From Laspinema olomoucense D3b (GTDB lineage: Bacteria > Cyanobacteriota > Cyanobacteriia > Cyanobacteriales > Laspinemataceae): 64,000 bases of DNA. This document shows, piece by piece, positions 1-64,000 of the stretch (position 1 is its first letter; each line of letters begins with the position of its first letter). A program made the position numbers and the translations under genes. Below the pieces are notes generated by a model. The model was not told the origin of the DNA, searched no databases, and saw only the letters and a program-made list of their open reading frames with translations. The stretch covers positions 32,112-96,111 of the forward strand of contig NZ_JAMXFA010000027.1 of assembly GCF_025370785.1 (NCBI RefSeq). The letters are read 5' to 3'.

Positions 1-13
1 CCGTTTTTAATAG

Positions 14-670
14 ATGAGTTACACTCCTTCTACATCCTGGCAAACGGGTGAGGCCAATCATTCTCAAGCCTCAGTGCAACCAGATAAACTGTCAAATTAC
101 GATTTAGTCCTGCGCTGTCAGGAGGGCCTGAGCCCTGACCGTTCTGCGTTTGCTGAACTGCTACGCCGTTATCAGTCTCATGTGGATAAAATTTTGTACC
201 ACTTGGCTCCTGATTGGCAAGACCGGGCAGATTTAGCACAGGAAGTTTGGATTCGGGTTTACCGGAATGTCAAACGGTTAAACGATCCGGTTAAATTCCG
301 GGGTTGGTTGAGCCGAATTGCCACAAATTTGTTCTACGATGAGCTTAGGAAGCGCAAGCGGGTGCGCGACCCCCTCTCTTTAGATGCCCCTCGGATGTTA
401 GAGGATGGGCAGATGGATTGGGAAATAGCTGCGGATGAACCCGGGCCCGAAGATGACTTGACCACTCGCGAATTTTACGACCAATTACGCGCCGCGATCG
501 CCGATTTACCTGAAGTATTCCGCACGACTATCGTCCTGCGGGAAATTGAAGGGTTAGCTTACGAAGAAATTGCTGAAATTACCGGCGTTTCTCTGGGCAC
601 AGTAAAATCCAGAATTGCCCGCGCCCGTCAGCGTCTGCAAGTTCAACTTCAAACTTATTTGGACAGTTAG
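14..670 (+). CDS. sigG: ECF-type RNA polymerase sigma factor, SigG-like
   Basis: 218-residue group 3/4 sigma factor that would direct RNA polymerase to stress promoters. Region 2 lies at about residues 40-110 (LLRRYQSHVDKILYHLAP, then the DLAQEVWIRVYRN core-binding helix and FRGWLSRIATNLFYDELR). A linker rich in acidic residues follows, then region 4 at about 155-215 with the helix-turn-helix YEEIAEITGVSLGTVKSRIA. Length is normal for ECF factors. The ATG at 14 is the first start in the window and no earlier sequence can be judged. The next gene on the same strand is an anti-sigma protein, the usual ECF arrangement and the one known for cyanobacterial sigG. The SigG subtype is inferred from this pairing and from overall similarity recalled from the family. 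Confidence 0.88.
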   Translation: MSYTPSTSWQTGEANHSQASVQPDKLSNYDLVLRCQEGLSPDRSAFAELLRRYQSHVDKILYHLAPDWQDRADLAQEVWIRVYRNVKRLNDPVKFRGWLSRIATNLFYDELRKRKRVRDPLSLDAPRMLEDGQMDWEIAADEPGPEDDLTTREFYDQLRAAIADLPEVFRTTIVLREIEGLAYEEIAEITGVSLGTVKSRIARARQRLQVQLQTYLDS

Positions 671-741
671 GCGTCGGGTGGCGGTGTTTTAAACGCCAGT
701 TTCTCATGTAACTTAACGTTGTATTTTCAACGTTAGACGCC
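670..741 (+). promoter_or_regulatory. Nested inverted repeats between sigG and anti-sigma gene
   Basis: The 165-bp gap between the two genes holds a perfect 8-bp stem (714-721 with 728-735, loop TATTTT) directly inside an outer GGCGTC/GACGCC pair (670-675 and 736-741). There is no U-tract, so a simple terminator is unlikely; it could be an attenuator or RNA-processing site that sets the sigma to anti-sigma ratio. Function is inference. Confidence 0.35.
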
Positions 742-835
742 CAATCTATTCAGATATGATTATTACTAAACAAGCTTGCAGTTGTGATTATTATTCAGGG
801 TGCATTATCCAGTTTGATTTGGTGGTGGTGTTGAC

Positions 836-2818
836 ATGAATCCTAACTATGAATCCCATCACGCTCCCCAAAAACCAGCCCTAGGGGGTTCACGATCTTT
901 TAACTTAAGCGATCGCAATCAGCCAATGGCACTATGGAATTCCGTGACCCCAGATTCAGCCGAACTCGACGATCTGTGCGCCGATAAATTTGAATTACTC
1001 AGCGCTTACCTCGACGGCGAAGTAACTGACAGCGAACGTCAGGAAGTTGAGGGCTGGCTAGAACATGATTCCTCACTCCGAGACTTACATTCGAGACTCT
1101 TAATCCTGCATCGGGGATGGACTTCCCTCCCGGCACCGCTGGAGAGCCAGCCTGTAGAGGTCTTGCTCAAGGGTGTTTTTAGTCGGATTGACGAAATAGA
1201 ACAACCAGAAGCCGTCACCCCCATCGTTACGGCTCACACGGTTGCCGCTATTTCTGCCGATCGCGTTGAGCTGCTCAGTGCTTACCTCGATGATGAGGTT
1301 ACTGAAACTGAACGTCAGCAAGTGGAAACTTGGCTCTCCAGTAATGCCTCACTGCGAGACTTACATTCCAGACTCTTAACTCTGCATCAGGGATGGACTT
1401 CCCTCCCGGCACCGTCGGAGGCGCAACCTGTAGATGCCTTACTTAATGGGGTCTTTAGTCGCATTGATGCCATCGAACAACCAGAAGCCGTCACGCTTCG
1501 GGTGGGCGATCGCGCCGTTGCTGCGATTCCTGCGGATAGATTTGAGTTGCTCAGTGCCTATCTTGATGGTGAGACAACACAGACTGAATCGGAACAAGTG
1601 GAAAGCTGGCTCTCCAGTGATGCTGCACTCCGAAACGTCCATTCGCAACTCTTAACCCTGCATCAGGAATGGGTTTCCCTCCCGGCACCGTCAGAGGTGC
1701 AACCTGTAGATGCTTTGCTCAATGGCGTCTTTAGTCGCATTGACGCCATCGAACAACCAGAAGCCGTCACGTCTCTAGTGGGCGATCGCGCCGTTGCTGC
1801 GATTCCTGCGGATAGATTTGAGTTGCTCAGTGCCTATCTCGATGGTGAGACAACACAGAGTGAATCGGAACAAGTGGAAAGTTGGCTCTCCAGTGATGCC
1901 TCCCTCAGACAGGTCCATTCGAGACTCTTAAACCTCCGTCAGGAATTAGTTTCCCTCCCGGCACCCTTAGAGGCGCAACCTGTAGACGCCTTGCTCAATG
2001 GGGTCTTTAGTCGCCTTGACGCAATCGAACAACAAGAAGCCGTCACGTCTCTAGTGGGCGATCGCGCCGTTGCGGCGATTCCTTCCGAGCAATTTGAGCT
2101 ACTCAGTGCCTACCTCGATGGTGAGGCAACTCACGCCGAATCGGAGCAAGTCGAAAGTTGGCTCTCCCATGATGCCTCCCTCAGACAGGTCCATTCGAGA
2201 CTCTTAAACCTCCGTCAGGAATTAGTCTCCCTGCCAGCACCCTTAGAGGCGCAACCTGTCGATGCCTTACTCAATGGGGTCTTTAGTCGCCTTGACCACC
2301 TCGAACAATTGGAAGCTAAAATTCCCGTGGTTTGTGAAGGTGAAGATGTGGCAATTGCTGCGGGGCGATTTGAATTGGTCAGTGCTTATATCGATGGCGA
2401 GGCAACTCAGAGCGAACGTCATCAGGTTCAAGAGTGGCTCGATCGCGATCCCGAGGTGAAACGCCTCTATTTGAACTTGATTAAACTCCGCGAAAGTGTG
2501 CAAGTTTTGCCAGTTCCGGCGGCGGTACAACCCGTGCAAGAAACGGTGCAGAACTTGTTCCGACGTCTCGATCGCCAGCGTCAGCGGCGGGTTTTATGGG
2601 GTGGCGTCGCGATCGCTGCCTTGGTGTTAGCGGGGCTATCGAGCTTAATTTTCCGAGATCGCACCTACAGCCCTCAAATGGCAACAGTTCCCACAGAAGC
2701 CCCAACACCTTCCGAACGGTTGATGATTGCGTTAAATGGTCCAGTTGTCGAGATTCCAGAAGCTCCGGAAGCCACAGAAACCAAACCCATTGAATCCCGC
2801 GCTCTGTTTGTGGAATGA
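836..2818 (+). CDS. Membrane-anchored anti-sigma factor with six tandem anti-sigma domains
   Basis: 660-residue protein expected to sequester the sigma factor encoded just upstream. After a 49-residue leader, one 92-residue unit is repeated six times (residues 50-141, 142-233, 234-325, 326-417, 418-509, 510 to about 600). Each unit starts with ELLSAYLDGE, the usual opening of anti-sigma (RseA/zf-HC2-like) domains, continues with a second helix of type E..QVE.WL, and ends in QPVDALLNGVFSRIDAIEQ. The Cys/His zinc ligands of ZAS anti-sigma factors are absent. A single transmembrane helix (VLWGGVAIAALVLAGLSSLIF, about residues 600-622) follows, then a short Pro/Glu-rich outer tail. Units 3-5 are nearly identical at DNA level, so the expansion is recent. 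Ordinary anti-sigma proteins carry one such domain. Family placement is confident from motif and context; the consequence of six copies is unknown. Confidence 0.82.
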   Translation: MNPNYESHHAPQKPALGGSRSFNLSDRNQPMALWNSVTPDSAELDDLCADKFELLSAYLDGEVTDSERQEVEGWLEHDSSLRDLHSRLLILHRGWTSLPAPLESQPVEVLLKGVFSRIDEIEQPEAVTPIVTAHTVAAISADRVELLSAYLDDEVTETERQQVETWLSSNASLRDLHSRLLTLHQGWTSLPAPSEAQPVDALLNGVFSRIDAIEQPEAVTLRVGDRAVAAIPADRFELLSAYLDGETTQTESEQVESWLSSDAALRNVHSQLLTLHQEWVSLPAPSEVQPVDALLNGVFSRIDAIEQPEAVTSLVGDRAVAAIPADRFELLSAYLDGETTQSESEQVESWLSSDASLRQVHSRLLNLRQELVSLPAPLEAQPVDALLNGVFSRLDAIEQQEAVTSLVGDRAVAAIPSEQFELLSAYLDGEATHAESEQVESWLSHDASLRQVHSRLLNLRQELVSLPAPLEAQPVDALLNGVFSRLDHLEQLEAKIPVVCEGEDVAIAAGRFELVSAYIDGEATQSERHQVQEWLDRDPEVKRLYLNLIKLRESVQVLPVPAAVQPVQETVQNLFRRLDRQRQRRVLWGGVAIAALVLAGLSSLIFRDRTYSPQMATVPTEAPTPSERLMIALNGPVVEIPEAPEATETKPIESRALFVE

Positions 2819-3006
2819 GGGGATAAACTCCATCGGTTGAGTTGAATGTTTCCAGGGGATGATCAACATCAGGGAGCAGACGGTTAAGGGTGAACTGGAT
2901 TACTCTTGGGATGGGGTCTAGTTGATGTGAACCGCGCAAAGATCATACAAAAATACCAGACATTGGGTGAAAAGAACAAATAAAACAGGTGTTCCGATCG
3001 GCGATC

Positions 3007-3064
3007 GCCCATAGCTAGAGCTACTCCCCTCTCCAAAGGATGGAAATAGACAAAAGCTATGGGC
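3007..3064. repeat. Perfect 10-bp inverted repeat
   Basis: GCCCATAGCT (3007-3016) is repeated inverted as AGCTATGGGC (3055-3064), separated by 38 bp. The block is embedded in HIP1-rich sequence and may be the ends of a small non-coding repeat. No function assigned. Confidence 0.5.
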
Positions 3065-3714
3065 TTTTGCGTGAAACCCTTTATACCCCCTCTCAATCCC
3101 AGGGAAAATTCGGGAGGGCAAAAAATGCTCCTGAATTAGTAGTAACAATTTGATGCCAATCACTTATACCAATGATTTAAACTGCTTATGAGTTCCGTTT
3201 CTGCCCAAGTCTAAGCGGCTTGATGTTTTTTATAGCACTCTCAAAAAAGAAGAGTTTTTCCTACAGTTATAACCGAATCTGATACGGGAAACCGAACTAT
3301 TTATCTAGGCTATCCCTAGAATCTTGGCTCCCAGTTTGGGGGATGAAACTGATGGATGAAAGCCCAAAAGTGTGGTTGAAAACTGGATTGCTGATTTCTA
3401 CGACCTTTTAAAATACGGATGAGCGAGGGAGTCAGGACATTAAAGGTTAAAAACCCTATTTTTTTTACCGAGTCTCTACCCATTCACCACAAAATAATAC
3501 TAGAAAGCCGCTTTCTGGTCCTCTGAATTAAAGGAGCCCAAATTAACCCTTTTGGGCATGGGTTTAGCGGTTAGAAAACAGGTGTCTTAACTGGGTCCTG
3601 AGCAGCTATAGAGGGTTTTTTATCCGTAATTTCACGCAACCCCAGCGCTCCCGGAACCAGAAGTCTAAACCGACTCATGGGGGTCCATAGAATCCGGACC
3701 CGGGGAACATTCCC

Positions 3715-3733
3715 CCAGAGCTTTCCGCTCTGG
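3715..3733. repeat. Hairpin CCAGAGC-TTTCC-GCTCTGG
   Basis: Perfect 7-bp GC-rich stem with a 5-nt loop. It is followed by a second AT-rich inverted pair (ATAAAACT/AGTTTTTAT) rather than an immediate T-run. It could terminate a transcript crossing the gene-poor region, or belong to an unannotated RNA. Confidence 0.4.
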
Positions 3734-4362
3734 AGATAAAACTTTATCCAGTTTTTATCCTTCCGGCTTATTGGCTTATTGGTCCTTCCAGGGCAGGGTT
3801 ATATAAAATTTTTAGATGGAATCCATAGAGCAGTAGCTTTACTAAAGATTTACACACATTTTCCTGTTATCTAGGGAACAATAGGATTGATATCATATCA
3901 ATGACTTTATAGCATCCTCCTTTAGAGAGAACCTCTCAATGTGGATTGCACCCATTGTAGATGCTCTACAGGGGATGACGAGACCCGCTCTTGAATCCCA
4001 TACTTTAAGAAAGCGAAACCCTTACACAGGTTTTCCGTCTTCGAGCAGGGAGGGGGCATTTAGGGGTGAGTGGATTTCCAGATATTCCGTTTGTGGAGGG
4101 CTGGAGAGTCATAGAGTCATCGAAGCCTAACCCGCCTGATTCAGAGTTACCGGGTTACATCCAGCGGTTTAGAAGCCCTTCCTCCCCCATAGAGCAATCC
4201 CTCTGGCGATCGCGATTATTCCCTCGCGGACAAATTTTTTGAGGGGGCTTCATAAAAGTTAACCTCGGGTTGAGGAAGGCGGGAGAAATGGATGGGTGAA
4301 ATTCAGGATAATTTTGAAGCATTTAAACGTCATTCTATTTAGTCTATACAGGAGAGGAACCC

Positions 4363-4908
4363 ATGAATCTTAAACAACTATTACAAGTCGCGATCGCTGG
4401 CGTTGTAGCAATCTCTGTTCCCCTAATCAGCACCCAAAAATCTGTCGCCCAGTCTGCAGCACCGCTGAGTTCCTTTCAGTGTCAGATTTCTGAGGATCAA
4501 CTCTTCGTCACCCTAGCCGTTCGCCAAAATGGACAGGTGTCCGACCCGATGATTGTCTGGAAAACCGAGGAATTTAGCGGAGCAGGATACACCCCGGAAC
4601 GCCGGTGTACAGAGGTCACAAACCGTCTCAATAGCTTGTTACAGGAAAATAACCAGAGTTTGAGCGGACTGTACATGACCGCTGGATTAGTCAATGGTGA
4701 AGCGGTCCTCTGTGCTGTGAGCAGTACCCGAGCCGGTTGTAATACCAGAAATGTGCTGTTTACCCTCAACCATGCCAACCGCCGCAACCCGAGCCAAATG
4801 TTAAGAAATCTGGCCAGTGCTGGCGTCGTGGGGAGCGGGAGCGCGATTCAAGAGTCGGGAGGACAACCCTACGTTGATTTAAACGTCTTAGTCAATCAAC
4901 TCTTCTAA
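4363..4908 (+). CDS. COP23 domain secreted protein (copy 1)
   Basis: 181 residues. An N-terminal signal peptide (KQLLQVAIAGVVAISVPL, cleavage near SVAQS-A) is followed by one COP23 domain, the family named after the 23-kDa circadian oscillating protein of cyanobacteria. Visible family features are F.CQ near the start of the mature protein, the stretch RRCTEVTNRLNSLL, LSGLYMTAGLVNGEAVLCAV and a second cysteine (AGCNTRNVLFTL), giving four cysteines likely paired outside the cytoplasm. The strong Shine-Dalgarno AGGAGAGG six bases before the ATG supports this start. A paralogue follows directly. Molecular function of the family is not established. Confidence 0.8.
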   Translation: MNLKQLLQVAIAGVVAISVPLISTQKSVAQSAAPLSSFQCQISEDQLFVTLAVRQNGQVSDPMIVWKTEEFSGAGYTPERRCTEVTNRLNSLLQENNQSLSGLYMTAGLVNGEAVLCAVSSTRAGCNTRNVLFTLNHANRRNPSQMLRNLASAGVVGSGSAIQESGGQPYVDLNVLVNQLF

Positions 4909-5021
4909 TCCTCCTATCCTTGGAAGTTGTACAAAGCATTTTGCTGGAAATCGCCGATGCTTGGCGAGCTGGAATGGCAAGATTTCAGTGGATTGGTCCA
5001 GTCAGGAAAGAGAACCGAATT

Positions 5022-5558
5022 ATGAGTCTGAAAAAAATGGGCCGATGGGTTGCAGCCCTTTTACTGGCAACCCCAGGAAGTTTACTCCTCTCCCCCAGCA
5101 GTATCGCATCATCCCCCAATAATTCAGTGGTGTCCTTTGAATGCCAGTCCTCGGAGAGCTTTTATGCGATTCGAGCGGTCCGAACTGATGGTTCGGTATC
5201 CGAGTCGATGATTTCTTGGAGAAATCAAGGCTATCAGAGTTCCGATGACTCTCTGGCGACCTGTCAGCAGGTGTCGAACCAACTGAATGCAGTATTGCAT
5301 AACAATGGAAATAGCCTCAGTGGGTTATATCTCACTGTAGGACGAGTCAATGGGGAGATGGTGGTTTGTGCGGTGAATGGGACGGATATCGGCTGTAATC
5401 GCGAGAATGTTTTGTTTAGCTTCAATGGCAATAACCGAGCCGAACCCGCTAGATTGTTGGCGGGATTGCTGGGGACTGATAGCTTAATTAACCTAGTCGT
5501 AGTGGGGAATTTGTTGCAGGATTTTTCCCCCCTGCCTACGCTAATTTTGACCGGGTAG
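5022..5558 (+). CDS. COP23 domain secreted protein (copy 2)
   Basis: 178 residues from the ATG at 5022, chosen because a signal peptide (MSLKKMGRWVAALLLATPG) begins there and AGGAAAGAG lies shortly upstream; a longer in-frame start at 4920 would bury the signal peptide. The COP23 domain shows F.CQSSE, ATCQQVSNQLNAVL, LSGLYLTVGRVNGEMVVCAV and IGCNRENVLFSF, aligning throughout with the gene 113 bp upstream. The two form a tandem duplication that has diverged considerably in protein sequence. Likely periplasmic or exported; role unknown. Confidence 0.78.
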   Translation: MSLKKMGRWVAALLLATPGSLLLSPSSIASSPNNSVVSFECQSSESFYAIRAVRTDGSVSESMISWRNQGYQSSDDSLATCQQVSNQLNAVLHNNGNSLSGLYLTVGRVNGEMVVCAVNGTDIGCNRENVLFSFNGNNRAEPARLLAGLLGTDSLINLVVVGNLLQDFSPLPTLILTG

Positions 5559-5605
5559 TGGAGATTCTGTTTGAACCGCAAGGAGAAAAGAAGTGAGGAA
5601 AGCTT

Positions 5606-5719
5606 ATGAGCTTTATCAAGATAGCCCGCGATCGGTGCGGAACGCGGTGCGATCGCGAAGCTTTGCACCGCCCGATCGCGCCGGTTGCCCACTCCTTGAT
5701 AGTGGAGATTCGTAAATAA
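5606..5719 (+). CDS. Possible 37-residue open frame before a terminator
   Basis: ATG at 5606 preceded by GAGGAAAG, ending at TAA 5719 exactly at the foot of a strong terminator. Against it: the sequence is dominated by overlapping HIP1-like palindromes (GCGATCGC) and the predicted peptide, rich in Arg and Cys, matches nothing I recognise. It may simply be the 3' untranslated region of the COP23 pair. Confidence 0.2.
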   Translation: MSFIKIARDRCGTRCDREALHRPIAPVAHSLIVEIRK

Positions 5720-5753
5720 CCTAGAGAGAGGCGAAACTTTCTCTAGGTTTTTT
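5720..5753 (+). terminator. Rho-independent terminator after COP23 genes
   Basis: 10-bp stem (5720-5729 with 5738-5747, one G-T pair) and an 8-nt loop, followed by six T (5748-5753). A classic intrinsic terminator closing the COP23 transcription unit. Confidence 0.85.
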
Positions 5754-5962
5754 ATTCAGAAAAATAGAGAGAAAATATCACAGGTTACCCAAGCAATCCA
5801 GGCTCTAGGCAGATCCCATCACAAAAGCTCTATCATCCTTCCGGGTTGACCCGGATTAAAATTCGAGGGCCGGGGTCTAACCTATCAGGAAAACACGGGC
5901 TTGAAGGGTTAAAATTTCTTCCGTCAACCCGCTCGATTCAAAACTCTATATTACCCATTTTT

Positions 5963-6955
5963 ATGCTATTATTTTGTCGATTTCCGACTTATTGGGTCGC
6001 CACAACCGGAGCAGTGGCGATCGCCTTGGCGGTGCGGATGACCCTGGCCCTGCCCGTGGTGGCGAGTCGCTCCTTAGCTCCGGAACAGGTGAATGCGATC
6101 GCCTCCCAAACTACGGTGATTATTGCCCAAGGATTACAAGAAGGAGACATCGAAGCCCGCCAAGAATGGAATCCCGGATCTGGGGTGATTGTCGCCCGGG
6201 ATGGCAATACTTACTCGGTCTTAACCGCCCTCCATGTCGTCCGAACCCGAGAAGTGGTTTATGGGGTCAGGACCAGTGACGGCAAAGTGCATCAAGTTGA
6301 TGATGTGGAGACCCAAAGTAATATTATTCCCCTGGGAGAAGAACTAGGGGAGTTCGGCGAGACGATTCAGGGACTCGATCTGGCGATCGTTACCTTTAAC
6401 AGTGATCAAGACTATCCCATTGCGGTGATGGGAGACTCTCCCCATATCGATCGCGGCGCACCCGTCTATATCTCCGGTTGGCCCAATCCGGAAGACGAAA
6501 GCGCCCGCCGAGTCCGCGAGTTCCGGGAGGGAAACCTTACGGACATTGCCAATCCTCCCTCGGATGATGGGGGATACAGCTTGCTCTATACCAACGAGAC
6601 AAAGCGGGGGATGAGCGGGGGACCCGTTTTTAACCAAGAGGGCGAGTTAGTCGGGATTCACGGACGGGGACGCGCTCAGGAAGACCGCTATTGTGTCGAT
6701 CCCGAGTTAAGCCAAAACAATAGTTGCGGGATCCAAACCCTGCATTTTATCGATCGCGTCCAACGGGAGCAACTGGCCCTCTCGTTTGCAGAACCTCCGG
6801 TGAATCCAGAGGTAATCTCCCACGGGATAACCAATATGGAACAGGCGGACACGATTGAAGATATTTATAAAGATTTTACTTTCTTGCGATCGCTCCTGCG
6901 GGATGGCCCCTCTGGGGGTTGCTCCAGCCTCTTACTCGGAGAACCCTGTAATTGA
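5963..6955 (+). CDS. Secreted trypsin-like serine protease
   Basis: 330 residues from the ATG at 5963; an in-frame TTG at 5846 would add 39 residues before what is clearly a signal peptide (MLLFCRFPTYWVATTGAVAI, cleavage after about LPVVAS). The chymotrypsin fold is shown by the triad motifs in order: His in VLTALHVV, Asp in GLDLAIVTF, Ser in GMSGGPVF, plus the GSGVIVA strand typical of the HtrA/S1 group. No PDZ domain follows; the C-terminus is short and has several cysteines. Likely periplasmic or exported. The substrate is unknown. It lies in the same direction as the porin downstream, with a 131-bp gap. Confidence 0.82.
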   Translation: MLLFCRFPTYWVATTGAVAIALAVRMTLALPVVASRSLAPEQVNAIASQTTVIIAQGLQEGDIEARQEWNPGSGVIVARDGNTYSVLTALHVVRTREVVYGVRTSDGKVHQVDDVETQSNIIPLGEELGEFGETIQGLDLAIVTFNSDQDYPIAVMGDSPHIDRGAPVYISGWPNPEDESARRVREFREGNLTDIANPPSDDGGYSLLYTNETKRGMSGGPVFNQEGELVGIHGRGRAQEDRYCVDPELSQNNSCGIQTLHFIDRVQREQLALSFAEPPVNPEVISHGITNMEQADTIEDIYKDFTFLRSLLRDGPSGGCSSLLLGEPCN

Positions 6956-7086
6956 GGCGCCCTTAATTTCCCCATTTGGGGACCGCTTCCGAGAGAATGA
7001 GATGGGAAACACCCTACCCCGTTTCCCTCCTTGATGTGGCATTTTATCCCAGAGACCTTATCCACAGCTTGTTTTATCTGACTCGC

Positions 7087-8838
7087 ATGAAAACCGCTAT
7101 TGCTGGTGTTGTCGTCTTTCTCGTCACGGTGTCGTCCATGAGGGCGATCGCTTCTCCTGCCTTGATGCTCAGGGTAGAACCCTCCCAGGCAGAGGACCGG
7201 CAACGGATTGAACCGACCACAGAAAGTCCCAACGCCCTAGCAAACAGCCGCACCCTGAAGGGTGGGGCTATACAGACGAAGCCTGCCTACGCAGGCTCAT
7301 TGAGAAAACAGGTCTTTGATACCCGCATTTGGGAGCAACTTCCCCCCTCCGGAGATTTCAGGATTCCCTCCCCGGACCTGGATACGGACCCAATGGCGCA
7401 AACGACCTCTGTCTCGCAACTCTCGGATGTGCAACCCACGGACTGGGCATTTCAAGCCCTTCAATCGTTGATTGAGCGCTACCGTTGTATTCAAGGGTAT
7501 CCAGATGGGACGTTTCGGGGCGATCGGGCTTTAACCCGCTATGAGTTTGCTGCCGGGTTGAATGCCTGCCTGGAACGGATGAATGAGCGAGTCGCCAGTG
7601 CCGGGGAACTCATTTCCCGGGATGATTTAACGGCCCTCGAACAATTGCAACGGGAATTTGCAGCAGAATTGGCAACGTTACAAGGGCGAGTGGAAAATTT
7701 AGAGGTGCGAACTGCTGAATTAGAGTCTCAGCAATTTTCCCCCACGGCAGTGTTTGGGGGAGAAGCAATTTTTGCCTTAACGGGAGGAAGTGGGGGAGAA
7801 CCGCCAGGAGAGGGAGAGAATAATCTGGTGTTTTCTTATCTGGCTCGCGTCGGGGTGGTGGCTTCTTTTACGGGGAAAGATCGACTCCGACTAGAGTTAT
7901 CTTCGGGCAATTTTAGCGATCGCGGTTTTGCCAATCCGGAGTCGTTTAATACGGATATGGCATTGCTGTCTTATCAAGGGGGATTTAGCGATCGCCTGGT
8001 CTTGGATAAGTTAGAATATCGCTTTGCCCTTAGCGATCGGGCGGTGGTTACGTTGCGTCCGGTTGGCTTTAGTTTAAGTAGTGTTCTTACCGCTAACTCC
8101 GGCTATTTTGATGCCGGTCGAGGTGCACTGTCCCGGTTTGCTGAAGCGAGTCCAATTTTTAAAATTGGCAGTCTCGATGCTGGTGCTGGGGTGGATTGGC
8201 TACTGAGCGATCGCGTGCGACTACAGGCAGCTTATGGCACTCGCAATAGTAGCAGTCTGACTGAAGGTGGCGGGTTTGTCGGCGCTGATCAGAGTGCGGC
8301 GGGGATACAACTGCTACTCAAACCCACTAATACTGCGATCGCCGGTTTAACTTATGTGAATGCCTACGCCAAAGATGGCCGCCTGGATACTTTCACCGGC
8401 AGCTTTCTGGCGGATACGGGCGGAATTATGGATGAACCGGCCCAGATTAATGCGATCGGGGGTTCCCTGCAATGGCGCTTTCATCCTAACCTCACTTTTG
8501 GTACCTGGGGAGCCTGGATGTTCACCAACTCCACTGTTTCCGATGCCTCTGCTACCACCACTACTTACTTGTTTTCCCTAGGATATTCCGACCCCTTCGG
8601 CAGACCCGGAGATTTACTCGCTTTACTCGTTGGGCAACCCCCTAAATTAGTGGACGGCACCGATTTATTTCTAGGGGAAGACCCAGATACCTCTTTGCAT
8701 TTTGAAACCTTTTACCGCTGGCGAGTCAGCGATCGCATTTCTATTACCCCGGGCATTATGTACATCACCAATCCCGAACATAATGCTAATAATGAAGATA
8801 TTTTTATCGGCACTATTCGCACCACCTTCCGCTTTTAG
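7087..8838 (+). CDS. SLH/OprB-type iron uptake porin
   Basis: Outer-membrane beta-barrel porin of the cyanobacterial SLH-OprB group, 583 residues from the ATG at 7087, where a signal peptide begins (MKTAIAGVVVFLVTVSSM). After an unusual low-complexity segment come an SLH domain (VQPTDWAFQALQSLIERYRC...YPDGTFRGDRALTRYEFAAGL) that docks on peptidoglycan-linked polymer, a coiled coil (LEQLQREFAAELATLQGRVENLEVR), and an alternating-strand barrel ending in the terminal aromatic signature TTFRF. Part of the segment between signal and SLH is encoded by an inserted repeat (7246-7297), adding about 17 residues without breaking the frame. The family is abundant in cyanobacterial outer membranes and implicated in inorganic ion and iron uptake; specificity here cannot be read from sequence. 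Confidence 0.85.
   Translation: MKTAIAGVVVFLVTVSSMRAIASPALMLRVEPSQAEDRQRIEPTTESPNALANSRTLKGGAIQTKPAYAGSLRKQVFDTRIWEQLPPSGDFRIPSPDLDTDPMAQTTSVSQLSDVQPTDWAFQALQSLIERYRCIQGYPDGTFRGDRALTRYEFAAGLNACLERMNERVASAGELISRDDLTALEQLQREFAAELATLQGRVENLEVRTAELESQQFSPTAVFGGEAIFALTGGSGGEPPGEGENNLVFSYLARVGVVASFTGKDRLRLELSSGNFSDRGFANPESFNTDMALLSYQGGFSDRLVLDKLEYRFALSDRAVVTLRPVGFSLSSVLTANSGYFDAGRGALSRFAEASPIFKIGSLDAGAGVDWLLSDRVRLQAAYGTRNSSSLTEGGGFVGADQSAAGIQLLLKPTNTAIAGLTYVNAYAKDGRLDTFTGSFLADTGGIMDEPAQINAIGGSLQWRFHPNLTFGTWGAWMFTNSTVSDASATTTTYLFSLGYSDPFGRPGDLLALLVGQPPKLVDGTDLFLGEDPDTSLHFETFYRWRVSDRISITPGIMYITNPEHNANNEDIFIGTIRTTFRF
7246..7297 (-). repeat. REP core (double hairpin) inserted in frame in the porin gene
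   Basis: A 52-bp copy of the repeat family also found at 31834-31885, 53221-53271, 58291-58344, 58354-58407 and within 61840-61980. It has two adjacent hairpins: one around AAGGGTGGGGCT and one AGCCTGC-CTAC-GCAGGCT. It lies inside the porin coding sequence, in frame, between signal peptide and SLH domain. Confidence 0.8.
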
Positions 8839-8850
8839 GAGACTCATTTT

Positions 8851-9252
8851 ATGTCTGAACAAACTGCAAAATTAATGATTTCTCTGGCTTTATTCCCCAT
8901 GCTGTGGGGTGTCATTTCATCGGCGAGGGTGCTTGCCCAAGAAACCGAACCCTGTCAAGTTGAAGCTAGACCCGGGACCAGTCCCGTCCCCGCTTGTCCC
9001 CCCACACTCCGCACCCCCATTCAACCTACTTTTTCTGAAGAGGAAAGACGCGGATTTGAACAGCGCGGATTTGACAATTTTTTACGGGATGCCCTGAATG
9101 GGAATAGTGACCCGATGGGTGGTGGAACGATTGGTGGTGCAGTGGAAAGTGATGCGGGACTTGTACCGATTTCCCCTGAAGTTCGCGGGATTGAGCCGAC
9201 TTTTGACCCAACTGATGTGATTATTCCTCGCGGTGGGGTGAGGGGTCAATGA
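8851..9252 (+). CDS. Small secreted Pro/Gly-rich protein, unknown function
   Basis: 133 residues with a signal peptide (LMISLALFPMLWGVISSARV, cleavage near VLAQ-ET). The mature part is proline-, glycine- and acid-rich (PVPACPPTLRTPIQP; DPMGGGTIGGAVESD) with two cysteines and no recognised domain. TAGGAG ten bases before the ATG is a good ribosome site. It begins 12 bp after the porin stop and is surely co-transcribed with it, so a cell-envelope role tied to the porin is a reasonable inference. Family not recognised. Confidence 0.65.
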   Translation: MSEQTAKLMISLALFPMLWGVISSARVLAQETEPCQVEARPGTSPVPACPPTLRTPIQPTFSEEERRGFEQRGFDNFLRDALNGNSDPMGGGTIGGAVESDAGLVPISPEVRGIEPTFDPTDVIIPRGGVRGQ

Positions 9253-9558
9253 GATTTTTAACCACGGATTTCACGGATTTTCACTGAGGTTTAGAAAAAT
9301 TTAGGGATTTTGCGCTGAAAATAAGGGAAATAGGCTTGACAGGGGGGATTGACTCTGATAAATTTAGATTTATAATGGGAGGCTTTGCCAAAATATTATT
9401 AGCGTCAATATCCGATTATGAATATAATATGGCATCTAGTCAAGAAATGCAATACCCCTGACGGAAAATTTTTGGCGGCGCGTTCCAGTGTAGGGGAGGA
9501 GGATGAAGGGAAAGCTTCTAGCTGCTGAGACCTTCATCCGGAGAAGAATTAATTTGTG
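9253..9558. other. Convergent intergenic region with hairpin
   Basis: Gap between the small secreted protein gene and ilvA, which converge. It holds a perfect 9-bp inverted repeat GGATGAAGG (9501-9509) / CCTTCATCC (9531-9539) close to the ilvA stop, a candidate bidirectional transcription barrier although no T-run follows. The rest is AT-rich without features. Confidence 0.4.
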
Positions 9559-11070
9559 CTATCCCAAAAATAGCGTATAAGCGGGATTTTGATTTTCATC
9601 CCAGTAGCGATAGCCGACATTATCAAGAAATGCTTGCCATTCCTGCATTTCTTCGGGGGGAACTTGCATTCCCACGACTATGCGCCCGTAGTCTGACCCG
9701 TTATTCCGGTAGTGGAACAAGCTGATATTCCAGTTGCGACTCATGTGACCGACGAATTTCATTAAGGCCCCGGGACGTTCGGGGAATTCAAAGCGGTAGA
9801 GTAATTCATTATGGGCGAGGGGGGAATGTCCTCCGACCATGTGCCGGAGATGTAACTTAGTGAGTTCGTCATCGGTGAGATCCAGGGTTTTGAATCCATT
9901 GGCCTCAAAGGTTTCTACCATGTTAGCGGCGTCGGCGCGGTTGGCGATTTGCATTCCGACGAAGATATGTGCTTCTTTTTGGTCGGCGATGCGGTAGTTA
10001 AATTCGGTGAGATTTCGTCTACCGATACAGTCGCCAAATTTGCGGAGACTTCCCGGTTCTTCGGGAATGGTGACGGCAAAGATTGCTTCGCGACGTTCCC
10101 CAAATTCGGCACGTTCGGCAACGAAGCGGAGGCGATCGAAGTTCATGTTGGCACCGCAGGCAACGGCAATTAAGGTTTCGCCTTGGATGCCTTCTCGTTC
10201 GACATAAGCTTTCGCACCGGCGATCGCCAAGGCCCCGGCAGGTTCTACAATCGATCGCGTATCTTCAAATACATCTTTAATGGCAGCACAAGTATCATCG
10301 GTGCCGACGAGGATAATATCATCTACATATTGTTGGCACAAGCGGAATGTTTCTTCCCCGACTTCTCGAACTGCAACTCCATCGGCAAATAATCCCACTT
10401 GAGATAAGCGCACTCGATGTCCTGCGTGGAGGGATTGGGACATGGCATCGGCATCCACGGGCTCAACCCCGATAATCTTAATTTCTGGACGTAAGCGTTT
10501 GACATAGGCGGCAATTCCCGCAATTAATCCACCCCCCCCGATCGCTACAAAAATGGCATGAATTGGTTTCTGATGTTGCCGTAAAATTTCCATGCCAATG
10601 GTTCCCTGTCCCGCAATCACATGAGGGTCATCAAAGGGATGAATAAAGGTTAATCCTTTTTCCGCCTCCAATTCCCGGGCATAAGCATAAGCATCATCAT
10701 AAGTATCCCCATGCAACACCACCACTCCCCCACGGGATTTGACTGCATCCACCTTGACTTGAGGCGTTGTCACCGGCATGACGATAATTGCCTGGGTTCC
10801 TAGACGGGATGCACCGAGGGCGACCCCTTGGGCATGGTTGCCTGCGGAAGCAGCAATGACGCCTTTTGCCAGGAGTTCCGGGGGCAGTTGCGCCATTTTG
10901 TTATATGCGCCACGCAATTTAAAGGAAAACACCGACTGCATATCTTCCCGTTTGAGGAGGAGTTGATTATCTAGTCGGGCAGAAAGATTCGGGGCATACT
11001 CTAGGGGCGTTTCTTGGGCAACATCGTAGACACGGGCGGTCAGGATTTGGACCAGGTAATCGCAATACAT
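9559..11070 (-). CDS. ilvA: Threonine ammonia-lyase (biosynthetic threonine deaminase)
   Basis: Converts threonine to 2-oxobutanoate and ammonia with pyridoxal phosphate, the first committed step of isoleucine synthesis. 503 residues, the normal length of the biosynthetic enzyme. The catalytic domain shows the PLP lysine in SVFSFKLRGAYNK (Lys51), the asparagine loop ASAGNHAQGVA and the glycine-rich phosphate loop AIGGGGLIAG. Two ACT-like regulatory repeats follow (about 330-405 and 425-503; FAVTIPEEPGSLRKF and YRFEFPERPGALMKF), which in this enzyme bind isoleucine and valine. The ATG at 11070 fits the family start (YLVQILTARVYDVA). Single gene, flanked by genes on the other strand. Confidence 0.95.
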   Translation of the reverse strand: MYCDYLVQILTARVYDVAQETPLEYAPNLSARLDNQLLLKREDMQSVFSFKLRGAYNKMAQLPPELLAKGVIAASAGNHAQGVALGASRLGTQAIIVMPVTTPQVKVDAVKSRGGVVVLHGDTYDDAYAYARELEAEKGLTFIHPFDDPHVIAGQGTIGMEILRQHQKPIHAIFVAIGGGGLIAGIAAYVKRLRPEIKIIGVEPVDADAMSQSLHAGHRVRLSQVGLFADGVAVREVGEETFRLCQQYVDDIILVGTDDTCAAIKDVFEDTRSIVEPAGALAIAGAKAYVEREGIQGETLIAVACGANMNFDRLRFVAERAEFGERREAIFAVTIPEEPGSLRKFGDCIGRRNLTEFNYRIADQKEAHIFVGMQIANRADAANMVETFEANGFKTLDLTDDELTKLHLRHMVGGHSPLAHNELLYRFEFPERPGALMKFVGHMSRNWNISLFHYRNNGSDYGRIVVGMQVPPEEMQEWQAFLDNVGYRYWDENQNPAYTLFLG

Positions 11071-11171
11071 GGGGTCAGGGGGTTGGTAAAAACGGGATAA
11101 TCTTTTATTCTACGCTACGGGTGTGATCGATAAGGAGTCTCTGAGCAAAATGAGTCGGTTTAGGGCTAGTG

Positions 11172-11213
11172 GCTCCAACCCCCGGCGGGGGCGAAAAAAG
11201 CCCGGATTGGAGC
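11172..11213. promoter_or_regulatory. Compact structured element upstream of Tudor-like gene
   Basis: GCTCCAA (11172-11178) pairs with TTGGAGC (11207-11213), enclosing a CCCCC-GGC-GGGGG hairpin (11179-11191); an alternative GGGC-GAAAAAA-GCCC hairpin (11189-11203) overlaps it. The mutually exclusive stems resemble a switch-like leader. It lies in the divergent promoter region of ilvA and the next gene, so it could be in the 5' leader of either. No known riboswitch class recognised. Confidence 0.35.
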
Positions 11214-11325
11214 AGTCACAATATTTTCTGGGTGGCAAGATTAAGTTTCCCTAAAGAAACCTACCATTTTAAAGGGGAAAAGCTATGATTGCAGACAACC
11301 TTTTATATGGTGAGGATTCCGAATT

Positions 11326-12615
11326 GTGGATAAGTCCATTATTCAGTTAGTTGACGAGCTACCTACTGATAACATTACGGTAAAAGTGTTAAAGGCATTG
11401 GATTATTTGATGCCCGGTCAGTGGGATAATCTAGTTGGTTTTGACAAGAGTATCCAAGCCATTACTGGAGAAAGTGACCCCCAGGTTATACAGAAGATTC
11501 GCGATCGGGCTGTGGCTTTGTATCACGACCCGAAGCGAGGCTATCAGACGGCTATCAAGCTTTATCAGACGATTGACCGCGCTGATGCAGCGTTAGCCAC
11601 TGCAGCTTTAGCTAACAAGGTGGGAGAAAAAATCAGCTTTCTGTCATTTTTGAATACAATGACGCCGAAAGCAGATACGACACAAACCATTGATTTATTG
11701 CTGAAAGTTGTGGTAGAACTGATTGCCTACTGCAAATTGAATGGTTTGCCGAATCCCAATCCTCAACAATTTGCCACGGCTTTGGCGAATAACTATCAAG
11801 ATGCGGCGTTGATGCGGATGATGGCATTAGTCTGCATTGATGGCCTGTTGCCGCTAGGTCCGAATTTTCTGGGTAAGATTCACGAAGTGATGACGGGGAC
11901 GGAGGGGAATATCATCACTGGAAATCCTGTATTTGTAGCGGTGAATAATTTTATTCCCGGAAACAGTCCCTCGGATAAAGTGGGATTTATTAATCAGGGT
12001 TTTGAGGCCGTAGAAGGGTGGATGAATAACCTGGTGGCTAAAACAGGGGTGACGCCTCAATCTATTCTACAAAGTTTGGGTAAATTCATCCAAATTGCGG
12101 ATGATAACTTAGACTTTGTGGCGGTGTTTTTAGACCAAACGACTAATTACTATGAACATACGGGCATTCAATCGGTAGCCCGAAAATTGATTTTGGATGC
12201 TCAGAGTTCGGCCAACTTAGGGGAACTACCCGCTGCGGGAAAAATTTCGGCAGGCGGAAAAATTTCGTCTGGGTATGCGGTTGGTCAGACGGTAGAAGTT
12301 TGGGATGGAGAAGACGAAGATTGGTATGAGGCAACTATCCTCAAAATTAAAGAGGATGAATATTTTGTGCATTATGTGGGGTATGGTTCCTCGGATGATG
12401 ATTGGATAGAGGAAGAAGATCTGCGCGATCGCAATTATTCGCCCTCAGAGGACTATGATTATGCGGTGGGTCAAAAGGTGAAAGTTTGGGATGACGAAGA
12501 GGAGGAATGGTACACTGCCATCATCCAGGAGGTTAAACGCAAGAAATGTTTTGTGCATTATCTTGATTATGATTCCTCTTATGATGAATGGGTGGATAAT
12601 GATGAAATCAGTTAA
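11326..12615 (+). CDS. Protein with helical N-terminus and two C-terminal Tudor-knot/chromo-barrel-like domains
   Basis: 429 residues. The first 300 or so are predicted helical with no motif I recognise. At the C-terminus two similar units of about 50 residues follow each other: YAVGQTVEVWDGEDEDWYEATILKI with FVHYVGYGSSDDDWIEEEDL, and YAVGQKVKVWDDEEEEWYTAIIQEV with FVHYLDYDSSYDEWVDNDEI. The pattern (VG..V.VWD....WY.A.I..., FVHY..Y....DEW) matches the Tudor-knot / MYST chromo-barrel fold, which in eukaryotes binds nucleic acid or methylated histone tails. The GTG at 11326 has GAGG ten bases upstream; an ATG at 11285 is out of frame. A strong terminator follows. The binding target in a bacterium is unknown; protein or RNA binding is inference. 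Confidence 0.7.
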   Translation: MDKSIIQLVDELPTDNITVKVLKALDYLMPGQWDNLVGFDKSIQAITGESDPQVIQKIRDRAVALYHDPKRGYQTAIKLYQTIDRADAALATAALANKVGEKISFLSFLNTMTPKADTTQTIDLLLKVVVELIAYCKLNGLPNPNPQQFATALANNYQDAALMRMMALVCIDGLLPLGPNFLGKIHEVMTGTEGNIITGNPVFVAVNNFIPGNSPSDKVGFINQGFEAVEGWMNNLVAKTGVTPQSILQSLGKFIQIADDNLDFVAVFLDQTTNYYEHTGIQSVARKLILDAQSSANLGELPAAGKISAGGKISSGYAVGQTVEVWDGEDEDWYEATILKIKEDEYFVHYVGYGSSDDDWIEEEDLRDRNYSPSEDYDYAVGQKVKVWDDEEEEWYTAIIQEVKRKKCFVHYLDYDSSYDEWVDNDEIS

Positions 12616-12687
12616 AAGATTGCACGGAGGAATCAGGTAGAGAAACTTAATATCCGGGAAAGTTGATTACCGATAAAATCTAGGGTG

Positions 12688-12721
12688 AAGGTGGGTTGAA
12701 CAAGTATCACCCACCTTTTTT
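12688..12721 (+). terminator. Rho-independent terminator
   Basis: AAGGTGGGT (12688-12696) pairs with ACCCACCTT (12709-12717), then a run of T to 12721. It ends transcription of the Tudor-like gene. Confidence 0.85.
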
Positions 12722-12773
12722 ATGAAATGTATCCTAATATTATGTTGGCTCGATCACCCACCGTGACCTAACC

Positions 12774-12812
12774 CTCTTCTCCCCCATCCTTTGCAAGGAT
12801 GGGGGAGAAGAG
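12774..12812. repeat. Perfect 18-bp palindrome
   Basis: An 18-bp arm (12774-12791) is repeated inverted at 12795-12812 with a 3-nt loop (TGC). The arms contain the CTTCTCCCCCATCC / GGATGGGGGAGAAG motif. It probably belongs to a dispersed palindromic repeat family. The rest of the gap up to 13066 shows only HIP1 sites. Confidence 0.7.
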
Positions 12813-13066
12813 GAAGAAATGGGTTTTTTAGTTAATCCACCGGAATTGATATTATATTTTACCTGGCTCTCTTGACGGATGTCATTATATCTGAGATAAT
12901 TAAAGGCGATCGCAACTGGGGACAAAAAGAGGCGATCGCGCTCATGGATGACCGGAGCTGGATTCGATAAACTTGATGATTCAGCGCGGCTATTCTCTCC
13001 ACCGAGAGGGAAAAGTTTATGGGAATTATCCCCCTCCTCCAACAACAGTAAAAAAAAGTGAATTTT

Positions 13067-13834
13067 ATGGTACAATATTCTTCAAATAAAAAATTGCCTT
13101 TATTAAATAAAATCCCGGAACCTCTCAAAAGCTTAATCAACAAAATCAGGGAGGAGCGTTACACAGCGCTTTATGAATCCGAAGCTGATGGAACAGCTTC
13201 CCTAGACAATGCCTTAAACGATATCTTAGACGTTTTTCAAACGAGCGGTAAGACATTGTGTCATTTTCGATATGTCTGGTTAAGCTTGATTTTGGTTTTA
13301 GTCGTCGAGCCAATCGTAGAATCCTATCAGGCTCAAAATAATTTCACGAAGTCCACCCTAGAATTGCTAGAGCGGGGGATATATTCGCAAATTGACTCTG
13401 ACTTATCCTCGAAAAAATTACATTTTGATTTGCAACAAGAAATTGACAATTTGGAGGCAATTTTTTCCCAACCAATTGAGCCGATCAAAAATAAAGGTAT
13501 AGCCAATTTACAAATTATTTCAGAATCCAGAAAGGTTTTTAGAAATGCCCTCCGAGTGCTAGACCGGGAGCAAGCGAAAGAAGCAACGTTAGAAATATTA
13601 AAAGATTGTCTGGAAGGATATGCCATTTTCCCCGGTTCTTCGGGCCGACGAGATTTGTTTGACTGGTGGTTATTAGAAGTAGTTCCAGCTAGTTGGTATT
13701 TATTATCTCCCCGGACGCTTTATGTAGGAGAATGGGTGGAAAATCCAGAAGAATTTCAGGTGGAAGGAATCAAGAAACTCCAGGAAATCAGCAGTCAAGT
13801 GAGGTCGATTTTTACCAAAAATTCCAGTACCTAG
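13067..13834 (+). CDS. Predicted immunity-type protein, paralogue 1
   Basis: 255 residues from the ATG at 13067 (a GTG at 13058 is in frame, but the paralogue also starts MVQ). Soluble, mainly helical. It aligns over its whole length with the gene at 14685: shared blocks are LLNKIPEPLK, EADG.ASLDNALN, FRYVWLSLI, RVLDREQAKEA, DCLEGYAIFPGSSGRRD and LFDWWLLEVVPASW. I do not recognise the family. Being a full-length paralogue of a gene tightly linked to a deaminase toxin domain, it is best explained as one of two immunity genes. That role is inference from context. Confidence 0.6.
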   Translation: MVQYSSNKKLPLLNKIPEPLKSLINKIREERYTALYESEADGTASLDNALNDILDVFQTSGKTLCHFRYVWLSLILVLVVEPIVESYQAQNNFTKSTLELLERGIYSQIDSDLSSKKLHFDLQQEIDNLEAIFSQPIEPIKNKGIANLQIISESRKVFRNALRVLDREQAKEATLEILKDCLEGYAIFPGSSGRRDLFDWWLLEVVPASWYLLSPRTLYVGEWVENPEEFQVEGIKKLQEISSQVRSIFTKNSST

Positions 13835-14205
13835 ACTTTGGGAAGGAGATTGAGTGAGGAGCAGGATTGTTTAGGCGATCGCCCGTTCCCCTGACATCCT
13901 CTCCCGCCTCTAGCGAAATTCCTGGACAGTAGAGCAGATTTCAAGTTATAATAGAACTACCGCCTTGCTTACTGATGTGGTCCTGGAGGTACAACTGAAG
14001 ATAAGTTCTGATATAGCGACCCTAAATGAAGTGGAGAATGGATTTTAACCCGAGAACCTTGCAGTGCAGTAAGCTTTCGCCTGGGCATCTGGCTTTGCGC
14101 AGTAAGCTTTCGCCTGGGCATCTGGCTTTGCATCGGACTTCGCTATCTTTATATCAAAGTGATTTAGACTGGCTAGATCATTCACTTATTAAGAATGAAT
14201 GAAAG
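13835..14205. other. Gap before the toxin domain, with possible 54-codon open frame
   Basis: The gap contains a 33-bp direct repeat (listed separately). One frame is open from ATG 14038 (preceded by GGAG) to TGA 14202, covering both repeat copies in frame, and stops four bases before the GTG of the toxin gene. It may be a remnant of a longer toxin N-terminus, or spurious; no domain is recognisable. Confidence 0.3.
14066..14131. repeat. 33-bp perfect tandem duplication
   Basis: Two adjacent identical 33-bp units, 14066-14098 and 14099-14131, beginning GCAGTAAGCTTTCGCCTGGG. The unit length is a multiple of three, so an open frame through it is preserved. Confidence 0.9.
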
Positions 14206-14664
14206 GTGTTTTCAGAAGTAGAAACCCTAGTCAAGGAGCGTTTGCAACAGGGTGCTACCCAAATTCGAGATAGATACCTGGACAAACCCTTTCCTAAATC
14301 GAATGTTGCGATCGCTGAAGTCCATCTAAACAATGAAATACTGTTTTGTGTAGGAGGCACATCAAAAGGAAGAAAAAAAAGCCCTATTCCTAAACCCAAG
14401 TCTAAGTCAGAAGGGGGACAATTTGATCCAATTCAAGATTCTCGTACTGCAAGGGTAATGGATACAGATGCCGAATATAAAGTATTATCAGAGATCGGCG
14501 ATGTATTGGACAGCTACTATTCTCTTCAGGTAGAAGGAAAAGTTTATCTTTACACCGAACTAGAACCTTGTCAAAGTTGTACCCATATCATTAAGCAGTT
14601 TGAGCAAAAATTCCCGAATATAGAGGTCAAACTCTTTTGGGACCATCCCTATTTACCCAATTGA
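14206..14664 (+). CDS. Orphan toxin deaminase domain (BURPS668_1122-like)
   Basis: 152 residues, a nucleic-acid cytidine-deaminase fold as used in polymorphic toxins. Zinc-site motifs are the D-A-E signature in MDTDAEYKVLSEIGDVL (the catalytic Glu) and P-C-x-x-C in LYTELEPCQSCTHIIKQF; SNVAIAEVHL is the family's first strand. The order TDAEYK, then GKVYLYTELEPC, then FEQKFPNIEVKLFW matches the BURPS668_1122 / toxin-deaminase family. There is no signal, Rhs, hemagglutinin or other delivery domain: a TGA stands in frame immediately upstream (14200-14202) and translation would begin at GTG 14206. It is therefore an orphan toxin tip. It sits between two paralogous genes, the second starting 20 bp downstream, as toxin-immunity cassettes do. 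It would modify DNA, RNA or a nucleotide; activity is not proven. Confidence 0.72.
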   Translation: MFSEVETLVKERLQQGATQIRDRYLDKPFPKSNVAIAEVHLNNEILFCVGGTSKGRKKSPIPKPKSKSEGGQFDPIQDSRTARVMDTDAEYKVLSEIGDVLDSYYSLQVEGKVYLYTELEPCQSCTHIIKQFEQKFPNIEVKLFWDHPYLPN

Positions 14665-14684
14665 TAGTAATGGAGGCAATGTTT

Positions 14685-15593
14685 ATGGTCCAGTCACCTA
14701 ACTATTTTTCTAAGAGAAAGTTAACACTGTTAGATAAGATACCTGACCCTCTTAAAGCCTTGCTGAACAAAATTAATCAGGAGCATTATGAAGAACTTTA
14801 TGAACCCGAGGCAGATGGAAGAGTATCTCTTGAAGATGCCTTAAATGAAGTTTTAGATTTTTTTCATGAAAGGGATAAGACATACTGTCAGATCCGTTAT
14901 GTATGGATGACCCTAATTTTTGCTGTATTAGTAGAGCCAACCGTAGAATACTATCACCCTGAAAATGGTTTTACAAAGCAAACAATACATCTTATAGAAA
15001 AATGGATATTATCCAATATAATCGATCCAGTAGCTAGTTCAAGAGGTGTTAATTATCACTTTCAGGCAGAAAAGCTTAAAAACTTAGAGGATCTTATATC
15101 GGAAAAAATTAATTCCTCTAAGTGGAATAAGATGGCAAGTTTACAAATTATCTATGAAGCTATAGATGTATTTAAAAATTCCATCCGAGTTTTAGATTAC
15201 CACCAATCAAAAGCAGCCCTTTTAGAAATTTTAGAGGATTGTTTAGAAGGATATGCGATTTTTCCAGGTTCCTATGGAAGACGAGATTTATTTGATTGGT
15301 GGCTACTAGAAGTTGTTCCATGTAGCTGGCATTTAGTACCTCCAACTTCGCTCTATATAGTAGAAGGAGTACAGAATAAAGACCAAATACAGTTAGCTCA
15401 AGCGAGTAAATTACAGTATCTTAGCGAAAAAATACGTTTTAAAAGGGTTCTAATAATAAAAAATATAAATAAACAAAATACCTTTAATAATAAAATTGAA
15501 GGAATGGAAATTACCTTTAATACTTCTATTCCTAGTAAGGCCATACCAAACAGCATTATATCCTCTGAATACAAACCATCTATTATTGTGTAG
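14685..15593 (+). CDS. Predicted immunity-type protein, paralogue 2
   Basis: 302 residues from the ATG at 14685, selected because GGAGG lies nine bases upstream (14671-14675) and the homologous MVQ start is shared with paralogue 1; earlier starts at 14637 and 14670 would overlap the toxin gene or its ribosome site. The core matches the gene at 13067 (DPLKALLNKI, EPEADGRVSLEDALNEVLD, RYVWMTLIF, DCLEGYAIFPGSYGRRD, LFDWWLLEVVPCSW). A 60-residue C-terminal extension, rich in Ile, Asn and Lys, is absent from the paralogue. Only 20 bp separate it from the deaminase stop, so the two are co-transcribed; cognate immunity is the likely role. Codon use is AT-rich compared with flanking genes, suggesting acquisition. 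Confidence 0.65.
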   Translation: MVQSPNYFSKRKLTLLDKIPDPLKALLNKINQEHYEELYEPEADGRVSLEDALNEVLDFFHERDKTYCQIRYVWMTLIFAVLVEPTVEYYHPENGFTKQTIHLIEKWILSNIIDPVASSRGVNYHFQAEKLKNLEDLISEKINSSKWNKMASLQIIYEAIDVFKNSIRVLDYHQSKAALLEILEDCLEGYAIFPGSYGRRDLFDWWLLEVVPCSWHLVPPTSLYIVEGVQNKDQIQLAQASKLQYLSEKIRFKRVLIIKNINKQNTFNNKIEGMEITFNTSIPSKAIPNSIISSEYKPSIIV

Positions 15594-15613
15594 TAAATTA
15601 AGGTAATATACCC

Positions 15614-16003
15614 ATGAGCCATAAATCTGATATCGACCAAGAGTTAAGAGAAAAACAAGTAGAGTTTTTACTTGGAGAAGAAAATTTTGATGAAGAAATA
15701 GAAAATTATGAAGATGATTATTTTGTTAAACTGCAAGAATCTTGTTTAAGTTTTTTAGCAAAAGAGTCTTTTAAAGTCGGACAAATAGTCCGGTGGAAAA
15801 ATAATATGAAAAACAGAAAATTGCCTTACAAAAATCAACCAGCTATAGTTGTGGCTGTTTTGAATGAACCAATTATTAATAATTTAGAAGATTCAGGAAG
15901 TCCTTATTTCCGGGAAAATTTAGATATTGTTTTAGGAATTTTAGTGAATCATAATACTTTTTTAACTTTTTATTATGACAGTCGAAGGTTTGAGATGTAT
16001 TAG
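15614..16003 (+). CDS. Small AT-rich gene of unknown function in toxin island
   Basis: 129 residues, acidic N-terminus, then a beta-rich segment FKVGQIVRWKNN...PAIVVAVLNEPI that resembles a small SH3/KOW-like barrel, ending DIVLGILVN...LTFYYDSRRFEMY. Family not recognised. It starts 20 bp after the second immunity-like gene and is as AT-rich, so it appears to be part of the same acquired cassette. It could be a further immunity or regulatory protein; this is only context. Confidence 0.55.
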   Translation: MSHKSDIDQELREKQVEFLLGEENFDEEIENYEDDYFVKLQESCLSFLAKESFKVGQIVRWKNNMKNRKLPYKNQPAIVVAVLNEPIINNLEDSGSPYFRENLDIVLGILVNHNTFLTFYYDSRRFEMY

Positions 16004-16230
16004 CTAAAATAGTAAGGCTGTTTCCTTCTAAAAATTTAGGCTTGCCAAAAACCATGAGAGGGAGAAAGTTTGACCCGTTTTTTTGCCCTCCCCCCCATGA
16101 GCTGAAGGCAAAAATGGCGCTGGCCTGACTACAAGGGGCTTTATCCGTGACCTCCGGTGGTTTTTGGCGGCTAAAATGAAACAACTCTAGCGCCCAAAAG
16201 TCGCCTATGGTGAACGCCGATCGCCAGGTC

Positions 16231-18705
16231 TCACTGACTCGCTGATTCGCCGATCAGCATAAAGGCTCCCCAGTCTCTCACATTTGGATAGTCGGGCAGG
16301 GTTGCCAGCATCGCTTGTCGCAAAGCTACCGCCCGATCGCCGGTTTGGGGGAGAACCCGATAAAACTCCTCCATCAATTGTGCGGTCGCCTGATCGTCCG
16401 CTTGCCATAAGGAGACGATGACACTTTCGGCACCGGCACCGATTACGGCGCGAGATAATCCAATAATGCCATCGCCGGTGATGCTTCCTCCACCTGTACT
16501 GCAAGCACTCAATACCACTAAATCCGCATTCAACTCCAACCCGATAATTTCTTCAGAAGTGAGCAATCCGTCATCGCGATCGCTCGGTGCTAAGGCGATC
16601 GCCCCCAACAAACCCGACTCGCTAAAATCATCCAGTAACCCGTGGGTTGCCAGATGGACGATTCCGGCGGAAGTGATCCGTTCTACTACTGCCGTCTCGG
16701 TTGCCTCACTTCCGATTAATGGTTGAGTGTTTAGCATCGCGGCAATGGCAGTCGCTTCTTGTTCCGCACCGGGTAAATTTTTTAATCCCTCTGGTTCTTC
16801 TCCCGGGTTTCTTTGGAAAATCGGCATCACGGGATTACCGACGACTAAAGCACCTGCGGTTTCCCTGGGGCGATCGCGTTTCGCGATGCGCGCGATTTGT
16901 AGCAATTGAATCCCTGGCGCTGTGAGAATAGTATGTTTTTCGATTAAGTAGCGATCGCTTTCATCAATTAGCGCGGGAAAGGGCACAAAAAATAACTCTT
17001 TGTGAGGAATAAATATTACTTTTTCTTCGGGATTTGTGGGAAGTAAATCCGCAATCGGATTTATCAATAATTCATGCAGCTTTTTCAACTTTCTATTGCT
17101 AACTTGTCCCGGGGAAATGGTGGGGAGCGTTTCCGTGATGGAAGAGCGACTGCCTCGCACCAATGCCGTTAATAAAGGTTCGGGTTGGGCGTCGGTTTCC
17201 TCCCCGACCAAAAACTGGACTAAATTATCTCGAAATCCTTCGAGTAGACTTAAATCCACTTCCCGAAACGCGATTGCACCTGTGGGTTTCACCACCCAAA
17301 TTAACAGAGAAGAATTTTTAGCAGAATTATCGACTACAATGGAATATTCAACCAAAGTCGCATTTTGTTCTGCTGCGACTTGCTGAATGTCTTGAATTGT
17401 GGGGGGAGGAATTTGGCGATCGCTAAATTCTTGCGCCGCTTCTGGCGAAAGTCGTTTGGCAATTAACTCCACAAAAGCCCGAGCGCGACCTCTTTCCGCC
17501 ACAGTTAATGCTTTCTCGGGTTGATTTTGGGCAATTAATGCTTTTTGTAAAATGCTATAAGTGGACTGATATTTATCGAAAATAGAGACTTTATTGAGAT
17601 CGCTTAATCCCGGACGTAAGGATTCTAAAACATCTATTCCTGCATATAATGTTTCCGTAGCCTCGGGAAGTTTTCCTGCTTCAAATAAGGCCAATCCTTT
17701 GTTCTGGAGCGTCACAGCCATGCCTGCTCGATTGCCGATATTTTCCCGAATCTCTAAGGCGCGTTCATAGAATTCTAAGGCTTGAGAATATTCCCCCATC
17801 CGGCGATGAACTGACCCCAAATTGTTGAAGGCTTGTCCGATAGAATCTAAGTCTCCTAGTTCCCTCATCACGGCTAATCCTTGCTGATAGGCTTGAATGG
17901 CTTGGGGATAATCGGCTAATTTTTCATAAATTGCGCCGATATTAATCCAGGTTTGACCGATTCCGAGGGTATCTTGGACTTCGGTGGCGATCGCTAAACT
18001 TTTTTGGTAAAATTCTAAGGATTGGGACAATTCACCGAGAGCATCATAAGCCGCTCCAATATTTGCAAAAGCGATACCGATCGCCCACTGGTCGCCCTCT
18101 TTTTCAAACAGGGACAGAGCATTCTGGAATGAAGCAAGTGCTTTGTTCGGTTGTCCTAACTGTCTGTAAAGTTCTCCCATATTTGTGAGGATTACCGCTT
18201 CCCCATCCTGTTCCTGCTCCCCTTGAACAATTGGCAAAGCTTGCTGATAAAAATCGAGCGCTTGGGGATAGTCGCCTAGAGATTGATAAACGGCACCGAA
18301 ATTGACGAGAGTTTGTGCAATTCCCGAGCGATCGTTAATTTGTTGGCGCAGGGTAAATGCTTGGTTTAAAAATTGCAACGCTTGGGGATAGTCGCCGAGG
18401 ATGCGATAAACGACAGCAATATCATTTAAAATAACCCCTTCAAGTCGGCGATCGCCAACTTGAAGCGCCATTGTTAAAGCGCGATCAAACGTCGCCAGTG
18501 CCTCCTGAAATTCCCCGCGATCGGTCTGTTCATAACCTAGTTCATACAATCGCCGCGCTTCTTGAGCAAGACTTTCTTCCCCCGTTTGTGCCAATACCGG
18601 CAACAGTCCAAGTTGACGGGAAGGAAATTTGATAAACTGGGTTTCATCATTCAACAGAATAAAGCCAACAAGCAAAAGGCAGGACGAGATATTTTTTAGA
18701 CGCAT
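16231..18705 (-). CDS. TPR-CHAT protein (caspase-like peptidase domain)
   Basis: 824 residues from the ATG at 18705, where a signal-like hydrophobic segment begins (LKNISSCLLLVGFILL); an upstream in-frame start at 18789 adds only repeat-like sequence. About seven to eight tetratricopeptide repeats follow (e.g. ALATFDRALTMALQVGDRR, ALDFYQQALPIVQGE), then a C-terminal CHAT domain of the caspase clan. The catalytic pair is intact: His in IVHLATHGLL (codon 16642-16644) and Cys in VVLSACSTGGG (codon 16501-16503), with downstream GLSRAVIGAGAESVIVSLW. TPRs bind partners and CHAT would cleave a target protein when activated. It diverges from the sigma-like gene of the CHAT/CHASE2 cluster with only 76 bp between starts, suggesting a shared control region. 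Confidence 0.85.
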   Translation of the reverse strand: MRLKNISSCLLLVGFILLNDETQFIKFPSRQLGLLPVLAQTGEESLAQEARRLYELGYEQTDRGEFQEALATFDRALTMALQVGDRRLEGVILNDIAVVYRILGDYPQALQFLNQAFTLRQQINDRSGIAQTLVNFGAVYQSLGDYPQALDFYQQALPIVQGEQEQDGEAVILTNMGELYRQLGQPNKALASFQNALSLFEKEGDQWAIGIAFANIGAAYDALGELSQSLEFYQKSLAIATEVQDTLGIGQTWINIGAIYEKLADYPQAIQAYQQGLAVMRELGDLDSIGQAFNNLGSVHRRMGEYSQALEFYERALEIRENIGNRAGMAVTLQNKGLALFEAGKLPEATETLYAGIDVLESLRPGLSDLNKVSIFDKYQSTYSILQKALIAQNQPEKALTVAERGRARAFVELIAKRLSPEAAQEFSDRQIPPPTIQDIQQVAAEQNATLVEYSIVVDNSAKNSSLLIWVVKPTGAIAFREVDLSLLEGFRDNLVQFLVGEETDAQPEPLLTALVRGSRSSITETLPTISPGQVSNRKLKKLHELLINPIADLLPTNPEEKVIFIPHKELFFVPFPALIDESDRYLIEKHTILTAPGIQLLQIARIAKRDRPRETAGALVVGNPVMPIFQRNPGEEPEGLKNLPGAEQEATAIAAMLNTQPLIGSEATETAVVERITSAGIVHLATHGLLDDFSESGLLGAIALAPSDRDDGLLTSEEIIGLELNADLVVLSACSTGGGSITGDGIIGLSRAVIGAGAESVIVSLWQADDQATAQLMEEFYRVLPQTGDRAVALRQAMLATLPDYPNVRDWGAFMLIGESASQ

Positions 18706-18781
18706 TTTAGTTACAGGAAACAGAGAATAGGGAATAGGGAAAGAAGTAAGAGGAAAACGAACAACAAAGGACAAATGAGCA

Positions 18782-19444
18782 ATGACCAATGACCAACAAC
18801 CAATGACTACCGACCCCCTACAATCCCTGATTGAGGAGACTTGTCGTCACCCTCCCCAAACTGTCGAACGCCAGCGAGGATTGACTCAACTCTACCGGCT
18901 GATTGTCAAATCAGGCAAGCTTTGGCGAGAATATACTCCCTATTATGAAGAAGTGTGGCAACAAACATGGCTGTATTTTTGCCTAAATTTATGTGAAGCA
19001 ACCACCGCCAAAGATAAATACGACCCCGATCGCAGTCTGGTCACTACTTGGCTCAATTTTTACCTCAAGCAGCGACTCAAAGATCGTGCCATCAAAGCGC
19101 AATCCCTGACAAATCAGATGGTTTCAGCATCACAATCTGTCGATGATGACGACACCCTCACGTTTTTGGATAGGTTTGAGGCTCCTCGGGATATCCCCCC
19201 GATCCTGCAAGGGACCCGCGAGTGGGTGGAAACTGACCCCGATGGGGAATTGCAGCGGATCCACATTCGAGGTCGAAAAGATGTCACCTGTCAAGTGTTA
19301 ATTCGGCGACGTTTACCCCCAGAAACCTCCTGGGAGGAACTTTCCGTAGAATTCAAATTGCCGGTTTCGACCCTCAGCACCTTTTATCAGCGCAAGTGTA
19401 TGCCGCAATTGCGTAAATTTGGCGAATCCGAAGGATATCTATGA
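18782..19444 (+). CDS. Sigma-70-like protein of the CHAT/CHASE2 cluster
   Basis: 220 residues, a divergent sigma-70 family protein of a cyanobacterial type. The region-2-like segment is YYEEVWQQTWLYFCLNLCE with RSLVTTWLNFYLKQRLKDR; the C-terminus has a region-4-like helix-turn-helix (SWEELSVEFKLPVSTLSTFY). The first residues (MTNDQQPMTTD) are encoded by ATGACCAA-type heptamer repeats, so the true start is within or just after the repeat; ATG 18803 is an alternative. First gene of a rightward series leading to DUF1822, a four-helix-bundle protein, CHASE2-CHAT and DUF928. Likely a regulator of that cluster; promoter specificity unknown. Confidence 0.72.
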   Translation: MTNDQQPMTTDPLQSLIEETCRHPPQTVERQRGLTQLYRLIVKSGKLWREYTPYYEEVWQQTWLYFCLNLCEATTAKDKYDPDRSLVTTWLNFYLKQRLKDRAIKAQSLTNQMVSASQSVDDDDTLTFLDRFEAPRDIPPILQGTREWVETDPDGELQRIHIRGRKDVTCQVLIRRRLPPETSWEELSVEFKLPVSTLSTFYQRKCMPQLRKFGESEGYL

Positions 19445-19467
19445 AGGAGGAGAGGGGATTTGTCGGT

Positions 19468-19612
19468 GGTCATTGGTCATTGGTCATTGGTCATTGGTCA
19501 TTGGTCATTGGTCATTGGTCATTGGTCATTGGTCATTGGTCATTGGTCAAATCACAAAGGACAAATAACAAAGGACAAATAACAAAGGACAAATCACAAA
19601 GGACAACTGACA
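19468..19612. repeat. Heptamer repeat array (GGTCATT)11.7 followed by GGACAAA-type heptamers
   Basis: 19468-19549 is an uninterrupted run of the 7-bp unit GGTCATT (82 bp). It is followed by alternating GGACAAA / TAACAAA heptamers to 19612, ending at the DUF1822 start codon. This is a short tandemly repeated repetitive sequence of the kind known in filamentous cyanobacteria. It fills nearly the whole gap between two genes. Confidence 0.93.
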
Positions 19613-19613
19613 A

Positions 19614-20561
19614 ATGATGACTAATCTTACCATACCGATGTTGATTGCTAGAACTTCCCGCCGCCTTGCGAAGCAGTTTGCACTTGAACAACCAAATCGA
19701 CAGAAAGCTGAACAAGTTTATTTTAATACTTTGGCTATTTGCGTGGTGAAGGATTATTTGGAATGGATGGGAATTGCTACCGAAGTGAGTGCGGCAGAAA
19801 GTTGGAATGCGATCGCTCGTTTAGGAAGCAATGTTGCTGATTTACCCGTGACGGGATTGGGACGGATCGAATGTCGTCCCATGCGAGAACATGAGCCAAA
19901 TTGTCACATTCCCCCGGAAGTTTGGTGCGATCGCATTGGGTATGTGGTGGTACAAATCCAAGACTCCCTGAAAGAAGCAACTATTTTGGGATTCATCAAC
20001 CGGATTGATTCCCAACAGTTCCCTCTGAATCAGTTACAACCCATTGAAACTTTGCTGACAACCTTGGCAGAGTTGCGCCTTGGGGTTTCCTCTAACAATG
20101 CGATCGCCTCCCAATCTCCTGTGGTGTTACTCAGTCAATGGTTGCAAGGTTCCTTTGCCGAGTCATGGCAATCATTTCAAACCATTTTTGGAGAAGAAAC
20201 ACTCGCTTATCATTTCCGAAATTCTCCCCGCGAAGGGGATGGGGGAGTGGAACGCGCAACACTGATAGACTTAGAAATGCAGTTTGCCACCCAAGTGGTG
20301 GTGTTGTTGGTGGCACTCACCCCCGAAGGCGATCGCATTGCCGTGAGAGTCCGACTCTATCCCCCCGATGGAGAAACTTATTTACCGCCAAATTTGAGAT
20401 TGGCATTGCTATCGCCGGAGGGGGAGGTTCTCCAAGACGTGCGATCGCGCCGCCAGGATAACTACATCCAACTTCCCCGCTTTACGGGTGAACCCGGGGA
20501 ACGGTTTTCTATCCAAGTTGCGCTAGAAAATGCCACAATTGTTGAACAGTTTGAAATATAG
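19614..20561 (+). CDS. DUF1822 family protein
   Basis: 315 residues, soluble. Family features: N-terminal IPMLIARTSRRLAKQFALEQ, then KAEQVYFNTLAICVVKDYLEWMGI, a WNAIARLGSNVADLPVTGLGRIECRPM block and PPEVWCDRIGYVVVQI. The C-terminal half has beta strands ending VALENATIVEQFEI. The start lies in the heptamer repeat (ATGATGACTAAT); an internal ATG at 19638 is possible. DUF1822 genes are found only in cyanobacteria as far as I know and typically occur with CHAT, CHASE2 and DUF928 genes, as here. Function unknown; probably part of the same signalling or proteolysis system. Confidence 0.78.
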   Translation: MMTNLTIPMLIARTSRRLAKQFALEQPNRQKAEQVYFNTLAICVVKDYLEWMGIATEVSAAESWNAIARLGSNVADLPVTGLGRIECRPMREHEPNCHIPPEVWCDRIGYVVVQIQDSLKEATILGFINRIDSQQFPLNQLQPIETLLTTLAELRLGVSSNNAIASQSPVVLLSQWLQGSFAESWQSFQTIFGEETLAYHFRNSPREGDGGVERATLIDLEMQFATQVVVLLVALTPEGDRIAVRVRLYPPDGETYLPPNLRLALLSPEGEVLQDVRSRRQDNYIQLPRFTGEPGERFSIQVALENATIVEQFEI

Positions 20562-20740
20562 TCATTTGTCATTTGTCATTTGTCATTTGCCAGATAAAGA
20601 GAAGGGAAAAAAGAGAAGAGATAAGCAAATGAGCAGAAATAACCTTTAAACTGATGAAATTGAGCTATAAGGCCCTTTTAACCAATAATCAAGTCCCACT
20701 AATCCGTCACTAACAACCAATGACCAAGGACCAATAACCA

Positions 20741-21127
20741 ATGACCCACAACAAAAAAAACACAGACTTCAAAAACTTGCACGTTTATCAGTTATCAGCA
20801 GAACTAGCGGATTTAATTTGGGATATTGTTAGGGAATGGGATACCTTCGCTAAAAATACCATTGGTCAACAAATCGTTCGTTCTGCTGATAGTATAGGAG
20901 CTAATATTGCCGAAGGATGTGGTCGAGGTAGTTTCCAGGACAATCGACGTTTTGTCAAAATTGCCCGAGGATCTTTGAATGAAACAAGGCACTGGTTGAC
21001 AAGAGCAGCTAAAAGACAACTGCTTACTGAAGAACAAATTAACCAGATTAAACCAATAGTACATGAATTAGCCCCCAAGTTGAACGCTTATCTCAACTCA
21101 ATAGGCTCCCAAAAAAGTGATGATTAG
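20741..21127 (+). CDS. Four-helix-bundle protein (S23 / rRNA intervening-sequence type)
   Basis: 128 residues with the full family pattern: FKNLHVYQLSAELADLIWDI, then QIVRSADSIGANIAEGCGRGS, RRFVKIARGSLNETRHWLTRA and a last helix LAPKLNAYLNSI. Members form homopentamers and are found encoded in rRNA intervening sequences or as stand-alone genes, often near mobile DNA; their biochemical role is unclear. Its start codon is in heptamer-type sequence and repeats flank it on both sides, so it looks inserted between DUF1822 and CHASE2-CHAT rather than an original member of the cluster. Confidence 0.85.
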   Translation: MTHNKKNTDFKNLHVYQLSAELADLIWDIVREWDTFAKNTIGQQIVRSADSIGANIAEGCGRGSFQDNRRFVKIARGSLNETRHWLTRAAKRQLLTEEQINQIKPIVHELAPKLNAYLNSIGSQKSDD

Positions 21128-21130
21128 ACC

Positions 21131-21318
21131 CTTGGTCATTGGTTGTTGGTTGTTGGTCATTTGTCCTTTGTCCTTTGTCATTTGGATTAATGACCAACCA
21201 ACAACAACCAATGACCAACAACCAATGACCAACAACCAACAACCAACAACCAATGACCAACAACCAACAACCAATGACCAACAACCAATGACTAATGACA
21301 AAGGACAAAGGACAAATA
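21131..21318. repeat. Mixed heptamer repeat region
   Basis: About 190 bp of 7-bp units, first TTGGTCA / TTGGTTG / TTTGTCC, then the complementary series TGACCAA / CAACCAA / GGACAAA. The two halves are inverted relative to each other and could form a long hairpin centred near 21185. The start codon of the CHASE2-CHAT gene is inside it. Confidence 0.9.
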
Positions 21319-23619
21319 ACAGTCGTTATCAATCTGGGATATGGCAATTTGCTCAGTGGTTTCCCCAACGTTACCGCGCTACTTTGGGAACCGGAAAATC
21401 CGCGTCCCCTGAAATTTATCGGTGCTTTACCTCCTGCGACTGAATTAGACGCGATTTATAGGCGATGGCAACTGATTTATCACGCACTTTATCGTACTCC
21501 CGGATGGCGTCCTCGCATCAAAATCGACCGGGAAGATATTACTAATGTTTCTCAAGTGGAGTTTGCGGATATTTGCGTTCAATATGTGCAACTGATTGAT
21601 GAATGGTTGAATGCGGAGGAATTTAGAAATATCGATCGCCAGTTGAGATCGCATCTTCACCATTCCGATGAAATCCAAGTGATTCTGGAAACCGATGACG
21701 ATCGCCTGCGTCATTTACCCTGGCATTTCTGGAAGTTTTTGTCCGATTATCCCAAAGCAGAACTCGCGTTAAGTGCTCCTCAATATCAACGGGTGGAAAA
21801 ATCTCATCGCCGAGAGCAAATGAGAATTTTAGCGATTTTGGGAGATAGTAACGGCATCGATATCGCACGAGATCGCTCTACTTTATTGGAACTTTCCGAC
21901 GCGGAAACGGTTTTTTTGGTGGAACCTTCCCGGCAGGAGGTTGATGAACAGTTGTGGGACGATCGCGGGTGGGATATTTTATTTTTTGCGGGTCATAGTG
22001 AAAGTCAAGAAGAGGGAACCCGAGGGTTAGTTGCTATCAATCCCCGCGATAAATTGGGTATTTATCATCTAAAATTGGCCCTGAAAACAGCAATTGCTCG
22101 CGGATTGCAGTTGGCTATTTTTAATTCTTGCGATGGATTGGGATTAGCGAAAGAACTGGCCGATTTACAGATTCCTCACATTATTGTTATGCGAGAATCG
22201 GTTGCCGATGGGGTGGCGCACCTATTTTTGGTAAATTTTGTTAAAGCGTTTTCTAGCGGTTCTTCCTTTTATTTAGCAGTGCGACAAGCGCGGGAACGGT
22301 TGCAAGGATTAGAAGATCAATTTCCTTGTGCGAGTTGGTTGCCAGTGATCTGTCAAAATCCTGCCGAAGTTCCAATGCAGTGGCGATCGCCACCTGTAGT
22401 AGAAACTCAGCAATCCTCTAAAGTTCGCGATCGCTGGGTGGGAGTCATCCCTTTGGCAGTCACCTTGATTCTGCTTCTGATCCGCCAGTTGGGACTATTG
22501 GAGGGATGGGAACTGAAAGCGTATGACCACTTCATGCGATCGCGTCCATCCGAACCCCTAGACTCCCGGATTTTAATCGTAGAAATTACCGAATCAGACG
22601 TACAATCGAAGGAAGAATATCCAATTTCCGATGCCACATTAACCCAATTGTTGCAAAAATTAGAACTGCATCAACCGCGAGCAGTCGGTTTAACCCTGTA
22701 TCGCGATTTACCCGTTCCTCCGGGTCATGCGGAATTAAGGGTTCAGATGCAGCAGCAATCGAATCTGGTGGCAGTCTGTAGCTTTGACAAATCCTATGGA
22801 GGACCAGTGCGATCGCCAGTGGGAATCCCCACCAACCAATTAGGATTTGATGATGTACTTATCGATCCTGATGGAGTATTGCGCCGTCATCTCTTGTTTA
22901 TGAGTACCACCTCGGAATGTAACACTGGCTTTTCCTTGAGCTTTCAATTAGCCCAAAAATATCTGGCTGCGGAGAAGATTTTCCCCAACAATCAAGGAAT
23001 TAAAGACAACCCATTGCACCTAGGTAAAGCAATTTTAAATCCCCTGGAACTGAATAGCGGAGGATACAAAACCCTCCCCCAGGGAGGCTGGTATGGGATG
23101 TTAAATTATCGTTCTTTTCCCATCGCTCAAACTCTCACCCTAACGGAAGTCTTAAATGGAGAATTTAACCCCAATTTGGTGAAAGACCGAATTGTCCTCA
23201 TTGGGTTGACCAGTAAAGTCAACGCTAAAGCTTTTTTCACCCCCTACGGCGTCGGAAAATCTCCCTCGGAAAAAGTACCTGGCGTGATGATCCAAGCACA
23301 GAAAGTGAGTGAGATCCTCAGTGCAGCATTGGATGGACGTCCGATGATTAAAGTATGGAGTGGGTGGGGAGAAGTGATCTGGATTGGACTGTGGTCAGGG
23401 GTAGGAAGTGCGATCGCCTGGTGCATTCGAGGGAGACTCCGCAGAGTCAGTGCCATCCCCCTGGCGATCGCATTTCTCTATCTCCTCTGCTATCTGCTAT
23501 TCCTCCAAAGCACCTGGGTTCCCCTCATCCCCCCAGCATTGGCATTAGTCATTGGTCATTTGTCATTGGTCCTTGGTCCTTTGAGAAGGAACAAGGGACA
23601 AGGGACCAATGACAATTGA
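21295..23619 (+). CDS. CHAT-CHASE2 membrane protein
   Basis: 774 residues. The N-terminal half is a CHAT (caspase-like) domain with its catalytic pair intact: His234 in ILFFAGHSES (codon 21994-21996) and Cys279 in AIFNSCDGLG (codon 22129-22131). A transmembrane helix (GVIPLAVTLILLLIRQLGLL) leads to a CHASE2 sensor domain on the outside (YDHFMRSRPSEPLDSRILIV, GLTLYRDLPVPPGH, KDRIVLIGLTSKV), then C-terminal membrane helices (IWIGLWSGVGSAIAWCI; LAIAFLYLLCYLLFL). The arrangement suggests an extracytoplasmic signal gating a cytoplasmic protease. Both ends are repeat-encoded: the start (MTKDKGQ) and the last 20 or so residues (LVIGHLSLVLGPL and beyond) come from heptamers. The domain order is known in cyanobacteria; ligand and target are unknown. 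Confidence 0.86.
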   Translation: MTKDKGQITVVINLGYGNLLSGFPNVTALLWEPENPRPLKFIGALPPATELDAIYRRWQLIYHALYRTPGWRPRIKIDREDITNVSQVEFADICVQYVQLIDEWLNAEEFRNIDRQLRSHLHHSDEIQVILETDDDRLRHLPWHFWKFLSDYPKAELALSAPQYQRVEKSHRREQMRILAILGDSNGIDIARDRSTLLELSDAETVFLVEPSRQEVDEQLWDDRGWDILFFAGHSESQEEGTRGLVAINPRDKLGIYHLKLALKTAIARGLQLAIFNSCDGLGLAKELADLQIPHIIVMRESVADGVAHLFLVNFVKAFSSGSSFYLAVRQARERLQGLEDQFPCASWLPVICQNPAEVPMQWRSPPVVETQQSSKVRDRWVGVIPLAVTLILLLIRQLGLLEGWELKAYDHFMRSRPSEPLDSRILIVEITESDVQSKEEYPISDATLTQLLQKLELHQPRAVGLTLYRDLPVPPGHAELRVQMQQQSNLVAVCSFDKSYGGPVRSPVGIPTNQLGFDDVLIDPDGVLRRHLLFMSTTSECNTGFSLSFQLAQKYLAAEKIFPNNQGIKDNPLHLGKAILNPLELNSGGYKTLPQGGWYGMLNYRSFPIAQTLTLTEVLNGEFNPNLVKDRIVLIGLTSKVNAKAFFTPYGVGKSPSEKVPGVMIQAQKVSEILSAALDGRPMIKVWSGWGEVIWIGLWSGVGSAIAWCIRGRLRRVSAIPLAIAFLYLLCYLLFLQSTWVPLIPPALALVIGHLSLVLGPLRRNKGQGTNDN

Positions 23620-23724
23620 CAAGGGACAAGAGACAAACAACAAGGGACCAATGACAATTGACAAGGGACAAGAGACAAACAACAAGGGACCAATGACAAA
23701 TGACAAATGACAACTGACAAATGA
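23547..23724. repeat. Heptamer repeats with 42-bp higher-order duplication
   Basis: Units of type TGTCATT, TGGTCCT, then GGACAAG, GACAATT, ATGACAA. Within it a block of about 42 bp starting ACCAATGACAATTGACAAGG is repeated exactly (from about 23604 and 23646). The region overlaps the 3' end of the CHASE2-CHAT gene and supplies its stop codon. Confidence 0.88.
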
Positions 23725-23796
23725 CAACTTTGCGTAAATTTATCCCCAAACTGCGATAGGTAAACAGAATGTCAACCTGTATGGAGGAGTAGAACC

Positions 23797-24591
23797 TTGT
23801 CACATCCTTTGGGGAAACCATCGAACCCGGCCAAATTGCCGATCGCGATCGGTCTGATTGTCTTCACCGGCATCGTACCCGTCACGAGAGTTTACGGCAC
23901 ATCTGGCAGTGAATTACGCCAGGATCTTCGTCAAGTGCCATCACCCAACGCGGCGATCGCCACCGTATTTGAACCCCCCGATCCTGACCCACCAGAGGAT
24001 CGCGAAGGTTCTGGGAGTCGCACCTCATGTCCGCCAGTGGATAAACCCTTGACCGGATTAATCGCTTCTCAAGTCAATTATACTCTCTCGGGACATCCCA
24101 CATTCTGGTTCTACGTGCCGTATCCGTCCAGTCTGGCGCGTGAGGTAGAGTTCGTCCTTCTGGATGAAGAAGAAACCGAAGTCTACAAAACCGTCGTCCC
24201 GATTTCCGATACCCCAGGGATTGTCAGTTTCCGCTTACCGGAAAACATTCCTGCCTTAGAAGTCGGCAAACAATACTTGTGGCAATTCTCCTATCGATGC
24301 AATCCCAGAATTCGTGCCGAAGATGACTATATAGAAGGAATGGTCCAACGAATTGCAGCAGATAGCACACTCATCAGTCAGCTAGAAGCTGCAACAACAC
24401 CGATGCAGCGCGTGGAACTCTATGCAGCGAATGGGTTGTGGCATGAAACCCTCACAACCCTTGCGGAACTTCGCCGGGATAATCCAGGGAATGCAGAAAT
24501 TGCCGCTGAATGGACGGAACTTCTCGAATCCATTGGATTGGGTCATCTAGCCAATGAGGCGATCGGGGGGTGTTGTCGTCCCTTGCAGTAG
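23797..24591 (+). CDS. DUF928 family secreted protein
   Basis: 264 residues. TTG start at 23797 is chosen because a strong Shine-Dalgarno GGAGGAG (23783-23789) stands seven bases upstream and a signal sequence follows (LPIAIGLIVFTGIVPVTRVYG). The DUF928 domain shows LTGLIASQVNYTLSGHPTFW, FYVPYPSSLAREVEFVLLDE, PGIVSFRLPENIPALEVGKQ and YLWQFSYRC, a beta-rich fold, followed by a helical tail with LYAANGLWHETLTTLAELRR. Exported or periplasmic. DUF928 genes commonly accompany CHASE2/CHAT genes in cyanobacteria, so it may interact with the CHASE2 sensor; that is inference. Confidence 0.8.
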   Translation: MSHPLGKPSNPAKLPIAIGLIVFTGIVPVTRVYGTSGSELRQDLRQVPSPNAAIATVFEPPDPDPPEDREGSGSRTSCPPVDKPLTGLIASQVNYTLSGHPTFWFYVPYPSSLAREVEFVLLDEEETEVYKTVVPISDTPGIVSFRLPENIPALEVGKQYLWQFSYRCNPRIRAEDDYIEGMVQRIAADSTLISQLEAATTPMQRVELYAANGLWHETLTTLAELRRDNPGNAEIAAEWTELLESIGLGHLANEAIGGCCRPLQ

Positions 24592-25115
24592 GGATTAGTC
24601 ATTGGTCCTTGGTCATTTGTCCAGGGACCCGTGACCAGTGACCAGGGACCCGTGAACAATGACCAAAAACTTTTTTTCCCAATTTGCGTAAAAGTTGTCC
24701 GCTACAACGATAAGTAAGTGTAACCCGCGATTTCAGGAGTTCTACTGATTGTCAAGCTACGGATTGGTGCGCGATCGGGCCTTGCCATCCCTGGGGAGCC
24801 AATATGGATCCCTCATCTGTCAACAAAATCCAGTAAAAATACTGATGCCGGGAAACATTAGAAAGGCTTTAATTGGTAATTAGCAAAACTTATTATTGAC
24901 GATAAAAAGCGATCGAAGTTCCCAGAGCCTCAAACTCATTTAGCCACCCCTAGCCAGGAGTACCCCTTGTGCCGATCCTGTAAATCATCGTTATAAAGTT
25001 ATGAAATCGCTGGAAAAAACTCCCCGGTAATTCAACAGCAATGATTTTGCTGGATATCCACAGCTATGCCATAGACTTGCTATTCACCTCAAAGGAAATA
25101 AGGATAAAGACTTTC
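24592..25115. other. Intergenic region with heptamer remnants
   Basis: Degenerate heptamers (TTGGTCC, GTGACCA, GGGACCC) occupy 24595-24664. The remainder is AT-rich, holds HIP1-like sites and the promoter region for the helicase gene, and has no recognisable gene. Confidence 0.5.
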
Positions 25116-27296
25116 ATGAAACCTCAAAAATTTATCACCACTGAGCCAATCAGTGAAAGTGGCAAAGATTGCGAACTCAAGGTATGGAATGCCGCCAAAA
25201 GTGCATTTTCGGACAGAGACTGTATAGGATATTGGCGGTATCCTCTGTTTGCTAAAGTCGGAGAAGTTCGTAAAGAGCCTGATGTACTCATTGCCGATCA
25301 AGAATTGGGTGTGATCCTGATTGAAATTGCTTGTGTCACGATTGACCAGATTGTTGCCGTCAATGGGGAACAGTGGCAATTCGAGACTAGCAATATAATG
25401 TTAGGAAGTCCTGGGGAGAGAGTAAATCGCCAACTGCAAGCGTTACTTGGGTATTGCGATCGCGAATCACAGATTTTTCGGAAAATTACGGGTCGAGGAA
25501 TTGTGGCTTTGCCTTTGGTTAAACAAGAAGAATGGCAACAGAAAGGCTTCGATCAGCTACCGGGATGTCCACCCGTGATTTTTCAAGGTCAACTCGGTAA
25601 AGTCGGTCTACTAGAGCGGATTCAACAATCCATGCCAATGGTCACCGGGGAAAATCTTGATGATGAGCAGTGGACGATTCTCAAAGCGGTGATCGGTGGA
25701 ACCCCGGTACTCCGCAAACCTCCTCGAACGATTTCTGCTGAAGGAAAAACTCGCGCGGGTCTGGTGGCTACTTTACAAGAAAAGCTGTATGAGTTAGATT
25801 TGCAGCAAGAAGAAATCGGCAAGCAAATTCCCCCCGGTTCCCAGCGGATTCGGGGAATTGCTGGATCTGGAAAAACTGTTTTGCTTTGTCAAAAAGCAGC
25901 GCATATGCACTTAAAGCATCCGGACTGGGATATTGCTTTAGTGTTTTTCACTCGCTCCCTATATGACCAGATTGAAAAATTAGTTGATCAATGGTTGCGC
26001 CGCTTTAGTAATGGTGATGTCAAATACGATAACAAGGTAAAGGATAAACTAAAAGTGCTTCACGGTTGGGGTGGTAAATCCCGTCCTGGTTTATACTACA
26101 CAATTTGTGAAGAAAATAATGTTGCCCCCCTAACCGTTGGAGATACTAAGCGAAAAAAAACCAATGAAGGCTTGGCAGATATCTGTAATCGACTATTAAA
26201 TGGGAAACAAATTCAACCGATATTTGATGCCATCCTGATTGACGAAGGACAAGATTTAGTCACAGAAGACGATCTAAAGTATTACGAAGAAAGTAGTGGT
26301 GAATCTAAGCAAGTCATCTACTGGATGGCTTATGAATCTTTGCGACCCGTCGATGTGGATAATCCAGAGCAACGCCGTTTAATCTGGGCTTACGATGAAG
26401 CCCAAAGTTTAGATAGTTTAAAAATTCCGATGGCTAAAGAACTGTTTGGAGATAGTTTAACTAACCTAGTCAGAGGACAGTATAACGGAAATATTAGAAA
26501 GAGTGTCATTATGCATCGTTGCTATCGGACTCCCGGCTCAATTCTGACCGCTGCACACGCCATTGGCATGGGTTTATTACGTCCGAATGGAATGCTGGCC
26601 GGACTGACCGATAAAAAAAGTTGGCAAGCGATTGGTTATGAAGTCAAACAAGGCAGTTTTAATCCCCCGGGTCAGCAAATTACTTTACACCGACCTCCAG
26701 AAAATTCTCCAAATCCTATTCCTAAACTATGGGACGATCCAGTATTAGAGTTTGAAATTTACGACTCTCGCGAAGAAGAGTTAGAAGCCCTGGCTGAAAG
26801 AATTAAGCATAATCTCAATTACGATCGCCTGTTACCAAGCCGAGACATATTGGTTGTGGTGTTGGGTGATACCTACGAAGCCATGAAACTGGAAACTGAA
26901 GTAGGCAGCTTTTTAATCGATGAAGGGATTAATGTCTACATTCCCAGTGGCATCCGACTCAATCAACTGAGTCCCAAGTATCCGAATACCGACCCCGATA
27001 GCTTTTGGAAAGATGGCGGGGTCACCGTGTCTCGAATCCACCGTGCGAAAGGAAATGAGGCGAACATGATCTATGTCGTTGGATTAGATAACGTGGCGAA
27101 AAATGAAGCCGATCCCAACTTACGAAATCAGTTGTTTGTTGGGTTGACCCGATCGCGAGGCTGGGCTTGCTTGAGTGGAACTGGCGATTATCCATTGTAC
27201 AACGAAATCCGAAAAGTAATCGCGAGTGGAGACACTTTTACCTTCACCTTTCAACGTCCCCCGAAAATTAATACAGGTGAAGAGGAAGAAACCTAA
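25116..27296 (+). CDS. NERD-type domain plus UvrD-like helicase
   Basis: 726 residues from ATG 25116 (MKPQKFITTEP; AAGGA upstream); an ATG at 25041 adds 25 residues that do not resemble the family. Numbered from 25041, the N-terminal NERD-like nuclease fold runs about 40-190, with Asp81 in EPDVLIADQELGVILIEIA. The usual E-x-K is E-I-A here (Glu95, Ala97), so the nuclease may be inactive. A superfamily 1 helicase follows: Walker A GIAGSGKTV (272-280), Walker B ILIDEGQDL (398-406), and late motifs VSRIHRAKGNEANMIYVVG and NQLFVGLTRSRGW. Such nuclease-helicase fusions occur in defence islands. A HEPN-motif gene follows 119 bp downstream on the same strand. Confidence 0.78.
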   Translation: MKPQKFITTEPISESGKDCELKVWNAAKSAFSDRDCIGYWRYPLFAKVGEVRKEPDVLIADQELGVILIEIACVTIDQIVAVNGEQWQFETSNIMLGSPGERVNRQLQALLGYCDRESQIFRKITGRGIVALPLVKQEEWQQKGFDQLPGCPPVIFQGQLGKVGLLERIQQSMPMVTGENLDDEQWTILKAVIGGTPVLRKPPRTISAEGKTRAGLVATLQEKLYELDLQQEEIGKQIPPGSQRIRGIAGSGKTVLLCQKAAHMHLKHPDWDIALVFFTRSLYDQIEKLVDQWLRRFSNGDVKYDNKVKDKLKVLHGWGGKSRPGLYYTICEENNVAPLTVGDTKRKKTNEGLADICNRLLNGKQIQPIFDAILIDEGQDLVTEDDLKYYEESSGESKQVIYWMAYESLRPVDVDNPEQRRLIWAYDEAQSLDSLKIPMAKELFGDSLTNLVRGQYNGNIRKSVIMHRCYRTPGSILTAAHAIGMGLLRPNGMLAGLTDKKSWQAIGYEVKQGSFNPPGQQITLHRPPENSPNPIPKLWDDPVLEFEIYDSREEELEALAERIKHNLNYDRLLPSRDILVVVLGDTYEAMKLETEVGSFLIDEGINVYIPSGIRLNQLSPKYPNTDPDSFWKDGGVTVSRIHRAKGNEANMIYVVGLDNVAKNEADPNLRNQLFVGLTRSRGWACLSGTGDYPLYNEIRKVIASGDTFTFTFQRPPKINTGEEEET

Positions 27297-27415
27297 TCTT
27301 TAGATTTAGACAACCTTCGGGGTTTGAAACTAATTCTTTCAATTAGGTATTTTTCAGCCGCCGACTCACAACCAATGAGTTTCTAAAATAAACTACTCAA
27401 GGATGACATTAGACC

Positions 27416-28165
27416 ATGAAAAATATTCGAGATTTATTCCAAGCCGATCTAGATCGTTCGCTGAAATTAGCTAAAAGCTTAGTTGCGCTAGAGATCTTCG
27501 GTGAAAATCAGTTGGAAAAACTAATAAAAAATGATCCAGAACATAAAATTTCAATGGGAGTAGGCACATCTTTACATCCTGATATAGAAAAAGTTTTGAC
27601 AAAAGATTTATTAACTGAGTTACAAAGTAACCCCGGTATAGTTCAAGAAATAGTTCACGGATATTTAATACAAGTTTGGTATGAATTTCTCGGGCAAATT
27701 TTTCAAGCAATATTGCACGAGCATTTCTGCGGACCAAACGATTACTCTAAACTTCCCAAAATAAATGTTCAATTAGATTTAGCTATATCTAATAGTTCTA
27801 ACATTGTTTCAAATATTGAAGAAAAAGCGGCGAACTGGTTTGAGCATGAAAAAAACCATGAAAAGATTAATAAAATTGAAAAATATTTAGAGATATCGAT
27901 TGATGAAAATTTAAAACAGCGCATTAAAAAATATATTATTGTTCGCAATGTTATTCAGCATAACCGAGGAGTATTACGCGATCAAGATTTAGAAACGTTA
28001 GGTCGTAAGGGAGGGAATATTACCTTAATCAATGATAGTCAACAACACCAAGCATATACAGCAGGAGAGAGAGTCATGATTAGCTACTGGGAAGTGGAAG
28101 CACTAAAAAACGATTTATATGAAGCCTCAAATCAGCTAATTCCCGGAGATAGCGAGTCTACATGA
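27416..28165 (+). CDS. Helical protein with HEPN-like R-x4-H motif
   Basis: 249 residues, AT-rich and Lys/Ile/Asn-rich unlike the flanking genes. Largely helical. Near the C-terminus IKKYIIVRNVIQHNRGVL contains Arg177-x4-His182, the R-x4-6-H signature of HEPN ribonucleases, located in the final helix pair as expected, preceded by an amphipathic helical region. No other domain is recognised. It follows the NERD-helicase gene and probably forms a two-gene unit with it: a helicase or sensor plus an RNA-cleaving effector is a common design of abortive-infection systems. HEPN assignment rests on one motif and predicted helicity, so it needs profile confirmation. Confidence 0.55.
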   Translation: MKNIRDLFQADLDRSLKLAKSLVALEIFGENQLEKLIKNDPEHKISMGVGTSLHPDIEKVLTKDLLTELQSNPGIVQEIVHGYLIQVWYEFLGQIFQAILHEHFCGPNDYSKLPKINVQLDLAISNSSNIVSNIEEKAANWFEHEKNHEKINKIEKYLEISIDENLKQRIKKYIIVRNVIQHNRGVLRDQDLETLGRKGGNITLINDSQQHQAYTAGERVMISYWEVEALKNDLYEASNQLIPGDSEST

Positions 28166-28309
28166 TTTCTCCGAATGTTGGAGGAGAATCTTAAACGCGA
28201 TCGCCCCTGTCCTATACCCCCCCGGGACGAACCGTCAGGTCAGAAAAGCGATCGCCCTTTCCCAACCCAATTCAAATCAACACTTCCTCTCATCAAAAAC
28301 ATTAGCAAT

Positions 28310-28648
28310 ATGAAAACATTCATCCCGATCGCAGTCTGCTCAATTATTGGAGGAATTATTGGAGTAACCCTCGCTTCTCCCATTTCCTACACTCTCTATG
28401 AAAGCATTCCGGGGCAGGGTTATTCTCGCAGTTGCAGCCCAGGAGATATGTTTTGTAACTCCACAAGAAGTCGAGAAATGTACTCGGGAGGAAGCTACAG
28501 CACCCGTTCAGTTATGGACAGTGAAGAAACCTTGCAGCAACAATTTATTTACGGGGGTCTTGGGGTCGCTGCGGGATTGATACCCAGTGCTTTGTTAATG
28601 GCTATTCTTAACCGTAAAAAGACAAAATTACCCTCAAAAGAGGCGTAA
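28310..28648 (+). CDS. Small two-helix membrane protein, unknown function
   Basis: 112 residues from ATG 28310 (MKTFIPIAVCSIIGG); an earlier in-frame start at 28175 adds 45 residues of HIP1-rich, proline-rich sequence unlikely to be protein. Two hydrophobic helices (IPIAVCSIIGGIIGVTLA and GGLGVAAGLIPSALLMAIL) flank a Ser/Gly-rich loop with two cysteines (SCSPGDMFCNS) that would face the other side of the membrane. Family not recognised. Confidence 0.5.
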   Translation: MKTFIPIAVCSIIGGIIGVTLASPISYTLYESIPGQGYSRSCSPGDMFCNSTRSREMYSGGSYSTRSVMDSEETLQQQFIYGGLGVAAGLIPSALLMAILNRKKTKLPSKEA

Positions 28649-28982
28649 TCAAAGAGAAAGCAACTGGAAAAAGCTGCACTGAAATAGAACAATGCTGAAC
28701 ACCCGATTTGTCTTGTGCATTTCTAGGCTACTGTCGGGCGGTTAGTTCTGATCGCAGTTGCCATGAAAGAATTCCCTCCTATCATTCGAGTGCAATTGGA
28801 AAGCGATCGCCCGTTCCCCACCTCAGAGCGATCGCAACTATCCCAAAGTCATCATCACCCCAGTACCCAAAATGACCAAGAACCAACGACAAATGACAAA
28901 TGACAAATGACAAAAAACTTTATTGTCCGGGCGCGCCCTATTGTAAGATAGACCCGATTCAACTCATTGACCACCTGTGACT
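28649..28982. other. Intergenic region with ATGACAA heptamers
   Basis: Contains paired HIP1 sites and a short run of ATGACAA heptamers (28871-28914). Further on, GGGCGCGCCC (28929-28938) is a 10-bp palindrome. No gene seen; the promoter of the aldo/keto reductase gene must lie here. Confidence 0.45.
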
Positions 28983-29954
28983 ATGGCAACCAATCTCTCT
29001 CTTCCACTTATGGGCTGCGGTACTTGGGCTTGGGGTAACCGGCTTTTATGGGGATATGAACCCAGTATGGATGCGGAATTACAAGCGGTGTTTAATCTTT
29101 GTGTCGAAAATGGCGTGACGTTATTCGATACCGGGGATTCATACGGGACTGGCAAGCTGAATGGACGGAGTGAGACGCTGTTGGGGCAGTTTGCTCAGGA
29201 GTATCAGGGTCCGAATGCGGATAACATTTGTATAGCGACCAAGTTAGCGCCTTATCCTTGGCGGTTGACGCGGCAGTCGATGGTGTCTGCTGGGGAAGCG
29301 TCGGCGCAGCGGTTGGGACGGCTGGATTTGGTGCAGATGCATTGGTCTACGGCAAATTATGCACCGTGGCAGGAGTGGTCGTTGTTGGATGGATTGGCGG
29401 ATTTATACGATCGCGGGTTGGTGAAGGGAGTGGGTTTGTCCAATTACGGTCCCAAACGCCTGGAACGCATTTATCAAAAGTTTAGCGATCGCGGAGTTCC
29501 CATTGCTACCCTGCAAGTTCAATACTCTCTGTTGTCTACCTATCCCGTGACTACCTTGGGGCTCAAAGAAGTTTGCGATCGCCTGGGAATTCAACTGATT
29601 GCCTACAGTCCCCTCGCTTTGGGATTATTAACGGGAAAATACTCAGAAAACGGTCCCTTCCCTCCAGGGATTCGCGGATTCCTGTTTCGGAATATTTTAC
29701 CCAAAATTCAGCCTTTGTTAGACTGTTTGAGAGCAATTGCCTCGGACCGCAATAAAACCATGTCCCAGGTTGCCATCAATTGGTGCATCTGCAAAGGGAT
29801 GATTCCCATTCCCGGTGCAAAAAGTGTGGAACAGGCACAGCAAAATCTCGGTGCTCTGGGTTGGAGTTTGGATGCCGGGGAAGTGCTGCAACTGGATCAA
29901 GTGGCGGCGAATTCTAATAAAACAATGGTGCAAAATATCTTTCAAACGACTTAA
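28983..29954 (+). CDS. Aldo/keto reductase
   Basis: 323 residues from ATG 28983 (a GTG two codons earlier is less likely). NADPH-dependent oxidoreductase of the TIM-barrel AKR superfamily. The catalytic tetrad is visible: Asp and Tyr in TLFDTGDSYGTG, Lys in IATKLAPYPW, His in LVQMHWST. The cofactor-binding C-terminal part is present (PIPGAKSVEQAQQNLGAL). It resembles the cyanobacterial and plant-type reductases near the pyridoxal reductase group, but the substrate cannot be read from sequence. Not obviously connected to the neighbouring defence genes. Confidence 0.88.
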   Translation: MATNLSLPLMGCGTWAWGNRLLWGYEPSMDAELQAVFNLCVENGVTLFDTGDSYGTGKLNGRSETLLGQFAQEYQGPNADNICIATKLAPYPWRLTRQSMVSAGEASAQRLGRLDLVQMHWSTANYAPWQEWSLLDGLADLYDRGLVKGVGLSNYGPKRLERIYQKFSDRGVPIATLQVQYSLLSTYPVTTLGLKEVCDRLGIQLIAYSPLALGLLTGKYSENGPFPPGIRGFLFRNILPKIQPLLDCLRAIASDRNKTMSQVAINWCICKGMIPIPGAKSVEQAQQNLGALGWSLDAGEVLQLDQVAANSNKTMVQNIFQTT

Positions 29955-29975
29955 AATAAATCAACCGGGTAATCT

Positions 29976-30584
29976 CTATAGAAGTTTATCAATTTCCTCG
30001 AAAAGAGTCTGGCAATGCTTTGAAGCCTGACAAACTTTTTGAATGTCTATGAGGGCCAACAGTTTGCACCCATGTTCTATTTTTTTATATTCACCTTTCT
30101 GCGTGTGGCGGGTTGCAGCCTTTAAAGTGGGTTCCAAGTTATCCTTGGGAATTTTTTCGATGTTAGTAGATTTCGGCAAGGAATTAGCTTGGAATTTCTG
30201 TCCATAAAATTTGCTTAATGCCTCAATATCGGCAATAAACCATGCTTCCATTGCTTGAACCATCAGATGGCACTGGCGATCGCTCACTCCCAGGGAATCC
30301 CAGTTATCGGTTGACTTCAAATGTTGCCAAGGGGTTTGAGTTACGGGACCCTCGGAGTCAACTAATAAGATGTTACAGGCATCAGGATAGTCTATCAAAG
30401 CATTTGTAAAGTCGCGATAGGTATCATTGCGAGAGCCACAGACGGTAATATTCCAGCGAATTTTGCGATCGCGTGCTTTTTTGATAAAACCTTGGAAGAA
30501 CTGGCTAAATCCACTTCGGAGCAATGCTTTGGTATTTTTAGTATTTCCCCCGCCTTCAATATAAAGTCTAATTTCTGTTACCAT
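29976..30584 (-). CDS. DUF4276-like TOPRIM-type protein, partner of ABC-type ATPase
   Basis: 202 residues. It begins with a short strand and invariant Glu (RLYIEGGGNTKNTKA, Glu10), and has a second acidic site ILLVDSEGPV (Asp76, Glu78), followed by HLMVQAMEAWFIAD. A Glu after the first strand and a D-x-E/D after a later strand is the metal-binding layout of TOPRIM nucleases; the set of motifs matches DUF4276. It overlaps the 3' end of the upstream ATPase gene by 7 bp, so the two are translationally coupled. ATPase plus TOPRIM is the architecture of OLD, PARIS and retron effectors. Role in defence is inference. Confidence 0.75.
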   Translation of the reverse strand: MVTEIRLYIEGGGNTKNTKALLRSGFSQFFQGFIKKARDRKIRWNITVCGSRNDTYRDFTNALIDYPDACNILLVDSEGPVTQTPWQHLKSTDNWDSLGVSDRQCHLMVQAMEAWFIADIEALSKFYGQKFQANSLPKSTNIEKIPKDNLEPTLKAATRHTQKGEYKKIEHGCKLLALIDIQKVCQASKHCQTLFEEIDKLL

Positions 30585-31765
30585 CGATTGCCTCCAAGTT
30601 CACCCATTCGCCATAAATCTCCCAGGGTGTAATTGTCCAGCCATTTTTTCAGGCGGTCTGGATCCAACCGCCGTAATTCGCTGCCGCGATCGCTGCGATC
30701 GCAAACTAGAACAGACTCAGGAGGAAGTGCCGAAATTAAAGCATCGGAATGAGTGGTAACAATCAGTTGAGTTCGCGCCGACGCTTCCACCAACATCTCC
30801 GCAATCATCGGTAAAATATCTGGATGTAAGCCAATTTCTGGTTCTTCAATACAGATAACGGGTCCCGGTGTAGGGTCAAGGAGTAACGCCATTAAGAATA
30901 AAAAACGAAGAGTGCCATCGGAAAGACGAGTCGCCGGAATTGGCTCAATTAATCCTTCTTCTCGGATAAAAACTTGCACCGTCCCGCCATAAATTTTGAT
31001 ACTCAACTCCTCAGCTTCTTCATAAAAATTTTTCAAAGTTTCGATTAGGGTGCGACTTCCGAGCTTGTGTTGTAAATTATTCAAAACTAATCCCAGATTA
31101 CTCCCATCGGGAAGCAAGGGAGATTCCGGTAAATCAGTTTTTTGCGGCAACCTAATCGGTGAATCTCGTCCCAGTTGCCAATCCCGATACAAGCCAATTT
31201 TAGTAAATTGATTGCTCAGATAAGTTAACTGGGGATATTGCTCGGGGTCTTTTCTTTGAGATAAAACCGATTGGTCTGCACTCAGGGTTTCTCGCCGCAA
31301 AGACCGTTTTTTTTGTCCCTCAATTTCCGTGGGAATCGTGATAACTGGATGACCCCCTTGGTAGCGATAGAAAAAATCAGGTTCTTCTTCCCCGGGTTCA
31401 GGCTGTTCATTTTCAATGGTTTCATCAACCAATTCCAGTCTTTGACCGGATACGGTAAAACTAAGCTGATAGTGTAAAGGCATTAAGCCTTCTGTCGGTT
31501 CCAATGTGGCATCAATTAGGGCATTCGGAGATTCTTTACCCCCTTTCCAAAGAAAATCGCTAATGCCTCCCCCTTTACGAATTGGAGCCATTAAATCCGT
31601 GGGAGTTGCCTTTAAGATTTCTAGGGCTTCTATTAAATTGGATTTGCCGGATGCGTTTCGACCAATCAATACATTTAAAGGCTGTAAGTCTATAGAATCT
31701 GCCTCATTTCCATAAGATAGAAAATTTTGCAGTTTTAGGCGATGAATAAACCTTTTTCCTTCCAC
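30578..31765 (-). CDS. ABC-type (AAA15/21, OLD/RecF-like) ATPase
   Basis: 395 residues. Walker A GRNASGKS (35-42) follows the typical N-terminal FIHRLKLQNFLSYGNE; the ABC-like signature is RLSDGTLRFLFLMALL; Walker B is PVICIEEPEIGLHPD; the switch histidine is in LIVTTHSDALISALPP. The C-terminal GDLWRMGELGGNRW is typical of this subgroup, which commonly pairs with DUF4276 genes. It lies upstream of the DUF4276-like gene and overlaps it. Likely the sensor/ATPase part of a two-protein defence unit. No nuclease domain is fused, unlike OLD. Confidence 0.82.
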   Translation of the reverse strand: MEGKRFIHRLKLQNFLSYGNEADSIDLQPLNVLIGRNASGKSNLIEALEILKATPTDLMAPIRKGGGISDFLWKGGKESPNALIDATLEPTEGLMPLHYQLSFTVSGQRLELVDETIENEQPEPGEEEPDFFYRYQGGHPVITIPTEIEGQKKRSLRRETLSADQSVLSQRKDPEQYPQLTYLSNQFTKIGLYRDWQLGRDSPIRLPQKTDLPESPLLPDGSNLGLVLNNLQHKLGSRTLIETLKNFYEEAEELSIKIYGGTVQVFIREEGLIEPIPATRLSDGTLRFLFLMALLLDPTPGPVICIEEPEIGLHPDILPMIAEMLVEASARTQLIVTTHSDALISALPPESVLVCDRSDRGSELRRLDPDRLKKWLDNYTLGDLWRMGELGGNRW

Positions 31766-31804
31766 TTGCTCCTCCGGATTAATGAGAGATAATTTTCAAT
31801 TATA

Positions 31805-31920
31805 CGCAATCCGGTTCTGATATGTCTATAAAAACCCGCACCCTCAAGGGTGGGGCGATACGGACGAAGCCCGCCTGCGCGGGCTCATAGAGAAAACGAA
31901 CTTCTTAAACCGGATTGGGT
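31805..31920. mobile_element. MITE-like element with REP core (copy A)
   Basis: AATCCGGTT (31808-31816) and AACCGGATT (31908-31916) form terminal inverted repeats around the double-hairpin REP core at 31834-31885. The same layout, with longer and perfect ends, occurs at 61840-61980. No transposase; a non-autonomous element is the best explanation. It separates the two ATPase/TOPRIM pairs. The remaining gap to 32019 is AT-rich and empty. Confidence 0.7.
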
Positions 31921-32019
31921 AGGATTGGGGGTTTATTAATGTTAACTTAAAAAATGGTTTGCCGAGTGAGCAGAAAATTATTAATGTTTGCTGAAGGAAA
32001 TTTTTATTGATTAATCCGA

Positions 32020-32877
32020 CTAAGCTAAAACCTTAAACGGTGGATTTGCAGCTTCCCATTGTAGAATAGCTTGGTAGAGTTCTGTCCTAGAAAAAAACCA
32101 AGCCTCATAAGCCAGTCGTAAATCTTTTTCTAGGATAAGGCTTTCGACTTGCCTGGTGTTACAGGACCCCAAGGCTTTACAGAGTCCAATGGACAGAATG
32201 CAGATGAGATCATGACCGCAACAGACAGACCAGGGGTTGTGAGTCTTTTGTTTTAAATCTTCTATCCGCTTGTGGAGGGTTTGTTCATCTAAATCATATT
32301 TTTGTGAGTTGTTTTTAACGGTTTTGATGAGTTTTAATTCATCTAAGGCTAAAGTGGTATCATCAATAAATTTTTTAAAGGATAAATCTTCAAATTTTAA
32401 GGAAAGGCCCTCTTTGAGGGACAGCCATCGCAAGTAGCCTAAAAAAACTCCGGGTAAAATCAGGAGAGTCCGAATATCTTGACCTGTAGATTCGGTCAGC
32501 TTTTTGATTTTCTCTTCCGATCCATATTCAGCTAGAACTTTTTCCAATGCCGGGGACTGGAGGAGCATGGTTTCCAGGTCGTGGGTGTCGGTCATGAGTA
32601 GATTTGGGGTAGGGGATTGCTTCCCCTCTAGGCGATCAAAATCCGCATCGACAACTGCTAACACTCCTGAAACGTTATCTTGTTCTAGGATATCCAGTGC
32701 GCCGATCGCCTTTTCCTTATTAGTCGCATTTTCTACGAAACATTGTCTGAGATTGACCAAATTTTTCCAGACTCGTGCATCGGTTTCGCCTTCGGTGATT
32801 AAAAATGTTCCCTGATATTGAGTCCGCATTAAGCGAATTTTATTCGCGACGCGATCCGGTGTTAAGTATTCTCTCAT
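32020..32877 (-). CDS. DUF4435-like TOPRIM protein (AriB-like)
   Basis: 285 residues. TOPRIM-type acidic residues are Glu29 in FLITEGETDARVW and D77-A-D79 in LAVVDADFDRLEG; the block TDTHDLETMLL that follows is characteristic of DUF4435. The C-terminal half is helical. Its start overlaps the stop of the upstream ATPase gene by 4 bp. An AAA ATPase followed by a DUF4435 protein is the gene order of PARIS (AriA then AriB), in which AriB is the TOPRIM nuclease toxin released when a phage counter-defence protein is sensed. Length is close to AriB. Assigned as PARIS-like from motif and context, not by profile. Confidence 0.75.
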   Translation of the reverse strand: MREYLTPDRVANKIRLMRTQYQGTFLITEGETDARVWKNLVNLRQCFVENATNKEKAIGALDILEQDNVSGVLAVVDADFDRLEGKQSPTPNLLMTDTHDLETMLLQSPALEKVLAEYGSEEKIKKLTESTGQDIRTLLILPGVFLGYLRWLSLKEGLSLKFEDLSFKKFIDDTTLALDELKLIKTVKNNSQKYDLDEQTLHKRIEDLKQKTHNPWSVCCGHDLICILSIGLCKALGSCNTRQVESLILEKDLRLAYEAWFFSRTELYQAILQWEAANPPFKVLA

Positions 32878-34193
32878 GGCCCTTTTAACTCCACGGTCAA
32901 ATCCCAGCGATCGCTGATAATATCGGGAGAATGGGTGGCGATTAACACATCAATATTCACTAACTTGGCGATTTGTTGTAAATCTTTGAGAAAATGAGCT
33001 TGCCAAGCGACGTGCAACGACAGTTCAGGCTCATCAATTAGAATCAAGGAATTGGGTTTTGCTTTGAATAATAACTCATACAGCATCACCAATTGATGTT
33101 GTTCCCCAGAGGATAGGTTCTCCGGGGATAACTGCTTGCCATCATCAGTCTGAAATATAAAACCTTTTTCTTTGTTGACGCTGATACTTTTATAACAAAA
33201 TCTGCTATTAATAATTCGCTTTAAAATTTCTATTTTTTGAGCCAGTTCTTCAAAGACCCTCAGCTTATTTTCTACATCTTCTACATAAACGGATAAAATA
33301 CTTTTGGCGGTGTCATCAATTGAGCGGTCCACTTGAAAATCTGGGTCTTCATCTTGATTTAAAAGTCCCGCTTCTATCAGCCGATAGCGCTTTTCTTCGA
33401 TTTCCCTTAACTTGGCATGAATTTTTTCGCCGGTTAAGTCAGGGTGTGCGGTAGTTTTGACCACTCTTGCTGGAAAAGTCCGATCCAAGGATTGAGCTAA
33501 TTCTCCATATTCAGCAAGTTTACTCTGAATATGTTCGGCGAGTTCTTCAGAATAGGCCGCAACGGAGGTGATTCTCGGATCTTCCCCCCCGCTCAAAACA
33601 TTACTGAAATTGAATAACCGTTGAGCTTCTATTAATTGTAATGCTATCGATTTTTTGACATTTATGAACCAATTTGGCTCGGTGTTTATTTGCCTTAATT
33701 GTTTTGGTAAAACTTCACCAAACCTACGGATAACATCTGCAACTGGAAGTATTTCATGGGTTGAAAAATTAAACGATATTTCATAATTTATGGGACTTGT
33801 CTCTGGAATGCGACTCTCAATAACTTGACTCATTTGTTCAAACGAATTAGAATCAGAAGCTACATCAATGAGTTGAAATTCCTCCTTTTTGGATAATCCA
33901 GAATCGAACAATTGAAGGGTTATCGGGTGCTTCTTGGCTTTGGAGGTTTTCTCGATGGATTGGGTCACCACTAACTGCTCCCCATTATCAAACTCAACCC
34001 GAAATTCGCTGAACGGAATCGTCACTAATTCCAAGTACCGGGAATTAAATAGGCCATTGAGCATTCTTAGTAGGATAGTTTTACCAAACCCATTCGGACC
34101 ATGAATGATGGTAATTCGCTCATCTAAATTTAAGGGGATGGTGTGATTAAAAATTCCAAAAAGATTGGTCACCGAAATTTTATGGATTCTCAT
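32874..34193 (-). CDS. ABC-type AAA ATPase (AriA-like)
   Basis: 439 residues. Walker A HGPNGFGKT (31-39) after MRIHKISVTNLFGIF; a long helical insertion in the middle (about 180-330, coiled-coil-like with ELAEHIQSKLAEYGELA); signature LSSGEQHQL (360-368); Walker B LILIDEPELSLH (383-394); switch His in LIATHSPDII. Gene order, 4-bp overlap with the DUF4435-like gene, and size agree with AriA of PARIS. Related ATPases also partner other effectors, so the exact system type is not certain. It is the upstream gene of the second ATPase/TOPRIM pair; no promoter motif was identified. Confidence 0.78.
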   Translation of the reverse strand: MRIHKISVTNLFGIFNHTIPLNLDERITIIHGPNGFGKTILLRMLNGLFNSRYLELVTIPFSEFRVEFDNGEQLVVTQSIEKTSKAKKHPITLQLFDSGLSKKEEFQLIDVASDSNSFEQMSQVIESRIPETSPINYEISFNFSTHEILPVADVIRRFGEVLPKQLRQINTEPNWFINVKKSIALQLIEAQRLFNFSNVLSGGEDPRITSVAAYSEELAEHIQSKLAEYGELAQSLDRTFPARVVKTTAHPDLTGEKIHAKLREIEEKRYRLIEAGLLNQDEDPDFQVDRSIDDTAKSILSVYVEDVENKLRVFEELAQKIEILKRIINSRFCYKSISVNKEKGFIFQTDDGKQLSPENLSSGEQHQLVMLYELLFKAKPNSLILIDEPELSLHVAWQAHFLKDLQQIAKLVNIDVLIATHSPDIISDRWDLTVELKGP

Positions 34194-34308
34194 CTTGACC
34201 TCGGGTGTAGCCAGGGTTATATTGTTACTTGCGCTCTATTTTACAGGACTATTCCCTAGGTTTAGAGAATAATTTTTTATCACGAGGATGCAATTTTGTC
34301 AAGTTATT

Positions 34309-35613
34309 TCACAGCAATTTCAGTTGCACTGAGGGATTATCCGCCTCCCTCTGTTCCCCATCTTCACCTGTTGAGGAAAACTGCCACATCTGTTCATCTC
34401 CCGCCAATAAACCCTCGGCTGCTTCTAGTAAATCGGTTTTGATATCCTCTAATCCTTCTCGATTCTCTAAATAGGTTTGTAAGGCACTTAATGGGTCAAT
34501 TCCAGCGCCTGCATTCAGTTCGGGAACTCGGGGTCTGGCGAGTTGGCTGACGAGTTCGGGTTGAATGGTGTAGTTATGTGCGATGCTTAAGGCTGCATGA
34601 ATGACGGTGTTATCAATTAAATCAATTTGGTGCGATCGCAATTGATAAATCAACCTCACTACTGCATCCTCAATCTCCTGTTTGCCGATCGCCTTTAAAA
34701 TCTGCTCTTGAGGATTCTCCGCTTCCGATACATCCACCTTAATCGTCTTAAACGCTCTCACAACCAACGGGCAAAATTCCCACTTCGCCTGTCCCCGTTC
34801 TAACTCCACCATCACATAGCCTTTATCTTCCTTCTGCTCACTGAAATCCACCCGTTCAATACTCCCCGGATAAATCACCGGCGGATTATTCGTGGGATTC
34901 AGGTTCTGATGGCGGTGAACATGACCCAATGCCACATAATCAAACTCGGGGCGAATTAACAGAGAAATCGGAATCGTAAACCCCTTGCCAACAGCCAGAA
35001 ACCTTTCGGCGCCTAATTCAGCGCGATCGGCCATTAAATGCGCCAGCAGGACTGTGGGTACTGTTTCGTCTAGTTGGCGGACTTCCCCTTCTAGGACGAC
35101 GCGCAAACGGTCAATTAATAACTGATTCACATCCGAGAGGGAAATCCCCTCAGTTTGCGATCGCGTCATTAAGGTAGAACGGGTAATCCAAGGCAAGGTA
35201 ATAATCTGCACCGGACCCTTGGCAGTTTCTATGCGATGAGTCGTGACGCTATCACCAACGATAAAACCGGGGACTCCCAAAGTGCGATAAATCGATAAAC
35301 TTGCTCCCCCTTGTCCCTGGGAATGTTGATCATGGTTACCGACGAGCAAAACTGTGGGGATATTTGCCTGGACTAACCGATGAAATTGACGCGCAAACGC
35401 TTCTTGAACAAACGGAGGTGGAGTGGCATCAGGAAAGGCATCTCCGCCAAACAAAACTAAATCCACGGGTTCTGCAATAGCGCGATCGATGCAGCGACTC
35501 AAGGTGCTGACAAAATCTTCTAATCGCGTATTCAAGCCCGTGGCTGGATTAACTCGCCCGTGGGAAAACCCACTGCCGATATGGATATCTGAAAGATGCA
35601 GAATTTTAATCAT
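34309..35613 (-). CDS. sbcD: SbcD-type DNA exonuclease
   Basis: 434 residues, calcineurin-like phosphoesterase of the Mre11/SbcD family that with SbcC trims hairpins and double-strand ends. Metal-binding motifs in order: LSDIHIG (start), FGGDAF, VGNHDQH, LLAHLMAD and ALGHVHRHQ. The C-terminal capping region is longer than in Escherichia coli and ends in an acidic tail. sbcC is not adjacent in the window. It follows the defence pairs on the same strand but is upstream of them with a 115-bp gap, so co-transcription is possible. The symbol reflects family membership. Confidence 0.85.
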   Translation of the reverse strand: MIKILHLSDIHIGSGFSHGRVNPATGLNTRLEDFVSTLSRCIDRAIAEPVDLVLFGGDAFPDATPPPFVQEAFARQFHRLVQANIPTVLLVGNHDQHSQGQGGASLSIYRTLGVPGFIVGDSVTTHRIETAKGPVQIITLPWITRSTLMTRSQTEGISLSDVNQLLIDRLRVVLEGEVRQLDETVPTVLLAHLMADRAELGAERFLAVGKGFTIPISLLIRPEFDYVALGHVHRHQNLNPTNNPPVIYPGSIERVDFSEQKEDKGYVMVELERGQAKWEFCPLVVRAFKTIKVDVSEAENPQEQILKAIGKQEIEDAVVRLIYQLRSHQIDLIDNTVIHAALSIAHNYTIQPELVSQLARPRVPELNAGAGIDPLSALQTYLENREGLEDIKTDLLEAAEGLLAGDEQMWQFSSTGEDGEQREADNPSVQLKLL

Positions 35614-35624
35614 GGGGTGTTGTT

Positions 35625-35845
35625 AGTCCTTTGTCCTTTGTCCTTTGTGTTTTGTCCTTTGTCCTTTGTTTCTGTTTGGTTTGGACAAACTGGCGCGATC
35701 GCCTTATTTTAAACCCAGTGACAAAAGACCGAGGACTCTTCACTTCCTTTGTCTATTGTGCGTTGTTTCTTGAACGTTGCACAGACTGGCGCAGTCGCCT
35801 TGCTTCAAACCCGAGGACAAAAGGACCTAGGACTATTCACTTCCC
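35625..35845. repeat. CCTTTGT heptamers and an imperfect 67-bp duplication
   Basis: TCCTTTG-type heptamers fill 35625-35670. Two imperfect copies of one block then follow, 35684-35747 and 35779-35845, sharing ACTGGCGC, TCGCCTT, CAAACCC, GACAAAAG, AGGACT and TTCACTTCC. They occupy the whole gap between sbcD and cysH, whose transcripts both read leftwards. Confidence 0.7.
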
Positions 35846-35846
35846 C

Positions 35847-36608
35847 TTAGATATGAATGCCGCATTCGCTTTTAGCCGAACCCCGCCAGCGTCCAGCGCG
35901 CTCATGTTCTCCGGCTGCTACGGGAGTGGTTAGGGGTTCATCGCCAATACTGCCATACCCTTGATCGTGCAGGGTATTATAAGGCACACCATGCTTCATA
36001 ATGTAAGCCCAGGTTTCTTTGCGGGTCCAGTTGGCGAGGGGATTGACTTTAATGCGTCCATCGTTATCCCGTTCAAAGATGGGCATTTGAGCGCGAGAAC
36101 TGGATTGGTCCCGGCGGCGTCCCGTAATCCAGGCTACGACATTGAGTTCTTCCAAGCCCCGTTTTAACGGTTCCACTTTCGTGAGATAGTGGAATTGTTC
36201 AACATTGCTGTGCCACAAGGCAGTGCCGTAATGTTTGGCGAACTCTTGGCGATCGCTGGCTTCTGGGTTTTTGTAGATATGCAAATCTAAGTTGTAGTGC
36301 TGCTTAGAGCGTTCTACCAACTCCAGGGTCTCGGCAAAGTGGTGCAAGGTGTCGAGAAACAGAACAGGCACCGGGGGATTTGATTTGAGTTCACGGTAGA
36401 GGAGGTCCATGACAACCATGCCAGTGGCTCCAAATGCCGTGCTTTGCACAAGCCCTGTGGGAAAATTATTGATGCACCAGGCCAGAATCTCTTGGGGATG
36501 GGAGGACTCAAATCGTTGATTGAGTTCATCCAGGTCGAGACTGGTGGTGGATTTGGTTGGTGCCTGTACTGAGTTGACCATGCTCGTTTCTTTACTGTAA
36601 TCAGTCAT
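35847..36608 (-). CDS. cysH: Phosphoadenylyl-sulfate reductase (thioredoxin-dependent)
   Basis: 253 residues. Reduces PAPS to sulfite in assimilatory sulfate reduction. The PP-loop-like adenylyl-binding fold shows LVQSTAFGATGMVVMDLL and VPVLFLDTLHHFAETL; GRRRDQSSSRAQM contains the Arg-rich substrate loop, VNPLANWT follows, and the C-terminal KSECGIHI carries the catalytic cysteine. The CC...CxxC iron-sulfur cluster motif of APS reductases is absent, so the substrate is PAPS rather than APS. Start at 36608; a downstream Met (36581) is possible. Stand-alone gene here. Confidence 0.93.
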   Translation of the reverse strand: MTDYSKETSMVNSVQAPTKSTTSLDLDELNQRFESSHPQEILAWCINNFPTGLVQSTAFGATGMVVMDLLYRELKSNPPVPVLFLDTLHHFAETLELVERSKQHYNLDLHIYKNPEASDRQEFAKHYGTALWHSNVEQFHYLTKVEPLKRGLEELNVVAWITGRRRDQSSSRAQMPIFERDNDGRIKVNPLANWTRKETWAYIMKHGVPYNTLHDQGYGSIGDEPLTTPVAAGEHERAGRWRGSAKSECGIHI

Positions 36609-36981
36609 TTAAGGGTTTCCAAAATCAATCATAGCCTAAAACACCCCTAACTTGGTCGGGAATAAGTATTTTATTTCTCAAGGAGGAGTTTAACGGTGTA
36701 CTTGCTTCTATCCAAGGGCTGGGAATTCCTATTCCGCAAGGCTTACATTACTGGGTAAAGTTTTATGAAGTTACCGAGAGGAATAGAAGGGATGCCCTCA
36801 AATGTGCCTCTTTAAGCCAGGGATGGCTATGGGGTAGCTTCAGATTAAGACTTAAGTATTTAGACTTAAGTGCCATAAAAATTATACCCTCATTAGGAGG
36901 CGAGCACCGCATCAACTAGAGTTGATGATTCAGGCTGGCTTTCCCCTAAAATAACCACAGTTGGGGTCTGGAGTAAAGAGA
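36609..36981. other. Divergent intergenic region, cysH / glutaredoxin-like gene
   Basis: Holds the promoters of both genes. AGACTTAAGT occurs twice 16 bp apart (36847 and 36863 region), a possible regulator half-site pair. A frame is open across most of the gap (to the stop near 36918) but lacks any usual start codon, so no gene is called. Confidence 0.4.
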
Positions 36982-37278
36982 ATGCGATTAATTATGTACA
37001 GCAAGCCGGATTGCCACCTCTGCGAGGGCTTGCAGGAAAAAATAGAACAAATTCAAGACTTGAACTTTGAGCTTGAGGTGCGCGACATTACCACCCAAGC
37101 GGATTGGTTCGCCGCCTATCAGTATGAAATCCCGGTTCTGTGTCGCGTGATGACTCCGGACCCAGACTCGGAAATTCCGCCCAAAGAGGAACCCCTGCCC
37201 AGGCCCTCTCCTCGGGCCTCGGTGCAGCAAGTGCAGCAAATGTTACAGCAATACTTTCCGAAAAATGATTCACAATAG
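36982..37278 (+). CDS. Glutaredoxin-like thiol protein
   Basis: 98 residues from ATG 36982, with GGAG eight bases upstream; an in-frame TTG at 36961 is less likely. Thioredoxin fold of the YruB/DUF836 type: MYSKPDCHLCEGLQEKI carries the C-x-x-C active site, VRDITTQADWFAAYQYEIPVLC contains the cis-proline after IPV. A short proline-rich tail follows. Cytoplasmic disulfide chemistry is likely; partner unknown. The murE gene starts 98 bp downstream. Confidence 0.83.
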   Translation: MRLIMYSKPDCHLCEGLQEKIEQIQDLNFELEVRDITTQADWFAAYQYEIPVLCRVMTPDPDSEIPPKEEPLPRPSPRASVQQVQQMLQQYFPKNDSQ

Positions 37279-37376
37279 GCGAAAAATAATGCAAGACGAG
37301 AGGGAATGAGGGGTCTACTCTGTTCTCTTCTTTCTTGGATGAACGATCGCCCAACCCCGTGTGAGGAATTAAAACG

Positions 37377-38870
37377 ATGAAGCTCAAAGCGTTATTACCC
37401 AGCATTTTGTTAGAGACCCTTGACAAGGAGGCGCTGGAAATCGAGGTCACGGGTTTAAGTACCAATTCCCATGCGTGTCAACCGGGGGATCTCTTTATTG
37501 GAATGCCGGGAACCCGTGTGGATGGCGGAGATTTTTGGCCCTCGGCGATCGCAGCAGGTGCAGTGGCAGCCTTAGTCAGTCCCCAAGCGGCGCAAAAACA
37601 CCCACCCCAAGCCGATGCGGTGGTGATTCCCGTGGCAGATATGACCGCTGCCTGTGCCCAGGTAGCCGCAGCATTTTATGGAGAACCGGGGAAAAAACTC
37701 AATTTAATTGGGGTAACCGGGACCAATGGCAAAACCACCACGACTCATTTAGTGGAGTTTATTCTCCAGAAAGTCCAAAAACCCACGGCCCTGTTAGGGA
37801 CCCTATATGTCCGGTGGCCTGGATTTGAACAGGTGGCGGCCCATACCACCCCCTTTGCCGTGGACCTGAATCATCAGTTAAGTGATGCAGTCCAGGCGGG
37901 ATGTGAATTTGGGGTGATGGAAGTCAGTTCCCATTCCTTGGCCCAGGGACGGGTGCAGGGGTTGCCGTTTCAAGTCGGGATTTTTACGAATTTGACCCAG
38001 GACCACCTCGATTTCCATGAAACGATGGAAAATTACTTCGAGGCGAAAGCCAAGCTATTCAGCGCGGAATATTTACAAGGTCGCGCTGTGGTGAATATTG
38101 ATGATAGTTATGGACAGCGTTTGGCTGAACGGTTAAGTGGGGATAAGCTGTGGAGTTATAGCACCTACAATTATCAGGCGGATTTATGGACCACTCATAT
38201 CCAGTATGAACCGGCAGGGGTGAAAGGGATGCTGCATACGCCGATGGGTGAGGCAGAGTTTTCCTTGCCCTTGGTGGGACAATACAATGTGGAAAATATG
38301 CTGGCGGCAGTGGGGGCGGTCCTGCATTTTGGGATTCCCTTGGCGGAGATTGTGGCAGTGTTGCCGGAGTTTCCGGGAGTACCGGGACGGATGGAACAGG
38401 TGCTGATTAAACCGGACCAGGATATTAGCGCGATCGTGGATTATGCTCATACGCCGGATAGCTTGGAAAATGTGCTCAAGGCGACGCGACCCTTTATTTC
38501 CGGGAAATTAATCTGTGTGTTTGGTTGCGGGGGCGATCGCGATCGCACCAAGCGTCCGATTATGGGTAAAATTGCGGCAGAACTGGCCGATCTGGTGGTG
38601 GTGACTTCGGATAATCCCCGCACGGAAGACCCCGAACAGATTTTAAAAGATGTGGCGGCAGGGATTCCCGAGAGCATCTCAGCGCGAGTCATTGGCGATC
38701 GGGCCACCGCTATTCGGACTGCCATCCTGGAAGCCAAACCTGGTGATGGGGTAGTGATTGCCGGGAAGGGCCATGAAGACTATCAAATCCTCGGGACAGA
38801 AAAAATCCATTTTGATGACCGAGAGCAAGCGCGGGAGGCGTTAAATCAACGGTTTGCGGCGGTGGTTTAA
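37377..38870 (+). CDS. murE: UDP-MurNAc-tripeptide synthetase (meso-DAP adding)
   Basis: 497 residues. Adds the third amino acid to UDP-MurNAc-L-Ala-D-Glu in peptidoglycan synthesis, in the cytoplasm. The ATP site GTNGKTTTT (about 115-123), the central Mur ligase domain (VMEVSSHSLAQGRV, NLTQDHLDFH) and the C-terminal domain with TSDNPRTEDP are present. The DNPR motif is the known specificity mark for meso-diaminopimelate. Length is normal. ATG at 37377 follows GAGGAATTAAAACG. Confidence 0.96.
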   Translation: MKLKALLPSILLETLDKEALEIEVTGLSTNSHACQPGDLFIGMPGTRVDGGDFWPSAIAAGAVAALVSPQAAQKHPPQADAVVIPVADMTAACAQVAAAFYGEPGKKLNLIGVTGTNGKTTTTHLVEFILQKVQKPTALLGTLYVRWPGFEQVAAHTTPFAVDLNHQLSDAVQAGCEFGVMEVSSHSLAQGRVQGLPFQVGIFTNLTQDHLDFHETMENYFEAKAKLFSAEYLQGRAVVNIDDSYGQRLAERLSGDKLWSYSTYNYQADLWTTHIQYEPAGVKGMLHTPMGEAEFSLPLVGQYNVENMLAAVGAVLHFGIPLAEIVAVLPEFPGVPGRMEQVLIKPDQDISAIVDYAHTPDSLENVLKATRPFISGKLICVFGCGGDRDRTKRPIMGKIAAELADLVVVTSDNPRTEDPEQILKDVAAGIPESISARVIGDRATAIRTAILEAKPGDGVVIAGKGHEDYQILGTEKIHFDDREQAREALNQRFAAVV

Positions 38871-39490
38871 CGGGTCCAGGGACCGGGAGAGTTACCCGTT
38901 GAGGTTATTTTTGGCAACAATGCAGCAAAACTCTAATTTTTGCTGCATTTGAGTAGAGTCAGTCCCAAAGCCCTCCCGAAGACATCAAAAGAGCGGACTG
39001 GAGGTGGATTGACTGTTTAAAGCGCCTGTAATAAGGCGCTTTTTGCGTAGGATTACGAATGCAAAATCTAAAATTTTAACTTTAAAATAGAATTACCCTC
39101 GCTGCTCAAAATAACAATCTTCCCGGATTGAGGGAAGATAATAAAGACACAGAGGGTTTGAGAAGACCCGGTTTTCTATACCCAACTCGATGTTTTGCCC
39201 ATGCAGGGATGAGATGGAGAGCGGTAATTGAGCTAGGTCAATAGACTAAGGGTGCGAAGCTATCGGAATAAACAGGGTGTTTAAATTAAATAAATGGTGG
39301 CTCGACCCCTTAAAAATTGCTGGAAACCTAAACAAAAGTGACGTTTAGGCCCATGTACTGATTCCCCCGTTTGTAGCGGTGATGTTCAGTTTGTAGCATC
39401 AACCTAAAACGGGGAAGTACATTAAGTTGCTGGCGTCGGATTTCCTCCCCTGGGTGAAGTACAGGGATTTGCCAACTCGCGGACACTTCA
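38871..39490. other. Intergenic region murE to DICT kinase
   Basis: Besides the terminator at 39019-39044, the gap holds AT-rich sequence and the control region of the kinase. No gene, RNA or larger repeat recognised. Confidence 0.45.
39019..39044 (+). terminator. Rho-independent terminator after murE
   Basis: AAAGCGCCT (39019-39027), loop GTAATA, AGGCGCTTT (39034-39042), with T-run to 39044. A clear intrinsic terminator, though 150 bp after the murE stop. Confidence 0.85.
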
Positions 39491-41191
39491 ATGAAGATGA
39501 ATTTATCAACAGCTCAGGATGTGTCTCTTTATGATTGCGCCCTCAGTGCGATCGCACCGCCTCATCCCTTGCAAGTTTCCTACCCGTCTTTTAAGGGGAT
39601 GGTGGGCGGTGTATTTGACCTGCTGATCGAACAAAAAATCCCAGCAACGCTGTGGGTAAAACTTCCAGATTGGTGCGACTGGCAGGTAGACCTTAATCGC
39701 TACCGAAATTTGCTCGGTGGAACGAATCCGGTCTATATCCTCAACCCCTGGCAGGGGGAGGAGACGGAAAAGATTCGCGATGAAATGATAGACACAGCAG
39801 GAGGAACCGGAGGGACAAAGGAGTTATATTCCCGTCAGCGATATAGCTTTTTTCAGCAGCGATCGCCGGATAAACAAAACAGCTTCGATCGCCACCTCCA
39901 CCGTCACCGTCCCCCCTACAGCGCACCCTTAACCTGCGGCATTGACGAGAATTCCCTGATTAGCGATCAGGGGACAATCTTCATGCCGACCAAAACGACC
40001 TTACCCTTATGCTCCATTCAGTTAGTTCTCAATAGCAAACTGAACGAGGAATATTTTCTTATTGTGTTGTCCCCAGAATTATCTGTGGCAATTTTAGCCA
40101 GTCCCCCCCAATCCCAGGGGGTCGAATCCCATTCCCCTCGGGAATCTCAGGGAAATAGAACCCTAGTTGCCCTTTATTCCCTAGACCAAGAGACGATTCA
40201 ACAGGTCTTGGATGGATTAAAAGTATCCGTGAGTAAAGGGCGGTGTCAGAGTTGTCCAATTTCTGATGAGAATCAATACCCGATCGAGACATCGGGGCGA
40301 GTTTGCGAGAATTTACTCGCCAATTGGGACATGGCCTTTGGTCACCTGGAACTGCCTAAACCAGACCCTTTATTAGTGGGACATTTATTTAGCAAGCAAC
40401 TCCAGCGACTGGAACAACAGGGACAAGAATTGGCCGGGGAGGGAACACTGGCCGCATTGCAACGACAAAATCAAGAACTGCTGAATGCATTGCAGTTTAA
40501 AGATGAGTTTCTGAATAAGATTGGACAGGAACTGCGCACGCCGTTAACGAATATGAAAACGGCCTTGAGCTTGTTGGATTCCCCGAAACTCAAACCAGCG
40601 CAACGAGACCGATATAGTGCACTGTTGCATCAGTCTTGCGATCGCCAAAATGCCTTAATTGAAGGATTCCTAGAACTCGTCCGCCTAGAAAGCGAGGTGG
40701 ATAAAGCAAAAATGGAGGGCATCCGCTTAGGAGAACTCGTCCCAGGAATCGTCAGTACCTATCAGCCGATCGCCGAGGAAAAAGGGGTACTCTTAGCCTA
40801 CACCCTCCGAAGCACCCTACCCCCCGTGGTTTGCACCCGAGACTGGCTCAAAAAAATTGTGCTTAATTTGCTGCAAAATGCGATTAAATTCACCGGGTCC
40901 GGCGGTGAAGTTTGGGTGCGTTCCAAGCAACAAGGAGATTACGTTCAACTAGAATTTCGCGACACGGGTATGGGCATTCCCCCCGGGGAAATTCCTAAAC
41001 TTTTTGAAGCCTTTTATCGCGGTCGTCAAGCCATTAATGATGATCTGGAAGGAGCGGGACTCGGGTTAACCATTGTCCAACAGCTTTTACTCCATTCCGG
41101 GGGGTCAATTACGGTCAAAAGCCGGGTCGGACGGGGTTCCGTCTTTACCCTTTTATTACCCGTTTACAACGAAAGCGAAGGGGATTGGTAA
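39491..41191 (+). CDS. DICT-domain sensor kinase lacking the phospho-accepting histidine
   Basis: 566 residues. The N-terminal third is a DICT sensory domain of the type found in cyanobacterial two-component proteins and cyclases (SLYDCALSAI, SYPSFKGMVGGVFDLLIEQK, ATLWVKLPDW). A helical linker (QGQELAGEGTLAALQRQNQELL) leads to a HisKA dimerisation domain whose H-box reads NKIGQELRTPLTNMK: Gln346 (codon CAG 40526-40528) stands where the phosphorylated His should be. The ATPase domain looks complete: N-box LNLLQNAIKF, G1 RDTGMGIPPG, F-box FEAFYRG, G2 GAGLGLTIV. It therefore may bind ATP but not autophosphorylate at the usual site, acting as a scaffold or regulator of another kinase. A second kinase gene converges on it. 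Confidence 0.85.
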   Translation: MKMNLSTAQDVSLYDCALSAIAPPHPLQVSYPSFKGMVGGVFDLLIEQKIPATLWVKLPDWCDWQVDLNRYRNLLGGTNPVYILNPWQGEETEKIRDEMIDTAGGTGGTKELYSRQRYSFFQQRSPDKQNSFDRHLHRHRPPYSAPLTCGIDENSLISDQGTIFMPTKTTLPLCSIQLVLNSKLNEEYFLIVLSPELSVAILASPPQSQGVESHSPRESQGNRTLVALYSLDQETIQQVLDGLKVSVSKGRCQSCPISDENQYPIETSGRVCENLLANWDMAFGHLELPKPDPLLVGHLFSKQLQRLEQQGQELAGEGTLAALQRQNQELLNALQFKDEFLNKIGQELRTPLTNMKTALSLLDSPKLKPAQRDRYSALLHQSCDRQNALIEGFLELVRLESEVDKAKMEGIRLGELVPGIVSTYQPIAEEKGVLLAYTLRSTLPPVVCTRDWLKKIVLNLLQNAIKFTGSGGEVWVRSKQQGDYVQLEFRDTGMGIPPGEIPKLFEAFYRGRQAINDDLEGAGLGLTIVQQLLLHSGGSITVKSRVGRGSVFTLLLPVYNESEGDW

Positions 41192-41280
41192 AGGATGAAG
41201 GATGAAGTTTTTTCAACCTTCATCCTTTACCCTTGTCAATTATCCATTATCAATTATCCATTATCAATTATCCATTATCC
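41189..41280. terminator. Hairpin and (TCAATTATCCATTA)3 array between convergent kinase genes
   Basis: A 13-bp stem TAAAGGATGAAGG (41189-41201) / CCTTCATCCTTTA (41217-41229) starts at the stop codon of the left kinase and has a T6-containing loop. It is followed by three copies of a 14-bp unit (two related heptamers) at 41236-41280 that run into the 3' end of the opposing kinase gene. A likely transcription barrier. Confidence 0.6.
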
Positions 41281-43071
41281 CCGCATTTCCAAGGGTAAGA
41301 AGATAGTCAGCACTTGTCCATGTTGGTGACGGTTGCGGACAATCAGTTTACCTCCGAGGGCTTGAAAGAGGTTTTTAGTCACGCTCAGATTCAAACTGAG
41401 GTTGCCGGTTTCCGGCTGAAACATCAACATTTGACCGAGAGATTTGAGGGCCTGAGTCCCGCAAACCGAGTTTCCCGAATTGACGGAGGCATGGGTTTGG
41501 GAGTGGAGTTCTACCTTCAACTGATGACCCGCGAGGGAAATTTCAACCCGGAGTTTGCCTCCGGCGGGTAAGGTGGAGGTGAAGTTATCGATCGCCCCGG
41601 TGAGGACTTGATCCAACAAGGAGGGGTCGCTGACCACCGAGGGCATTTTTTGGGGCAGAATCACATCTAAGGTGAGGTTGCGTCGGCTGGCTTGTTTTTC
41701 CCAGCGCGGGATACAACTATTTAATACCTGGGTCAGGGAGGTGGAAGTCAGGTGCACCGGCGCGTGAGCATCTTTGGTGGTTTCCAATTCCACTGCCCGG
41801 AAAAACAACCCAAAGCGGTCAATTTGCTCGCTACATTCGCGATCAATTGCTTCTAAGCGTTTGATAATCTCAGCATCGAGATGACGACGTTTGAGTAAGA
41901 GGCGGGTGAGGGTGCGAATGGTGGCTAAAGGGGTTCTAACTTCGTGAGCGATCGCCTGCAATAATTCCACATCCAAGGCCGGGGCTTGGTTTCGGACGTT
42001 CTTACTCGCCGCATCTCGCAGATCCTCTAAAGGCTGGTCGATCGCTGGTTTCCGGGGATTAGCCGTTTTGGCCGAAACGGTTCCCACAGCCTTTCTAGCC
42101 TTGGATGGCAGAGTTTTGGTAGTCGCTGGTTCTGGATTACTCAGGGCCGTTCTGCGTTCGCCAGAGGTCGAAACCCGAGAATTGCCATCAAGACGGGATA
42201 CTTCCCAGCAAATCTCCGCTTCCCCATTGGGACAATCGCCACCAGATTGGGGTAAGGCGCGCATGGAGGAACCCCATCCGGTCCAATCTGCGGCGAATGC
42301 TTCCATTTCATCGAGCATTTCGCGATCGAGTTCTACGGGTTCGGGAAGATATTCCAGAAGCTGTTGGGTAAACTGACAGACAATTTTGTAGTGTGGGGTG
42401 CGGGGTGGGAACTGTTGGAACTGCTGATCTAAGGTGGAAATAGCGGTCTGATTTTGGAAGGGGAGTAGACGCGATCGCAATCCTTGCCACACTAAGGCGA
42501 TCGCCTCTGGATCAAAGGAAAACTGAAACGCCGGTTGTCCCTCGGGGTTTAATCCCACCACCATGACGAAACTAAACCGCGCTGTCAAGACCAAACAAAA
42601 TTGTTCGCGGGCCAGGGGGTCCCCAGTAAGCAGGGGTAAAATCGTCGGGTTGGAGGCATCAGAATCGCTATCTGGGGTCGGGGGGAACGGGGAGGAGGGT
42701 AACCAGGCGCCAGACTGGTGCACCCCAGCAAAGGTCCAGGTTGAGAACTGTTCTAAGTGGGTGGATTGGGTTAAAACCGGGACGGGACCGGATAAAACTA
42801 ACCCTTTGCTAGAGAAGGGATGGCGGGGATCGGGGTCATTCCCGGCGAGTTCGCCATCGAGGAGGTCATTGAGGGAGGCGATGGCCCCTTGCCATTGGCG
42901 ATCGGCCCGAATTCGGCGCAACCAGACTGTTGCCGCATCCCGATGGGTCGTTGTCCCATTGTGATCGCCCGGATCTTCTCCAGTCAACCCCATCTCTAGG
43001 TCTGAGGAATTGTCGGTTCTCCCCGCCTGTGCTAAAACCTCGCTAATCGTTGGTAAGACCCACTTGTACAC
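41275..43071 (-). CDS. Sensor histidine kinase with degenerate ATP lid
   Basis: 598 residues. Starts MYKWVLPTISEVLAQA; the first half has no recognised sensor domain and contains acid- and proline-rich linkers. The H-box is canonical, LLQAIAHEVRTPLATIRT, with a normal phospho-accepting His, and a kinase core follows (VVSDPSLLDQVLTGAIDNF resembles the N-box). In the ATPase domain no D-x-G-x-G box is visible: the expected place reads VELHSQTHASVNSGN. The G2-like end is LSVTKNLFQALGGKL. The catalytic domain may thus have weak or altered ATP binding. Converges with the DICT kinase that lacks the His, so the two may be complementary partners; that is inference. Confidence 0.78.
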   Translation of the reverse strand: MYKWVLPTISEVLAQAGRTDNSSDLEMGLTGEDPGDHNGTTTHRDAATVWLRRIRADRQWQGAIASLNDLLDGELAGNDPDPRHPFSSKGLVLSGPVPVLTQSTHLEQFSTWTFAGVHQSGAWLPSSPFPPTPDSDSDASNPTILPLLTGDPLAREQFCLVLTARFSFVMVVGLNPEGQPAFQFSFDPEAIALVWQGLRSRLLPFQNQTAISTLDQQFQQFPPRTPHYKIVCQFTQQLLEYLPEPVELDREMLDEMEAFAADWTGWGSSMRALPQSGGDCPNGEAEICWEVSRLDGNSRVSTSGERRTALSNPEPATTKTLPSKARKAVGTVSAKTANPRKPAIDQPLEDLRDAASKNVRNQAPALDVELLQAIAHEVRTPLATIRTLTRLLLKRRHLDAEIIKRLEAIDRECSEQIDRFGLFFRAVELETTKDAHAPVHLTSTSLTQVLNSCIPRWEKQASRRNLTLDVILPQKMPSVVSDPSLLDQVLTGAIDNFTSTLPAGGKLRVEISLAGHQLKVELHSQTHASVNSGNSVCGTQALKSLGQMLMFQPETGNLSLNLSVTKNLFQALGGKLIVRNRHQHGQVLTIFLPLEMRG

Positions 43072-43400
43072 GGAAATATCCCCCTCTACAGTTCACTGGT
43101 TCAAATCCTTAATTTTCAATAATTGAGCAAGAATTTGTAATTTAAAACTTGCTACAAACGCTTTAATCTAAATTCAACTGAAAACAAGATACTACTAGCC
43201 TATCTGCATCTTCCCCATAAAAACATTCGTAGAACCGAACAAATCAGTCGCAATCCCCGCAGGAAATAGGCAGGGTCACCCCAGTGATGCAGAATCGGTT
43301 TGACCCCTTGTCGGTAAAACCCCACCCGGTTGGTCTGTAATCATTGAGGACCGCTATAGTAGAACATATCAATCATTCGCGTTGGAACTCACCCTCAACC
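43072..43400. other. Divergent promoter region, kinase / tldD
   Basis: 329 bp, AT-rich next to the kinase start. No gene, tRNA or strong hairpin was identified; it should hold both promoters. Confidence 0.4.
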
Positions 43401-44798
43401 ATGTCTACTTTGCTCGCTGATGCGAAAAACTTATTAGCTGAACTGATTGCCCGTTATGCCTCCCAGGTTGATTATTTGGCAATTCGCCTAGAAGAAGCGG
43501 AAGGCACCGATATCTTTTTGCGGGGTGAAAAGATTGAAACCCTAAGTGAGGGAGTCTCGATTGGGGGACAAGTCCGCGCTTGCTATCATGGCGGTTGGGG
43601 CTTTGCCAGTTTTAATCACCTGGCGGGACTGGCAGAACGGATCGAGGAAGCGATCGCGGCAGCGCGATTAGTCGGGGATGAAGAAACGATTTTAGCGCCC
43701 GTGGACCCGGTACAGATTACCTGTGAACTGTTACTCACGGGTACTGACCCGAGAAAGATTCCGATTATCGACAAAAAGAGATTGTGCGATCGCTATACGG
43801 ATATCCTGCGGCAAGTGGACCCGCGCATCACCACCACCTCGGTGCGCTACAGTGACAGTGCTCAACGCATCCTCCTGTTTACCTCGGAAGGCACAATCCT
43901 GGAACAGTCTTGGGTGGATATGGAAATGCGCTTTGCCGCTACTGCACGCAATGGGGAAACCGTCCAAACGGGACGGGAAACCACCGGGTCCCGGAAAGCT
44001 TACGAAGATTTAATCCAGCTTGATTCCCAAGTGCGAGGGGCCGCCCAAAGAGCCGTAGAAGCCCTCTCCCTACCCTCGGTGAAAGGCAACACCTACCAAG
44101 TTGTAATTGACCCAATTTTATCGGGATTGTTCGTTCATGAAGCTTTTGGACATCTTTCCGAAGCAGATATGGCTTATGAAAACCCCGATTTGCTGGAAGT
44201 GATGACCCTGGGACGCCGGTTTGGTCCTGAAGATTTGCAAATTTTTGATGGCGCGGCCCCTCCGGGTCATCGCGGGAGTTATCTTTATGATGATGAAGGC
44301 ACTCCTGCCACTACCACCCAACTCATTAAAGATGGGGTACTTGTCGGACGCCTCCACTCCCGAGAAACTGCTGGGAAACTAGAGGAAACTGCCACAGGAA
44401 ATGCCCGCTGTTTGAATTATCATTATCCTCCCATTGTTCGGATGACGAATACCTGGATCGAACGAGGAAAGACTCCGGTTCAGGATTTATTTACGGATAT
44501 TAAAGAAGGGGTTTATGCCCGAAATTGGCTGGGAGGAATGACGAATGGGGAAATGTTTACGTTCAGTGCTGGGGAAGCTTGGATGATTAGAAATGGTCAA
44601 TTAGCTGAACCTGTGCGGGATGTCACCCTTTCGGGGAATGTGTTTAGTACCTTAGCGGATATTGAGGCGATCGGGGATGATTTCTACTGGGATGAATCTG
44701 GCGGTTGCGGCAAAGGTGGACAAAATGGTTTACCTGTAGGCTGTGGCGGTCCCAGTCTGCGAATTCGCAATGTTGTGGTGGGTGGCGAGTCGGCATAG
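43401..44798 (+). CDS. tldD: TldD/PmbA family metalloprotease, TldD type
   Basis: 465 residues from ATG 43401; an in-frame start at 43344 adds 19 unlikely residues. TldD with its TldE partner forms a heterodimeric zinc protease that degrades unfolded peptides and matures some modified peptides. The metal motif HEAFGHLSEAD (H-E-x3-H) identifies the catalytic TldD subunit; GRETTGSRKAYEDL and SGGCGKGGQNGLPVGCGGP near the C-terminus are family blocks. tldE/pmbA is not immediately downstream in this window; convergent repeats follow instead. Confidence 0.9.
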   Translation: MSTLLADAKNLLAELIARYASQVDYLAIRLEEAEGTDIFLRGEKIETLSEGVSIGGQVRACYHGGWGFASFNHLAGLAERIEEAIAAARLVGDEETILAPVDPVQITCELLLTGTDPRKIPIIDKKRLCDRYTDILRQVDPRITTTSVRYSDSAQRILLFTSEGTILEQSWVDMEMRFAATARNGETVQTGRETTGSRKAYEDLIQLDSQVRGAAQRAVEALSLPSVKGNTYQVVIDPILSGLFVHEAFGHLSEADMAYENPDLLEVMTLGRRFGPEDLQIFDGAAPPGHRGSYLYDDEGTPATTTQLIKDGVLVGRLHSRETAGKLEETATGNARCLNYHYPPIVRMTNTWIERGKTPVQDLFTDIKEGVYARNWLGGMTNGEMFTFSAGEAWMIRNGQLAEPVRDVTLSGNVFSTLADIEAIGDDFYWDESGGCGKGGQNGLPVGCGGPSLRIRNVVVGGESA

Positions 44799-44830
44799 TT
44801 TTGTCCAGTTTAATGGCCAATCCCAGGACA

Positions 44831-44979
44831 AGAAACCGGGTTTCTGACTTAAATTTATGCAATGGAAAAATCGGTGATGAAGAAACCGGGTTTCTAACCC
44901 AACTCAAGGACAAGAAACCGGGTTTCTAGCCTAGATTTGTGGGAAATTGCGACAGCATTTGTCAAGAAACCCGGTTTCT
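44831..44979. repeat. Four AGAAACC(C/G)GGTTTCT palindromes
   Basis: 15-bp palindromes at 44831-44845, 44881-44895, 44913-44927 and 44965-44979 in the gap between the convergent tldD and membrane-protein genes. The first three have G and the last C at the middle position. The same palindrome recurs at 52.15-52.30 kb. Spacing is irregular (17-37 bp). A REP-type element, possibly working as a bidirectional transcription stop. Confidence 0.9.
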
Positions 44980-45038
44980 AACCGCTACTGTACCCCGGAA
45001 CTAGAAAACCACAATAGGGATTCTGACACAGCATACCC

Positions 45039-46481
45039 TTACTGAAGTGAGGGGAGGGAGGGCGGTACTTCCGATTGATACAGGTTTTCCATTTCCGCTA
45101 GGGTGGCTTCTGGGTCGCTCTGGTTGGATTTTACCACATAATTGAGTTTTAATTCTTCTAAGAAATCAGTGAGCAAGAGTTGGATTTCTTCTTGGGTTTG
45201 CCGATCGCCTAGGGCTTTCCTAAAGGCTTGATTGAACTCTTGACTGAGGCGATCGAATAGCAATCGCCCTTCTACATCGGCGTAAGAACTTTCCAAAACG
45301 GTTACGGTAGTTTGGGCTAAGTTAGAGGCCATTTGTTCGGTAAACTCTCTGGGGAAATTTCCGAATCCGGGGAATGCTTTGAGGCTTTGATAAATGGCCG
45401 AATCTTTAAAAGCACCTTCTATACTATGATGCAAAACTGCTTCTAATTCAGGCTTAATTTGCGGTAAAACTTTGTAGATGGTTAATTCCAGAAGTCGGTC
45501 GGTAATGACTTCAATTTCATTTACATTATTCAGGTCGATCGCCGGTTGGGGATTCAACAAGGATTGGGCAGCAGTTCCTTCTCGAATGGAGTCTTGCGCT
45601 TGATTGATAAAGCGAACCATCACAAATCGAGACAGGCGATCGGCTAGTTTTGCAGCAGGTTCATGGGTCATCTGGACTAAGATGCGATCGAAATTAACCA
45701 GTTGACTCTGTTGCAGCCTCACGGCAACCGGAATCACCCGCAACCCTCGCCAAAAGGGTAAAAATAATAAAACATCATACCACCGTCGCAACATGGCATC
45801 TATCCAGCGTAAGCCCGTAATCCGGCGATGCATGAAGAAGGTGCGCAGGAGAAATTCTAATCCGAACAGGCCGATAAAGAAAATATCAATTCGCCAAAAA
45901 TCATCGACTACTTGCCCAATTTTATTGATATTTCTGAAATAATTGCTGGCAATTAGGGGATTAATCTGGGATTGAAAAAAGTTCAGTTCGTCACTTAGTT
46001 TATGAGTGCTTAAATAACTAGAAGTCCAGAATTCTTGAAAAGCTTCCGAAGCATATTCTGTGCCAAGATGCTGACGCATTCTCCTTTGAATTTTGGCAAA
46101 AGTGCCGAACTTACCGGCAGCCAGAAAGGGGTTTTCTTTGAGCATTCCCTCGCTTTCATGGCGTAACGATTCCAGCAAATTCTCCACCTGCGGAGTTTGC
46201 AGGGAACTTTCGGGCTGTTGGAGTTCAAGGGTTAATTGATGGACGGTTGCTAAGTATTTTTCAGTTTCAGGATGGGGTTCAATGCCTTTAATTTTATCAT
46301 AAGCTATCACAACGGAGGGAATTTGCTGAAAATAGATATCACGCAGGGGAATATAAGAAGAATCGAACCCAACTAACAGCAAATTGATAACGGCGAGAAT
46401 CGCCATAAATTTTTTAAACCAGTCAATTGGTCCCCCGTTGTTCGGTGGTCCTGCTGGGTTGGCGGTTTGTATGGTTGGCAT
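45039..46481 (-). CDS. Conserved cyanobacterial-type membrane protein
   Basis: 480 residues. A short polar leader, one hydrophobic helix (FMAILAVINLLLVGF), a long soluble helical region with family-looking ELNFFQSQINPLI, then a second membrane segment (IDIFFIGLFGLEFLLRTFF) followed by a basic helix LFLPFWRGLRVIPVAVRL that vaguely recalls the voltage-sensor end of ion channels. The C-terminal 200 residues are soluble and helical. I do not recognise a named family. It lies 46 bp downstream of coaE on the same strand and may share its transcript. Confidence 0.65.
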   Translation of the reverse strand: MPTIQTANPAGPPNNGGPIDWFKKFMAILAVINLLLVGFDSSYIPLRDIYFQQIPSVVIAYDKIKGIEPHPETEKYLATVHQLTLELQQPESSLQTPQVENLLESLRHESEGMLKENPFLAAGKFGTFAKIQRRMRQHLGTEYASEAFQEFWTSSYLSTHKLSDELNFFQSQINPLIASNYFRNINKIGQVVDDFWRIDIFFIGLFGLEFLLRTFFMHRRITGLRWIDAMLRRWYDVLLFLPFWRGLRVIPVAVRLQQSQLVNFDRILVQMTHEPAAKLADRLSRFVMVRFINQAQDSIREGTAAQSLLNPQPAIDLNNVNEIEVITDRLLELTIYKVLPQIKPELEAVLHHSIEGAFKDSAIYQSLKAFPGFGNFPREFTEQMASNLAQTTVTVLESSYADVEGRLLFDRLSQEFNQAFRKALGDRQTQEEIQLLLTDFLEELKLNYVVKSNQSDPEATLAEMENLYQSEVPPSLPSLQ

Positions 46482-46527
46482 TTTGAAGACAGAGGTTAGT
46501 TAGAAGTAAAAGTATCCCGCTAGGGGT

Positions 46528-47136
46528 TTACTTCCTATTGTCTCTATCCTGCATCAAAGCGACATCTATCTGTTGGATGAGGTGTTCTAATGTGGAGGAG
46601 TTATCTAGGACGATATCAGCCCGATCGCATTTCTCAAATAAGGGCATTTGGCTATTAATTCTAGCTCTCGCTTGGTCTAGGGTCAATCCATCGCGTTCCA
46701 TTAATCGCTGAATCTGGCGATCGCCAGGACAAGATACCACCCAAATTTCTGTAACTAAATCCGTCATTTGTGCTTCAAACAACAACGGTATCACTAACAC
46801 TGCGGTAGACTGTTCTGGCAAGGCGGCAATCTCTCGAAGGAAGCGATCGCGCACTTGGGGATGGATTTGTTCCTCTAACCACTGTTTTTCCTGGGGTTGA
46901 TTAAACACAATCTCTCCCAACTTCTGGCGATTCAGACTGCGATCGGGCAGTAGCAACTCACTCCCATAACGCTTCACAATTTGATTCAACACTGGGGAAC
47001 CAATTTGGACCGCTTCCCGCGCATAAATATCCGCATCAAACACAGGTAATTGGTGGATATTTTTCAAATAATTAGAAACAGTAGTTTTACCCGTAGCAAT
47101 TCCACCCGTTAATCCAATTTTACGTTTGTTTTTCAT
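46528..47136 (-). CDS. coaE: Dephospho-CoA kinase
   Basis: 202 residues. Last step of coenzyme A synthesis: phosphorylates dephospho-CoA on the ribose 3' hydroxyl. P-loop GLTGGIATGKTTV at the N-terminus; the CoA-binding segment is FDADIYAREAV; LIPLLFEA motif appears as VLVIPLLFEAQMTDL; the lid is SCPGDRQIQRLMERDGLTLDQARARI. Length is typical. Found between an SLH protein gene and a membrane protein gene on the same strand. Confidence 0.95.
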   Translation of the reverse strand: MKNKRKIGLTGGIATGKTTVSNYLKNIHQLPVFDADIYAREAVQIGSPVLNQIVKRYGSELLLPDRSLNRQKLGEIVFNQPQEKQWLEEQIHPQVRDRFLREIAALPEQSTAVLVIPLLFEAQMTDLVTEIWVVSCPGDRQIQRLMERDGLTLDQARARINSQMPLFEKCDRADIVLDNSSTLEHLIQQIDVALMQDRDNRK

Positions 47137-47240
47137 TTTAAATTTTTAAACTAAAATAAATTGTTAATAGTAACGATTTTAGCCGTCACTATTAACAATC
47201 AAGAAAGAGCTGAAGTTGTTTCTAACAACAAAGGGGATGA

Positions 47241-47876
47241 TTAGTTGGGAACATCTGGAATAGTTCCGGGATTGTGTTGTTTTGCTAAATATTGACTTAA
47301 GGCATAAGCCATATCTTCACGAGTCATGGGTTGCAAGGGATTGAGCGCGTTATTGTTGCCAATATTAACTAACTCCTCAAAGATAGCTGTTGCTAGGGCT
47401 TGTCTGGCCCAATCTGGGGTTTGATAGCCATCTTGATAGGAGGTTAAAATCCGATTCACGTCGGCATCATTAAGCATTAAAACTCCAAAAGCTTGGGCGA
47501 AAATGGCAAATCCTTCGGCCCGAGTTACGGGTTGATTTGGATGGAATCTTCCGGTTAAATCGCCTTTCATAATCCCTGTTTCTAGGGCGATTTCGATGTC
47601 TCTGTAGGCCCAGTGGGAGGGAGGAACATCGGGAATTGGTTGATTTTGATTAGTAACTGTATTTCGGTTTTCCAGTTGAAAGGTTTTGACGAGAATTGAG
47701 GCGAGTTCGGCCCGGATGACTCCGCGTTCGGGATGAAATTGTCCGTCGGGATATTGAGTCATTAACCCTGATTCAATAACTTCTTGAATGGAATTAAGGG
47801 GTTGTTGTGCTCGGACGGAAATTATGCTGCTTTGTAGCAGTAAGGTGACGGAAATGAGGGTTAAAATTTTCTTCAT
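47241..47876 (-). CDS. Secreted protein with SLH domains
   Basis: 211 residues: signal peptide (KKILTLISVTLLLQSSIISV, cleavage near VRAQ-QP), then three S-layer homology repeats in succession (SGLMTQYPDGQFHPERGVIRAELASIL; TGIMKGDLTGRFHPNQPVTRAEGFAIF; a third with NALNPLQPMTREDMAYAL). SLH domains bind pyruvylated cell-wall polymer. There is no further domain, so it is a minimal wall-anchoring protein. The 104-bp gap to coaE leaves room for separate transcription. Confidence 0.85.
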   Translation of the reverse strand: MKKILTLISVTLLLQSSIISVRAQQPLNSIQEVIESGLMTQYPDGQFHPERGVIRAELASILVKTFQLENRNTVTNQNQPIPDVPPSHWAYRDIEIALETGIMKGDLTGRFHPNQPVTRAEGFAIFAQAFGVLMLNDADVNRILTSYQDGYQTPDWARQALATAIFEELVNIGNNNALNPLQPMTREDMAYALSQYLAKQHNPGTIPDVPN

Positions 47877-48481
47877 AGCGGGAGGATAGTGCTCTCAATA
47901 GGGTTAGGGTTGAGCGCGTTTTGTGTGAAGGGTCAGGAATCTAGGTGTTATGGAGTCTGGCGTGGGGGGTCGCGATCGCTCTATGTTAGGTCCCTCACCT
48001 CCCTAAACAGCGCTATGGGATAGAACTACAACGGGGGTTTGACCCCGGGAGGATTTTCTGGTAGGATTGCCCTGCTTAAGTGACGATTCCCATTATGCGA
48101 TCGCCAGGGGCGCAAGGCAAGGAAGTCGTTTATCTATCTGGGGAGGGGATTTGGGGCTTCTGGAAAAAAAAGTTTGGGGTTTAGCTTGAACTCTTTTGAA
48201 AACTACGATACAATGGAGCACAGCCATAATGCCTAATTCTACCCCACTCCAAGCCGGAAGAGGGCAAGCACCGTCTCTAGCCTAAGATGAGACCAAACCT
48301 GAGAGCCGACTAGAGGCCACAGTCTCTAGGGAACCTTACCGGAACCAACCCGTCTCCATCTCCGTAATTTCACGTACAGAGAAAGTTCCGTAATTTTACG
48401 GAGTTAGATCGAGCGATTCCACCGATGATTTTTCCCGGGATGAGCTCCAGAATAGTAAACATAGAGTTCAGGTAAAAGATT
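47877..48481 (+). promoter_or_regulatory. Long structured leader region of the 60-residue gene
   Basis: 600 bp without genes. Between 48270 and 48405 there is a series of small hairpins: GTCTC/GAGAC (48273-48277, 48289-48293), CTAGAG/CTCTAG (48310-48315, 48324-48329), and the palindrome TCCGTAATTTTACGGA (48387-48402), whose left part is repeated at 48360. CGGGG/CCCCG occurs near 48030-48045. The density just before a small gene suggests a structured 5' untranslated region or separate RNA. No known RNA class recognised. Confidence 0.35.
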
Positions 48482-48664
48482 ATGCAAGTTACAGCAACCG
48501 TCCGGGATATGTTCATCAATGCTTCTTTGTCTCAGCAAATCAGCTTCCACGACTGGGTACTTTTAAACGCATTACCGGAGTCTAACCTTTCTCAAGAAGA
48601 GAGACGCATGATCAAGCGCTTACTGCACAGCGTGAGACGAGGTTGGTTTAGGGTGCTAAGCTAA
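48482..48664 (+). CDS. Small basic protein, unknown function
   Basis: 60 residues, beginning MQVTATVRDMFINASLSQQI and ending in a basic helix (MIKRLLHSVRRGWFRVL). No signal peptide or membrane helix. It resembles small conserved cyanobacterial proteins of unknown function. A gene is supported by its own terminator 29 bp after the stop, by AGGTAAAAG upstream and by the preceding structured leader. The basic tail could bind nucleic acid, as inference. Confidence 0.6.
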   Translation: MQVTATVRDMFINASLSQQISFHDWVLLNALPESNLSQEERRMIKRLLHSVRRGWFRVLS

Positions 48665-48692
48665 ACCAGACCTGAGAGCAATTTTCTCAAGT

Positions 48693-48717
48693 CCGGTTTC
48701 GCAAAAACCGGCTTTTT
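48693..48717 (+). terminator. Rho-independent terminator
   Basis: CCGGTTT (48693-48699), loop CGCAA, AAACCGG (48705-48711), then CTTTTT. It closes the transcript of the 60-residue gene, facing the convergent cobA-hemD gene. Confidence 0.85.
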
Positions 48718-48742
48718 CTGTAGAAAGGGTCAATGAATCCCC

Positions 48743-50353
48743 TCACAAGTTATCAGAGAGTAAGGCTTGTAGCAAGCCATCCAAGGTATATTCCTGAGCT
48801 TCCACATCGACTCGTCCGAGTAATTCATAACAGGTTTTTGAGGTCTGCGGACCAATTGAAGCAATTCGCACTTTGTTTAATAAGCTTTGCCAAGGTTGCT
48901 CACCACTCCTAGATTTGCGATCGAGTAATTGACAAAAGTTTCGCACGGTTTTGGAACTGGCAAAGGTGAGGATATCAATGCGTCTGTGTTGCAGTGCGTT
49001 CCATGCTTCCGGCGCGATCGCATCGGGACAACCGGACTCATAAGCAGCAACTTCTTCCACAATCGCACCTTGAGTCGTAAACTCCGTCACCAATACTTCT
49101 CGTCCCCCGGTTTCTACCCGAGGAAACAAGATTTTTTGTCCCGATACATTCTCGGGAAATTGTTCCACCAGGGAATCTGCCACAAAATCCGGGGGAATAT
49201 AATCCGCTGTTAAACTCCGCTGTTGTAAGGTGGCAGCAGTTTTTTTGCCAACGACTGCAATTTTAACGCCTGCCAAGATGCGAGTATCTTTTCCGGTGGC
49301 AAGAAGGCGATCGCAGAAGTAATCCACGGCATTGGCAGAGGTGAGAATTAACCAGTCAAAGTCGGAAATTCGGGCGATCGCACGATCCAGCGACTCCCAA
49401 CTGGAGGGAGGACGAATTTCCAACGCTGGCATTTCAATTACCGTTGCACCCGCAGCGGTTAGCATTTCCGTAAAGGTACTCGATTGTCCTGCCGATCGCG
49501 TGACGAGAACCGTTTTTCCCGTTAACCCCGAGGCAGAATGAGGGGAAGAATTTGTAGAGTGAGATGAATAGTTAGACATGGAAACAGAGTCAGCAGAATC
49601 AGGGGAGAGTGGACGACGAGAGGGGGAATTCGGAAGCAGATAGTCGCGCAATTTGACCACTTCGCCAATCACCATCACCGCAGGAGAGAGAGATTCCCCT
49701 CGGGTGCGATCGCGGATATCAACTAAGGTTCCTATCCAGACAAACTGACGACTGGTACCACAAGCGCGAATAATGGCGATAGGAGTTTGGGGGGATTTGC
49801 CATGTTGCAGCAACTGCCGGAGGATTTCATCCAGTTGCCGAGTCCCCATCAAAATGACAAGCGTCGGCATTCGTGTCAGGGTTTCCCAGTCGAGGCGATC
49901 GCAATCATGTCCCGTCACCACCGTAAACGAATGACTCATCACCGGATCAGTGAGGGGAATTCCCGCCAGTAACGGTCCCGCTAACGCCGAAGAAATGCCA
50001 GGGATGACTTCATAGGCACATCTTGCCGCCTTCAACGCCTGGATTTCCTCCGTACAGCGTCCGAAAATAAAGGGGTCTCCACTTTTCAGGCGAACCACCC
50101 GCTTACCTTGCTGACATTGCGCCACCAGGAGGCGATCGATATCCCCCTGTTGCCAACTCGGTTGTCCACCGCGTTTGCCGACATGGATCCGCTGACAACC
50201 GGCAGGAGCTAATTGCAGCAATTGCTCATCAATCAGGGCATCATACACGATCGCCTCAGCTTCTGCCAACAATTGCCGCGATCGCACCGTTAAATAGGCA
50301 GCATCACCGGGTCCTGCACCCACCAAATAGACAATTCCCCCTGTTTCAGTCAC
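48743..50353 (-). CDS. cobA-hemD: Fused uroporphyrinogen-III C-methyltransferase / uroporphyrinogen-III synthase
   Basis: 536 residues. The N-terminal half (about 1-245) is the SAM-dependent methyltransferase that makes precorrin-2 for sirohaem and cobalamin: VYLVGAGPGDAAYLTVR, VVRLKSGDPFIFGR, IPGISSALAGPLLAGIPLT and the late motif TLVILMG. A Ser/Pro-rich linker follows, then uroporphyrinogen-III synthase (about 275-536): GKTVLVTRSAGQSSTFTEML, WLILTSANAVDYF, KIAVVGKKTA, ILTFASSKTVRNF and IASIGPQTSKTC. HemD makes the substrate of CobA, so the fusion joins consecutive steps at the tetrapyrrole branch point. The fusion is known in other bacteria. Confidence 0.93.
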   Translation of the reverse strand: MTETGGIVYLVGAGPGDAAYLTVRSRQLLAEAEAIVYDALIDEQLLQLAPAGCQRIHVGKRGGQPSWQQGDIDRLLVAQCQQGKRVVRLKSGDPFIFGRCTEEIQALKAARCAYEVIPGISSALAGPLLAGIPLTDPVMSHSFTVVTGHDCDRLDWETLTRMPTLVILMGTRQLDEILRQLLQHGKSPQTPIAIIRACGTSRQFVWIGTLVDIRDRTRGESLSPAVMVIGEVVKLRDYLLPNSPSRRPLSPDSADSVSMSNYSSHSTNSSPHSASGLTGKTVLVTRSAGQSSTFTEMLTAAGATVIEMPALEIRPPSSWESLDRAIARISDFDWLILTSANAVDYFCDRLLATGKDTRILAGVKIAVVGKKTAATLQQRSLTADYIPPDFVADSLVEQFPENVSGQKILFPRVETGGREVLVTEFTTQGAIVEEVAAYESGCPDAIAPEAWNALQHRRIDILTFASSKTVRNFCQLLDRKSRSGEQPWQSLLNKVRIASIGPQTSKTCYELLGRVDVEAQEYTLDGLLQALLSDNL

Positions 50354-50508
50354 AATTACTTGTCCCTTTTGACATCCTCAGACGGTATCTTAACCTGATT
50401 AGGGTGGCACTGCCGCCTTTTGTGGCAATTCTCCCCTTCACCCTGACTAAACCGCAACTCATATAGTATTTTCGATCAGGAGTGCTTCATCGAAAATCAC
50501 CTGAAACC

Positions 50509-51324
50509 ATGTCAAACCCCCAGCAAACCATCTCCCTCCTTTGTCCCACGCGAGGACGTCCGGAACAGGCATTACGACTTGCTTTGAGCGTGTTAAACAC
50601 GGCATCTCAACCCCAGCGAGTCGAACTGCTGTTTTATGTAGATGATGACGACAGGAAACAATCTGAGTATTTGGAGGTGTTTAAAACCCATAAACCGAAA
50701 TTGGACCGATTTCGCCGCTGTGGGTTTTTATTAGGAGAGGCGATCGGGATTTCCAAAGCATGGAACGAGCTCGCCAGTCGCTGCCAAGGTAACCTCCTAA
50801 TTATGGCAGCCGATGACCAAACTTACAACGATTTTGGATGGGACGATCGCCTCGACATCGAAACCCAGAAATATCCCGATGAGATCTTTTGTATGTGGTT
50901 TAACGAGGGACATTGGCAAGAAAAACTCTGCACCTTCCCCATCGTTTCCCGTAAATGGTGTCAAACATTAGGCTATTTTACCACCGGATTATTTGAATGC
51001 CTCTATGATGATATGTGGATTTGGGAAATTGCCAAACGAGTCGGCAGATTGCACTACATTCCCGATATCCTAACCGAACATTTACACTGGGGATATGGTA
51101 AAGCAGAAATCGATGAAACCTATCAGCATAAACAAGTCGATGCCAACAAAAAGTTAAAACCCGCAGTCTATCGAGACATGGACTTATATTGCCGAACCGT
51201 TCCCTATCGAGAAACCGATGCCAGACGCATTGCTGCCGTCATGCAAGGAAAAGTTTACCTCTACCCCGCACAGTTAATGGTCCCCGGCAAATCCACCATC
51301 TTCGATCGCCGAGACAAAGATTAA
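50509..51324 (+). CDS. Glycosyltransferase-like protein (GT-A fold)
   Basis: 271 residues from ATG 50509; a GTG at 50482 is in frame but its AGGA abuts the start. The N-terminus ISLLCPTRGRPEQALRLALSV and the acidic VELLFYVDDDD resemble the nucleotide-sugar and metal site of family 2 glycosyltransferases; LLIMAADDQTY and YDDMWIWEIAKRVGRLHYI follow. Substrate unknown. A hairpin repeat with T-rich tail lies 11 bp past the stop and may terminate it. Confidence 0.72.
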   Translation: MSNPQQTISLLCPTRGRPEQALRLALSVLNTASQPQRVELLFYVDDDDRKQSEYLEVFKTHKPKLDRFRRCGFLLGEAIGISKAWNELASRCQGNLLIMAADDQTYNDFGWDDRLDIETQKYPDEIFCMWFNEGHWQEKLCTFPIVSRKWCQTLGYFTTGLFECLYDDMWIWEIAKRVGRLHYIPDILTEHLHWGYGKAEIDETYQHKQVDANKKLKPAVYRDMDLYCRTVPYRETDARRIAAVMQGKVYLYPAQLMVPGKSTIFDRRDKD

Positions 51325-51334
51325 TTTTCTCTTA

Positions 51335-51395
51335 AGTTCGTAGTAACGACTTCAGTCGTTCTTTTTCTTAGTTCGTAGTAACGACTTCAGTCGTT
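51335..51395. repeat. Two 26-bp direct repeats with hairpin
   Basis: A 26-bp sequence starting AGTTCGTAGTAACGACTTCA occurs at 51335-51360 and 51370-51395. Each contains the AACGACT-TC-AGTCGTT palindrome followed by T-rich sequence, so they can also act as terminators after the glycosyltransferase gene. Confidence 0.88.
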
Positions 51396-51425
51396 ATTTT
51401 CTCCCCAATTTCCCCAGGGTAACCC

Positions 51426-51746
51426 ATGCAAAATACCTGTTCAACTCTCTTACCCACCCTTCGGACTTATTTTCAAACCCTGTATGGAAAAAAGCTCGAA
51501 CAATTAATTCTCTATGGTTCCCAAGCGAGAGGCGATGCGAAACCCGATTCAGATATTGACATTTTAGTCATTTTGACTGATCCAGTGGATGCCTGGACAG
51601 AAATTGATCGCACCAGTCAATTTATTGCCAACTTGTGTTTAGAACATACCGTGGTAATTTCTACGGCCTTTGTTTCTTCCCATCGGTTTCAGCAAGAGAA
51701 AAGTCCTTTTTTTCTAAACGTTCATCGAGAAGGAGTGACGCTTTGA
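51426..51746 (+). CDS. MNT-type nucleotidyltransferase (antitoxin of MNT/HEPN pair)
   Basis: 106 residues. Minimal nucleotidyltransferase with the GS...D.D motif LILYGSQARGDAKPDSDIDI (Gly31-Ser32, Asp43, Asp45). In MntA/HepT systems this protein transfers AMP to the HEPN toxin and inactivates it. Its stop codon overlaps the TTG start of the HEPN gene, giving translational coupling. Order MNT then HEPN and overlap are typical of such modules. Confidence 0.85.
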   Translation: MQNTCSTLLPTLRTYFQTLYGKKLEQLILYGSQARGDAKPDSDIDILVILTDPVDAWTEIDRTSQFIANLCLEHTVVISTAFVSSHRFQQEKSPFFLNVHREGVTL

Positions 51747-52114
51747 TCCCCGAACAAATCGCCTTGCTAAAAAAAGCTCAAGACAGCCTTCAGGCTGCAA
51801 AATTATTGCTTGACAATCATTTGTATGATATTTCAGCTTCACGGGCTTATTATACGATGTTTTATGTAGCTGAAGCCTTTTTATTAGGGGACGGACTCGC
51901 TTTTTCGAGTCATGCGGCGGTGATTTCTGCATTGGGGCGAGACTTTGCGCGAACTGGAAGAATTCCGGTAGAATTTCACCGTTACCTCATTGATGCTCAA
52001 AACAAACGGAACCAAGCTGATTATGATATTAATACTGAAATTACAGAATCTCAAGCCAATGAACAAATTAATCGGGCAGAAGAGTTTTTAAAGTTAGGTG
52101 AAACTCAACTTTGA
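51743..52114 (+). CDS. HEPN domain protein (toxin partner of MNT)
   Basis: 123 residues. TTG at 51743 is chosen because AGAAGGAG stands seven bases upstream and the start overlaps the MNT stop (TTGA); a longer frame from 51635 would read through the MNT gene. HEPN fold of the PF05168 type: LLKKAQDSLQAAKLLLDNHLYDISASRAYYTMFYVAEAFLL pattern with the YYTMFY core, then SHAAVISALGRDF. The strict R-x4-6-H ribonuclease motif is not evident, as in many HEPN proteins of this subgroup. Likely toxin half of a toxin-antitoxin pair. Confidence 0.8.
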   Translation: MIPEQIALLKKAQDSLQAAKLLLDNHLYDISASRAYYTMFYVAEAFLLGDGLAFSSHAAVISALGRDFARTGRIPVEFHRYLIDAQNKRNQADYDINTEITESQANEQINRAEEFLKLGETQL

Positions 52115-52151
52115 CTTTTTTGAAGTAGACATAAGGCAATTTTTAGAAACT

Positions 52152-52304
52152 AGAAACCGGGTTTCTGCAATAACTGTTGCCTCCTCGCCTAAATTGATGA
52201 AAGAAACCCGGTTTCTAACCCCCTACAAGAGGACCAGAAACCGGGTTTCTGCAATAACTGTTGCCTCCTCGCCTAAATTGATGAAAGAAACCCGGTTTCT
52301 AACC
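52152..52304. repeat. Duplicated 65-bp unit with AGAAACC(C/G)GGTTTCT ends
   Basis: Palindromes at 52152-52166, 52202-52216, 52236-52250 and 52286-52300. The first two with the 35 bp between them are exactly repeated as the last two (period 84 bp). In each unit the left palindrome has G and the right has C at the middle base, so the unit is itself bounded by inverted ends. Related to the cluster at 44.83-44.98 kb. Confidence 0.92.
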
Positions 52305-52314
52305 CTAATCAAAT

Positions 52315-53163
52315 TCAGGTAAACTCTAGTTCATCACTTAAGGCAAAGACTAAGTTAAAAACATATTGCGAATTGTAATATTGATCCGGGGATAATTTCA
52401 CCCAGTGGGGTGACTCATTTCGTAATAAATAGGGACTGTATCCTAGGGATGCCATGAACTCTCGTAACTGTTTTTCATCGGTTCCCATTTTATTCAATGC
52501 GAAGCGATTGATTTCGGCGATGATGTAGGGGACTTGATAAGTTGTAAGGGTTTTTAAGGAACCTTGTAAAACTTGATATTCTGCCCCTTCAGTGTCGATT
52601 TTAATTAATTTTACTCCCGTTAATCCTTTGTCTCGGACAACTTCATCGAGGGTTGTCATGGATAGAGTAGAGGTTTGAGGGTGACTGCGACTGATTTTAT
52701 TAAATTGATGCAATCCCACATCCCATAAGGCGTGTCCCCCATCATTATCGGCATTATAAAAAAATTCTACAGGTTTTGTTTCTGAACCCAATACTGTAGG
52801 AATTGCCTCAATTTGGCGGAACTGATTTAAGGTAATATGGTCTTGAATCCAGTTGATATTGGTTTTATCCGGTTCAATGCTAATTACTCTGCCGGTTTCG
52901 CCGATTAAAATTGCCGCAAGGAGAGAATAATAGCCAATATGTGCACCAATATCAATAAAGGTATCCCCGGGTTTTAACACTCGTTCTAAAAATTTAGACT
53001 CTTCAGGTTCATAGAATTTCCCCTGAGAGAAGTAATGCCACATGATTTTTTGGCTGTATTTGGAAATATCCAAATGTAGGCACAATTTATGATATTCCTG
53101 ATTGAGGCGGACTAACAAATTAACGGGTTTTTTCGTTGAGGATTGGGGGAGAGTTTGAGTCAT
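52315..53163 (-). CDS. FkbM family methyltransferase
   Basis: 282 residues. SAM-dependent methyltransferase: motif I FIDIGAHIGYYSLLAA, RVISIEPDKTNINW, and the FkbM block VKLIKIDTEGAEYQVLQGS with IIAEINRF. Members often O-methylate sugars of surface polysaccharides or glycans. It lies upstream of the giant glycosyltransferase gene's 3' end, on the same strand (130 bp gap holding a REP core), so a shared glycan pathway is plausible. Confidence 0.85.
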   Translation of the reverse strand: MTQTLPQSSTKKPVNLLVRLNQEYHKLCLHLDISKYSQKIMWHYFSQGKFYEPEESKFLERVLKPGDTFIDIGAHIGYYSLLAAILIGETGRVISIEPDKTNINWIQDHITLNQFRQIEAIPTVLGSETKPVEFFYNADNDGGHALWDVGLHQFNKISRSHPQTSTLSMTTLDEVVRDKGLTGVKLIKIDTEGAEYQVLQGSLKTLTTYQVPYIIAEINRFALNKMGTDEKQLREFMASLGYSPYLLRNESPHWVKLSPDQYYNSQYVFNLVFALSDELEFT

Positions 53164-53220
53164 AGATTAACGGTTAAAGGCATGATTGACAGTAGGAGGT
53201 ATCAAAAGTCATTTTTATTA

Positions 53221-53271
53221 GCCCGCGCAGGCGGGCTTAGTCCCTATAGCCCCACCCTTTAGGGCGCGGGT
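53221..53271 (+). repeat. REP core (double hairpin), intergenic copy
   Basis: GCCCGC-GCAG-GCGGGC hairpin followed by a second stem around CCCACCCT/AGGGCGCGGG. Same family as 7246-7297 and 58291-58407; no terminal inverted repeats around this copy. Sits between the FkbM gene and the end of the giant glycosyltransferase gene. A partial copy (GTAGCCCCACCCTTCC) is at 54597-54612 inside the latter. Confidence 0.8.
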
Positions 53272-53292
53272 TTTATAGAATTGCCCATCAAG

Positions 53293-56200
53293 TTACAGAA
53301 TTTCTCCTAGAATTTCCAGGAGGCGATTAACTTGGTTTTCCCAGGTCCATTGTTGCATAAATTGGGCGGCGGCAATGCCTTTTTGTTGGGCAATTTCACG
53401 ATTTTGATAAAGGGTTTCTAGGGTTTCTATAATTTCCTCAAGGTCCGACTCTCCCCAGCCTTCGACGCCGATAAATTGTGGGGTAGGTTGGACGGGTTTC
53501 TGAATTATCAAGGGATAGCAATGATTAGGGTCAATCAAGTCTAAATGTCCGGTATTGGCAGATAGAATAGTAGGAATTCCGCAAGCCATTGTTTCCATTG
53601 CAACAAGGTTGGTTCCCCCTTCGCAGCGATTGGTAAAGAGGGCACAGTCGGCTTCCCGGATGATTTGCGGCATCAGATAATTGGAAATTACACCAATATC
53701 GATAAAGGAGTCAGGAGTTAACCCATTGTTGAGTAGCCACTCGGTAATATTTAAGCGTTTATCTGTCCCAATTTTCGGCAGTCCGGTGACATGACCCGTG
53801 GTTTGGAGTCCGCGCATAAATTGGGGCCAAAAGTTATGCCATGCGGTGATGAGTAAGGCTTCAGGGTGACGCTTTTGGAAGGCTTTAAAGGCGGCAATGA
53901 CGATATCTTGCCCTTTGCGATATTCTAATTTTCCGCCGCTGAAGATGACGAAGCGATCGCCAAATAAATTGGATTTGGGGGCGGGATGAAACAAGGTGGG
54001 GTCAATCCCTTGGGGTAATGCCTGAACTGTGGTGATTCCCTGACTTTTAAGAACCTCAGCATTCCAAGTGGAACCGGCAATAATTAACGAATATTCATTT
54101 GCTCGATTGCGTTTTTCGGGTGGGAAATCAGTATCTTCAAAAAAGATAAACCCGATATTCTGTTTGCTGCTGATTTGTTTGGTTGTTGCCAGACTGATAA
54201 AATCATTACCGAGGTCATAAAGGACGGGAAAATCACACCAAATGGGTTTACCTGGGTTTTGCTGCCGCAATTGTTCTAAATTTTGATATCGATCGCACAC
54301 AGGTTGGAGTTGCGATCGCACCAACGGATTCACTACCCCAGTGATATCCGGTGGCAGCAATAACATCGGTTCATATCCCGGGTTTTTTTGCAGTTGCAGG
54401 GTGAGGTTTGTCCCATAAATCCCCCACCCTGTCATCTGGTTTATCGGCCATGCAAGGCCCAATCTCAAGGGATTCTGAGCCGGTTTGGAAACGCCTTGGG
54501 TGCGATCGCGAATTGATTCACTAATCATCGATTTTAGGTTCATCCTGACTTCACTTTCTACCCCTTTTTTCCCGGGCAAAGATGGGTCCTGGTCCCGTAG
54601 CCCCACCCTTCCTGAATTCTCCACAGTTTGCCGCAATTCTTCAGTAATGCGATCGCCAACTTCCTGCCACTCTCCCGGCTGTTTTTGCCGGAATAATCGC
54701 AGACTTGGATACCACGGAGAAGCGCAACCATCGAGTCCCCAACGCCAATCGGGAGTATAAGCTAATAATAGCCAAGTGGGTTTACCCATCGCCCCAGCTA
54801 AATGGGCAACGGAGGTATCAACAGTAATAATTAAGTCTAATTGGGAGATTGCCGCAGCGGTATCGGCAAAATCCTGGAGGAAGGGTCCTAAATCCTGAAT
54901 GGGTAAATTTTTTCCTTGCCAAGTTTCCCCCGCTTGCCCTTTTTGGAGACTATAAAATTGGACTCCAGGAACTGTTAAGAAGGGTTGAAAAACATCCAGG
55001 GAACAGGACCGCTTATAATCCCGGTGGTGTTTCGGATTTCCTGCCCAAACAATCCCCACTTTAAATTGTGTCGAGTCAAGGGGCATTTGCCGGTAATTGG
55101 GGGGCTGAATATAAGGAATGGTAGCGGGAATTGTGGTAGAAATCGTCCCCAAAATTCGAGGTAAACTCATCAAAGGAATCCAACTGTCAAAGGGTTTTAA
55201 ATCCTGCTGATTGGAACTAATTGCATCAATCCCCGGAACCGTTTTCAAGACAGAAACCAGAGGCGCCGCAACTAAGGCGACTACGCGAATTCCCTGTTGT
55301 GCAAGTAAGGTGGCATAGCGGATAAATTGGAGTGTATCCCCTAAGCCTTGTTCCCCATATAATAGGAGGGTCTTGCCCGTTAAATCCGTACCTTCCCACC
55401 GAGGAACCTCAAAGTGAGGTGGGGCGGGGTATCCTTTGACGCGCCACCGCCATTCATATTCGCTAAAACCTTTGCGGAAGTCTCCAGCAGTCAGAAGACT
55501 GAGGGCGAGGTTAAGGTGAGCTTCGGCAGAGTCGGGCTGGATTTCGAGGGCGCGGTGATAGGCAGCGATCGCCGCTGTGGTTTGATGTTGTTCCTGAAAA
55601 GCCGTTCCCAGGTTAATTTGGGCGTCAATATACTGGGAATCCAGGGCAGTCGCCTGCTGAAAACAAGCCATTGCCTCGGCAATTCTCCCTTCCTTGAGGA
55701 ACAGATTCCCCAGAGTATTATGAGCTTCTGTATAACTGGGGTCAAGGGTCGTTGCCTGCTGGATCTGGGCGACTGCCTCCGTTACATTCCCCACTTCTTG
55801 TAGGGCATTTCCTAGATGGTAATGCGCTTGACTATGATGGGCATCCAGGGCAATGACTTGGCGATAGTGGGCGATCGCTTCCTGGAAATGTCCCTCGTCA
55901 GACAAGGCATTTCCCAGATTATAATGGGCGGCGAGACAGTGGGAATCCACGGCGATCGCTTGTGCTAAATAAGAAATCGCCTCACTGGTTTTGCCCAAAC
56001 TGCGTAAGGCTGCCCCGAGATTGATATAGGCGGGGAGATAGTGGGAATCAGCAGCGATCGCTTGCTTGTAATACCCCACTGCTGTATGAAATTTTCCCCC
56101 TTGATGGGCGATCGCCCCTAACAGTTGCCATCCTTGCGCCTGATTGGGATACTGACGCAGCAACACCCGGCAACGGCGTTGAGCGTTGGCAAAATTGCCC

Positions 56201-59200
56201 GCTTCGTAATCTTGGCGGGCGAGGGCGAATTCTGGGCTGATTGTCTCCGGTTCCGGCAAGACAACCCGCGTTGCCAACACCTCAGTTAAACTCTGTGCCA
56301 CCTCATCAAATACCCCTTGCCAGTCCCCCCGTTCCTCCTGGCGAAACAGGCGCATTGTCGGATACCAAGGGGAATCACTGCGGTTGAGCATCCACCGCCA
56401 ATCCGGGGCATAGCTTAACGCTACCCAAACAGGTTTACCCAAGGCACCGGCTAAATGTGCGATAGAAGTATCTACCGTAATCACCAAGTCTAATTGAGCA
56501 ATAACTGCTGCCGTATCTGCTAAATCCTGCAAATGCGGGGCTAAATCGTTAATCGGGAGATTTTGCTGGCGAATTCGGGTTTCTTCGGGGCCTTTTTGTA
56601 GACTATACCACTTAATGCCCGGAATGTTGAGCAGGGGGAGAAAATAGCGCAAGGGACAGGAACGAGTGCGATCGCCCTTATGTTGTGGATTCCCCGCCCA
56701 GACGATACCCACCTTTAATCCCGGTGCATGGAGTATCACCGGGGCTAAATGGGAGTGTGTGAGATAGGGAATTTTTCGAGGGATAGTATCTAAGGTGGTT
56801 CCCAGAATGTGAGGCAAGCTCAACAGGGGAATCCACACATCAATCGGTGCCAATTCGGACCAATAGGCACTGACGCGATCAATGCCCGGTACGCTTTTAA
56901 ATAAGCGCACCAAGGGTTGGTTAACCAAGGCAACGACTCGCCCCCCGCGTTGGACGAGTAAGGCAGCATAGCGGATGAATTGGATACAATCTCCCAAACC
57001 TTGTTCGGCATGGAGTAAAATTGTCTTACCTTGAAGATCGGAACCGTCCCAAAAGGGGGCAGGAATCGGCGGTAAATCCGGTGCTGCTTTCACCCGCCAC
57101 CGCCATTCATATTCCCGAAATCCCTGGCGTAATTCCCCTTGGATGAGTAAGGCAATTCCCCGGTTGTTATGGGCTTCGGAGTAGTCCGGTTGTAGGCGCA
57201 GGGCAGTGTCATAGCAGGCGATCGCCTCTTCGACTCGTCCCATGTCATGCAACACCAACCCTAAATTATTGTATCCTTGGGCATAGTTGGGATTTAGGGC
57301 GATCGCCTGTTCAAAGTGAGGAATAGCCGATTCTAATTCGCCTAACTCATGCAACACCATCCCCAGATTATTATATCCATCCACATGATTCGGTTGCAAG
57401 ACAATCACCCGCTCAAACTGGGCGATCGCCGCTTCCCGTTTCCCCAGTTCCCAGAGGGCATTTCCTAAGTTGTAATGCAACCCCACTTCTTGCGGGGCAT
57501 AAGGTAAAGCTTGGTGATAACAAGTCACAGCTTCTTGACAGTTTCCCTGACTTTTCAGAATCATTCCCAAATTCGTTAAAGCCACCGGATGGTTCGGCAT
57601 TTGTTCCAACACTTGCCGATAAAACCGTTCCGCTTTGATTAAATCTCCCCCGTGATGAGCTGTAATCCCGCGTCCCAGCTTTACACTCACTTCCCGGGGC
57701 ATTTCTGCCCGGTTTTCTGTCCATTCCCCTGCTTCAATTAAGGCTTGTTTCACCTCCTCAAAAACACTTTGCCAATCCCCCGGCTTGCTTTGGCGAAACA
57801 GGCGCAGGGTAGGATACCAAGGCGAATCGGAGCGATGCAGCAACCATCGCCAATCCGGCGCAAAAGGCAGCAACACCCAAGCCGGTTTTCCCAATGCCCC
57901 GGCTAAATGAGCCACTGCCGTATCCACGGTAATAATTAAGTCTAATTCCGCCATAATTTCAGCGGTATCCCGGAAATGATTCAATTGAGGAGCCAAATCA
58001 TGAATCGGAACTTGACGGGATATTTTAGGGAGTTCGTTAGAGCCTTTTTGTAAGCTATAAAAGCCTATAGAAGTTGCCAATTCTTCTACTAATTGTAAAA
58101 AATAAGTGAATGGACAAGAACGTTTGATAGAGGTAGGATTTTCATGATTTGCTGCCCAAACTATTCCAATTTTGAAAGAGTGAGAAGGGAGGGAATTTGG
58201 GGCGGTTGTTTTTAGAAGAGATCCCCCCCAACCCCCCTTAAGAAGGGGGGAGTCAGAGGCATTTTGGTCGTTTTGTACTAAAGATACCTCAGCCCGCGCA
58301 GGCGGGCTTTGTTCGGATAGCCCCACCCTTCCAGGGTGCAGGCTGGGGTCGTTAGCCCGCGCAGGCGGGCTTTGTTCGGATAGCCCCACCCTTCCAGGGT
58401 GCGGGCTTTGTTCGGATAGCCCCAGCCGGGAAGAGTGAGGGGGACGCACCATTAGATAGGGAATCTCACAGGGAATTGTTTCTAACGTTGTACCCAAAAT
58501 GCGCGGTAAACTCATCAAGGGCGCATGAACATCAAACGCCGGTAAAGGCTCATCCTTGATAACCAGGATATCCACCCCTTCTAGCTGTTTCAACAAGGGA
58601 AATAAGGGGGGATAACACTCCAGGATTACTCGCCCGCCCAGGGCTGCGACAAGGGGAATATAACGGATAAATTGCAGGGTATCTCCGAATCCCTGTTCAC
58701 TATGGAGGAGAATGGTGCGCCCGGTGAGGGGGGAACCGTCCCATAGCGGTTGGGGAAATGGGCGGGGTTTGAGGGTTTCTGTTTGCCACCGCCATTCATA
58801 TTCAACAAATCCCCGTGGGTAGTCTCCTGAGATCAGGAGGGAGAGGGCGCGATTCCAATGGAATATCACGGTGTGAGGTTCGATCGCGATCGCCCGATCA
58901 TAACAAGCGACTGCCTCGGCTAAATCTCCGGCATCATGCAAGGCAACCCCAAGGTTATAGTGGAATTCCGCCGAATCGGGAGAGCGATCGCAGACTTGTC
59001 GATATTGGGCGACTGCCGCCGCTAAATCTCCCGATTCTTTCAAAGCATTGCCGAGATTTGTCTGAATTTGTAAGTCCTGCGGATCTAAGGCAAGGGCTTG
59101 TTGATACTGGGCGATCGCTGCTTGAATCTCTCCCCCTTCCAGGTACAAATTGCCTAAATTATAGAATGCTTTGGTATAATTAGGACGCAGGGTAATCGCT

Positions 59201-59523
59201 TGCTGATAATGGGCGATCGCCTCTGCCGGTTGTCCCTCCAACTTTAGGGAATTTGCCAGATTGTAATGGAACTCCGGCACATTCGGATGGATCTTTACCC
59301 CTTGTTGATACCAATCGATCGCCCCTAGATTGTCTCCCTCTTGGGCGGCGATCGTCCCCAAGAGGTTCAATGTCAGAAGGTTCTCTGGTTCCCGATGGAG
59401 GATTTCCCGACATAGAGTTTGTGCCAAGGCAAAATTCCCAGCTTCGCACTGTTTTTGAGCCATTTCCCAACATTGCGAAACCGACAGGTGTGTGTAAGGG
59501 GTCTCAGATTGATTCACGTCCAT
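53293..59523 (-). CDS. Giant TPR/glycosyltransferase: three TPR-GT9 modules plus a GT4 module
   Basis: 2076 residues. TPR block 1 (about 15-245), GT9/heptosyltransferase-like domain 1 (255-600); TPR block 2 (605-805), GT9-like domain 2 (820-1085); TPR block 3 (1095-1355), GT9-like domain 3 (1368-1635); then a GT4-type glycosyltransferase (1685-2076). Each GT9-like domain repeats EYEWRW, ILLH.EQG.GD..QFIRY, IGIVWA.N, FYSLQKG and ITVDT.VAHLAGALGKP. The GT4 part has FVIFSGGKLEYRKGQDIV and EGGTNLVAMETMACGIPT. TPR-linked GT9-like domains are common in cyanobacteria, often as possible protein or surface-glycan glycosyltransferases; three in one chain is rare in my knowledge. Domain 1 has an extra loop (about 363-447) encoded by inserted repeats. 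An FkbM methyltransferase gene lies downstream. Confidence 0.85.
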   Translation of the reverse strand: MDVNQSETPYTHLSVSQCWEMAQKQCEAGNFALAQTLCREILHREPENLLTLNLLGTIAAQEGDNLGAIDWYQQGVKIHPNVPEFHYNLANSLKLEGQPAEAIAHYQQAITLRPNYTKAFYNLGNLYLEGGEIQAAIAQYQQALALDPQDLQIQTNLGNALKESGDLAAAVAQYRQVCDRSPDSAEFHYNLGVALHDAGDLAEAVACYDRAIAIEPHTVIFHWNRALSLLISGDYPRGFVEYEWRWQTETLKPRPFPQPLWDGSPLTGRTILLHSEQGFGDTLQFIRYIPLVAALGGRVILECYPPLFPLLKQLEGVDILVIKDEPLPAFDVHAPLMSLPRILGTTLETIPCEIPYLMVRPPHSSRLGLSEQSPHPGRVGLSEQSPPARANDPSLHPGRVGLSEQSPPARAEVSLVQNDQNASDSPLLKGGWGGSLLKTTAPNSLPSHSFKIGIVWAANHENPTSIKRSCPFTYFLQLVEELATSIGFYSLQKGSNELPKISRQVPIHDLAPQLNHFRDTAEIMAELDLIITVDTAVAHLAGALGKPAWVLLPFAPDWRWLLHRSDSPWYPTLRLFRQSKPGDWQSVFEEVKQALIEAGEWTENRAEMPREVSVKLGRGITAHHGGDLIKAERFYRQVLEQMPNHPVALTNLGMILKSQGNCQEAVTCYHQALPYAPQEVGLHYNLGNALWELGKREAAIAQFERVIVLQPNHVDGYNNLGMVLHELGELESAIPHFEQAIALNPNYAQGYNNLGLVLHDMGRVEEAIACYDTALRLQPDYSEAHNNRGIALLIQGELRQGFREYEWRWRVKAAPDLPPIPAPFWDGSDLQGKTILLHAEQGLGDCIQFIRYAALLVQRGGRVVALVNQPLVRLFKSVPGIDRVSAYWSELAPIDVWIPLLSLPHILGTTLDTIPRKIPYLTHSHLAPVILHAPGLKVGIVWAGNPQHKGDRTRSCPLRYFLPLLNIPGIKWYSLQKGPEETRIRQQNLPINDLAPHLQDLADTAAVIAQLDLVITVDTSIAHLAGALGKPVWVALSYAPDWRWMLNRSDSPWYPTMRLFRQEERGDWQGVFDEVAQSLTEVLATRVVLPEPETISPEFALARQDYEAGNFANAQRRCRVLLRQYPNQAQGWQLLGAIAHQGGKFHTAVGYYKQAIAADSHYLPAYINLGAALRSLGKTSEAISYLAQAIAVDSHCLAAHYNLGNALSDEGHFQEAIAHYRQVIALDAHHSQAHYHLGNALQEVGNVTEAVAQIQQATTLDPSYTEAHNTLGNLFLKEGRIAEAMACFQQATALDSQYIDAQINLGTAFQEQHQTTAAIAAYHRALEIQPDSAEAHLNLALSLLTAGDFRKGFSEYEWRWRVKGYPAPPHFEVPRWEGTDLTGKTLLLYGEQGLGDTLQFIRYATLLAQQGIRVVALVAAPLVSVLKTVPGIDAISSNQQDLKPFDSWIPLMSLPRILGTISTTIPATIPYIQPPNYRQMPLDSTQFKVGIVWAGNPKHHRDYKRSCSLDVFQPFLTVPGVQFYSLQKGQAGETWQGKNLPIQDLGPFLQDFADTAAAISQLDLIITVDTSVAHLAGAMGKPTWLLLAYTPDWRWGLDGCASPWYPSLRLFRQKQPGEWQEVGDRITEELRQTVENSGRVGLRDQDPSLPGKKGVESEVRMNLKSMISESIRDRTQGVSKPAQNPLRLGLAWPINQMTGWGIYGTNLTLQLQKNPGYEPMLLLPPDITGVVNPLVRSQLQPVCDRYQNLEQLRQQNPGKPIWCDFPVLYDLGNDFISLATTKQISSKQNIGFIFFEDTDFPPEKRNRANEYSLIIAGSTWNAEVLKSQGITTVQALPQGIDPTLFHPAPKSNLFGDRFVIFSGGKLEYRKGQDIVIAAFKAFQKRHPEALLITAWHNFWPQFMRGLQTTGHVTGLPKIGTDKRLNITEWLLNNGLTPDSFIDIGVISNYLMPQIIREADCALFTNRCEGGTNLVAMETMACGIPTILSANTGHLDLIDPNHCYPLIIQKPVQPTPQFIGVEGWGESDLEEIIETLETLYQNREIAQQKGIAAAQFMQQWTWENQVNRLLEILGEIL
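58219..58437. repeat. Repeat-derived insert inside the giant glycosyltransferase gene
   Basis: Contains a palindrome-rich repeat with CCCCCCTTAAGAAGGGGGG (58234-58252), two exact-length 54-bp REP cores (58291-58344 and 58354-58407) and a partial third (58408-58437). All are read through in frame, adding about 85 residues, including twice the peptide HPGRVGLSEQSPPARA, where sister modules have a short linker. Confidence 0.88.
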
Positions 59524-59571
59524 TATTTCACGGCTATTTAACGGCTATCGGGGAGGGTGATGATCTGAAAT

Positions 59572-60549
59572 TTACGCCAACAGACAAGCCACGGGAAACA
59601 TGATATATTCCAGGAAAAACAGTTTCCAAATAAATTGATAGCAAGCGGCGATCGCGCTTTTATCTTCTAAATCTACCTCACGACTGCGCCACCATAACCC
59701 CGTCAATGCCACCCCATGCGCGATCGCCAACACGAAGGGATTGATTTGAGGTAACCAGAAAAACGCAGCTACACTGGTAGCAATATAACAGATGACAATT
59801 ACCCATCTTGCTAAATCAAAGACAGTACGCGCTCCCAAACGTAGGGTCAAGGTGCTAATCTGATAAAGCCGATCGCCTTCCATATCGGGAATATCTTTAA
59901 AAATGGCGATCGCAAAGGTAAAGCCTAAGACAAACAAAGTCAGGGCCCATACTGAAGGGGGAATCATCACCAAACCCTCTTTTTGCATCACCCATTGGTA
60001 ATGTAAAAATAACCCTAAATTAACAATAATCCCGCGCACCGTAAAAATGCAAAAAGACGCCCAAAATGGAAAGCGTTTTAAGCGAATGGGCGGCAAGGAA
60101 TAAGCCGTTCCTAAGCCCAAACTAATTCCCACCGTTGCCAACAACCAAGGACCTTGTAACCAAGCTAAAGCAATCGCTAAAATGCCCGTAATTCCTACAA
60201 TTAATTGCCCTTGTTTGCGGGAAAACTCACCGGCTGCTACGGGTAATTCTGGCTTATTAATTTGGTCAATTTCAATATCAAAAAGTTGGTTTAATCCAAC
60301 AATATAAACATTCCCACACAAACAGGTAAACCAAGTCCCAAATAAGGGCAAGAGGGCTTTTCCGGTGAGGCTGTCCCCAGAAAAAGCTTGGGCGATCGCA
60401 AACAAACCGATCGCACTCAAACTGGTGCCAATAATTGTATGAGGGCGGGTAAATTTCCAGAATGAATAGAGCCAAGGGGCATATTTCTGGACCATATTCA
60501 TTTCAGCCGGTTGAGAAACCGCAGGGGGAGAGGGAGAAATTTGGCTCAT
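59572..60549 (-). CDS. Homogentisate phytyltransferase
   Basis: 325 residues, UbiA-type membrane prenyltransferase that joins phytyl diphosphate to homogentisate, the committed step of tocopherol synthesis (slr1736/VTE2 type). First Asp-rich motif NQLFDIEIDQINKPELP, second KDIPDMEGDRLY, nine or so membrane helices, KFTRPHTIIGTSLS near the start. It lies 50 bp downstream of the tocopherol methyltransferase gene on the same strand, forming a small vitamin E operon. Such linkage strongly supports both calls. Confidence 0.92.
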   Translation of the reverse strand: MSQISPSPPAVSQPAEMNMVQKYAPWLYSFWKFTRPHTIIGTSLSAIGLFAIAQAFSGDSLTGKALLPLFGTWFTCLCGNVYIVGLNQLFDIEIDQINKPELPVAAGEFSRKQGQLIVGITGILAIALAWLQGPWLLATVGISLGLGTAYSLPPIRLKRFPFWASFCIFTVRGIIVNLGLFLHYQWVMQKEGLVMIPPSVWALTLFVLGFTFAIAIFKDIPDMEGDRLYQISTLTLRLGARTVFDLARWVIVICYIATSVAAFFWLPQINPFVLAIAHGVALTGLWWRSREVDLEDKSAIAACYQFIWKLFFLEYIMFPVACLLA

Positions 60550-60599
60550 AATCTCGCTAAAAATAGACTCACCACAACAGCAAAAACGCTTAATAAAAG

Positions 60600-61514
60600 T
60601 TAGGATTTCGTTCCACAGAGTAACCCATATCGAATTAACCCTTGCTTATATCCATCACGCATCAGCCCCAGAGCAAGCGCCCCTTGAATAGTTTGCCAAC
60701 CGGATAATAATAATCCCAAAAGGACCGAGGGGTCAAAAGCAGAATCAATCACTAAATCCCAAAACGGGGCCACCGCTGTAGACCAATCTGCCACCTGAAT
60801 CCCTTCAAATCCAATTTCTCGGGCAATTGTCTCATATTCGGGTAAAGAAATCACGTAGGGCAAGCAATAAACCTTGTAAATTTCCATTAATTGATGCCGT
60901 TCGCGATCGCTTAGGGGTGCACAGGGTGGTGCAACGGGACGATGACACCAAGTTGCCATCATCAACGCGCCTCCCGGGGCGAGTACCCGATAGCATTCCT
61001 GTAAAAACTTCTTTTTATCCGGCATATGTTCGCCGCTTTCCAGGGTCCAGACGAGATCAAAGGAATTATCTGCAAAGGGCAATTCTAGGGCATTGGCGAC
61101 GCGAAACTCCGCCCTTGGACCCGGGGTCATGCTCCCCCCTTCCAGACCCGAGGAGGTCGGGATTCCAGCTTCTTTGGCTCGTTCTGTGGCCCGGGCCGCC
61201 TGGACCGGACTGAGGGTAATTCCGATTGCGCTGGCGTTAAACTTTTGTGCTAAGTATAAAGAACTCCCACCGATGCCGCAACCTACATCTAAAATCGTGG
61301 AAACCCGGCCCGTGAGGTCCTTAGACAACTGCACCCCAGTCCAAGCCAGGAGTTCCTCAATCAAGTCAATCTGTGCCTGTCGTCGATCCAACCGGCGATC
61401 GCCCCTCTCGCCGTAATACCCGTGATGCATATGTTCCCCCCAAACCCGTTCCCAGAGTCCGGAGGAAGCATCGTAAAACTGCTGAATTTGCTCGTACAAG
61501 TTGCTCGTCATCAT
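60600..61514 (-). CDS. Gamma-tocopherol methyltransferase-type enzyme
   Basis: 304 residues. SAM-dependent methyltransferase: ILDVGCGIGGSSLYLA (motif I), FDLVWTLESGEHMPDK, FLQECYRVLAPGGALMMATW; N-terminal LYEQIQQFYDASSGLWERVWGEHMHHGYY is typical of plant and cyanobacterial gamma-tocopherol methyltransferase (VTE4, slr0089), which makes alpha-tocopherol. No plastid or membrane extension. Between motif I and post-I there is an extra loop (SSGLEGGSMTPGPR), GC-rich in DNA and absent from relatives I recall. Upstream gene of the HPT pair. Confidence 0.85.
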   Translation of the reverse strand: MMTSNLYEQIQQFYDASSGLWERVWGEHMHHGYYGERGDRRLDRRQAQIDLIEELLAWTGVQLSKDLTGRVSTILDVGCGIGGSSLYLAQKFNASAIGITLSPVQAARATERAKEAGIPTSSGLEGGSMTPGPRAEFRVANALELPFADNSFDLVWTLESGEHMPDKKKFLQECYRVLAPGGALMMATWCHRPVAPPCAPLSDRERHQLMEIYKVYCLPYVISLPEYETIAREIGFEGIQVADWSTAVAPFWDLVIDSAFDPSVLLGLLLSGWQTIQGALALGLMRDGYKQGLIRYGLLCGTKS

Positions 61515-62378
61515 GGCTGGTCAACACTCAGAAGCCCTTGGCTTACAGTAAAGCAGCCTCTATTGTAAACGATCGCGAACCCATTGGAAAAATCTGCCTG
61601 ATGTTAGCAAACCCTTTACCCGATCGCAGGGATTTCTCAAAACTAAACGTGACTTATCAGATTTTTGGGGGATACGCTGTTCCTATTTTCCTCTCGGTCT
61701 GTGCTGCCATTTTAGTATATTCGACCTCTTGCAAAATTCTTTCAAGCCGATAGGCGTTATTAATGGGGGGGAAAGGGGGAGCAATTCCCTTTTTTTTGCC
61801 AGAGGTCTATATATTTCGCGGCCTATTAATGAATTATATCAAATCCGGTTGTGATAGATCTATAAAAACCCACACCCTCAAGGGTGGGTCTATACGGACG
61901 TAGACGCGCTAGCGGCTTCGGTGAAGGGTAGCCCGCCTACGCGGGCTGGAGAGAAAAACGACTTTTAACAACCGGATTTGGTATTAGAAGGGTATGAAAA
62001 GTGGGATAATACCGTTAGAGAATATTAGACTGGCAAAATGTCCCCCATGAGGCGATCGCCGAGGAAGTATTTCTCACCGGATGAACCCGACAACTCGCCA
62101 AATAACTGGGACAGACCCCACCACCATCCGGCGGGATGAACCCTTAAAATTTGGCCTTTTGGACACCAGGGAACCCGACGCCTATTTGCAAGGGCAAATT
62201 CAAAAACAGGGATGTTAGAACCATTTGGGAAGAACCACGAGGAAATGGGATCACCGAGGTCCCTGTAGCATCCAGATAAAATAGCCGATTTACAAACAAA
62301 TTGCCCCAGACTGCCGGGGAGTTGATAAGAGATCAACCCTTCGGCCTAAAATCAAAACAATCTAACAGCTAAAATATC
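61515..62378. other. Intergenic region around MITE copy B
   Basis: Divergent promoters of the tocopherol and potassium-transport genes, plus the MITE at 61840-61980. Right of it, 62039-62140 has a 33-codon frame (MSPMRRSPRKYF start) without a clear ribosome site; not called. No RNA gene seen. Confidence 0.4.
61840..61980. mobile_element. MITE-like element with perfect 13-bp terminal inverted repeats (copy B)
   Basis: CAAATCCGGTTGT (61840-61852) and ACAACCGGATTTG (61968-61980) are perfect inverted ends. Inside lies the REP core: ACCCACACCCTCAAGGGTGG hairpin, a spacer longer than in other copies (GACGCGCTAGCGGCTTCGG), then AGCCCGC-CTAC-GCGGGCT. Length 141 bp, no coding capacity. The ends suggest mobilisation by a transposase elsewhere in the genome. 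No certain target-site duplication. Confidence 0.82.
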
Positions 62379-63999
<1,621 letters not shown>

Positions 64000-64000
64000 C

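What the first reader, a model, noticed from the sequence alone, without database searches (positions are those of the whole stretch)
29976..34193. Two adjacent ATPase/TOPRIM-like pairs, separated by a MITE
An ABC-type ATPase overlapping a DUF4276-like gene, and a second ABC-type ATPase overlapping a DUF4435-like gene, lie in the same direction back to back. Both partners show a Glu and D-x-D/E TOPRIM pattern. Two differently built OLD/PARIS-like modules together suggest layered or cross-guarding immunity, one possibly monitoring the same trigger with a different effector.
Basis: partly seen in the sequence, partly recalled or inferred. Interest (0 to 1): 0.75.

Follow-up and report, generated by a model that had tools for sequence, protein, structure and literature searches.

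The report
Two defence cassettes sharing one site
A cyanobacterium carries two separate two-gene systems, each likely an anti-phage defence in which an ATPase is predicted to control a nucleic-acid-cutting partner, side by side at a chromosomal spot where close relatives carry one, the other or neither, so the pairing is probably shared parking rather than teamwork.

Summary

The layered or cross-guarding reading is not supported. Among 8 genomes of the genus, the site between a reductase gene and sbcD is empty in one, holds AriAB alone in three, HEC-01 alone in one, broken AriAB in one, and both only in the window; the eighth (G130) has decayed HEC-01 and an empty site on two contigs. Of 17 surveyed genomes with relatives of both, only the window has them adjacent.

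By-product: in Nostocaceae, HEC-01 and another ATPase/partner candidate (PDC-M07) share a landing site beside mutS and stack in tandem about as often as independence predicts (8 seen, 6.0 expected). Both cassettes are ordinary members of known kinds; the shared-dock pattern is the interesting part.

The parts
32874..34193 (-). AriA-like ABC ATPase (439 aa), first gene of the PARIS-type pair
   Evidence: AAA_21 68.0 bits, AAA_15 67.2 bits; AriA 4.1e-28, PtuA 2.5e-26; solved AriA 8ux9_B E 6.6e-17 in two stretches; Walker A GPNGFGKT
32020..32877 (-). AriB-like DUF4435 TOPRIM-type nuclease (285 aa)
31803..31921 (.). MITE with inverted repeats AATCCGGTT/AACCGGATT and TA at both ends, between the two cassettes
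   Evidence: 53 matching stretches in the own genome; the relatives' loci show no match at this place, only partial matches further out on the cysH side or contig end in four of them
30578..31765 (-). HEC-01A ABC ATPase (395 aa)
   Evidence: HEC-01A 3.5e-181 over 5-395; AAA_21 128.8 bits; Walker A GRNASGKS
29976..30584 (-). HEC-01B, DUF4276, predicted TOPRIM-type nuclease (202 aa)
29961..31803 (.). HEC-01 cassette as delimited by comparison with the HEC-only and empty sites
   Evidence: G212 aligns 29655-31803 and then from 34276; G079 aligns to 29960 and then from 34276
31942..34275 (.). AriAB cassette as delimited by comparison with the AriAB-only and empty sites
   Evidence: G170 and G202 align to 29961 and 29959 and then from 31942
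28977..29954 (+). aldo/keto reductase-like gene, left border of the variable site
   Evidence: found at the site in the genus genomes, partial in G212 (contig end) and partial with a stop on contig C342 of G130; named by eye, not profile-tested
34309..35613 (-). sbcD, right border of the variable site, co-directional with the cassettes
   Evidence: TIGR00619 sbcD 3.1e-71; 8 of 8 genus genomes

Best explanation
The finding is two separate two-gene cassettes, a PARIS-type AriA/AriB pair and a HEC-01 pair, that share one variable chromosomal site between an aldo/keto reductase-like gene and sbcD, and each likely acts on its own as an anti-phage system in which an ABC ATPase is predicted to hold back a predicted TOPRIM-type nuclease until infection is sensed. 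Shown here: the gene pairs, their families, the intact Walker A motifs and conserved TOPRIM-type acidic residues, the fold matches of predicted models, and the separate presence, absence and decay of the two cassettes at the same site in the genus. Inferred from PARIS biochemistry (PMC12409363, sections read): the AriA-like ATPase would sequester AriB-like subunits and release them on meeting a phage protein, and the freed dimer would cut host tRNA and arrest growth. Inferred by analogy only: HEC-01A gates HEC-01B in the same way, on an unknown nucleic acid. The MITE most likely landed between the cassettes by chance and probably leaves them as two transcription units.
For: Families. Folds. 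Residues. Pairing inside each cassette: HEC-01A directly upstream in 79 of 80 HEC-01B loci, the other ending 149 bases upstream at its contig end; AriA-like upstream in the 30 AriB loci fetched, the best 30 hits, one of them cut short. Separate inheritance at one site: G079 empty; G170, G143 and G202 AriAB only; G212 HEC-01 only; G113 AriA split by a transposase-like ORF with 25 residues of AriB left; G130 a decayed HEC-01 on one contig and an empty site on another; G000 both. No adjacency elsewhere. Independent stacking at a second shared site.
Against: Genome-level co-occurrence exceeds chance in both surveys, without correction for kinship or genome size. The surveys used single proteins, so they see relatives of the window's genes, not every DUF4435 or DUF4276 pair, and many genomes are drafts in which an adjacency at a contig break would be missed. 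No phage, RNA or protein was tested. AriB homology rests on the DUF4435 profile and fold; neither a single-sequence nor a profile search of the PDB sequences found AriB. The HEC-01B fold match is moderate, and Foldseek alone gave nothing at E 0.001. G130 and G212 are fragmented assemblies, so their states are less sure.
Confidence: 0.78

Rival explanations
1. The two cassettes form one layered or cross-guarding immune locus: one senses the phage's inhibitor of the other.
For: Same strand, back to back, both ATPase plus TOPRIM-type; genome-level co-occurrence above chance.
Against: Each occurs without the other at the same site in close relatives; no second adjacency in 17 genomes with both or in 80 named HEC-01 loci; a MITE separates them; at the analogous mutS site two such pairs stack only as independence predicts.
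Confidence: 0.06
2. The cassettes sit next to sbcD, and in Nostocaceae next to mutS, because they work with DNA repair: shared transcription or sensing of repair intermediates.
For: 26 of 35 HEC-01B-bearing Nostocaceae genomes hold it within 7 kb upstream of mutS on its strand, 19 of them within about 300 bases (read by eye, remnants counted); a separate HEC-01 clade (L189, L190) has mutS on the other side.
Against: 19 Nostocales mutS-linked copies fall in one clade of 21 rows (99/97), so one arrival plus inheritance explains most of them; neighbours elsewhere are miscellaneous (a hand-reduced set); the sbcD site is empty or differently filled in relatives.
Confidence: 0.1
3. One or both pairs are not anti-phage but a housekeeping ATPase-nuclease, as reported for the archaeal OLD-family protein Cran1 (PMC12796447, passages).
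For: Long residence of HEC-01 at mutS within Nostocales.
Against: Patchy presence (AriB-like in 54 of 243 and HEC-01B in 36 of 243 genomes), remnants and insertion-sequence-like damage.
Confidence: 0.12

Closest known systems
PARIS (AriA/AriB), also called class 4 OLD
   Same: Adjacent ABC ATPase and DUF4435 TOPRIM-type genes; AriB-like fold; conserved acidic residues; meets the published detection thresholds.
   Different: Very distant in sequence from solved AriB; trigger and tRNA target unknown; sits at a cyanobacterial chromosomal site rather than a P4-like satellite.
HEC-01 (PADLOC; HEC stands for Hma-embedded candidate)
   Same: Both proteins hit the HEC-01A and HEC-01B models over nearly full length; adjacent and overlapping genes.
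   Different: No Hma system was seen next to it, though none was searched for by name; I found no paper showing its function.
OLD-family nucleases (OLD proteins, GajA of Gabija, retron Eco8 effector)
   Same: ABC ATPase with a TOPRIM-type partner; the HEC-01B model aligns best to OLD C-terminal domains.
   Different: ATPase and nuclease are separate genes here; no reverse transcriptase or Gabija helicase directly beside them.
PDC-M07 (PADLOC candidate)
   Same: ABC ATPase plus small partner gene; shares the mutS landing site with HEC-01 in Nostocaceae.
   Different: The partner (M07B) is a different small protein, PIN-like by eye only with no Pfam hit; not in the window.

Membership tests
PARIS | Adjacent genes with AAA_15 of at least 32 or AAA_21 of at least 27 bits and DUF4435 of at least 27 bits (rule in PMC9122126, passage seen) | tested here: met
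   67.2 and 68.0 bits, and 55.6 bits; genes overlap by 4 bases
PARIS | AriB TOPRIM fold | tested here: met
PARIS | Conserved TOPRIM catalytic acids (E26 in the studied AriB) | tested here: inconclusive
   E29, D77 and D79 invariant in 30 of 30 aligned relatives, but not aligned residue by residue with the studied AriB
PARIS | AriA hexamer sequesters AriB; phage trigger releases it; AriB cuts tRNA | not testable with these tools
   needs biochemistry and phage assays
HEC-01 | HEC-01A and HEC-01B proteins encoded together | tested here: met
   E 3.5e-181 and 4.4e-82; pairing seen in 79 of 80 relatives
HEC-01 | Anti-phage activity | not testable with these tools
   no assay; the passages seen of PMC12988326 say several HECs, naming HEC-06, were active and do not name HEC-01
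OLD-type TOPRIM (for HEC-01B) | TOPRIM fold with Glu and D-x-D/E | tested here: met
Cross-guarding two-system locus | The two pairs kept together across lineages | tested here: not met
   1 of 17 genomes with relatives of both has them adjacent, the window itself; separate in genus relatives

The most novel reading that the evidence does not exclude
Small ABC-ATPase/nuclease cassettes of different build (AriA/AriB, HEC-01, PDC-M07) are interchangeable tenants of fixed chromosomal docks flush with DNA-repair genes, sbcD in Laspinema-like cyanobacteria and mutS in Nostocaceae, on the repair gene's strand, and the repair gene's expression or activity is part of how they are armed.
Probability: 0.12. 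Interest if true: 0.65.

Novelty: new member of a known kind. Interest (0 to 1): 0.33.

Why it matters
It shows how easily adjacency of two defence-like modules is over-read. With a few close relatives and occupancy counts at a shared site, tandem stacking is explained by independent gain and loss. It also places the uncharacterised DUF4276 family (HEC-01B) near OLD-type TOPRIM nucleases by predicted fold, and points to a mutS-adjacent dock in Nostocaceae where ATPase/nuclease candidates can be found and tested.

Tried and rejected
Cross-guarding or layered immunity: rejected on the genus site, the surveys and the 80 named loci.

A general link of HEC-01 to DNA-repair genes: I scanned 80 of the 145 nearest-neighbour ORFs listed. 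Left out were the mutS genes, the sbcD of L112, most other neighbours of mutS-linked loci and some more by hand (an HsdR-like and an AAA protein among them), so this set cannot count mutS or sbcD. In it the commonest families were AAA_21/AAA_15 ATPases (4 of 80), ZnuA (3) and radical SAM (3); the 25 families shown, of 151, include no mismatch-repair or recombination family apart from SMC_N/DUF2813 hits that look like the same ATPases. The repair link is kept only as a rival and as the low-probability novel case.

Sequence searches of the PDB with the AriB-like and HEC-01B proteins found no TOPRIM relative; the three hits are designed TIM barrels and were set aside as chance. Foldseek of HEC-01B against PDB and viral models gave no hit at E 0.001.

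Literature: no paper in the held library has the term DUF4276 or PDC-M07. HEC-01 as a whole word gave 5 papers, four plainly unrelated by title, the fifth (PMC12724379) seen only in the listing. A search around PARIS and cyanobacteria showed nothing to the point among 15 listed of 598; one for mutS, Nostoc and defence islands gave 3 papers, none holding mutS. PMC10568477 was seen as an outline only and PMC12839542 in passages only.

Counts of linkage to mutS and of genomes holding both families were read by eye from printed lists. Fragments and remnants are in the totals unless stated; leaving out five remnants gives 5 observed against 5.1 expected tandem pairs.

Full report
Observation. The four genes are present exactly as described, all on the minus strand and so in the order AriA-like, AriB-like, HEC-01A, HEC-01B. 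Pfam and PADLOC name three of them without ambiguity; for the AriA-like ATPase the best PADLOC model is AriA (4.1e-28) with a PtuA model close behind (2.5e-26). Within each pair the genes overlap, by 4 and 7 bases. Between the pairs lies a MITE at about 31803-31921, with terminal inverted repeats and TA at both ends. Its sequence folds better than shuffles (z -4.0), and 53 matching stretches, itself included, were found in the 7.0 Mb draft genome with 40 of 227 candidates scored.

Are they one system? Eight genomes of the genus, the window's included, were compared at this site. G079 is empty: under 120 bases lie between the reductase and sbcD. G170, G143 and G202 hold AriAB only; G143 also has transposase-like ORFs between sbcD and AriA (by eye). 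G212 holds HEC-01 only, on a 5.3 kb contig that ends inside the reductase gene. G113 holds an AriA split by a transposase-like 344-aa ORF and 25 residues of AriB. G130 has a HEC-01 with a deletion in HEC-01B and a truncated HEC-01A on one contig, and sbcD next to a partial, stop-bearing reductase with nothing between on another; it is a draft of about 510 contigs. Only the window has both. Breakpoints are sharp: the empty site joins 29960 to 34276, HEC-01 spans about 29961-31803 and AriAB about 31942-34275.

Surveys. In 243 genomes of the order, relatives of the AriB-like protein occur in 54 and of HEC-01B in 36, both in 15. In 386 genomes of the phylum the numbers are 26, 25 and 9. Of the 17 distinct genomes with both, the window alone has them side by side; the others have them on different contigs or at least about 350 kb apart. 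Some hits are fragments, many genomes are drafts, and single-protein searches do not see every DUF4435 or DUF4276 pair. Among 80 named HEC-01B loci (the best 80 of 219), 79 have HEC-01A directly upstream and none has an AriB-like gene in the DNA held (as a control the profile found 30 ORFs in the 60 loci). Against this, genome-level co-occurrence is above chance (15 vs 8.0 expected, P 0.004; 9 vs 1.7, P 7e-6); kinship and genome size were not corrected for, so I do not lean on it either way.

A second shared site. Among the 80 loci, 23 hold mutS in the DNA around HEC-01, most of them directly downstream of HEC-01B. In 145 Nostocaceae genomes (family of G154), HEC-01B has a match in 35 and mutS was located in 142. 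By eye, 26 of the 35 lie within 7 kb upstream of mutS on its strand, 19 within about 300 bases; nine are elsewhere. Upstream genes in 36 fetched mutS loci (20 without and 16 with linked HEC-01, picked by me) show another ABC-ATPase/partner pair at the same spot, PADLOC's PDC-M07. Its B gene has a match in 52 of 145 genomes and is mutS-linked in 33, remnants counted. Both candidates stand in tandem at mutS in 8 genomes against 6.0 expected from independent occupancy (Fisher P 0.31); without five remnants, 5 against 5.1. So tandem stacking of such pairs does recur, with a different partner, at about the rate a shared dock predicts. In the HEC-01A tree (74 rows) 19 mutS-linked Nostocales copies fall in one clade of 21 (99/97) and the mutS-linked Microcoleus/Tychonema pair forms another (100/100), with L188 as a third, isolated case; the window's copy is in neither clade. 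So mutS was reached at least twice.

Mechanism. PARIS biochemistry (PMC12409363: abstract, introduction and two results sections read; passages) has AriA sequestering AriB, a phage protein releasing it, and the AriB dimer cutting tRNA as a two-metal nuclease. I transfer this to the AriAB pair as likely, and to HEC-01 as an analogy. The most probable history is that AriAB sat at the site early: it is there in both groups that the reductase gene separates, and its DNA identity (85-96%) follows the same split, somewhat below the flanking genes (90-98%). HEC-01 is seen only in G000, G212 and G130 at this site and probably came later. The sbcD tree itself is weakly supported, so this order is inference.

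Verdict. A real but ordinary pair of known-kind cassettes at a variable site.

Noticed in passing
L118, L119, L121 and 20 other loci; Nostocaceae G handles: HEC-01 and PDC-M07 cassettes sit directly upstream of mutS on its strand in many Nostocaceae; two Microcoleaceae loci (L189, L190) and L188 have mutS on the other side of HEC-01A.
   Followed up: partly
window 25041-28165 (+): A large helicase (PADLOC 'Helicase' 1e-90, Pfam UvrD_C_2) followed by a small protein with a weak HEPN-type match (RTasHEPN 7e-4), left of the reductase gene: possibly another defence pair.
   Followed up: no
window 28870-28914 and 35626-35669: Short 7-base tandem repeats (AAATGAC and GTCCTTT) lie on either side of the variable site in roughly opposite orientation; similar stretches also match in G008.
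   Followed up: no
L113, L114, L115: A second, 68-70% identical HEC-01 copy at a different site in the same genus, with a ZnuA-like gene upstream (Pfam in L113; L114 is 87-90% alike) and, in L114 and L115, a two-AAA-domain protein downstream.
   Followed up: partly
window 61842-61978: Another pair of the MITE's terminal repeats AATCCGGTT in inverted orientation, probably a second MITE copy in the window.
   Followed up: no
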